Assembly (NCBI GenBank): GCA_003702545.1
Contig: REGK01000008.1
Coordinates: 1 to 32,259, forward strand
DNA: 32,259 bases
Reading direction: 5' to 3'
Source: Candidatus Nitrosopumilus sp.
GTDB lineage: Archaea > Thermoproteota > Nitrososphaeria > Nitrososphaerales > Nitrosopumilaceae
The translations under genes were made by a program, and so were the position numbers. A model generated the notes under the pieces. That model was not told the origin of the DNA. It saw only the letters and a program-made list of their open reading frames with translations, and did not search any database. Shown here piece by piece: positions 1 through 32,259 of the stretch. Each line of letters begins with the position of its first letter. Position 1 is the first letter of the stretch.

Positions 1-77
1 AGAGCGAAACACACTACTGCTAGTGCAATTGCGACTCCTGCTGCTGCGCCATAAGCTGCCATACTTGCTTCTGCCAT
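1..77 (-). CDS. Small Ala/Gly-rich hydrophobic protein, N-terminal fragment (possibly ATP synthase proteolipid)
   Basis: Only the first 25 codons lie in the window; the gene runs off the left edge. The peptide begins MAEASMAAYGAAAGVAIALA and continues as a hydrophobic helix. A short N-terminus leading straight into a small-residue membrane helix fits the first hairpin helix of an A-type ATP synthase proteolipid (subunit K/c). The visible part lacks the usual glycine-rich motif, so this is only a suggestion. The start is supported by a strong TATA-like box centred about 28 bases upstream, implying a very short or absent leader. Any other small membrane protein remains possible. Confidence 0.4.
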   Translation of the reverse strand, partial: MAEASMAAYGAAAGVAIALAVVCFA

Positions 78-100
78 TTGATAAAATCCCAATGAGATTG

Positions 101-109
101 CTTTTATAA
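101..109 (-). promoter_or_regulatory. TATA box of the left-edge gene
   Basis: On the minus strand this reads as a TTATAAAAG-type archaeal TATA box. It lies about 28 bases before the ATG at 77, the spacing expected for a nearly leaderless transcript. It is one of the best TATA matches in the window and suggests strong expression. No experimental start site is known. Confidence 0.55.
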
Positions 110-140
110 CTTTGCCAATATTTTGTCGCTAAAAACAAAT

Positions 141-166
141 TATCATAATTTTTTGGTTTTATGATA
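141..166 (-). terminator. Perfect 8-bp inverted repeat just after a stop codon
   Basis: TATCATAA (141-148) is repeated inverted as TTATGATA (159-166) around a 10-base T-rich loop. It abuts the stop codon (167-169) of the leftward LEA-like gene, where a transcript end is expected. It also lies upstream of the next leftward gene, so an operator role is equally possible. Archaeal termination usually needs U-tracts rather than hairpins, so the terminator call is weak. Confidence 0.3.
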
Positions 167-721
167 CTATTGGGTAAATTCAAAGAAAAGTTCGTTTTCC
201 TGACCACTAGTCATAGAACTCAAATTGTAAAATACGACACCAGAAACTTTCCAAGTGTTTGTATTTGATTCAAAATCAGACCACAATTCAGGAGTATTAC
301 CAGAATTTCTTAACACAATCTCATCACGCAATATGATAGAGTTTCCACCAAGTAGCGTATAGTAATTTGAACCAAATTCTACCATTCCTTCAGCTCTATG
401 TCCAATTTGTCCTCCACCAAGTTGTTCAGAATTAGAATATCCTGTTTCATACAATTGATAATCCATTGTTGTGACAATCATGGAACGATCATTGGGATTT
501 GTAATCTCAAATGCAACGTCAATTGTAGCAGAACGTTCAGATATTTTTGAAACAACAATCTCCTCTAATTCAATTTGAAGTGGTTGAATTTGTAGAACAT
601 CTGAATTCCCAGACATTTGTGTTGGAGATTCTAGATCAATGGAGGGTCCCATAAGTAAAATTCCACCCAATACTGCAGCTAGTGCAGCAATTGCAACTCC
701 AACAAAAATTTTAGGATTCAT
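167..721 (-). CDS. Membrane-anchored LEA14/WHy-like protein
   Basis: The 184-residue protein has an N-terminal membrane segment (about residues 4-26) and a beta-rich extracytoplasmic domain. That domain carries a pattern typical of late-embryogenesis-abundant type 2 (WHy) folds: an alternating strand, then 'FEITNPND', then 'DYQLYETG'. It is clearly paralogous to the protein at 28421-28915. Both share an NP turn, a DYQL strand, a GxGQ turn and a late 'PE(L/I)(W/Y)xD' element. In archaea such proteins are mostly uncharacterised and are probably cell-surface beta-sandwich domains, so no enzymatic role can be inferred. The start ATG has an AT-rich TATA-like element about 28 bases upstream. Confidence 0.7.
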   Translation of the reverse strand: MNPKIFVGVAIAALAAVLGGILLMGPSIDLESPTQMSGNSDVLQIQPLQIELEEIVVSKISERSATIDVAFEITNPNDRSMIVTTMDYQLYETGYSNSEQLGGGQIGHRAEGMVEFGSNYYTLLGGNSIILRDEIVLRNSGNTPELWSDFESNTNTWKVSGVVFYNLSSMTSGQENELFFEFTQ

Positions 722-791
722 AACTATTGCAAACTCCTTTGATTTCTTAAATGTTGAGATAGTTATTATACCATTGGGGGGGAGAAAAATT

Positions 792-1142
792 ATGCAGTAT
801 TTCCAAGCAGTCCAACAAGGAAAACAAAGAGCAGGAAAATCTCAAATGAGGATGTTTGAGGCAGCAGGATTTGGAATGCTGACTTTGACTACAAAGAAGG
901 TGGATGGAAAGTTCCAACCTGTAGGTGATGAAGATTTTACAGCAGTTGTGAAGTCAGATGAAGGACATGTTGCAATTATAGTAGACAAGGATGGATATAC
1001 CAAGACCCAATCAAAGGCTGTAGAAAGGGATGAGGCTTTGGCAATCTACAAAAAACTTCGAGATTCAGGAGTTGAAGAGTATCCTGGAAAAGAGATCTTG
1101 ATATGGACAGAAACTAGACCGACAATTCAAAATGAATCCTAA
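792..1142 (+). CDS. Conserved small protein of unknown function
   Basis: I do not recognise this 116-residue protein. It is soluble, with a mixed alpha/beta composition, no membrane segment and no cysteine cluster. The frame is open upstream to 639, but that part reads through the divergent promoter and the antisense of the neighbouring gene and has a very different composition. The ATG at 792 is preferred because a purine-rich GGGGGGAG lies about 9 bases upstream and a TATA-like AGTTATTATA (761-770) about 25 bases upstream. It converges with pyrH, with two bases between their stop codons. Confidence 0.65.
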   Translation: MQYFQAVQQGKQRAGKSQMRMFEAAGFGMLTLTTKKVDGKFQPVGDEDFTAVVKSDEGHVAIIVDKDGYTKTQSKAVERDEALAIYKKLRDSGVEEYPGKEILIWTETRPTIQNES

Positions 1143-1144
1143 GA

Positions 1145-1828
1145 TTATTTTGTTGGAATAATTATCTCAGTTCCCAAATTACCGCCTTTAATGGCTTTTT
1201 CAATAATTTTTGGACTTGCTTTGAGAATTCTTGTTTTGATTTTTGAGCGCTCAATGATTTTTAGAGCAACTATATCCATGAGATCATATCCTCCGGCTAC
1301 AGAATCCTCATGAACTAACATGTTCTTGAGATTTTTTAATTCAATTCGTTTGAATTTTTTTGCTTTTTTGAATTTGTTGGGATCCATGTCATACACGCCA
1401 TCAACATCAGTAGCGTTAAGGAATTGTTCAGCTTTTACTTTTTCTGCAATTAATGCAGCAGTACCATTAGTGCTTTGACCAGGATGAAGGCCTCCAGCAA
1501 CTACAATTAATCCATCATCGACAGCATGTCTAACTTCTTGTAGAGTAGTTGGAGGATGAGAATATGCTTTGTTTTTTAGAGCGTAGATTAGCAATTTTGC
1601 ATTTAGTCTAGAAATCTCAATTCCTAATTCATCAAGGGTTGATTCGTCGGCTCCAGAAGATCTTGCGTGATTAATGTAGTGTCTTGCAATGTTTCCACCA
1701 CCAGCAATAATGATTGGTTGACAGACCTTACTGATTTTTACTAGAAATTCGGCCCAATCTTTGAGGAGTTTAACATTATCCATGGCAAAAACTCTCCCAG
1801 ATAGCTTGATTACAATTCTTTTTTTCAC
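1145..1828 (-). CDS. pyrH: UMP kinase, archaeal type
   Basis: This enzyme phosphorylates UMP to UDP in pyrimidine nucleotide synthesis. The 227-residue protein is a compact amino-acid-kinase fold. Visible landmarks are the N-terminal lysine strand 'IKLSGRVF' (7-14), the glycine-rich '[10 protein letters not shown]' (40-49), '[13 protein letters not shown]' in the nucleotide-binding region, and a late 'AGGYDLMD'. Length and motifs match archaeal PyrH rather than the longer bacterial enzyme. It is the third gene of a leftward operon with a thymidylate kinase and an HD phosphohydrolase. Its GTG start overlaps the upstream TGA as GTGA, indicating translational coupling. Confidence 0.93.
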
Positions 1829-3060
1829 TCTAGTTCACCAAGGATGGATTTTGCGGCAATTTCAACTTTTTTTCTGTTCTTTTGATGAGTATAGATTCTC
1901 AGTATATTCATGAAGCCTGAAATTGCTGAAACCACAGGTATTTCAGATATAGGCATCTCTTTTGCCGAAGATTTACCGGCCTCATTTGTAATCAAAATTA
2001 CCGATTTTGACTCATTTTTTGAAGGGGCAAGTGGTATAGAGGGTGTTACAGAACTATCAACAAAAATCTCATCTTCATCAACTTTAGATTTTTTGGATAT
2101 GTCAGATCTTAGTTCATCTGTTTTTGTTTTCTTTAGGTTCTTTTGACTAGTCAAAATGCTCTCAAATACGCATTTTAGCAATTTTCTGTTTTGGTAATCT
2201 TGTGCAAACTTTCTTGCTCTTTTTAGTTTTGGAGTTTTGGAAGAAAGCAAACTAGAGAGAACGTATTCGTCAGTTAACTGAACAAACTCATCTAGACTAA
2301 AAGTCGAGAATCCAAATTCATCATCTGAAGATCTTAAGGCTTCAAGCAGCATTACTTCTGCAGCTCTTACTGTCTTGTGGAAATAAACTGCTTTGAACAT
2401 TTGATATCTAGAGTGCATCATTGATTCAAATGAATATAGAGCTGAACGTTCCAAGGCAAGTTTCTTTTGATGAACATCAAGTGACTGGGTGATTCTTTTA
2501 TGATCAATTTTTGCATGTTCTGCCCCTGTAAAGTAACCATCTCTGAGTAGATAGTCCATCATATCTGCACTAAGAGCTCCCGAAACAATTTCGTTCATGT
2601 ATTGGAATTTTGAATCACCAAACGCAATCTTTGTGATGAGTTTTTTGTCAAAACCACTTTTTGTCAAAATATCACCAATTTCAGATTTTAGAATAATTTC
2701 TTTACCAAAATCCTCATGAGAGATTTTCTTTTCTTGAATTATTTCTTCAAATAGATGTGAGAATGGTCCATGTCCAATATCATGCAACAGACCTGCCAAT
2801 CTAAGAATCTCAATGTCATCTGATTTGAAAAATCCTTTTTCATTTAGTGCATGACCTGCCTGGCTAGCTATGTGCATTACTCCAAGAGAGTGCTCAAATC
2901 GTGTATGCTGAGCTGCAGGATATGTGAGGTGTGCACCAGATAATTGCCTAATTCTTCTTAATCGCTGAAAAATTGGATTGTCAATAATGGATAGTTCATG
3001 GTCATAAACTCGAATAAAATCATGAATTGGATCTATAATGTCTAGATAATTTTTCTTCAT
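1825..3060 (-). CDS. HD-domain phosphohydrolase, SAMHD1/dNTPase-like
   Basis: The 411-residue protein carries a full HD metal-binding set: H57 in 'HTRFEHSLG', H93-D94 in '[10 protein letters not shown]', and D166 or D169 in '[12 protein letters not shown]'. The N-terminal 'IxDPIHxFI' is typical of the COG1078 family, which is related to SAMHD1 and bacterial dGTPases. Some members hydrolyse dNTPs. Lying between thymidylate kinase and UMP kinase with four-base overlaps on both sides, it probably tunes nucleotide pools, which is an inference from context. Residues about 300-370 form a polar, Lys/Ser/Asp-rich linker that may be disordered, followed by a short C-terminal helix. The substrate is unproven. 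Confidence 0.85.
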
Positions 3061-3638
3061 AATCCTATTTTCTTTGAAAATGTTTTCATAATTTCTTCAT
3101 GAACTTCTTGTTTAGATTTTGTAGCATCAATTATTTTCCAACGTTTTTTCTTTGCAGTGGTTTTGTAGAGTTTAGAAATTTTTCTCAAAAATTCTTCATT
3201 TTTTTCAAATTTATCTCGGTTTGTTTTTTGTCTGTTAAAAGATTCTTTCTGATTTACATCAAGTAAAATTACAAGATCTGCTTTTGGCAGTCCTGCATCT
3301 AGATTTTCAAGCCATTTTTCTTTCATTCCATTTGCAAGACCATACACGAGGTTAGAGTGGTAATACCTATTCATTATGAGTACAGAGTTTTTTTCTTGAG
3401 CTTGCTTAATTTGCTCAAGTTTTTCCCATCTATTTGCAGATAATAGACAATGAATTACTTGTGGAGGAAATTTTCTTTTGCCATCAAGATATTGTCTGAT
3501 TTCTTTTCCAATAGGGGTTTTGTAATCTGGAAAATGAAACAATTTAGTTTTGATTTTTCTTTTTTTGAGTGCTTTTTCTAGCATAGTTGATTGTGTTAGT
3601 TTTCCTGCTTGATCTCCACCCTCAATCACAATTATCAT
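3057..3638 (-). CDS. tmk: Thymidylate kinase with non-canonical active-site motifs
   Basis: The expected reaction is dTMP to dTDP with ATP. The 193-residue P-loop protein has the TMPK layout: an N-terminal nucleotide-binding strand and loop (6-16), a 'FPDY' strand, an 'NRYYHSNLVYG' segment (90-100) where most TMPKs have DRYxxS, and a Lys/Arg-rich LID. Two key positions deviate. The Walker A reads GGDQAGKLT, with leucine at position 14 where Ser/Thr normally binds Mg2+. The DRY aspartate is N90. The family assignment is firm, but normal catalysis is not assured. It is the first gene of the tmk-HD-pyrH operon, with an ATGA overlap into the next gene. Confidence 0.82.
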   Translation of the reverse strand: MIIVIEGGDQAGKLTQSTMLEKALKKRKIKTKLFHFPDYKTPIGKEIRQYLDGKRKFPPQVIHCLLSANRWEKLEQIKQAQEKNSVLIMNRYYHSNLVYGLANGMKEKWLENLDAGLPKADLVILLDVNQKESFNRQKTNRDKFEKNEEFLRKISKLYKTTAKKKRWKIIDATKSKQEVHEEIMKTFSKKIGL

Positions 3639-3700
3639 AAGTTATCAAAACAGAGGAGTTAATTGATTAAAAATCTATCAAACTCAGAAGTTTCGAGTTG

Positions 3701-3707
3701 TTTAATG
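3701..3707 (+). promoter_or_regulatory. Probable TATA box for the 40-aa zinc-finger gene
   Basis: TTTAATG is centred 26 bases before the ATG at 3730, consistent with a leaderless transcript. The match to the TATA consensus is moderate. Confidence 0.35.
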
Positions 3708-3729
3708 TCTTCTAATGCGAATTAAAGAT

Positions 3730-3852
3730 ATGGCTGAGACATACTCATGTGCCTATTGTGAATCAATTTTTGAGAGTAAGGATGATCTTTCAAAATGTAT
3801 TGATAGAATTCACGGAGACTCTGGAGTTTTAGAAGGCTCAAAATCAGCCTAA
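3730..3852 (+). CDS. 40-residue single zinc-finger protein
   Basis: This short gene encodes 40 residues with the spacing of a classical C2H2 finger: 'YSCAYC', the conserved F and L, then C and H. The pattern is Cys-x2-Cys-x12-Cys-x4-His, so the third ligand is Cys instead of His. Hydrophobic Y6, F14 and L20 fall where the beta-beta-alpha finger core expects them. There is no other domain. A TATA-like box lies 26 bases upstream of the ATG. It sits between the tmk operon (divergent) and hsp20 (same strand). It may bind nucleic acid or protein; the function is unknown. Confidence 0.72.
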   Translation: MAETYSCAYCESIFESKDDLSKCIDRIHGDSGVLEGSKSA

Positions 3853-3885
3853 ACTTTTTTGTTTAAACCAAAATTTCTCTCAAGG

Positions 3886-3892
3886 TTTATAA
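3886..3892 (+). promoter_or_regulatory. TATA box of hsp20
   Basis: TTTATAA is centred about 29 bases before the ATG at 3918 and is preceded by purines that could serve as a BRE. The spacing predicts an mRNA starting at or within a few bases of the start codon. Confidence 0.5.
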
Positions 3893-3917
3893 CCAAAAAT
3901 TTGCCACATAACACGAA

Positions 3918-4298
3918 ATGGGAATAGTAAAAGAAGTGATTAAAGAGATTGGAAATAAATCAAGAGAATTTTACGAATTTGTTTTACCACCAATTGACAT
4001 GTATCTAGATTCTGATAATCTCAAAGTGGTTATTGACATCCCAGGATTCTCAAAAAAAGATATCAAACTAACATTATGCGGAGATATTCTATCAATTCAA
4101 GCATGCAAAGAAGTAGATGAGAAAGAATCTGAATCACTAATTTCAAAACAAAGACCAAATATTATCGATAAAAAAGTTAGACTTCCAATTGATGTCAAAC
4201 AAGGTGAAGAAAAAATTGATTCAGCAAAATATGAGGACGGTGTGCTAACACTAGTGATTCCTGTAACTAAGAAAGGAAAAGACATCTCAATAGAATAA
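3918..4298 (+). CDS. hsp20: Small heat-shock protein, Hsp20/alpha-crystallin family
   Basis: The 126-residue protein is an ATP-independent holdase chaperone by family. After a short N-terminal helix comes the alpha-crystallin domain: 'PPIDMYLDSDNLKVVIDIPGF', 'IKLTLCGDILSIQA', a charged loop, 'KKVRLPIDV' and the hallmark 'YEDGVLTLVIPV' near residue 105-116. The C-terminal tail is short, and the usual I-x-I anchor is replaced by 'KDISIE', which still contains an IxI-like ISI. A TATA box lies about 29 bases upstream. It converges on the ABC1-family gene with only two bases between stop codons. Confidence 0.92.
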   Translation: MGIVKEVIKEIGNKSREFYEFVLPPIDMYLDSDNLKVVIDIPGFSKKDIKLTLCGDILSIQACKEVDEKESESLISKQRPNIIDKKVRLPIDVKQGEEKIDSAKYEDGVLTLVIPVTKKGKDISIE

Positions 4299-4300
4299 AA

Positions 4301-5845
4301 TTAGTGTTTTCTAAAAACTGCAGAACCCATCATTATTAGACCAGAAACAATCATTCCAGAAATACCAAAGGTTTCATTTGTTTGATATAGCAACACTGAA
4401 CCAATAAAAATTGCAGATGCAAAGATACTTCCACCAAGAAACACCATTGGTTTTTTTCGGTGCATAGAAAGTTTTGCTTCATCCATGAACCTTTCCATTT
4501 CAGGTCCTAAGCGTAATGCTGAATCAATTGATTTTGCAAACTTGTCAAATGATATCTTTAGTTCTTCAACGTATGCCTTTGGAATCATGTTTTCTTCTTG
4601 GAGAATATTCCTTAGAACTTTGACAAACTTGAAATCAACATCATGTGTCTTGTAGATTCCTTCAATTATTGATGCCATTCTCATGTAAAGAGCCAAATTC
4701 TTTGGTAAAACAAAGGGGAACTTACTCATTGTTTGATTTGCAAGTTCCATCAAGCTTTGAACTTCCATCTCATCAGGTTTGTTTCCATGCATTGCTCGAA
4801 TAGATAGTTCAATTCCTTTTTCAATAACTTGTCTATTATATTCAGGAGTAAGCATTCCTAGTTCTGCCATCGCATTAACAACTCTAGGAGGATTTTTCTC
4901 AACTAGTGCAAGATATAGTCTGATGAGTTTGTATCGAGTTTCATTGTTTATTCTGCCTACCATACCATAGTCATAGAGAATTAATTTTCCATCATCAGTT
5001 ACTGAGATGTTTCCTGGATGAGGGTCTGCATGGAAAAGAGAGTGTTTGAGAAGCATGGTAAAAAAGACCTTGTGAACATCAATTACTAGTTGCTCTCTAT
5101 CAACACCTTTCTCATCTAGTTCTTGTACGTTTGTGACTTTGATTCCTGGCAAATATTCCATAGTTAGGACATTTTTTGAAGAGTAATCATCATAAACTGA
5201 AGGAACAATAACTTTGTCGTTGTTTTCCATATCTTGTTTGATTCTTTTGAGATTTTCAGATTCGTTTGTGTAATCCATCTCTTCTTTTATGGTTTCAATA
5301 AATTGAGATAGCATTGCTTTTGCAGAATACCTAAGATTAGGATCAACAAACCTCAAAGCAAGGGGTAAGATTTTTTTGAGAACTTTTAGATCTTCTCGTA
5401 CAACTTGGTCAATACCAGGTCTTTTTACTTTGATGACAATTTGTTGCCCAGAAATTGAGCCACGATAAACTTGACCTAGTGATGCTCCAGAGATTGAATT
5501 TGTATCAATATCATCAAATTTTTCATTGATTGGTCCTAGATCTTTTTCAATGATTGGTTTTACTTGCTCAAATGGTGCAGAAGGAACACTGTCTTGCAGT
5601 TTAGATAGTTCTTCAAGATATGGTTGAGGTAGAATGTCTGCTCTAGATGAGAGCCATTGACCTAGTTTGATGTATACAGGTCCCAAGGAAACAAAAGTAT
5701 CAAGTGCTTTTCTTGCGTTTTTTCTAAATTGTTCAGAATCAATTGTGTTTTTTTCTTGTTGTGCCCATTTTTTCCTATCTTTACGTAGAGCCAAAATTGA
5801 TGGCAAAAGTTTGATCAGTACATAGATGGTTCTTCCAGCAGACAT
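4301..5845 (-). CDS. ABC1/AarF/UbiB-family atypical protein kinase-like protein
   Basis: The 514-residue protein has the complete ABC1 signature: the KxGQ motif (K60-Q63), an alanine/serine-rich loop 'SGASLGQV' (119-126) replacing the kinase glycine loop, a catalytic-type lysine (K139), 'HADPHPGN' (272-279) and 'DYG' (292-294) as the metal-binding triad. Two C-terminal membrane helices (about 465-510) anchor it. Bacterial and mitochondrial relatives act as ATPases that support ubiquinone synthesis. In a thaumarchaeon the partner could be a quinone or another lipid, which is inference. The upstream 127-residue gene is separated by three bases, so the two are probably one operon. Confidence 0.9.
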   Translation of the reverse strand: MSAGRTIYVLIKLLPSILALRKDRKKWAQQEKNTIDSEQFRKNARKALDTFVSLGPVYIKLGQWLSSRADILPQPYLEELSKLQDSVPSAPFEQVKPIIEKDLGPINEKFDDIDTNSISGASLGQVYRGSISGQQIVIKVKRPGIDQVVREDLKVLKKILPLALRFVDPNLRYSAKAMLSQFIETIKEEMDYTNESENLKRIKQDMENNDKVIVPSVYDDYSSKNVLTMEYLPGIKVTNVQELDEKGVDREQLVIDVHKVFFTMLLKHSLFHADPHPGNISVTDDGKLILYDYGMVGRINNETRYKLIRLYLALVEKNPPRVVNAMAELGMLTPEYNRQVIEKGIELSIRAMHGNKPDEMEVQSLMELANQTMSKFPFVLPKNLALYMRMASIIEGIYKTHDVDFKFVKVLRNILQEENMIPKAYVEELKISFDKFAKSIDSALRLGPEMERFMDEAKLSMHRKKPMVFLGGSIFASAIFIGSVLLYQTNETFGISGMIVSGLIMMGSAVFRKH

Positions 5846-5848
5846 AAC

Positions 5849-6232
5849 TTACTCCAAATAGTCTTTGATCTTTTTTGATGTTACATACCCGATGTATCCA
5901 GAGAGAGCTGAGGATATCAGTCCCGATGTCAAAGAAAGTTTTTTTGAGTTATCGTTAAAAACAGATTTTGCAATTTTAGAACCACCAAAAATTGCACATG
6001 CTAATCCTACCAATACTTCTGGTGCATCATAAACAAGATGACCAATAGGATCTTTTCTTGGATCAATTTTGTCAGTATGAACGAGAAATTTGTCATCATA
6101 CTCTCTAATGTGTAAATTTCCATAACGATATTGTTTTAGTGCACCATTGGTTTGTCCAAGAACAGTCTCTTCAGCTCCATTAATCATAAATTCACGTAAT
6201 TCTTTTGGAACTTCAATCTCATCAAATGGCAT
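5849..6232 (-). CDS. Unknown 127-residue protein co-transcribed with the ABC1 gene
   Basis: I do not recognise this family. The N-terminal half is soluble and charged ('FDEIEVPKELREFMINGAEE'). The C-terminal half holds two weakly hydrophobic Gly/Ala/Ser-rich segments (about 72-92 and 98-118) that could be membrane hairpins. It lies three bases upstream of the ABC1-like gene in the same direction, so the two proteins probably act at the same membrane. A TATA-like AAAATATAAG element lies about 25-30 bases upstream of its ATG, making it the first gene of the operon. Confidence 0.7.
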   Translation of the reverse strand: MPFDEIEVPKELREFMINGAEETVLGQTNGALKQYRYGNLHIREYDDKFLVHTDKIDPRKDPIGHLVYDAPEVLVGLACAIFGGSKIAKSVFNDNSKKLSLTSGLISSALSGYIGYVTSKKIKDYLE

Positions 6233-6287
6233 GATCGCAAGATCGAGTAATTGCTTATATTTTTAGTGTAAAAAACAAAATACTCTA

Positions 6288-6476
6288 TTAATTTTTGAGC
6301 CTATCTTTTGTAAATATTACAAAACTAGCTGCAAATGCCACAAGCATACCAATTCCAGTTGCATATGCATAGTTGAATCCAACTCCAGGATGAACCTCTT
6401 GATGATAATTGTTTATCAAAAATGTTGCAACTAACAAAATAGAACCAATTATCGTTAATTTTCTATGATTTTCCAA
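6288..6476 (-). CDS. Small two-helix membrane protein
   Basis: This 62-residue protein of unknown function has two predicted membrane helices (about 7-22 and 38-56). They are joined by a loop containing 'NYHQEVHPGVGFNYAYATG', and the ends are basic. The start codon is TTG at 6476; a TATA-like element about 25 bases upstream supports it. No cysteine or obvious metal motif is present apart from two histidines in the loop. The next gene upstream is about 165 bases away, so it is probably transcribed alone. Confidence 0.6.
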   Translation of the reverse strand: MENHRKLTIIGSILLVATFLINNYHQEVHPGVGFNYAYATGIGMLVAFAASFVIFTKDRLKN

Positions 6477-6640
6477 TAATTACATTTTTCACAATTACTA
6501 TATGAATTTAGAAAAAAATTACAATAGAGATGTTATAATGAATCTCACAATACTACCATTTAGGAATATTCCCTTTGGCAATATTGATTTCCAATTTAAT
6601 ATGACATAGTTATGATTTAGATTTTCAAATAATTTTCAGA

Positions 6641-6982
6641 TCAGGGATTAGATTCCATTTCAGATAATCTTTGAATCACCTGTTCAAGCTCTTCCTTGTT
6701 ATCATTAATGACACGTTTTACTACCTCTATCTCTTCATTGATTTGTTCTAATTGTTCATTATCAGAGTTTTTTATTTGATTTTCCAAATCTTCTAAAACT
6801 TGTTGATTGTACTGATTGATTTTTTCTAATTCATTTTTGTATTTTTCTAGTTTTACATATGGATCAGATATTTCTGAAAGTTCAGGAATATCACTAATTT
6901 GTTGATTTGTCATAAAACCAGAAATAGCTACAATGCCCCCTATCACAATGGCTGCAATGATAATAACAATACTTAGTTTCAT
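6641..6982 (-). CDS. Membrane-anchored coiled-coil protein
   Basis: The 113-residue protein begins with a membrane helix (about 4-23). The rest is strongly acidic and heptad-patterned coiled coil (about 40-110), rich in Glu, Asn, Gln and Leu. This looks like a signal-anchored filament or spacer outside the membrane. No enzymatic motif is visible. It follows the secreted protein of the ABC operon by about 50 AT-rich bases on the same strand, so it may be read through from that operon or have its own promoter. Confidence 0.65.
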   Translation of the reverse strand: MKLSIVIIIAAIVIGGIVAISGFMTNQQISDIPELSEISDPYVKLEKYKNELEKINQYNQQVLEDLENQIKNSDNEQLEQINEEIEVVKRVINDNKEELEQVIQRLSEMESNP

Positions 6983-7031
6983 TTTTAATGACTTTATTTC
7001 TCCAAAATAATATTAAAAATTAATCATCAAT

Positions 7032-8327
7032 CTAAGATACAGATTTTTTACGCCTGCGCATTATGTAAATTCCTGCAGCAATAGCAATTACAACTGGAAT
7101 GATAATCATTGAAGAATCAGGACCAGATTCATCATCAATTATAGGTTCACTTACAATAATAGTAGTTTCTTCAACAACAAAGAGTTCATCTCTAACGCCA
7201 TCCTTGTATCTTACAGTGATTGTGATGTCATGTTCGCCATATTTGGGTTCACCATCAAATTCAATTGGAATGTTAAATGGTACAGGTGCGTCTACTTCAA
7301 TTTCATCAATAAACTGAGTATCTGGTTTGATATTAGAATCACCTCTAGGTTCAATGCTTACAAATCCAAACAAACCATCTTCATTTCCTTCGTTAATAAT
7401 TTCCCCTACAACCATTTGTGTTCCAGATAATTCAATTACATCAATATTGAAGATTGTAAGATCTATCAATCCTTTAATGTAAAAGTCCACAATTTTTGAA
7501 ATTATCTGTTGATCACCATGTGCATTATAGAATGATATGGTCAGAGGAATTCTAAGAGTGTCATCTTTTAGTCCTTCTGGGACATAAACTGTTGCAGTAA
7601 GATGTCTAGCAGATCTTGGTTCAATGTTTCCAAGATCCCAGTTAGATTCTAAGATTACAACATTTTCCACATTAGTAGTTGAAGAAGTAGTTGATGCACG
7701 TTCTGTTTGTGTGTTTGATGCAACAATATCCACACTAGATATTGGAGCAGTTCCATCATTTGCAATTTCAATTACTACATTATTTGTTTTCAGAGATGTT
7801 AGAAATGGTTCTAATGCTCTTACATTTATCAGACTATCACCCGTTACCTTAAACTGAAAGTCTTCAAATGCGGTTCTAACACCAGATTCTCTTAATCGAG
7901 AATAATCAACCTTTACTGTTCCAGGATATTGTTGAATACTGACATTTTGATCGACATTTACAAAGAATGTTAGATGGAAATTTTCTCCAGCTAGAGAGTT
8001 TGAATCACTATCAGATTTGATTATCGAACCTGGTCCATCAGATGCTGAAAATCCAAAAGGTAATGACAATTGTCCTTTAATTCCTGTAATGTCTTGAGTT
8101 CCAACGTTTGCAAACACTACAGTAAATGGAACATTGCTATCTCCAGCTTCCACTTCAATTTTTTCACCTATTGTGCCAAAGTACGCATCCAAAAATTTTA
8201 CATCACCAAAGTCTCTCTCAAATGGAGAATCTCCAAAGCCACCCGATGAAATCTGTGCGTATGAGTTTACTAAGAATATTGGAACTAACATGAAAGATAG
8301 CAACAAAAAGAATAATTTTTGATTCAT
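7032..8327 (-). CDS. Secreted, C-terminally anchored surface protein of the ABC operon (COG1361-like)
   Basis: The 431-residue protein has a clear signal peptide (about 1-25, ending 'NSYAQ'), several beta-sandwich CARDB/COG1361-like repeats, and a C-terminal membrane helix (about 403-422) followed by 'RRRKKS', the archaeal surface-anchor layout. Repeated strand patterns such as 'VPFTVVFANVGTQDITG' and 'NNVVIEIANDGTAPISS' are typical of these extracellular domains. Its start overlaps the ATPase stop by four bases (ATGA), so it belongs to the permease-ATPase operon. By analogy it may act as the extracellular adaptor or cargo receiver of a MacB/LolCDE-like exporter. The cargo is unknown. Confidence 0.78.
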   Translation of the reverse strand: MNQKLFFLLLSFMLVPIFLVNSYAQISSGGFGDSPFERDFGDVKFLDAYFGTIGEKIEVEAGDSNVPFTVVFANVGTQDITGIKGQLSLPFGFSASDGPGSIIKSDSDSNSLAGENFHLTFFVNVDQNVSIQQYPGTVKVDYSRLRESGVRTAFEDFQFKVTGDSLINVRALEPFLTSLKTNNVVIEIANDGTAPISSVDIVASNTQTERASTTSSTTNVENVVILESNWDLGNIEPRSARHLTATVYVPEGLKDDTLRIPLTISFYNAHGDQQIISKIVDFYIKGLIDLTIFNIDVIELSGTQMVVGEIINEGNEDGLFGFVSIEPRGDSNIKPDTQFIDEIEVDAPVPFNIPIEFDGEPKYGEHDITITVRYKDGVRDELFVVEETTIIVSEPIIDDESGPDSSMIIIPVVIAIAAGIYIMRRRKKSVS

Positions 8328-9004
8328 TTTGCTAAAACCTCCATTTCAGATGGCATGTCACCTGAAAAGGCTTTACCATCTTTTATTGTGATTACTTTGT
8401 CCACATCTCCAAAATGTTGACGGTCATGAGTTACAATAACAAATGTTTGGTTAAGTTTTTTTGCCATAGATTTCATCAATTGAACTATTGTATTAGATGT
8501 AACAGAATCTAGATTTCCTGTGGGTTCATCTGCTAAAACAATTGAGGGTTTATTGATTAATCCTCTTGCAATAGCTGCTCTTTGAGCTTGTCCACCTGAA
8601 ATTTTGTTTGCACGTTTATTCATTTGATCTTCTAATCCAACTGCTTTTAGTAAATCTCTTGCTTCCTTTTCTGCATTGTTGTTTGTTCCTGCAATTTGTC
8701 GTGGCAACAATACATTTTCCAAAACTGTCAAGTCAGTAAGCAAATTTGAGAATTGGAAGATAAATCCTAATTTTTTATTTCTAAATGAAGAAATTTTATT
8801 ATCATCAAGAGTTGTAGTATCTATTCCGTCAATGTAGATCTTGCCACTTGTAGGACGATCAAGTAAACCAATCATGTTCAGTAATGTAGATTTTCCTGAA
8901 CCAGAACTTCCAACAATTAGAGCAATTTCACCTTGTTCAACTGATAGAGTTGCATCATCAAGAGCTTTTACTTTATTTTCACCTTCACCATATACCTTGG
9001 TCAA
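8324..9004 (-). CDS. ABC transporter ATP-binding protein, MacB/LolD type
   Basis: The 226-residue ATPase has Walker A 'GSSGSGKST', the Q-loop 'FQFSNLL', signature 'ISGGQAQR', Walker B 'IVLADEPTGNLD' and the switch histidine 'VIVTHD', a complete LolD/MacB-type set. It powers the FtsX-like permease encoded just upstream. The annotated start is TTG at 9004. The in-frame codons upstream (to 9032) continue a typical first beta-strand (VLEIHNL) but contain no ATG, GTG or TTG. Translation may therefore begin at a CTG (9029-9031), or the protein may be a few residues shorter than usual. The frame overlaps the end of the permease gene. Confidence 0.92.
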   Translation of the reverse strand: MTKVYGEGENKVKALDDATLSVEQGEIALIVGSSGSGKSTLLNMIGLLDRPTSGKIYIDGIDTTTLDDNKISSFRNKKLGFIFQFSNLLTDLTVLENVLLPRQIAGTNNNAEKEARDLLKAVGLEDQMNKRANKISGGQAQRAAIARGLINKPSIVLADEPTGNLDSVTSNTIVQLMKSMAKKLNQTFVIVTHDRQHFGDVDKVITIKDGKAFSGDMPSEMEVLAK

Positions 9005-9023
9005 ATTGTGAATCTCTAGTACC

Positions 9024-10211
9024 TTAGACAGTTCTCATCGCCTCCACAGGTAATAGTTTGGTAGCTCTATACGACGGATAAAGTGACGCAATTATTGCAA
9101 GAATAAAAGAAGTCAAAGCAGTTTGGATGATTTTTTCCCAATTATAGCTAACTTCAAGAGGCAAACTATTGTTAAAGGACATTTTAGTTTCCTTTGCATA
9201 AAATGTATAGCCCAAACCTGCAGCCGTGCCTACACCAGCACCAATTGCACCAATAATCATGCCTTGGAAAATAAAGATGATCAGGATGTCTTTTCGCTTA
9301 GCTCCAATAGATCTCATAACACCAATTTCACGAGTTTTTCCATTTACTAACATCATCTGGATTGTTACAATTGCAAAAGCCGAAGACATCATTCCAAAAT
9401 AACCAATCATGTTAATCATTGCAATACCAGATCTAAAACCAGCTAGCTGTTCTTCAGCTGATTCTTCTATTGTTTCAGCAAGAAAGTCATCATTTGGAAA
9501 TGAGCGTAAGAAAAATTCCTTTACTTCAAATGCTTTTGTAGGATCATTTAGTTTTACCATGAAAGAACCTGTTTCACCATGTCTACTCATCATATCACGT
9601 AATGTATCAATATGAATAACTGCAGTATAATCAAATCCTTGACCACCAGGAGATTTTGCAATTCCTGAAACAGTAAATCTTCTTACTTCATCTTGTCCAA
9701 ATCTATCTACAACCAAAACTTTGACACTATCGCCAACTTCAGCTCCTCCAAGATCTCTTGCAACATTAGAACCTAATACAATAGAGTTTCTTGAAAAAAC
9801 ATAACTTCCATCTGCAATAGTTTCATGAACAGTGGATGCCTTAATGTCTCTAAAAGGATCAATTCCTACTATTGGGACACGTGTTTCTTCAATCAATTTT
9901 CCATTTTTTGTCATATTCATTTCGGCCGTTGACGAAAGCCGCGGTGTTGCCGCCTCTACATACGGAATTCTTTCAAACCAACTTACAACAGATAAATCAG
10001 ATTTATCGATATAGTCTGCTTCATCAGTTACAAGAATGTCACCATTTCGGTAATTACTGATATCTCTAACAATTGCATCAAACAATCCTTGGAAAATTAC
10101 AAAGTTTACATGAATAACTAAAATTCCAATGGTTACAGCTAAAACTGCACCAATCAGACTTCCTTTTTTGTTAAATAGCATTCTTTTTGCTAATCTTAAT
10201 CGATATTCCAC
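9024..10211 (-). CDS. ABC transporter permease, FtsX/MacB-like
   Basis: The 395-residue permease has the MacB/LolC topology: one N-terminal helix (about 18-40), a large extracytoplasmic periplasmic-core-like domain (about 45-270), then three C-terminal helices (about 275-385) bearing the FtsX pattern 'KTREIGVMRSIGAKRKDI'. Such permeases drive mechanical export or extraction of substrates at the outer face rather than classic transport. The start is GTG with a TATA-like TAATATTTAA about 25 bases upstream, so it is probably leaderless. It is first in the permease-ATPase-surface protein operon and is divergent from a two-HTH Lrp-type regulator. Confidence 0.9.
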   Translation of the reverse strand: MEYRLRLAKRMLFNKKGSLIGAVLAVTIGILVIHVNFVIFQGLFDAIVRDISNYRNGDILVTDEADYIDKSDLSVVSWFERIPYVEAATPRLSSTAEMNMTKNGKLIEETRVPIVGIDPFRDIKASTVHETIADGSYVFSRNSIVLGSNVARDLGGAEVGDSVKVLVVDRFGQDEVRRFTVSGIAKSPGGQGFDYTAVIHIDTLRDMMSRHGETGSFMVKLNDPTKAFEVKEFFLRSFPNDDFLAETIEESAEEQLAGFRSGIAMINMIGYFGMMSSAFAIVTIQMMLVNGKTREIGVMRSIGAKRKDILIIFIFQGMIIGAIGAGVGTAAGLGYTFYAKETKMSFNNSLPLEVSYNWEKIIQTALTSFILAIIASLYPSYRATKLLPVEAMRTV

Positions 10212-10230
10212 GAGATCAATAAAAATAGTC

Positions 10231-10240
10231 TAATATTTAA
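10231..10240 (-). promoter_or_regulatory. TATA box of the ABC export operon
   Basis: Read on the minus strand, TTAAATATTA is centred about 25 bases before the GTG start at 10211. This predicts a leaderless transcript for the permease. Confidence 0.45.
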
Positions 10241-10243
10241 CGT

Positions 10244-10256
10244 CTATGATACATAG
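10244..10256. promoter_or_regulatory. Candidate operator CTATG-ATA-CATAG
   Basis: A 5-bp inverted repeat with a three-base AT spacer lies directly upstream of the permease TATA box, in the divergent region shared with the Lrp/AsnC-type regulator. Lrp/AsnC proteins commonly bind sites of about 13-15 bp with an AT-rich centre. The repeat is short enough to arise by chance. Confidence 0.3.
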
Positions 10257-10328
10257 TGCTAACAATATAGACAATTTAATATGCTATTAGTTTTTTATGA
10301 ATTGTAGAATGACGATGGAGATGACAAA

Positions 10329-11231
10329 TTGGACAATTTAGACATGAAAATTTTGAGTAGATTACTCAATAATTGTAGGGAATCAGATAGACAAATTGGA
10401 AAAGAACTGGGAATTTCAGGAGGGGCAGTTAGAGTTAGGATAAAGAAAATGCAAGAAAGCGGGGTAATTGAGAAATTTTTCCTCAAAATTGAACCTCCAA
10501 TTTTGGGTCATGGAGTCTTGTACTTTGTAGTATCAGAAGAAAATATTCAGGAAATTTTAGAGCAAGTTAGTCTAGTAGGTGAGCCATATGTTGTCGTTCC
10601 ATGTGTTGGCGGAGTAACAGTATGTGGCATTACAATTCAAGATAATTTAGAACAAAAAATTGAACTTGCAAAAAAATTAATGAAAGATCTTAGAGTATTA
10701 TCAATTTTTGAAGCTGAAAATTCAATATTCAAATCTAATTTAACAAAAACAGATTTAGAAATTTTGCAAGAATTAATCAAAGACCCAAGACAAAAAATTG
10801 GAAAAATTGGAAAGAATACAAATCTATCAACTAAGACTGTAACAAGATGTATAGAAAAACTTCATGAAAATAATGGTTTTCAATTTACTTTAATTTATGA
10901 TCCAACAAAAATTGAAGATTTCATTCCCCATGCAGTGCTTTCATGGATTGATGGAGATTTGAACGAAACATTAGAAAATTTGAACGAAAGATTTTCAGAA
11001 TCATATTTACAAATTCCTTTTATTGCAAAAAATCAAATTGTGTTATTCTTGTACAGCGATAGTATTTTCAAAATGGATGAGTTAACACAAAAGATTCGAA
11101 CAAACAAAAATGTAAAATCAGCAGATTTGTTTATTCCTAAAAAGATCTCATTTTATACAAATTGGGTAAAAAAATCAATTATAGAATCAAAAAAATCTCC
11201 AAAATTACATCTTTCATATCAAACAAATTAA
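10329..11231 (+). CDS. Lrp/AsnC-type transcription regulator with two HTH modules
   Basis: This 300-residue protein is about twice the usual Lrp length. It begins with a canonical AsnC winged helix-turn-helix (residues 1-60, 'LDMKILSRLLNNCRESDRQI' onward) and a ferredoxin-like region. A second HTH (about 137-190, 'TDLEILQELIKDPRQKIGKI' onward) and a second alpha/beta domain follow. The duplicated layout could give an intramolecular dimer. The TTG start is supported by GGAG 8 bases upstream; the next in-frame start is ATG at 10344. It is divergent from the ABC export operon, so it may regulate that operon and itself. The siroheme decarboxylases AhbA/B share the fold, but I do not see their histidine motifs. 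Confidence 0.82.
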   Translation: MDNLDMKILSRLLNNCRESDRQIGKELGISGGAVRVRIKKMQESGVIEKFFLKIEPPILGHGVLYFVVSEENIQEILEQVSLVGEPYVVVPCVGGVTVCGITIQDNLEQKIELAKKLMKDLRVLSIFEAENSIFKSNLTKTDLEILQELIKDPRQKIGKIGKNTNLSTKTVTRCIEKLHENNGFQFTLIYDPTKIEDFIPHAVLSWIDGDLNETLENLNERFSESYLQIPFIAKNQIVLFLYSDSIFKMDELTQKIRTNKNVKSADLFIPKKISFYTNWVKKSIIESKKSPKLHLSYQTN

Positions 11232-11256
11232 ATAATAATAATTTCTTAAAAATTAT

Positions 11257-11772
11257 ATGAAAAGGAAAAAGATCTATGAAGGAAAAATTTTAGGTCTTAG
11301 TGTTTATGATGGAAAAATCGAAGGAAGAAAAGTAAAACGAGAAGTAATAGAGCACAGAGGAGCTGCTGCAATGCTTGCTTTTGATGAAGATAAAAAAGTC
11401 ATTTTAGTAAAACAACACAGATTTCCACATGGTTATGTTCTTGAAATACCTGCAGGTACACTAGAAAAGAAAGAAGAGCCTATCAAATGTGCTTTTAGAG
11501 AATTAGAAGAAGAGACAGGTTACAGAGCAAAGAAAATGACGCCTCTAATCACATACTACCCATCAATTGGCTACAATTCTGAGATAATTCATTGCTTTGT
11601 AGCCTCAGGATTGAAGAAAATTGCAGATTTGAAACTTGATGATGATGAAATTCTCTCAGTAGTAAAAGTAGATATGAAAAAACTACTCACTATGATAAAA
11701 TCTGGACAAATTCAAGATTCAAAGACCATATGTGCAGTTTTGACGTATGCTGCAAAAAAGAAACTATACTAA
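11257..11772 (+). CDS. Nudix hydrolase, ADP-ribose pyrophosphatase-like
   Basis: The 171-residue protein has a perfect Nudix box from G67 to Y89 (G-x5-E-x7-REL-x-EE-x-GY). The upstream 'EHRGAAAMLAF' and 'VKQHRFPHGYVLEIPAGTLE' strands are typical of the ADP-ribose pyrophosphatase subgroup. It probably cleaves ADP-ribose or a related nucleotide sugar into AMP and ribose-5-phosphate, a housekeeping role. It follows the Lrp-type regulator by 25 AT-rich bases containing a possible TATA element, so it may be separate or weakly co-transcribed. It converges with the PhoU-like gene with no intervening bases. Confidence 0.88.
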   Translation: MKRKKIYEGKILGLSVYDGKIEGRKVKREVIEHRGAAAMLAFDEDKKVILVKQHRFPHGYVLEIPAGTLEKKEEPIKCAFRELEEETGYRAKKMTPLITYYPSIGYNSEIIHCFVASGLKKIADLKLDDDEILSVVKVDMKKLLTMIKSGQIQDSKTICAVLTYAAKKKLY

Positions 11773-12753
11773 CTATTCATTATAGATTGGTTGTACAAGA
11801 TCTGCAACATCAGCCCAAGATTGAGCAATTCTTTCAAACATAAACACCATATCAAGAAAATCTATTGGAATTTCTTTCTTATTACCTAATGAAGTTCGGA
11901 GTTTGGAAAGTTGTTCCTCGAATTTTTTGTGTAGAGATATTGCTTCAATTGCTAATAATCTATCAGGTTTTGTAAAAGCATCAATTGATTTTTCTGCTAA
12001 TTGATTAAAGTCTTTTACAATATCATGAATTTTTTTGTATTGTTCTTTTGATAGAGAAGAATTATAGATAAAATCAGAAAGCTCCACAATAGAGTCACCA
12101 GTATTTTCAAGAAGGTTAGCTGCAACTCTATAATCAAGAACATCAATATTTTCTAAATTAAATGCATTTGCTAATCTCTTATCAACTAAAGTACTACGAA
12201 TTAATCTTACAAGTAAGAAATATTGTCTATTTACCTCTGCATCACGTTTTGATAATGTTTGTAAGTTTGATTTATCGTCTGCAATTAATCCATTTGTTGC
12301 ATCATCATACATTCCAATTGCAATAGAACTCATACGTTTGAGTATTTTTTGAGGATTAAGGGTAGTGGAATCTAATAGAAACTGCATGTTAATGTGTGAT
12401 GCATCTTCTTCAATTATTTCCATTCCAACAAGTCTTCTCATAGAATTACGAATTTTTTCTCTATCCTCACCAGGAATTATGGAGTCAGAAGTAATCTCAA
12501 TAATGTCATATCCTAAAAGATAGCCACCTGTAATGTCAGCTACAATGTTTTCTTCTTTTGGCAATGGATATGAGATTACAAGTTCTTTTGTTGGACGAGT
12601 TTCTTTGTTTGCAGAAATTGAGATGCTATCATGACCAGTTTCAATCTCAACCTGGCTGCTTTTGTCTAGTTTGTTTGCATCAACCCATTCCTTTGGGAGA
12701 GATACTAGAATACTGCTTCCAATTCTTTGTAGGCGTCTAACAAATTTAGTCAA
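11773..12753 (-). CDS. AbrB-PhoU fusion regulator
   Basis: The 326-residue protein starts with an AbrB/SpoVT-type DNA-binding beta domain ('VRRLQRIGSSILVSLPKEWV', about 5-48) and continues into PhoU-like helical bundles (about 100-320). Archaeal fusions of this sort are annotated as phosphate-uptake regulators. Whether this one senses phosphate cannot be seen from the sequence, and no pst genes are nearby. The start is TTG, within 20 bases of a TTAATTAAATTA element. It is divergent from the CoA operon across a 65-base intergenic region holding separate promoter elements for each side. Confidence 0.85.
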   Translation of the reverse strand: MTKFVRRLQRIGSSILVSLPKEWVDANKLDKSSQVEIETGHDSISISANKETRPTKELVISYPLPKEENIVADITGGYLLGYDIIEITSDSIIPGEDREKIRNSMRRLVGMEIIEEDASHINMQFLLDSTTLNPQKILKRMSSIAIGMYDDATNGLIADDKSNLQTLSKRDAEVNRQYFLLVRLIRSTLVDKRLANAFNLENIDVLDYRVAANLLENTGDSIVELSDFIYNSSLSKEQYKKIHDIVKDFNQLAEKSIDAFTKPDRLLAIEAISLHKKFEEQLSKLRTSLGNKKEIPIDFLDMVFMFERIAQSWADVADLVQPIYNE

Positions 12754-12786
12754 TTTATACTAATTTAATTAATTTAAGCCATATTC

Positions 12787-12795
12787 TTATATTTT
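12787..12795 (+). promoter_or_regulatory. TATA box of the CoA operon
   Basis: TTATATTTT is centred about 27 bases before the ATG of pantoate kinase at 12819. The spacing predicts a leaderless transcript for the whole CoA operon. Confidence 0.5.
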
Positions 12796-12818
12796 GTGTA
12801 AAATTTAAACCCAGATCA

Positions 12819-13730
12819 ATGAAAGGAATGGCATTTTGTCCTGCACACATTACAGGTTTCTTCAAGGCACATTTGGAGAATGAACAGGACAAGTTGGAAA
12901 ATCTAGGCTCAATGGGCGCAGGATTTTCAATCAGACAAGGCGTTACAACTAGTGTAACAATTGAGAGAAAAAATAATCATGATTCAAACTTTAGAATTAC
13001 AACAAAAGGATATCAATCTGATAAAACAGATGTTTCAGAATTTGTGCTAAATGAATTTCTAAAAATTGGAAACTTTGAAGACAAGTTCTTTGATATTGAA
13101 CATGAAATATCAATTCCAGTCGGATATGGTCTAGGTTCCAGTAGTGCTGTTGCATTATCATTATCATTTGCATTAGATCAAGCACTTGATACAAAATTAG
13201 ATAAAAATACAATTGGACAAATTGCACACAATGCAGAAGTTAATTGTAAAACTGGACTAGGAGATGTTCTAGCATCATTTCATGGAGGGTTTGAAATTCG
13301 TGTAAAACCAGGGGCTCCAGGAATTGGAACAGTTGAAAAAATTTCTACAGATAAAATTTCAGTAATTATGATTTGTTTTTCTCCGATTTCAACTAACAAA
13401 TTCATCAAAGAGAGACTTTCTCAGATTAACGGACTGGGTGGAAAAATGGTAAACAGATTATTAGAGTCAAAGGATTATCAGCACTTTCAAGATATGTCAC
13501 TAGAATTTGCAAAATATGTAGATGTAATGACACCCAGAATGCAAAAAATAGTAAATGAATTAACTCAAAATGATATCAAATGTGGAATTGCACTTTTTGG
13601 AGAAACAATTTTTTCAATGGTTCCAAGAGAGGATGAAAGGAAAGTTTTAGAAATTTTAGAAAAATTTTCTGATGGTGTAATAATAAACTCAGAATTAGAC
13701 AATATCGGAGCAAGAGTTCTAAATAATTAA
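12819..13730 (+). CDS. Pantoate kinase (archaeal CoA pathway)
   Basis: This GHMP-family kinase converts pantoate to 4-phosphopantoate, the archaeal alternative to the bacterial order of steps. The 303-residue protein has the family N-terminus 'AFCPAHITGFF' (5-15), a glycine-rich 'SMGAGFSIRQG' and the GHMP ATP loop 'PVGYGLGSSSAVALSL' (100-115). Its partner enzyme, phosphopantothenate synthetase, begins 10 bases downstream, which settles the assignment over other GHMP kinases. It is the first gene of the PoK-PPS-PanB-CoaBC operon, with a TATA box 27 bases upstream. Confidence 0.92.
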   Translation: MKGMAFCPAHITGFFKAHLENEQDKLENLGSMGAGFSIRQGVTTSVTIERKNNHDSNFRITTKGYQSDKTDVSEFVLNEFLKIGNFEDKFFDIEHEISIPVGYGLGSSSAVALSLSFALDQALDTKLDKNTIGQIAHNAEVNCKTGLGDVLASFHGGFEIRVKPGAPGIGTVEKISTDKISVIMICFSPISTNKFIKERLSQINGLGGKMVNRLLESKDYQHFQDMSLEFAKYVDVMTPRMQKIVNELTQNDIKCGIALFGETIFSMVPREDERKVLEILEKFSDGVIINSELDNIGARVLNN

Positions 13731-13740
13731 TTGAAGTCTG

Positions 13741-14505
13741 ATGACATTAATTCCAAAGTCACATCCAAGGGCAAAATCACTTTTAATCCGTGAAAAATTA
13801 GTTAGTGGTTTTGATAAAGGACTAGTAGCAAAAGAAGGACTTTTGGCTCAAGGACGAGGGGAAGCATTTGATTATTTACTTGGAGAAAAGACGAATCAGG
13901 CTGCAAAACGTGCTATAAAGGCAGCAGCTGCACAGTTACTCCAGGCTCAAAAACCAGTTATCTCAGTTAATGGAAATGTTGCAGCCTTGTGTCCAAAGGA
14001 GATTATCAGATTATCAAAGCAAGTGAAGGCAAAATTGGAGGTAAATCTATTCTATACAAATGAAAAGAGAAAGCAGGCAATCATCAAAACTCTCAAAAAA
14101 AATGGGGCAAAAGAGATTCTAGGTACAAATTCAGCAAATTCAACAAAATTACTAGGAATTGATTCAACACGAAGAATTGTAGATAAAGATGGAATTTTTG
14201 CAGCTGATGTCGTAGTTGTTCCTCTAGAAGATGGAGATAGAACTATGGCATTAAGAAATGCAGGAAAAACAGTCATAACATTTGATCTAAATCCACTTTC
14301 AAGAACTTCACAAACTGCCAACATTACAATTGTAGATAATGTAACACGAGCAATAGAATTACTAATTTCTCAATCAAAAAAGCTAGGAAAAAGAAACGAA
14401 AAGAGTCTGGAAAAAATAATTTCAGATTTTGATAACAAGAAAAATCTAACAGAAAATGTAGTTCAAATTAAAAATAATCTAACAAGGAGGGCAAGAGTTG
14501 CATAA
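13741..14505 (+). CDS. 4-phosphopantoate--beta-alanine ligase (phosphopantothenate synthetase)
   Basis: This enzyme joins 4-phosphopantoate and beta-alanine with ATP to give 4'-phosphopantothenate. The 254-residue protein has the archaea-specific family hallmark near its N-terminus ('IPKSHPRAKSLLIREKLVSG', 4-23). Other family landmarks are a conserved 'ISVNGNVAALCP' strand and the late 'VVVPLEDGDRTMALRNAGK' segment. Length and motifs match the DUF137-type synthetase. It sits between pantoate kinase and PanB; its last eight bases overlap the TTG start of panB, so the two are translationally coupled. Confidence 0.93.
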   Translation: MTLIPKSHPRAKSLLIREKLVSGFDKGLVAKEGLLAQGRGEAFDYLLGEKTNQAAKRAIKAAAAQLLQAQKPVISVNGNVAALCPKEIIRLSKQVKAKLEVNLFYTNEKRKQAIIKTLKKNGAKEILGTNSANSTKLLGIDSTRRIVDKDGIFAADVVVVPLEDGDRTMALRNAGKTVITFDLNPLSRTSQTANITIVDNVTRAIELLISQSKKLGKRNEKSLEKIISDFDNKKNLTENVVQIKNNLTRRARVA

Positions 14506-15337
14506 ATCAGTACAAGATATTGTAAATATGAAAAAAGAAAAAAAGAAAATTTCAGTAATTACAGGTTATGATTACACATTAGCATCATTATGTGACAAGG
14601 CAGGCATTGATGTCTTGTTAGTTGGAGACAGTGCAGGAATGGTAATGCTTGGTTATGAGAATACAATTCCTGTAACAATGGAACAAATGTGTATGTTTAC
14701 TGAAGCAGTAAGTAGAGCACGAAACAATGCATTACTTGTTGCGGATTTACCATTCATGTCATATCAAGCAAGCATAGAAGATGCAATTAACAACTCAGGT
14801 AGGTTAATCAAGGCAGGAGCTGACGCTATCAAATTAGAAGGTGGTTCAATTATGGCTGAAACAATTAGTGCAATTGTTGATATTGGAATTCCTGTGATGG
14901 GACATATTGGATTACAACCACAAACAACAATGCTTTCACAAGGTTACAAAGTACAAGGAAGAACAAAAGATTCTGCAATGCAACTAATCCAAGATGCAAA
15001 AGAGCTTGAAGAAGCAGGAGTATTTAGTATTGCATTAGAGATGGTAAGTCACGAAGTTGCACAGATAATTTCAGAAACAGTAAGTGTTCCTATAATTGGA
15101 ATTGGTTCAGGAGTAAATTGTGACGGACAAGTACTAGTTGTTCAAGATTTACTTGGAATGTATGATAAGATAAAGCCAAAATTTGCAAAAAGATACATGA
15201 ATCTATCTGAAGACATTGTAAAATCCCTTGAAAATTACAAAAACGATGTAGAATCAAGTACTTTTCCTGCAGAAGAAAATTGGTTTTCAATGGATCCCGA
15301 AGAACTAAAAAAATTACGTGAGCAAATTGGCAGCTAA
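14498..15337 (+). CDS. panB: 3-methyl-2-oxobutanoate hydroxymethyltransferase
   Basis: PanB adds a hydroxymethyl group from methylene-tetrahydrofolate (or an archaeal equivalent) to ketoisovalerate, the first committed step of CoA synthesis. The 279-residue TIM-barrel protein shows the metal-binding 'VGDSAG' (42-47), 'GADAIKLEGG' (107-116) and the catalytic glutamate E181 in 'FSIALEMV'. The start is TTG at 14498, preceded at seven bases by GGAGG (14486-14490), one of the clearest Shine-Dalgarno sequences in the window. It lies within the end of the preceding gene. The next gene starts inside its final 20 bases. Confidence 0.95.
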   Translation: MHKSVQDIVNMKKEKKKISVITGYDYTLASLCDKAGIDVLLVGDSAGMVMLGYENTIPVTMEQMCMFTEAVSRARNNALLVADLPFMSYQASIEDAINNSGRLIKAGADAIKLEGGSIMAETISAIVDIGIPVMGHIGLQPQTTMLSQGYKVQGRTKDSAMQLIQDAKELEEAGVFSIALEMVSHEVAQIISETVSVPIIGIGSGVNCDGQVLVVQDLLGMYDKIKPKFAKRYMNLSEDIVKSLENYKNDVESSTFPAEENWFSMDPEELKKLREQIGS

Positions 15338-16571
15338 AAAAAAAGTAAATGATCATCCATCACTAGATATTGTTTCATCACATGGTGTAGAGTTAACAGG
15401 GAAAAAAATTGTATTGTGTGTAGCTGGAAGCGTTGCAGCATACAAAGCAATAGAGCTTGCAAGATTACTCATGAGACATGGTGCGGATGTAACATGTGTG
15501 GCAAGCGGAGCAGTAACAAAACTAATCCAGCCTGATTATTTCAAATGGGCTACAGGAAATGAGGTTATTACAAAACTTACAGGCAAACTTGAGCACATAA
15601 AATTGGCTGATTACAATCAATCAGACCTAGTAATTGTATATCCAGCTACTGCAAATACCCTAGGAAAACTTGCAAACGGTATTGATGATACTCCAATTTC
15701 GACAGTTTTGACTGTAGGATTTGGCTCCAAGATTCCAATTTTGATGTGTTTGGCAATGCACGAGTCAATGTATGACAATTCAGCTGTAAAAAAGAATATA
15801 GAATTTCTAAAAAATAAAATCCAATTTCTTTCTCCACAAATGATTGAGGGAAAAGCTAAAGCACCAGAACCTGAAGATGTTTTAGATTTCGTACTAAAGA
15901 AATTTGGTTTCTCATCTAGACTAGAAAACAAAAAAGTGCTAATGACTGCAGGACCTACAATAGAATACATTGACCCAGTTAGAGTAATTACAAATCTTAG
16001 TTCAGGAAAAACAGGAGTGTTGTTAGCTTCAGAGTTAATTTCATCTGGCGCCAAAGTCACCTTAATTTATGGTCCAGGAAATAAAGAACCACCAAAAGGT
16101 GCCAAAATTATCAATGTTACAACAAACAAAGAGATGTTTGATGCAACCAAAAAAGAACTAAAGAAAAAATATGATATTGTAATTATGGCAGCAGCTGCAT
16201 CAGACTATACTCCTGAAAAGCCATCAAAATCCAAGATAAAGAGTAACAAAAAAGCACTCACAATTAGGCTCAAAAAGGCACCAAAAATCATTGATCAGGT
16301 AAAAAAATCTCAGAAAAATACCATACTAGTTGGATTCAAGGCAGAAACCAATCTATCAAAATCTGCCTTAATCAAATCAGCTAAAACAAAACTAAAAGAA
16401 TCTAATGCAGATTTAATCATTGCAAATGATATTGGAACAAAATATCAAAAGAATCCAGACAACAATCAAATTATTATCGTTGATGAAAAAAACACCACAA
16501 CATCAGGATGGAAGAAAAAAGAAAAGATTGTAAAAATAATCAGAAAAGAGATTGAAAAGAAAATAAAATGA
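15318..16571 (+). CDS. coaBC: Bifunctional phosphopantothenoylcysteine decarboxylase/synthetase
   Basis: The 417-residue fusion performs two consecutive steps of CoA synthesis. CoaB condenses 4'-phosphopantothenate with cysteine, and CoaC decarboxylates the product. The N-terminal flavoprotein domain (about 27-190) has 'LCVAGSVAAYKAIELARLL', the histidine motif 'LEHIKLADY' and an 'AMHESMYDN' segment equivalent to the PxMNxxMW clamp. The C-terminal CoaB domain (about 203-417) has 'LMTAGPTIEYIDPVRVITNL' and 'AAAASDYTPE'. The start is GTG at 15318, inside panB; TTG at 15327 is an alternative. Its stop overlaps the next start as ATGA. Confidence 0.94.
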   Translation: MSKLAAKKKVNDHPSLDIVSSHGVELTGKKIVLCVAGSVAAYKAIELARLLMRHGADVTCVASGAVTKLIQPDYFKWATGNEVITKLTGKLEHIKLADYNQSDLVIVYPATANTLGKLANGIDDTPISTVLTVGFGSKIPILMCLAMHESMYDNSAVKKNIEFLKNKIQFLSPQMIEGKAKAPEPEDVLDFVLKKFGFSSRLENKKVLMTAGPTIEYIDPVRVITNLSSGKTGVLLASELISSGAKVTLIYGPGNKEPPKGAKIINVTTNKEMFDATKKELKKKYDIVIMAAAASDYTPEKPSKSKIKSNKKALTIRLKKAPKIIDQVKKSQKNTILVGFKAETNLSKSALIKSAKTKLKESNADLIIANDIGTKYQKNPDNNQIIIVDEKNTTTSGWKKKEKIVKIIRKEIEKKIK

Positions 16572-16747
16572 AAAATTCAGAGTTACGGAAACTAGTATCA
16601 CAATATAAAGAAATTAAAAATAAACAAACAAAAAAACATACAGATAATTTCAAGTTAGCTGATAAACTAAAAGAAATAGAACATAGATATTTTCATGAGA
16701 CAGGAAGAACATTAAAATCAGATCTAAAAGAGTTTAAAGAAAATTGA
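16568..16747 (+). CDS. 59-residue basic helical protein in the CoA operon
   Basis: This small gene encodes 59 residues beginning MKNSELRKLVSQYKEIKNKQ and is rich in Lys and Glu. It is probably one or two helices, with no membrane segment or cysteine. Its ATG overlaps the coaBC stop (ATGA), and its TGA overlaps the TTG start of the methyltransferase gene (TTGA). It is therefore translationally coupled on both sides, which argues strongly that it is real. I do not recognise a family. A small RNA- or protein-binding partner of the methyltransferase is one guess. Confidence 0.68.
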   Translation: MKNSELRKLVSQYKEIKNKQTKKHTDNFKLADKLKEIEHRYFHETGRTLKSDLKEFKEN

Positions 16748-17586
16748 AAGTCAAACCATTTGATTATAAAAAAAGAAACATGTCAGTTTGGAATGAAGTT
16801 GCACCAAGATATCACAAAAGATGGGCAACTGCAAAAAAAGGACCATTTCAAAGTACAAAAAAACTAGTTGAATTAATTGATGTTAAGAAAGGAGATCATA
16901 TTCTTGATGTTGCAAGTGGAACAGGTGTTGTTACAAAATTATTAAAACAAAAGGTAGGAAAATCAGGATTTGTAGTTGGTGCAGATACAGCAACTACTGC
17001 AATCAAAGTTGCAAAAAAATGGAACAAAAAATCTTCAAATCTATTATTTGTAAATGCTGATGCTGAGAATTTTTCATTCAAAGAAAAATTTGACATCATA
17101 ACATGTCAGTATGCATTGTTTTTCTTTCCCAATTCCCAAAAGGCTCTAAAAAACATGAAAAATAGCCTCAAAGAATCAGGTAAATTAGGAATATCTGTGC
17201 ATGGACATCCAGACAGAGTGCCATATTTTGATTGTATTTTTGAGGCAGTTACTCAGTTTATTCCAAATTATGTTCCACCTGGAACTCCTGATTTTGATAG
17301 ATTTGGAACCAAAAAAGCACTTAGAGATGAGATAAAGAAGGCAGGTTTTAGAAAGATAACAGTGAATGATTACAATTTCCCATACAGTCCAGGAACTTTT
17401 GATCAATACTGGAGTAATTATCTCAGATATGTAGCAAAGCCGATTAAAGAAAAACTAGATTCGCTTGAAAGATCTAAACGAAAAGAGCTCAAAGAGATGG
17501 TTAAACACAACACAAAACCCTACACAAAAAAGAATGGAATAATCCAATTTCCTTGGGAAGTTTTAATTTTAACAGCAAAACACTAG
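16744..17586 (+). CDS. SAM-dependent methyltransferase, UbiE/Methyltransf_11-like
   Basis: The 280-residue class I methyltransferase has motif I 'ILDVASGTG' (53-61), an acidic strand end 'VVGADTAT', the 'VNADAENFSF' motif and the motif IV-like 'FDIITCQYALFFFPN'. The N-terminal 'WNEVAPRYHKRWA' resembles UbiE/MenG-type enzymes that methylate small hydrophobic or quinone-like acceptors. The acceptor cannot be identified from sequence. The TTG start overlaps the stop of the preceding small gene, placing it in the CoA operon, although its link to CoA is unclear. Quinone methylation is possible, which would fit the ABC1-family gene elsewhere in the window. Confidence 0.85.
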   Translation: MKVKPFDYKKRNMSVWNEVAPRYHKRWATAKKGPFQSTKKLVELIDVKKGDHILDVASGTGVVTKLLKQKVGKSGFVVGADTATTAIKVAKKWNKKSSNLLFVNADAENFSFKEKFDIITCQYALFFFPNSQKALKNMKNSLKESGKLGISVHGHPDRVPYFDCIFEAVTQFIPNYVPPGTPDFDRFGTKKALRDEIKKAGFRKITVNDYNFPYSPGTFDQYWSNYLRYVAKPIKEKLDSLERSKRKELKEMVKHNTKPYTKKNGIIQFPWEVLILTAKH

Positions 17587-17601
17587 AAAATTAGGAAAAA
17601 A

Positions 17602-18084
17602 ATGGCCAAAGATAAGAAAAAAGACGAAATAGAGAAACCAAAAAAATCAGGTTTACAGGCTTTTCTTAAAAAAAGAGCACCATTCTATCTTGCTGCCGTT
17701 GCATTAATTGTAATTTCAGCTCAAAGTGTACTATCAGAGAAAAATTTTGAGAATAGTCTACCAGAACTGTCAGAAGAAGAACAAATGGTAATAGATACTT
17801 TGTTGAACTATAATGCAGGAGTAGAATCCAAATTGACTGTAAAAGAAGTAATTAAAAATCAAATAGACGAAGAATATCCAGATGAAAAGATCTATGGACA
17901 CAAGAAAACTGTTCTAGATTTGTCAGTTACAAATGTAAATTCGGATGAATACAATATCATTTTGAATTTCAAATCATACAAGGGTGAGATGAATTTTGAT
18001 TGGAATCTTAATCTAGAGTCTCAAGAAATTACATCAAACAATCCAGAATCAAAACATGTAATTGATGTAGTTACCTTTTCCTAG
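17602..18084 (+). CDS. Single-pass membrane protein of unknown function
   Basis: The 160-residue protein has a Lys-rich cytoplasmic N-terminus (1-28), one membrane helix (about 30-47, 'FYLAAVALIVISAQSVL') and a beta-rich extracytoplasmic domain (about 60-160). I do not recognise the family. It follows the methyltransferase by 15 bases, with a weak Shine-Dalgarno-like AGGA, and is probably the last gene of the CoA operon. It converges with the M24 peptidase gene, with two bases between stop codons. Confidence 0.7.
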   Translation: MAKDKKKDEIEKPKKSGLQAFLKKRAPFYLAAVALIVISAQSVLSEKNFENSLPELSEEEQMVIDTLLNYNAGVESKLTVKEVIKNQIDEEYPDEKIYGHKKTVLDLSVTNVNSDEYNIILNFKSYKGEMNFDWNLNLESQEITSNNPESKHVIDVVTFS

Positions 18085-18086
18085 GC

Positions 18087-19175
18087 TCAAATTGTGACTA
18101 GATCTTTAGTAAATTTGTGCATAACGATAGGATTTTTCTTTACAATCAAAGAATCTTCTATTCGTATTCCAAATTTATTTTCGATATAGATTCCAGGTTC
18201 CACAGTAATTGCCATGTTTTCTTTTAGTTTTGTATCACTTCTGTATGAAACAGTAGGAAGTTCATGAACTTCTAATCCAATTCCATGTCCAGTAGAATGA
18301 ATAAAGTATTGACCATAATTTTTTTCATCAATGTATTTTCTACAGGCATAATCAACATCTTTACAGTTTGCATTTGGTTTTACAGCTTTTAGTCCAAGTT
18401 TTTGAGATTCTTTAACAATTTCATATGCTTCTTTAGCTTGTGATGAAATATTTCCTATTGCAAATGTTCTTGTTGCATCAGAGACATATCCCTTGTATCT
18501 TAATGTAAGATCAGTTACAATAAGATCACCTTTTTTGAATTTTCTCTGGGTTACTTGAGCATGAGGCAATGCACCGTTAGGGCCCCCAGCAATGATTAAT
18601 GGATTTAGTGTGGATTTGTATCCAGTATCAAACATTTGTTGCTCCATTGCATAAGTCATCAAAATTGTTTGTAATTCAGACTCTTTCTGACCCACTTTGA
18701 TCTTTTTTGAGCAGATTTCAAACATTTCATCAATGATTTTGGATGCTTTTTTGAGGATTTTGATCTCATTTTCATCTTTGATTATACGTGCATTGTAAAA
18801 TGGTTCTGTAGAGGATTTGATTTTTGGAATAGATTTTTTCAAAGATGTCATTATGGAGTAATTTTGGCAATCAGTACAAACAGAATTTTTCTTTATTTTT
18901 TCTACCAGCGAAGATACAAGACCAGTACCACGTTCTGCGGTAATCACATCACAATCTTCAGACTCATCTTTTGCTCTTCCAACTTCAAGTTCTGGAGCAA
19001 TAATGGTTGTTTTTCCATTTTTTTCTAACAAGCCTATTGCCTCACCCCAAAATCCAGTCATGTAAAAGAGGTTTTCAGGCTCAAATGTAACTAATGTATC
19101 ACAACCGATCTTTTGGGCGTGTTTTAGTAGATTTTTTCTACGTTGTTTCACACACAAAAAACACCTGTTTCTCAA
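18087..19175 (-). CDS. M24-family metallopeptidase, Xaa-Pro dipeptidase/aminopeptidase-like
   Basis: The 362-residue protein has an N-terminal creatinase-like domain (about 10-130) and a pita-bread catalytic domain. All five metal ligands are visible: two aspartates in 'VTDLTLRYKGYVSDATRTF', a histidine in 'HSTGHGIGLEVHE', and two glutamates in 'VEPGIYIE' and 'GIRIEDSL'. It probably removes or cleaves next to proline in peptide turnover. The start is taken as TTG at 19175 because a TATA box lies 25 bases upstream; TTG at 19157 or GTG at 19151 would shorten the unusual 'RNRCFLC' N-terminus. It is divergent from the PP-loop gene. Confidence 0.9.
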   Translation of the reverse strand: MRNRCFLCVKQRRKNLLKHAQKIGCDTLVTFEPENLFYMTGFWGEAIGLLEKNGKTTIIAPELEVGRAKDESEDCDVITAERGTGLVSSLVEKIKKNSVCTDCQNYSIMTSLKKSIPKIKSSTEPFYNARIIKDENEIKILKKASKIIDEMFEICSKKIKVGQKESELQTILMTYAMEQQMFDTGYKSTLNPLIIAGGPNGALPHAQVTQRKFKKGDLIVTDLTLRYKGYVSDATRTFAIGNISSQAKEAYEIVKESQKLGLKAVKPNANCKDVDYACRKYIDEKNYGQYFIHSTGHGIGLEVHELPTVSYRSDTKLKENMAITVEPGIYIENKFGIRIEDSLIVKKNPIVMHKFTKDLVTI

Positions 19176-19196
19176 TTTATGTATGATGCAAAGTTT

Positions 19197-19204
19197 GTAT
19201 ATGG
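19197..19204. promoter_or_regulatory. Single TATA element serving two divergent genes
   Basis: GTATATGG reads as a TATA box in both directions (TATAT/ATATA). Its centre is about 25 bases from the GTG start at 19224 and 25 bases from the TTG start at 19175, so both genes could be transcribed leaderlessly from one core element. No second convincing TATA box is visible in this 48-base gap. Confidence 0.5.
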
Positions 19205-19223
19205 AAATTCAGCCTAGATCGCT

Positions 19224-20237
19224 GTGACTGAAGAAAAAGAGAAGAAGAAAGTTGTTGCATTGCTGTCTGGAGGTCTAGACAGTCAGCTTGCTGTTAGAAT
19301 GATGCAAGAGCAAGGATTTGATGTCTCTGCAGTTGCAATAAAAACGCCATTTTGTGATTTTGATTGTGGTAGAGGTTGTGGATTTGAAATTAGAGAAAGA
19401 GCAGATGATCTTAATGTAAATTTGAAGACAGTGTATCTAGGTGATGAATATATCGAGATGCTAAAGAATCCAAAACATGGAATTGGTGCTGGATTTAACC
19501 CATGTATTGATTGCAGAGCAATGATGTTTGATGCTGCAAAAAAACACATGGAAGAAATTGGTGCTGAATTTATTGTGTCAGGAGAAGTGTTAGGTCAACG
19601 TCCAATGAGTCAACATGCACCTGCATTAAGGACTATCGAAAAAGAATCAGATCTTGTAGGAAAAATTGTCAGACCATTATCTGCTGCATTGCTACCAGAA
19701 ACAATTCCTGAAAAAGAAGGATTGATCAAAAGAGAAAATCTTGGAATGATAAGAGGTAGAACAAGAAGAAACCAATTAGATATGGCAAAAAAATATGGAA
19801 TTGAAAATCCTCCTAATGCAGGTGGTGGATGTTTGTTAACAGAACCACAATTTGGTATTAAAGCCAAAGATCTTTTCAAACATGTTGAAAATCCAACAAT
19901 CAATGATATTGATTTGTTAAAAATTGGAAGACATTTCAGATTAGATGAAGAAACAAAATTAGTTGTTGGTAGAAACAAAGATGAAAATGAAATGATCAAA
20001 GCAATTGCATTACCAAATGATATTTTACTTGAAGCAAAAGATCATGTTGGACCAACATCAATTCTTAGAGGTAACACCGCAAAAGATCATACAAACTTTG
20101 CATCATCTGTAACTCTGAGATATTCAGATGCACCAAAAAATCAATCAGAAATTGTTTTGGTAAAACAGGCAGATATTGATGAAGAAATTAGTGCTAAAAG
20201 CATAGAAGAAGAAGATTACATAAAATTCAGAATCTAG
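19224..20237 (+). CDS. PP-loop ATPase, tRNA-thiolation-like (ThiI/MnmA-related)
   Basis: The 337-residue protein starts with an ATP-pyrophosphatase PP-loop 'LLSGGLDSQLAV' (13-24). It has a cysteine cluster (C44, C48, C52), a conserved 'NPCIDCRAMMF' (C94, C97) and a later 'NAGGGCLLTEP'. This matches a family in bacteria and archaea usually annotated as ThiI-like or MnmA-like tRNA sulfurtransferase, sometimes with a DUF814-type C-terminus. The cysteines could bind an iron-sulfur cluster or zinc, or act as sulfur carriers. The tRNA target is not established. The start is GTG with a TATA box about 25 bases upstream, so it is probably leaderless. Confidence 0.82.
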   Translation: MTEEKEKKKVVALLSGGLDSQLAVRMMQEQGFDVSAVAIKTPFCDFDCGRGCGFEIRERADDLNVNLKTVYLGDEYIEMLKNPKHGIGAGFNPCIDCRAMMFDAAKKHMEEIGAEFIVSGEVLGQRPMSQHAPALRTIEKESDLVGKIVRPLSAALLPETIPEKEGLIKRENLGMIRGRTRRNQLDMAKKYGIENPPNAGGGCLLTEPQFGIKAKDLFKHVENPTINDIDLLKIGRHFRLDEETKLVVGRNKDENEMIKAIALPNDILLEAKDHVGPTSILRGNTAKDHTNFASSVTLRYSDAPKNQSEIVLVKQADIDEEISAKSIEEEDYIKFRI

Positions 20238-20242
20238 GCGTA

Positions 20243-20258
20243 AATTTTTTAAAAAATT
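20243..20258. terminator. 16-base perfect AT palindrome after the PP-loop gene
   Basis: AATTTTTTAAAAAATT begins five bases after the stop codon of the PP-loop gene. Its T-tract fits archaeal U-rich termination, and its TTTTTTAAA core could alternatively be a TATA element for the downstream sepF-like gene at 20311, about 60 bases away. Which role applies cannot be decided from sequence. Confidence 0.35.
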
Positions 20259-20310
20259 AGTTAAAACTAAGGAAGAGTTTTTGAGGGAGTAGATCACATT
20301 TTCAATTAGA

Positions 20311-20589
20311 ATGCAAAAGCAGGAAAATACGACATTTCTAAAGGCTATCACCATTAGAGATATCAGTGATGTACATTCGATTCAAGAAGACATCAAAAAA
20401 GAGATGATTTTGATTCTTAGAGTAACACCACTAGCTCAAAAAGATGTAGAGCAGCTTAGAAAGGTTGTAGAAGAATTGTATTCTATTGCAAAAAGTGCTG
20501 GTGCAGATATTGCAAGATTGGGTGAAGAAAGAATTATTGTTGCTCCATCTAACATAAAGATCTGGAAACCAGAATACGATCTAAAATAA
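20311..20589 (+). CDS. sepF: SepF-like cell-division protein (DUF552 domain)
   Basis: The 92-residue protein is nearly all SepF core. It contains 'ILRVTPLAQKDVEQLRKVVE', an 'ELYSIAKSAGADIARLGEER' helix-strand and the closing 'IIVAPSNIKIWKPE', which match bacterial and archaeal SepF closely. SepF normally polymerises and tethers FtsZ to the membrane through an N-terminal amphipathic helix. Here the N-terminus is short and polar (MQKQENTTFLKAITI), and a TAG in frame at 20290-20292 blocks any longer start, so the usual anchor seems absent. It converges on aCPSF1, the two ends overlapping by nine bases. Confidence 0.85.
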   Translation: MQKQENTTFLKAITIRDISDVHSIQEDIKKEMILILRVTPLAQKDVEQLRKVVEELYSIAKSAGADIARLGEERIIVAPSNIKIWKPEYDLK

Positions 20590-22539
20590 TTTTATTGCTT
20601 CTTGAATTTGCGGATAATGAGCAGGAACTCTATGCATTCTTCGGATATTCATAGCAAGGTTTTCTGATTTCTTTCTTTCACCGTGGTTGACTAGCACTCT
20701 TCGAAGTTTTGGTCTTAGTCTTTGTACAAATGACATTAGTTGATTGTAATCACTGTGTCCACTGAATCCATCTAGCTTTTCTACACCACAGTTGATCGTT
20801 ACAACTTCAACTTTACCGTCTTTTCCCAACATTGTTGCTTGTTTAGAACCATCAAGAACTCTTCTGCCCAGCGTTCCATTTACTTGATAAGACACAAAGA
20901 GTACTTTACTCTTTTTATCAGGAGCAATGTTTTTGAAATATTCTAAAACAGGTCCGCCTTCAAGCATACCAGATGTTGCCAAGATTATACAAGGAGAATC
21001 TTCTCTCATAGGTTCTTCTCTCGCATCTGCATGCTCAATATTTGTGAAATATTCAGAATCAAATGGATTATCATCAGTTTCAAGAATTTTTTGTTTTAAT
21101 TCACGTGCAAGATATTCAGGGTATGATTCATGTATTGCAGAAGCCTCTGAAATCATTCCCTCAGTAAAGACTGGAGCCTCTATCATTTCACCAGATTTCA
21201 TATAATGATCAATTACCATCATGATTTCTTGTGCACGACCAACTGCAGGAATAGGAATCAAAACTTTACCGCCGTCTGCAAGAGTATTATTCACAGCATT
21301 AATGAAAGCTGATTCAACTTCTTGCCTACTAGGTTGAATGTCTTCTTTAAGACCATAAGTACTTTCTATGAGTAATGTCTCAACTCTAGGGAAATTCCAA
21401 CTAGCAGCTTCAAACAAGATACTTTTTCCAAATTTAATATCACCAGAATAAACAAAGTTGTGGTCACCATTTCCAATATGAAAGTGACATAATGCAGAGC
21501 CAAGAATGTGACCTGCATTTGCAAGAACTAGTTTAATGTCAGGAGAAATATCAGTTACAGTTCCATATGGCAAAGTAATTGTCTGTCTCATGATTTGTTT
21601 TACATCACGTTCAGAATAGATCGGGGTTCTTCCTTGAGCTGCTGCAACTTTGATTGCATCTAATTGAATTAGATTCATCATTGGTAGTGTTGGTTCTGTA
21701 CAATAGATCGGTCCTTTGTATCCATATTTACATAATGTAGGTAAAAATCCAGTATGATCCAAGTGTGCATGACCAATAACTATAGCATCAAGATCATCAA
21801 GTGTAAGATTCAAAGAGTCGAGTCTAGGAAATGCATCCATTGGAGAACGTGCTCCAGGGTTTATTCCACAATCAATGAGAATTTTGCTTTCAGGTGTGGA
21901 TAACAACAATGAAGAACGTCCAACTTGACCAAATCCACCAAGAGTATGAAGTGAAACTTCTGTTCTTTGAGTCAATCTAGGTCTAAAGATTTCATCGCCA
22001 ACTTGTTTGAGTTGTTTACTTCTTTCTGCAGAAGCCTGTTTGAGAGTAGCATTAATTGTTTGAATAGTACGAGACGGAACAGTTGTAGCCTTTCTTACAC
22101 GAATTTTCCAACCTGTTTGCTCAGTTACTTCAGCATGGCTGAATTCTTTAGCATTTCTTTGTAACAACCAAGGTCGTTTTGCCTCAATTGAGACTTCGCC
22201 TGTTGCAGTATCAAATAGAGTATTCTGCAATTTGGCATCTTCTGGAACCAAACTTGCAATAATTTTTCTAGCATCATCTTCAGGTTTTCTAATTGACTCA
22301 TCAGTTCTAACAACAATTCGTTTTTTGATCACACTTACAAGATTTGAAATTGTTTGATTATTTTCCAACAGATAACGAGGAGCGTTTGTGTAAAGTGCAA
22401 TTCGTGGTCCTTCGTATTCAATTTTTGTAACGCTTGCCTCTTTAGGTATACTTTGCAGTATGGTGGCCATTATATTCTGGCTACTAGGAGGTAATTCTTT
22501 TTGTTGTTGTTTTCTTTGCATTAAATCACTAAAGTTCAA
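20581..22539 (-). CDS. aCPSF1 (FttA) KH/metallo-beta-lactamase/beta-CASP ribonuclease, transcription termination factor
   Basis: The 652-residue protein is the archaeal CPSF73 homologue. It recognises U-rich RNA ends, cleaves the transcript and terminates RNA polymerase. The N-terminal KH-like region (about 1-150) precedes the metallo-beta-lactamase domain with 'HAHLDH' (257-262). Further landmarks are 'NAGHILGSALCHF', 'YSGDIKFG', 'LIESTYG', 'GFSGHSDY' and a late 'VNHGE'. The beta-CASP insert lies between. Length and order match the family. It directly follows psmB, overlapping it by 11 bases, an arrangement I recall as conserved in several archaea. Confidence 0.95.
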   Translation of the reverse strand: MNFSDLMQRKQQQKELPPSSQNIMATILQSIPKEASVTKIEYEGPRIALYTNAPRYLLENNQTISNLVSVIKKRIVVRTDESIRKPEDDARKIIASLVPEDAKLQNTLFDTATGEVSIEAKRPWLLQRNAKEFSHAEVTEQTGWKIRVRKATTVPSRTIQTINATLKQASAERSKQLKQVGDEIFRPRLTQRTEVSLHTLGGFGQVGRSSLLLSTPESKILIDCGINPGARSPMDAFPRLDSLNLTLDDLDAIVIGHAHLDHTGFLPTLCKYGYKGPIYCTEPTLPMMNLIQLDAIKVAAAQGRTPIYSERDVKQIMRQTITLPYGTVTDISPDIKLVLANAGHILGSALCHFHIGNGDHNFVYSGDIKFGKSILFEAASWNFPRVETLLIESTYGLKEDIQPSRQEVESAFINAVNNTLADGGKVLIPIPAVGRAQEIMMVIDHYMKSGEMIEAPVFTEGMISEASAIHESYPEYLARELKQKILETDDNPFDSEYFTNIEHADAREEPMREDSPCIILATSGMLEGGPVLEYFKNIAPDKKSKVLFVSYQVNGTLGRRVLDGSKQATMLGKDGKVEVVTINCGVEKLDGFSGHSDYNQLMSFVQRLRPKLRRVLVNHGERKKSENLAMNIRRMHRVPAHYPQIQEAIKLF

Positions 22540-23170
22540 TGACTGCTTTCTTTTGTTCTTCAGTCAAAAGACGGAATCCGTCTTTATCCATAATTGCGAT
22601 ATTAATTCCATCGCCTGTACCAATGTTTCTAACTATTGCTGCTTTTACAGCTCTTAAAGCAATTTTTTTTGCTTCTTCAACTGTAAGATCTTCTCTATAT
22701 TCTTCTTCAAGTAAACCATAAGCTACTGGTGAACCACTACCAGTTGTAACATATGCTTTCTTTTCAACAGAACCAAACATGTCAATGTTAAACAATGCAG
22801 GACCTTCTGCATCATAACCGCCAACTAAGATATCGGCCATGAATGGATAGCCTCTATTTTGATGGAAGATCAAGGAACAAAGTCTTGCAAGTGAATGGAT
22901 TGAGATTGGTCCGTGTTTTTCGACCCTATGAAGATTAGAATGATAACGTAAAATATCAACAATATTTTGTGCGTCTGCCACACCACCAGCAAGAGTCAAT
23001 CCTGCATGGTCATCAATTTTTTGAATTTTCATGGTATTATTATTTGCAATAAAATATCCTGCACTTGCCCTCATATCTGCACACAAAACTACACCATCCT
23101 TTGCCTTGATACCTACAGTGGTAGTCCCGTGCAGAATTTTTTCTTCGACATTATTTGACAAAAAGTACAC
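22529..23170 (-). CDS. psmB: 20S proteasome beta subunit
   Basis: This is the catalytic beta subunit of the archaeal 20S proteasome. The 213-residue precursor carries a 15-residue propeptide ending 'ILHG', cleaved before T16 to expose the N-terminal threonine nucleophile. Counting from that threonine, the catalytic D17, R19 and K33 are present ('LCADMRASAGYF' and 'TMKI'), so the subunit should be active. 'GSGSPVAYG' and 'GTGDGINIAI' supply the usual serine/aspartate positions. The start is GTG at 23170; a TTG three codons later is the alternative. It is first in the psmB-aCPSF1 operon and divergent from glycerol-1-phosphate dehydrogenase. Confidence 0.95.
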   Translation of the reverse strand: MYFLSNNVEEKILHGTTTVGIKAKDGVVLCADMRASAGYFIANNNTMKIQKIDDHAGLTLAGGVADAQNIVDILRYHSNLHRVEKHGPISIHSLARLCSLIFHQNRGYPFMADILVGGYDAEGPALFNIDMFGSVEKKAYVTTGSGSPVAYGLLEEEYREDLTVEEAKKIALRAVKAAIVRNIGTGDGINIAIMDKDGFRLLTEEQKKAVIEL

Positions 23171-23200
23171 CTATTAAGATAAAGTAAATGGCATTTCACC

Positions 23201-23210
23201 CTTTTAAATA
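23201..23210. promoter_or_regulatory. Shared divergent TATA element for psmB and glycerol-1-phosphate dehydrogenase
   Basis: CTTTTAAATA contains the self-complementary TTTAAA centred at 23205-23206, about 34 bases from each start codon (23239 and 23170). Either orientation would give a short leader of roughly 8-10 bases. This is the second symmetric divergent promoter in the window. Confidence 0.4.
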
Positions 23211-23238
23211 ACTTTTTGATCTCTGGAAATCATAAATA

Positions 23239-24303
23239 ATGACAAAAAATCAAGATCGCATGAAATCACACACAATGGAATTACCTAGACAGATTGTTGT
23301 GGGTGAGAAGAACATAAATGAATTTGGAGAATTTTTGCGTAATTTAACCAAACCAAAAAAAGTTTCTCTTATTTCAGGAATTAATGTAAAAAAAGTTCTT
23401 AGACAAAGAATTGAAAAATCATTGAAAACAAAAAGAATCAAGTTTGTATGGCATACATCAAAAGATAATCAAATTAGCACACTAAATAGAATTGAAAAAG
23501 AAGTAAAAAAAGATCGCAGTGATATGATTGCAGGTATTGGAGGTGGACGTTCTGTGGATACTGCAAAATTAATTTCTTTTAATTTAGATATTCCATTTGT
23601 CAGTGTGCCAACAGCTGCATCACATGATGGAGTATCAAGTCCATTTGTTTCAGTTAAAAGTGACAAACCACATTCTATTGTTGCAACTGCTCCATTAGGA
23701 GTATTTGTGGACATTGACATTATCAAAAAAGCCCCATCAAGATTACTTGCTAGTGGTTGTGGGGACTTGATTGCAAATATCATTGCAGTAAAGGATTGGC
23801 AATTAGGTCATCAAAAAACTGGCGAGTATTATGGAACTTACTCAGCAGAATTAGCTATGATGAGTGCTATGATGGTACTTGATAATTCAAGAAAATATGC
23901 AAAAAATGGATTAGATGCAAGAGTGATTGTTGAAGCTTTGATTAGTGCTGGAGTTGCCTCATGTATTGCTGGAAGTAGCAGACCATGTTCAGGTGCAGAA
24001 CATCTATTTTCACATGCCCTAGATAAAATTGCACCAGGAAAGGGACTACATGGAGAAAAATGTGGGATAGGTTCGATTATGATTGCAAAACTACAAGGGC
24101 AAGATTGGAAAAAAATTGTTAAAACACTAAAAGATGTTGGAGCGCCAACTACTGCAAAACAAATTGGTTTAACTGAAGAACAAATTATAGATGCCTTAGT
24201 TATTGCACAAGATTTGAGACCGGAAAGATATACAATTCTAAAAGAGGTAGATATGACAAGAAGAAAGGCAAAAAGTCTTGCAAAGAGTACTAAAGTGATT
24301 TAA
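23239..24303 (+). CDS. egsA: Glycerol-1-phosphate dehydrogenase
   Basis: This enzyme reduces dihydroxyacetone phosphate to sn-glycerol-1-phosphate with NAD(P)H. The product is the stereospecific backbone of archaeal membrane lipids. The 354-residue protein has the nucleotide loop 'AGIGGGRSVDTAK' and 'VPTAASHDGVSSPFVSV'. The zinc-ligand segments 'SGCGDLIANI', 'SGAEHLFSHAL' and 'GKGLHGEKCGIG' are also present, matching the family. The ATG at 23239 is used; the conserved body begins near 'MELPRQIVVGE' (residue 13), so a slightly later start is possible. It converges with the FKBP gene and shares a divergent promoter with psmB. Confidence 0.95.
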   Translation: MTKNQDRMKSHTMELPRQIVVGEKNINEFGEFLRNLTKPKKVSLISGINVKKVLRQRIEKSLKTKRIKFVWHTSKDNQISTLNRIEKEVKKDRSDMIAGIGGGRSVDTAKLISFNLDIPFVSVPTAASHDGVSSPFVSVKSDKPHSIVATAPLGVFVDIDIIKKAPSRLLASGCGDLIANIIAVKDWQLGHQKTGEYYGTYSAELAMMSAMMVLDNSRKYAKNGLDARVIVEALISAGVASCIAGSSRPCSGAEHLFSHALDKIAPGKGLHGEKCGIGSIMIAKLQGQDWKKIVKTLKDVGAPTTAKQIGLTEEQIIDALVIAQDLRPERYTILKEVDMTRRKAKSLAKSTKVI

Positions 24304-24304
24304 T

Positions 24305-25051
24305 TTAAGCAGTCTTTTGTTCAGGTGCGTTTTCTTTTGTTTCAGTTTTCTTTTCTTTAGTTTGTTTGTTGACATGAGTTTCAACAAAGTTTACTTTTTC
24401 TAAAGTAGGAACAAATTTGAAAATGTCTAATTGAATAAAGTGTTTCATAATTTGCAAGCCATCTGCACGAAGAATTTCTTCAGGAATGGTAATGCTTACT
24501 TCTTTATCTTTCAAATCAAATGATATTTTTGAATCTTCTACTGGAAGTCTGTTTTTTAGAATTCCATCTACTTTGTCATTTGGAGCATCAAGTGATTTGA
24601 GAACATTTACATCAAAAAGAATTGTTTTTCCTGCATATCTGTGATTATAATCAATCTGAACTCTTCCTGAACCAATAAAACGAATTATTCCACGTTTGTT
24701 ATCAACTTCAATTGTATCACCAACAGAAACTTTCTCAGCATCTTCACCTAGTTTTCTAATTGGAATCATTCTAACCTTACCAGAATCTCTTTCACCAAAT
24801 CCTTTCTCAGGTGTAACTTCAACTGTAAGTTTGTCACCTACAGCAGTTTTTGCAAGAGCTTCATCAAGTCCTTTTAGAACTGGATATGAAACCTCACCAA
24901 TAGAAACTAGCTTTGGTTGATACTTGACATTTTGCTCATGAATAGAATATTTTTTTGCGTCCTCTTCTAGAGTTGTATCAAATACTTCTTCACTATCTTT
25001 GACCTTAGCTGTATAATCAACTAGGATTAGTGAACCTTTATCGAAAGTCAA
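24305..25051 (-). CDS. FKBP-type peptidyl-prolyl isomerase, long archaeal (SlyD-like) form
   Basis: The 248-residue protein begins with an FKBP domain ('ILVDYTAKVKDSEEVFDTTLE', then 'PVLKGLDEALAKTAVGDKLT') containing an insert-in-flap region (about 75-140). A C-terminal domain of about 100 residues, present in archaeal long FKBPs, follows. The last 25 residues are Lys/Glu/Thr-rich and probably disordered. It should combine prolyl isomerase and chaperone activity in the cytosol. The start is TTG at 25051, with a TTAATATAAGG promoter element about 27 bases upstream, so it is probably leaderless. Confidence 0.92.
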   Translation of the reverse strand: MTFDKGSLILVDYTAKVKDSEEVFDTTLEEDAKKYSIHEQNVKYQPKLVSIGEVSYPVLKGLDEALAKTAVGDKLTVEVTPEKGFGERDSGKVRMIPIRKLGEDAEKVSVGDTIEVDNKRGIIRFIGSGRVQIDYNHRYAGKTILFDVNVLKSLDAPNDKVDGILKNRLPVEDSKISFDLKDKEVSITIPEEILRADGLQIMKHFIQLDIFKFVPTLEKVNFVETHVNKQTKEKKTETKENAPEQKTA

Positions 25052-25093
25052 TGTGATCGGTCTCGAATTTCCTTATATTAAGTTAACAGGGTT

Positions 25094-26239
25094 TTAGAGA
25101 GCTTTTAGTTTTTCTTCAGCAACTTTGAGTCCTGCTTGTGGATCAGTATCATATCCCATCATTGCTAATGTTGAAGCAATTCCAGAAATTGCTCTCATAA
25201 CATGATATTGATTAACTTCACCCATACATCCAACTCTAAACACTTTGCCTTTGAGGTTTCCAAATCCGCCTGCAACAAGAATTCTGAATTTCTTTGCGAG
25301 TGTATCACGGAAAATTTTGTCTTCTAATCCATCTAAGTAGTTTAATGCAATTACAACTGTTGAACGGGAATTTTCATCAGCAAATGGTGTTAATCCAATT
25401 GCAGACAAACCAGAGTATAATGCATCAGAACAAACTCTATGACGATGAATTCTCTGCTCCATACCCTCTTCTAAAATAATTCTCATTGCTTCTCTGTAAG
25501 CATAAAGAACTGGTAATGCAGGAGTGAATGGAGTATGTTTTGCTTCATCATAATACTTGAAGTATCTAGGTAAATTGAAATACATTGTATTTGGAGGATT
25601 ATCTTCCATGTATTTTCTAGTTCTTTGATTAATACAAATTGGTGAAATGCCTGGAGGACATGCAAATGCTTTTTGTGCACCAGTCATTGCAATATCAATT
25701 CCCCATTTGTCCATGTGAAGTTCCTCACCACCAACAATTGAAACTCCATCTAAAACATAGTAAGAGTCATTTCTGGAGGTAAGATCCTTTATTTTATCAA
25801 GATAATTCAACATGGTTCCTGTAGAAGTTTCATTCCAAACACAATAGAATGCCTTTACATCTTTGTTATTATCAAAAGCTTCTTTGATTTGATCATAAGT
25901 AGCATTTACACCAGGTTGAGTTTCAACTCTAATTGTTTCTCCACCTGCCCATTCGATTTGTTGAGCCAAACGAGTACTAAATTCTCCATTAACAGGAATG
26001 ATTACTTTGTCACCTTTTTTGATTAAGTTAACAACTGAGCATTCCGTTGCACCAGTTCCCGAAGCAGATAAACAAACCGCATCGCCTTCAGTCTCAAAAA
26101 TTTTCTTTGTATTATCAACACATTCCTCATAAAGTTCTACAAAATCATCACTACGGTGATTAATGGAAGGGGTAATCATAGCACGAGTAACTCGCTCTGG
26201 GACATTTGTTGGTCCGGGAAGCATAACTAAATATTCCAA
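25094..26239 (-). CDS. Class V aminotransferase, alanine/serine-glyoxylate type
   Basis: This is a pyridoxal-phosphate enzyme of the alanine-glyoxylate/serine-pyruvate aminotransferase branch. The 381-residue protein has 'LPGPTNVPERV' (7-17), the phosphate loop 'SASGTGATE' (58-66), the cofactor aspartate D164 in 'YVLDGVS' and the Schiff-base lysine K190 in 'TGAQKAF'. It probably moves amino groups between serine or alanine and glyoxylate or pyruvate; the exact pair cannot be told. The TTG start at 26239 has GGAG seven bases upstream, which supports it over the ATG five codons later. A TATA-like box lies about 36 bases upstream. Confidence 0.9.
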   Translation of the reverse strand: MEYLVMLPGPTNVPERVTRAMITPSINHRSDDFVELYEECVDNTKKIFETEGDAVCLSASGTGATECSVVNLIKKGDKVIIPVNGEFSTRLAQQIEWAGGETIRVETQPGVNATYDQIKEAFDNNKDVKAFYCVWNETSTGTMLNYLDKIKDLTSRNDSYYVLDGVSIVGGEELHMDKWGIDIAMTGAQKAFACPPGISPICINQRTRKYMEDNPPNTMYFNLPRYFKYYDEAKHTPFTPALPVLYAYREAMRIILEEGMEQRIHRHRVCSDALYSGLSAIGLTPFADENSRSTVVIALNYLDGLEDKIFRDTLAKKFRILVAGGFGNLKGKVFRVGCMGEVNQYHVMRAISGIASTLAMMGYDTDPQAGLKVAEEKLKAL

Positions 26240-26281
26240 AATTTATCTCCAAAGAGAGTTTTTGATGAGGCTTATTTATAA

Positions 26282-26776
26282 TTAAAGAATTTTGAGTCGA
26301 TCTTTAGCATTTAATTTTTCTAAAAAATTTCTAGTTCCTAGAGGTACAAGATGCTCCCATTTCTGATCGCTTATAATCAAATCCCTAACATTTGTTCCAG
26401 ATAATTCATCTCTTTTCAAAAAAGGAATTGGCATTACTTGAACATCTCGTTTTGAATACAAATGATTAGTCAATTCATCATTTGAGAATACAATATTAAA
26501 ATCTGGAACTATGGTATCGATTTTTTCAATCCACCTTACATGATTATCCAAGTCAGGGATAAAATAGATTGAAATTTTTTCTTTCATTGAATCATCTATA
26601 GAGGATAGAATCATTTCTTTGCGTTCTTCAGCTGAAAAAGGATTATTTTTTTCAGAAGGCTTGTTAGAACTTCCTAAACCTAGCCATAATTTATCAACTT
26701 TTGATAAAGCGAATCGTAATGCTTCAAGATGACCCAAATGGAAAGGTTGGAATCGTCCTATTAGCAATCCATTCAT
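26282..26776 (-). CDS. nadM: Nicotinamide-nucleotide adenylyltransferase, archaeal NadM type
   Basis: This enzyme transfers AMP from ATP to nicotinamide (or nicotinate) mononucleotide, making NAD or its acid form. The 164-residue protein has the class hallmark 'GRFQPFHLGH' (7-16) and the second nucleotide motif 'LSGTNVRDLI' in the C-terminal part. Its length is normal for archaeal NadM. It is divergent from rtcA. The class V aminotransferase lies 42 bases downstream on the same strand with its own promoter-like element, so the two may be separate units. Confidence 0.93.
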   Translation of the reverse strand: MNGLLIGRFQPFHLGHLEALRFALSKVDKLWLGLGSSNKPSEKNNPFSAEERKEMILSSIDDSMKEKISIYFIPDLDNHVRWIEKIDTIVPDFNIVFSNDELTNHLYSKRDVQVMPIPFLKRDELSGTNVRDLIISDQKWEHLVPLGTRNFLEKLNAKDRLKIL

Positions 26777-26839
26777 ACAAAAGAATAGAAAATTTCTTTT
26801 TTAAAAAACTATCATAAAGAGTCACAAGAAGGAGAAATC

Positions 26840-27862
26840 ATGGATTTTTTAAAAATTAACGGAGGACATGGAGAAGGTGGAGGACAAATAATTCGTTCTG
26901 CAATCACTCTTTCATCTATTACAAAACAACCAATTCATATTGTAAATATTAGAAAGAATAGAAAAGTTCCGGGATTAAAGGCACAACATCTTACAGCAAT
27001 TAAAATTCTAAAAAAAATTTCAAATTCTAAAGTTTTTGGTGATGAAATTGGTTCTACCGAATTGAAATTCATTCCAGGTGAAATTAAAAATTCAAAATTA
27101 TCTGAGAATGTAGGAACTGCAGGAAGTATTTCACTAATTTTACAAGTTTTAATTCCAATAGTAGCAATATCACAAAAGAAACTTGATCTTTCAATCAAAG
27201 GTGGGACAGATGTACAATGGAGCCCAACAATGTTCTACACACAACATGTTTTGAGAGAAGCGTATTCAAGAATGGGAATTAATTTCTCAGTTGATTTAAA
27301 AAAACGAGGGTATTATCCAAAAGGAAACGGAGAAATGAATTTAGAAATTAACCCATCAAATGTTAAAGCCATTTCATTATCAAAAAGAAAAACAAATCAG
27401 GCAAAAATTCTATCTACATTTTCAAAAATTTCAAATGAAAAAATTGAAAGGGAAATTAAAAGAATTAAAGAAAAACTGGTCAATGAAAATTTTGTGGTGG
27501 ATATAGAAATCAGAAAAGAAGAAGCACTAGACTCTGGTGCATCTTTATTGATTTACATTATTGATGAGAACTCAATCACAGGAATTGATTCATTATTTGA
27601 TAAAAAAACACAGAGTTTTGATATAGATCTTGATGGATTTTTAGAAGATCTAGCAGTAGATGAGAATTTGGCAGATATGATCGTAGTTCCAGCAAGTCTG
27701 GCCAAAGGTAAGACTACATTTCAAGTAAAAAAAATCACAAAACACTTGGAAACCAACTTGTTTGTAACATCAAAAATTTCTGGTTGTAAGTATGGCATAG
27801 GTAAATTGCCTAATGGTTTTGAAGTAATTATTGAAGGAATATCACACTCCAGCATCAAGTAA
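26840..27862 (+). CDS. rtcA: RNA 3'-terminal phosphate cyclase
   Basis: RtcA converts a 3'-phosphate RNA end into a 2',3'-cyclic phosphate through an adenylated histidine. The 340-residue protein has the N-terminal 'GGHGEGGGQIIRSAITLSS' and 'RKVPGLKAQHLT' motifs, an internal 'GTDVQWSPTMFY', and the catalytic histidine H302 in 'TKHLETNLFV'. This is the full family set. No RtcB ligase or RtcR gene lies nearby. A clear GGAG Shine-Dalgarno lies about five to eight bases before the ATG, unlike the many leaderless genes around it. Its 3' end overlaps the opposite-strand membrane gene by 21 bases. Confidence 0.93.
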   Translation: MDFLKINGGHGEGGGQIIRSAITLSSITKQPIHIVNIRKNRKVPGLKAQHLTAIKILKKISNSKVFGDEIGSTELKFIPGEIKNSKLSENVGTAGSISLILQVLIPIVAISQKKLDLSIKGGTDVQWSPTMFYTQHVLREAYSRMGINFSVDLKKRGYYPKGNGEMNLEINPSNVKAISLSKRKTNQAKILSTFSKISNEKIEREIKRIKEKLVNENFVVDIEIRKEEALDSGASLLIYIIDENSITGIDSLFDKKTQSFDIDLDGFLEDLAVDENLADMIVVPASLAKGKTTFQVKKITKHLETNLFVTSKISGCKYGIGKLPNGFEVIIEGISHSSIK

Positions 27863-28339
27863 TGCTGCAAAGAATAGTATTGCTATAGAGAGAACTACAG
27901 TAATTTCCCCAAGAATAATGATTTTTTTTCTTAATTTTTGAATTTGATGCTCAGGCATTTGGTTTGACATTATCTTGTCTTCAACATCTTTTCTGATTAC
28001 TCTAACATGAACAATATACGTAATAATTAATGCAATTACAAGAAGTATTTTGATTATAAGAAAAGTTCCATAACTTGTTGCAACAAGAAGATCTGGTTTG
28101 CTTAGTAATACATGTGAACTATACAATCCTGTTGCCATCAAAATAATTAATGAAGGAACAGCTACTTTGTTAAATCGTCTTCCAACACGAATCATAATTT
28201 GCATTCTTTCTTCAATAGAATTTGTCATAGTTTTGAGAAGAGGAGAAAAGACTATTCCAATAAATAATGAACCACCAACCCAAATTGCAGCTGCAACAAG
28301 ATGAATCCATGTAAGAATTGCTTGCTCTATTGCTGCCAT
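27842..28339 (-). CDS. Four-helix CopD-like membrane protein
   Basis: The 165-residue protein has four membrane helices (about 8-30, 58-78, 90-112 and 135-160) and the conserved 'WIHLVAAAIWVGGSLFIG' near the N-terminus, typical of the CopD/DUF2269-like copper-resistance family. H13 and W20 in this segment are the usual landmark residues. Copper transport or handling would suit an ammonia oxidiser that relies on copper enzymes, but the function is not shown here. The gene is divergent from the LEA-like gene at 28421, and its stop lies inside the end of rtcA. Confidence 0.75.
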   Translation of the reverse strand: MAAIEQAILTWIHLVAAAIWVGGSLFIGIVFSPLLKTMTNSIEERMQIMIRVGRRFNKVAVPSLIILMATGLYSSHVLLSKPDLLVATSYGTFLIIKILLVIALIITYIVHVRVIRKDVEDKIMSNQMPEHQIQKLRKKIIILGEITVVLSIAILFFAALLDAGV

Positions 28340-28420
28340 AGTTTATCATATTTTCAATGAAATATTATGTATTTGGATCTTGACAACCTTTTTTAGTTAT
28401 ACGTAATTTGATAGATTGAA

Positions 28421-28915
28421 ATGGCACTTCAGAGCAGGATGACAGTTTATGTTGCAATAGCTGGAGTTCTTGCCTTAATGGGAGCAATTGTTTTCTATGC
28501 AAGTTTAGATAATGCTCAGTTAGAACAAGCAGAAATTGAGTTGTTTAGTGTTGAATTGATAGATGTAGATAATGTAAATAATAAAGCAAAGTTTGATGTT
28601 ACATTTCTTATAAAAAATCCTAGTGAGAAAGCATTCACAGTTGGGGTTATTGATTATCAACTTTTTACTAATGGAGTTGAATTAGGTTCAGGTCAATATT
28701 CTGCAATGGATGTTGCATTACCAGGAAGAGCAGTGTTCTCTTCAGGAGATCAGATACCATTGAGCAGCATATTTGTATTAACAAAATCAGAAATCAATCC
28801 AGAAATTTACGAGGATATGATAAATGAAAGAATTGATAGTTTTTCTGCTGAAGGACTTCTTACTACTCAGACTTCATGGAGTACTATTGACAAAGAATTC
28901 AGTACTGGTTTTTAA
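28421..28915 (+). CDS. Membrane-anchored LEA14/WHy-like protein, second copy
   Basis: The 164-residue protein has an N-terminal membrane anchor (about 7-28) and one beta-sandwich LEA2-like domain. Key segments are 'FDVTFLIKNPSEKAF', 'VIDYQLFTNG', 'GSGQYSA' and 'NPEIYEDM'. The same order appears in the protein at 167-721, although overall identity is low, so the two are old paralogues. A TTATAC element about 22 bases upstream suggests a leaderless transcript; M7 is an alternative start. Function is unknown, most likely a structural or binding domain at the cell surface. Confidence 0.7.
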   Translation: MALQSRMTVYVAIAGVLALMGAIVFYASLDNAQLEQAEIELFSVELIDVDNVNNKAKFDVTFLIKNPSEKAFTVGVIDYQLFTNGVELGSGQYSAMDVALPGRAVFSSGDQIPLSSIFVLTKSEINPEIYEDMINERIDSFSAEGLLTTQTSWSTIDKEFSTGF

Positions 28916-28923
28916 TTAAAAAG

Positions 28924-28997
28924 TGGGCCGAGAGAGATTCGAACTCACGATCACCGCCGTGTCGAGGCGGTATCCTAACCAGCTAGACTACCGGCCC
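28924..28997 (-). tRNA. tRNA-Val (anticodon GAC) with unusual C33
   Basis: The 74-base cloverleaf folds on the minus strand: acceptor GGGCCGG/TCGGCCC, D-arm GTCT/GGAT, anticodon stem CCGCC/GGCGG, variable TGATC, T-arm GTGAG/CTCTC with loop TTCGAAT, and discriminator A73. CCA is not encoded. The loop TCGACAC places GAC at 34-36, so valine. Two features are odd: position 33 is C instead of the near-universal U, and positions 50/64 form a U-U mismatch. The strand is fixed by the T-loop and D-arm. Isotype confidence is lower than gene confidence because of C33. Confidence 0.85.
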
Positions 28998-29079
28998 ATT
29001 GAAATACAAAACTAAATTGTGGCATTATTAACGTTTAACAAAAGAAAGAATGAATAAAAAGAAGAAAGGCGTGAATTAG

Positions 29080-29790
29080 TTGGAAGATAATTTTACTGAA
29101 GAAGAAAAAAAAGGATTCTACAAGGCAATTTATTCAAGAAGGGATGTAAGGTCTCATTTTACATCAAGGCCTATTGAAGATGAGGCTCTCTCAAAAATTC
29201 TTCATGCCGCACACCATGCACCATCAGTAGGATTCTCACAGCCATGGAATTTCATTCTGATAAAAGATATTCAAACAAAAAAGAGGATTAAAGCATCTTT
29301 TGAAGAAGAAAAGAATCGTTCATCTCAATTGGTAGAAGAGCCAAAGAGATCAAAGTATCTTTCATTCAAACTGGAAGGGATTTTAGAGTCTCCAGTGAAT
29401 TTATGCGTAACATATGATCCATCAAAATTTGGCCCATTTGTGATAGGCAGATCAAGCATTCCTGAAGCAGGGTTGTATAGTGTATGTTGTGCAATTCAAA
29501 ATTTATGGTTAGCAGCTAGAACAGAAGGAATTGGTCTTGGTTGGGTAAGCATTCTATCAAATGAAACACTAAAAGAAAATTTAGAATTGCCTGAACATGT
29601 TGTTCCTGTAGCGTATTTGTGTTTAGGATACGTAGATGACTTTGCAGAGAAACCAGATCTTGAAACTGCTGGTTGGTTACCAAGACTTGATCTAAAAGAT
29701 GTAGTATACTTTGAAAAATGGAATAATCAACAAAATGAAAGTTGGGCAAGTATTCAAAAAATGATCAAAGAAAATCTTGACTACGCTTAA
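29080..29790 (+). CDS. bluB: 5,6-dimethylbenzimidazole synthase (BluB)
   Basis: BluB uses oxygen to break down reduced FMN into 5,6-dimethylbenzimidazole, the lower ligand of cobalamin. The 236-residue nitroreductase-fold protein has the BluB-specific segments. These are 'SRRDVRSHF' with the catalytic aspartate D22, 'AAHHAPSVGFSQPWNFI', 'CVTYDPSKFGPFVIGRSSIP' and 'IQNLWLAARTEGIGLGWVSI' with the active-site serine. These distinguish it from ordinary nitroreductases. The TTG start is the only possible one after an in-frame stop at 29077-29079. It lies between two tRNA genes. Confidence 0.92.
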   Translation: MEDNFTEEEKKGFYKAIYSRRDVRSHFTSRPIEDEALSKILHAAHHAPSVGFSQPWNFILIKDIQTKKRIKASFEEEKNRSSQLVEEPKRSKYLSFKLEGILESPVNLCVTYDPSKFGPFVIGRSSIPEAGLYSVCCAIQNLWLAARTEGIGLGWVSILSNETLKENLELPEHVVPVAYLCLGYVDDFAEKPDLETAGWLPRLDLKDVVYFEKWNNQQNESWASIQKMIKENLDYA

Positions 29791-29814
29791 ATAATTAAAA
29801 ATGTTTTTTCTGCT

Positions 29815-29907
29815 GGGCTTGTGGCGCAGAGTCAATTTGACGCGAAACATGGATAGCGTGGTAGCCTCCTAAGTTACAGGTCGAGGGATCGAAGCCCTCC
29901 AAGCCCG
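29815..29907 (+). tRNA. tRNA-Arg (anticodon CCT) with an insertion in the D-loop
   Basis: The acceptor GGGCTTG/CAAGCCC, D-stem GCGC/GCGT, anticodon stem GTAGC/GTTAC with loop CTCCTAA (anticodon CCT, codon AGG), variable AGGTC and T-stem GAGGG/CCCTC all pair; G73 ends the gene and CCA is not encoded. Without the D-loop insertion the length is a normal 75 bases. The D-loop holds 28 bases instead of about 10, best explained by an 18-base intron. The T-loop reads ATCGAAG, with A54 and G60 in place of the usual U54 and pyrimidine 60. A T-run follows. Confidence 0.85.
29831..29848 (+). other. Candidate 18-base tRNA intron in the D-loop
   Basis: Removing these 18 bases gives a standard D-loop (AGAATGGATA). 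By hand a bulge-helix-bulge can be drawn. Bulge GAG (29829-29831) is followed by helix TCAA against TGGA (29832-29835 with 29850-29853, one A-G mismatch), then bulge ACA (29847-29849). An inner helix TTTG/CGAA closes on ACG, and the D-stem plus A28-U54-like pair (29828 with 29854) form the outer helix. Shifting by one base (29830-29847) leaves the more familiar AGCATGGATA loop, so the exact ends are uncertain. Confidence 0.6.
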
Positions 29908-29921
29908 TTTTGTTTTTTGTT
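29908..29921 (+). terminator. T-rich tract after tRNA-Arg
   Basis: Immediately after G73 comes a run of T residues interrupted by single G residues. This is the type of U-tract that terminates archaeal RNA polymerase after tRNA genes. No hairpin is needed or seen. Confidence 0.5.
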
Positions 29922-29957
29922 CTAGAAATTTAAATAGAAAAAGAATTGGCTTTAGTT

Positions 29958-30482
29958 ATGAAAGTTGTAGTAATTTCTGGTAGTCCAAGAAAAAATGCAA
30001 ACACACAGATCATAATGAAATATGTTTACGAATATACTAAAACAAAAAATCAAGATGTTAAACTCATCAATTTATCTGACGGAGAAGTTGAGTGTTATAG
30101 AGGACCTGAAGAAGAATACAATCAGGCGACAAAAGACGCTGCTAAAGATATTATGGAGGCAGATGTATGGTTAATTGGTTCCCCAATTTACAATTCATTT
30201 TTCAGTGCTGCGCTCAAAAATTTGTTTGAGTATGTCAGTTACAAAGAGACTGCAGGAAAAGTTGCAGGAATGGCAATTTTGGCTGCAGGAAACATTGGAT
30301 TTATTGATGTTCAGACTTTACTTACTCAGTTGTTATCATATTTCAGAGTAATTACAAATCCAAAGGCGGTTTTCTTAACTACAGAATCAATAAGTGAAAA
30401 TAATATTTCAGATGAGGGTCAAGCAAGACTTAAGGAAATGGTTGATGAAACTTTGAAGATTGCAGAGAAACTAGAAAATTAA
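29958..30482 (+). CDS. NADPH-dependent FMN reductase / flavodoxin-fold protein
   Basis: The 174-residue protein has the flavodoxin-like fold of NADPH-dependent FMN reductases. It carries 'VVVISGSPRKNANTQ' at the N-terminus (the FMN phosphate loop), 'ADVWLIGSPIYNSFFSAALK' (flavin-binding turn) and 'VAGMAILAAGNIGF'. It may supply reduced flavin, which would suit neighbouring BluB that consumes FMNH2, but many such reductases act generally. ATG at 29958 is preferred over TTG at 29946 because the conserved strand begins directly after it. Confidence 0.85.
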   Translation: MKVVVISGSPRKNANTQIIMKYVYEYTKTKNQDVKLINLSDGEVECYRGPEEEYNQATKDAAKDIMEADVWLIGSPIYNSFFSAALKNLFEYVSYKETAGKVAGMAILAAGNIGFIDVQTLLTQLLSYFRVITNPKAVFLTTESISENNISDEGQARLKEMVDETLKIAEKLEN

Positions 30483-30713
30483 TCTAAAATTATTTTAAAA
30501 AATTACATTACTCAAAATAGAAAATTGTTTTCATAAGAATTGACAAGTTCTAGAATTCTCAAGAGTGATATAGAAAAATTTGAGATCATATAATTAAAAA
30601 TCTAATAGCATACATATTTCAAAAATTATTTTGAGTTCTCTTATGAATTTCTTAAATATTTTATCAAGAGAGATGTAAAAGTCAAATACTAACTACATGT
30701 AAAAAAGATAAGA

Positions 30714-30833
30714 TTGAGTGACAAAAAAGATCCTACAGAACTATGTTCGTGTAAATGCCATTATGGAGGAGCAGAAAGTTGTCCAGGTTGTAAGAATAAT
30801 CACGGAATTGTTTGTTCCCATTGTAAGGATTAG
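30714..30833 (+). CDS. 39-residue cysteine-rich zinc-binding-like protein
   Basis: This short gene encodes 39 residues with seven cysteines and three histidines. They are arranged as 'CSCKCH', 'CPGCKNNH' and 'CSHC', enough for two zinc sites. Translation would start at TTG (30714), since an in-frame TAA lies at 30690-30692 and no ATG or GTG follows. About 230 AT-rich bases separate it from the gene to its left. It ends seven bases before the opposing coiled-coil gene. The dense CxxC/CxH pattern favours a real protein. Function is unknown, and I cannot place it in a family. Confidence 0.58.
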   Translation: MSDKKDPTELCSCKCHYGGAESCPGCKNNHGIVCSHCKD

Positions 30834-30840
30834 ATTTAGA

Positions 30841-31302
30841 TTATTTCTTTTTAGATGCTAACATTTTCAAATTAGCTAGTTCAGTCTTTAATGATTCAAT
30901 CTGTACAAGAGTTTGTAGATTAGAAATTTCTTGATTTAGTCTTTCAATCTCACTATCTTTTAATTTTACAGTTTCTTTGAGATTGTTTAATTCAGAAGAT
31001 AATTCAGTTTGAACTTGTTTAATTTCTGAAAGACTTACTTGTGTACCAGTAGTTGTAGTTTGAACTGTTTCTGCGCTACTCAAGCTTTTTTTTTCGCTGT
31101 GAGGGGCATGTGCATGCATGTAATCTGTGCTTTTTTGAGATATCCAGCAAGTAAACACAAGGAACCAAGTAATTGGAACTGCCATAATGAATATGAAGTT
31201 CATTAGAGGTGCAAAGTCAACAAAGTATGGCCAAAGTCCAGTAAGTACTGCTGCAAAAACACCAGTTGAGACTGTAGCCAAATGGTTTCCTAAATATCCC
31301 AT
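30841..31302 (-). CDS. Two-helix membrane protein with His-rich turn and coiled-coil tail
   Basis: I do not recognise this 153-residue protein. It has two membrane helices (about 8-26 and 34-54) and a short histidine-rich segment 'YMHAHAPHSEKK' (61-72). A Ser/Thr linker is followed by a coiled coil of about 60 residues (90-150) rich in Leu, Glu and Lys, ending 'ASKKK'. Both termini probably face the cytosol. The histidines could bind metal. The gene is transcribed alone, with AT-rich DNA on both sides. Confidence 0.62.
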   Translation of the reverse strand: MGYLGNHLATVSTGVFAAVLTGLWPYFVDFAPLMNFIFIMAVPITWFLVFTCWISQKSTDYMHAHAPHSEKKSLSSAETVQTTTTGTQVSLSEIKQVQTELSSELNNLKETVKLKDSEIERLNQEISNLQTLVQIESLKTELANLKMLASKKK

Positions 31303-31387
31303 AAATGATTTGAAAAATTCATTGTTTATAATAGTAATGGTGAAATTCTGAGATTAATAATAATTAAAAAGAAAAAAAGAGCCGAAT

Positions 31388-31618
31388 TTACTCGTCTTCT
31401 TCAGAAGCAACAGTTGCTTTAGGCATATCAGATTGTAGGATTTGGATTTTTTGTAATAATTCAGTTCTTAGATCCCTTGCGACTCTTCTGACAGTAGGTC
31501 TTGGAACACCAAGCTCATCAACCACTTTGGTATAGATGTCTTGTTTGTCAGTTACACCTTTGTCAAGATATGAATTAATTGCTTCTTTAATGATCGTACT
31601 TTGGTTTGTGCGATTCAA
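31388..31618 (-). CDS. Small HTH DNA-binding protein
   Basis: The 76-residue protein contains a helix-turn-helix at about residues 25-52 ('KQDIYTKVVDELGVPRPTVR' followed by 'RVARDL'), a basic helix after it and an acidic tail. It looks like a compact chromatin-associated or regulatory protein with no ligand domain. The start is TTG at 31618, supported by a TATA box centred 27 bases upstream (leaderless). A perfect 16-base palindrome sits just beyond that TATA box, suggesting autoregulation. I do not know a specific function. Confidence 0.72.
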   Translation of the reverse strand: MNRTNQSTIIKEAINSYLDKGVTDKQDIYTKVVDELGVPRPTVRRVARDLRTELLQKIQILQSDMPKATVASEEDE

Positions 31619-31640
31619 CGAATTCTAAATTCTAACTGTT

Positions 31641-31650
31641 CTATATAAGA
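31641..31650 (-). promoter_or_regulatory. TATA box of the small HTH gene
   Basis: TCTTATATAG on the minus strand is centred 27 bases before the TTG at 31618, a good consensus match with leaderless spacing. Confidence 0.55.
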
Positions 31651-31654
31651 CTAT

Positions 31655-31670
31655 TTTTGAAATTTCAAAA
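31655..31670. promoter_or_regulatory. Perfect 16-base palindrome upstream of the HTH gene
   Basis: TTTTGAAATTTCAAAA is a perfect dyad starting five bases upstream of the TATA box of the HTH gene, where the BRE and transcription factor B would bind. A dimeric regulator bound here could block or recruit the basal machinery. The encoded HTH protein is the obvious candidate. Confidence 0.45.
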
Positions 31671-31760
31671 TTTTAATTTGTAAGAAGTTAATAGTTGGGA
31701 TTATAAAAAAATCGCAAATCTTCAAAAATTTTACCTATCAACGAAAAACGTACTGAGAAT

Positions 31761-31793
31761 TATAGATTTTTCAAAATAGATATGCAATCTATA
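31761..31793. repeat. 8-bp perfect inverted repeat with 17-base spacer
   Basis: TATAGATT (31761-31768) and AATCTATA (31786-31793) are perfect inverted copies about 60 bases upstream of the cyclophilin start and 143 bases from the HTH gene start. Their centres are 25 bases apart, so they could be paired operator half-sites. Chance is possible in such AT-rich DNA. Confidence 0.3.
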
Positions 31794-31852
31794 AGGATAA
31801 TCAAAAGTATTTTCACAAAAGACTCTTATGATAATAGTTCAGAGTATTTCTA

Positions 31853-32259
31853 ATGACTACAGCAAATATTGAAACAAATTTTGGAAAAATCTCATTTAAA
31901 CTTCTACCAGATTTGGCTCCTGAGACAGTAAGAAACTTTGAAAAATTAGCTAAAGATGGATTCTATGATGGAACACTATTTCATAGAGTAATTCCAGGAT
32001 TCATGATTCAAGGTGGAGACCCAAATACAAAAACAGATAACAAAAGTTCATGGGGTATGGGCGGTCCAGGATATAATGTAAAAGCAGAATTCAGTTCTAG
32101 ATCTCATTTACGTGGAATTGTTTCAATGGCTAGAGCACAGGATCCAGATAGTGCAGGCTCACAATTCTTCATAGTAACAACTGATAGTACATTCCTAGAC
32201 AGACAATATACTGTATTTGGAGAGGTTACTGAAGGTATGGATGTGGCCGATAAGATTGT
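31853..32259 (+). CDS. Cyclophilin-type peptidyl-prolyl isomerase, C-terminus beyond window
   Basis: The first 135 codons of a cyclophilin are present; the gene runs off the right edge. Visible landmarks are 'FGKISFKLLPDLAPETVRNF', the active-site 'FHRVIPGFMIQGGDP' (catalytic arginine, then FMIQGG), 'GIVSMARAQDPDSAGSQFFI' and 'FLDRQYTVFGEV'. The typical length is about 155-170 residues, so only some 20-30 remain. It accelerates proline cis-trans isomerisation in folding. A CTTATGATAAT element about 25 bases upstream suggests a leaderless transcript. Confidence 0.95.
   Translation, partial: MTTANIETNFGKISFKLLPDLAPETVRNFEKLAKDGFYDGTLFHRVIPGFMIQGGDPNTKTDNKSSWGMGGPGYNVKAEFSSRSHLRGIVSMARAQDPDSAGSQFFIVTTDSTFLDRQYTVFGEVTEGMDVADKI

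Follow-up and report, generated by a model that had tools for sequence, protein, structure and literature searches.

A probable non-canonical intron in the D-loop of the tRNA-Arg(CCT) gene of a Candidatus Nitrosopumilus genome

The window analyzed here, a stretch of 32,259 nucleotides from a Candidatus Nitrosopumilus sp. contig (REGK01000008.1), carries on its plus strand a tRNA-Arg(CCT) gene between positions 29815 and 29907, whose 93 nt would be reduced to 75 by splicing and which does not encode the CCA end. As the original prediction held, every arm is present and only the D-loop is out of the ordinary: reading of the sequence gives an acceptor stem GGGCTTG/CAAGCCC with G73, a D-stem GCGC/GCGT, an anticodon arm GTAGC-CTCCTAA-GTTAC and a T-arm GAGGG-ATCGAAG-CCCTC, and the D-loop of the unspliced gene extends over 28 nt (29828–29855). 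The anticodon CCT (29868–29870, plus strand), which reads AGG, was assigned from the sequence and from the ARAGORN call on the spliced form. ARAGORN finds no match in the unspliced gene and calls a tRNA-Arg(cct) after 18 nt are deleted, in agreement with the claim that their removal restores a normal 75-base tRNA. Similarly, the Rfam tRNA model gives a partial match of 24.4 bits on the unspliced gene, below the gathering score, and between 55 and 69 bits on intron-less orthologues. A TATA-box-like element (TTAAATAAT, 29787–29795, plus strand) is centered about 24 nt upstream of the gene and a T-rich tract, its probable terminator, lies directly 3′ of it (29908–29918, plus strand), which suggests that the tRNA is its own transcription unit. 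The GCTTAAAT of the element is kept in all the same-genus loci, even in those with divergent flanks (L048, L052). The likely TATA element overlaps the stop codon of an upstream nitroreductase-like ORF (29080–29790). A second, intact tRNA-Arg(CCT), a possibility raised in the original prediction, was not found in the genome by Rfam, ARAGORN or exon-2 pattern searches of the assembly, which is 93.6% complete.

Because two registers, one base apart, both give an acceptable tRNA, the boundaries of the insert had to be drawn from other evidence. We relied on intron-less orthologues (L053, L054, L056, L126, L130, and L134). Those from other families (L053, L054, and L056) read GCGCAG-CATGGATA or end in CATGGACA, and the intron-less genes of equal length within the same family (f1) carry CA (L134), TA (L126 and L127) or CT (L130). 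Their junctions therefore place the intron, AGTCAATTTGACGCGAAA (18 nt, plus strand), at 29830–29847, that is, at tRNA position 15/16, with the arrangement GCGCAG/AGTCAATTTGACGCGAAA/CATGGATA. Splicing at these points would leave a 10-nt D-loop, AGCATGGATA, which is exactly that of the intron-less orthologues; exon 2 would start with C16 A17 U G18 G19 A20 U A21 (29848–29855, plus strand), again identical to the intron-less D-loop. In canonical introns, at position 37/38, each 3-nt bulge is cut between its second and third base. The alternative, a real intron at 29831–29848 that is cut one base downstream and replaces C16 with A16, yields a product that ARAGORN accepts equally well, but only in the 29830–29847 register does each cut follow the second base of a 3-nt bulge (AG/A and AA/C), intron-less relatives have C16 or U16, and a pyrimidine is kept at position 16 in 72 of the 73 distinct family sequences. 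We thus regard the downstream register as quite unlikely.

The proposed comparison of the D-loop among related genomes revealed the insert at the identical site, as well as intron-less alleles with an ordinary D-loop. Within the genus, 21 of the 24 sampled genomes have an orthologue and all 21 carry the insert; of the three genomes where it is missing, two have a completeness of 73% or less and the third one of 85%. Exact matches to the intron-region pattern in named records belong to Nitrosopumilus, Nitrosotenuis, Nitrosarchaeum, and Nitrosotalea, and f1 is evidently the Nitrosopumilaceae. A 24-nt exon-2 pattern located the gene, usually once per genome, in 221 of 250 genomes of the family; among the 131 of high quality, 128 have it. 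Such retention bears on the idea that the gene, which standard scanners miss, is a degenerating pseudogene in which the insertion is incidental, a reading that we find hardly credible given that every arm is intact, the copy is the only one, the promoter-like element is conserved, and the insert is structurally constrained. An insert of 17–22 nt occupies the identical site in about 98 of the family loci read, with 22 genera searched; among the roughly 100 loci read in the family, four lack it (two genomes of genus g37, one of g28, and one of g30). The order includes at least three further families in which this site is interrupted. Particularly, 23 loci of family f8 have inserts of 15–35 nt, and families f10 and f12 have an insert at the same site as well, in f10 also within arginine tRNAs with a CTTCTAA loop (TCT). 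No insert was seen at the site in the loci read from families f2, f14, f15, and f17, nor in the six loci read from genus g51 of f8, where the D-stem is GCTC/GAGC. In these six (L189–L194) the self-complementary GCGC of the D-stem has given way to GCTC/GAGC, as if a constraint had lapsed with the intron.

Precise intron-less alleles thus occur in several genera, and this patchy distribution fits an old intron that would have been lost repeatedly; repeated gain at one site could also produce it. The D-stem strand, GCGC, is self-complementary, and exon and intron thus share a near-direct repeat (GCGCAG...GCGCAR); deletion between its two copies would produce exactly the intron-less gene, offering a simple route to precise losses.

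Pairing was scored on 50 distinct family sequences for a precursor structure made up of a central helix, between exon nt 10–13 and the intron, and a 4-bp intron hairpin. The exon strand of the central helix is the 5′ D-stem strand (GCGC, nt 10–13, 29824–29827, plus strand), which would pair with 29842–29844 in the precursor and with the 3′ D-stem strand (GCGT, 29856–29859, plus strand) in the mature tRNA. Because both pairings use this one strand they are mutually exclusive, and the 3′ strand could pair with exon 1 only once the central helix opens. In the scored precursor structure 90.5% of cells are paired, and in the mature D-stem 100%. Changes on both sides were observed in five of the eight pairs. 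Cells of this kind number 22, compared with an expectation of 4.2, and none of 500 shuffles, which do not take out the relatedness of the sequences, attained that count; sliding the helix partners destroyed the pairing. The intron hairpin (GTCA-ATT-TGAC, 29831–29841, plus strand) covaries as GTC/GAC, GCC/GGC, ATC/GAT, and GTT/AAC, pair types that are spread over different genera, and the hairpins of f8 average 5.5 contiguous bp, compared with 0.64 after shuffling. The columns of the central helix vary little and the exon-intron covariation rests on few changes, such as the compensatory GCGT with ACGC in L044 and a wobble, GTGC, in L123–L125. On the intron side of this helix (29842–29845, plus strand), GCG forms three Watson-Crick pairs with exon nt 11–13 in this genome and the fourth pair is G.A; in many relatives the latter is G-C or G-U, and 32 of the 73 distinct family sequences have a standard pair there. 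To judge from the identical site across many genera and the covarying intron helices, the insert is far beyond chance.

The 5′ splice site, AG/A, sits in a 3-nt bulge between the exon-intron helix and the GTCA/TGAC hairpin, conserved and covarying in the family. At the 3′ site, AA/C, we found no conserved outer helix in the family sequences, where the 9x16 pair does not covary. The motif is therefore a relaxed rather than a strict bulge-helix-bulge (BHB), or a bulge-helix-loop. The original prediction had drawn a BHB with one mismatch at 29831/29848; the boundaries have to be moved one base upstream. We rejected an outer helix through nt 8–9 and 16–17, which covariation does not support, and a strict (symmetric) BHB, as the 3′ site lacks a 3-nt bulge closed by a conserved outer helix. 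The minimum-free-energy fold of the whole precursor contains a different D-loop hairpin. A local fold of 32 nt has the 3-nt bulge and the GTCA hairpin, and is cleaner in an A9/GCGC relative.

A conserved hairpin could also belong to an insert that is retained, in which case the D-arm of the mature tRNA would be enlarged by an additional hairpin. We consider this very unlikely, as intron-less orthologues of several families show an ordinary 10-nt D-loop and exactly the predicted junction, the length (15–35 nt) and sequence of the insert are free to vary outside the helices, the strand complementary to the exon is preserved, down to the compensatory change of L044, and the genome encodes the splicing enzymes.

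As for these enzymes, the genome encodes two PF01974 proteins. One, of 178 aa (L061:1246-1782), can be aligned over its full length with 3p1z, the endonuclease of Aeropyrum pernix; the alignment takes in the catalytic histidine of GPGIDHAPF, where 3ajv has an alanine, and places K-P-K opposite A. pernix K44-P45-R46 (numbering inferred from the alignment). Published work describes a loop lysine, with a proline and a basic residue after it, as important to relaxed recognition (PMC12397907). The other protein, of 199 aa (L062:715-1314, minus strand), does not have the catalytic histidine. As expected, we have a predicted catalytic alpha subunit with the crenarchaeal-loop lysine signature and a putative, degenerate structural beta subunit. 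An RtcB ligase gene is also present (E = 8.6e-179). The genome hence appears to encode the type of endonuclease that can cleave relaxed motifs. The original prediction had argued that the intron would need a splicing endonuclease of relaxed specificity; the lenient type is indeed encoded, and it is no extra requirement, as the endonuclease of Thaumarchaeota has been described as a lenient alpha2beta2 type (PMC4090602).

Because of the fixed site, the covarying hairpin, the exon-intron helix, the intron-less alleles, the sole copy, and the right endonuclease, we favor an archaeal splicing-endonuclease intron: the gene is, very probably, a functional single-copy tRNA-Arg(CCT) with an 18-nt, protein-spliced intron at position 15/16. 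Judged on sequence, it is a real and functional-looking non-canonical archaeal tRNA intron that would be removed as follows. In the precursor, the 5′ D-stem strand GCGC would pair with GCG(A) near the 3′ end of the intron and the rest of the intron would fold as the GTCA/TGAC hairpin, resulting in a motif with a 3-nt 5′ bulge (AG/A), a helix of 3–4 bp, a 3′ site AA/C, and no conserved outer helix. The alpha2beta2 endonuclease would cleave both sites and RtcB would ligate the exons, after which the freed D-stem strand could pair with GCGT to give the normal 10-nt D-loop. During these steps the intron would sequester the 5′ D-stem strand and hold G15, which we take to be the archaeosine site, in the 5′ bulge; therefore, the D-arm might fold and be modified normally only after splicing. 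That the intron is kept for this reason, as a gate on D-arm formation that makes splicing a maturation checkpoint for AGG decoding, seems to us improbable.

Other tRNAs of this genome are interrupted too. At L069 (G000:C5:23700-24500, minus strand, about 24030–24115 of the contig) there is a probable tRNA-Glu(TTC) with a T-loop insert of ~14 nt (TTCAAA-ATCAATCGATGAAA-AT), which ARAGORN misses and Rfam scores at 17 bits. At L028 (G000:C72:19272-19366), a tRNA-Val(CAC) has an insert of ~18 nt, GAGAATAATTCTCCGCAA, between the anticodon arm and the T-arm, which ARAGORN reads as a long variable arm. Both are likely non-canonical introns, and, as apparent companions in the same genome, we count them in favor of splicing of the tRNA-Arg(CCT). 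Arginine tRNAs of relatives add further cases. In one relative (L147, G021:C73:2200-2600), a second arginine tRNA, with loop CTCCGGA (CCG), is interrupted at the same point of the D-loop by an intron-like insert. In f10 (L151, L153–L159, and L161–L170) the arginine tRNAs with an insert at this site mostly have the CTTCTAA loop (TCT); many of them are interrupted again in the variable region and some also near 37/38, making them multi-intron tRNAs.

These results have two practical sides. A tRNA gene that has an interruption at the same site throughout a family can escape general scanners although it is the only one for its anticodon, and reported absences of archaeal tRNAs therefore need an intron-aware check. 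Moreover, natural intron-less alleles together with a freely varying hairpin provide a clean comparative system for studying endonuclease specificity and intron loss.

Finally, we compared the intron with those already known. It shares with the canonical 37/38 intron the pairing of exon 1 with the 3′ part of the intron, the intron hairpin, and the cut geometry, but it lies in the D-loop instead of the anticodon loop, it is missing the outer helix, and its exon strand belongs to a stem of the mature tRNA. The original prediction had called an intron this short, and in the D-loop, unusual. However, archaeal tRNA introns range from 11 to 129 nt with medians mostly of 12–25 (PMC4090602), which makes 18 nt typical, and D-arm introns have been documented in archaea (PMC3293823; PMC12397907); the tRNA-Thr(GGU) introns among those at non-canonical places are located at 24/25 and 45/46. 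It was right in stating that non-canonical tRNA introns are known in thaumarchaea: the tRNAscan-SE 2.0 survey reports 107 of them in Thaumarchaeota and a dedicated BHB covariance model (PMC8450103), and ours agrees with them in phylum-level group, splice-motif class, and cause of the scanner misses. In view of the known lengths, the D-arm precedents, and these 107 introns, the tRNA-Arg(CCT) intron belongs to a known kind. We did not find it listed at 15/16 in the literature searched, supplementary tables aside, and GtRNAdb may already hold a species-level entry. The non-canonical introns of Crenarchaeota/Thermoproteales, at 3/4, 20/21, 22/23, 25/26 etc., are likewise short, with BHB or relaxed-BHB motifs outside 37/38 and an alpha2beta2 endonuclease; 15/16 is absent from the positions named there, in a list that ends in "etc." (PMC4090602), and the central helix built from the 5′ D-stem strand sets the tRNA-Arg(CCT) intron apart from them. 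Its length and D-loop position are unexceptional for archaea, and what makes it somewhat unusual is the site, 15/16, the use of a D-stem strand as central helix, and its age.
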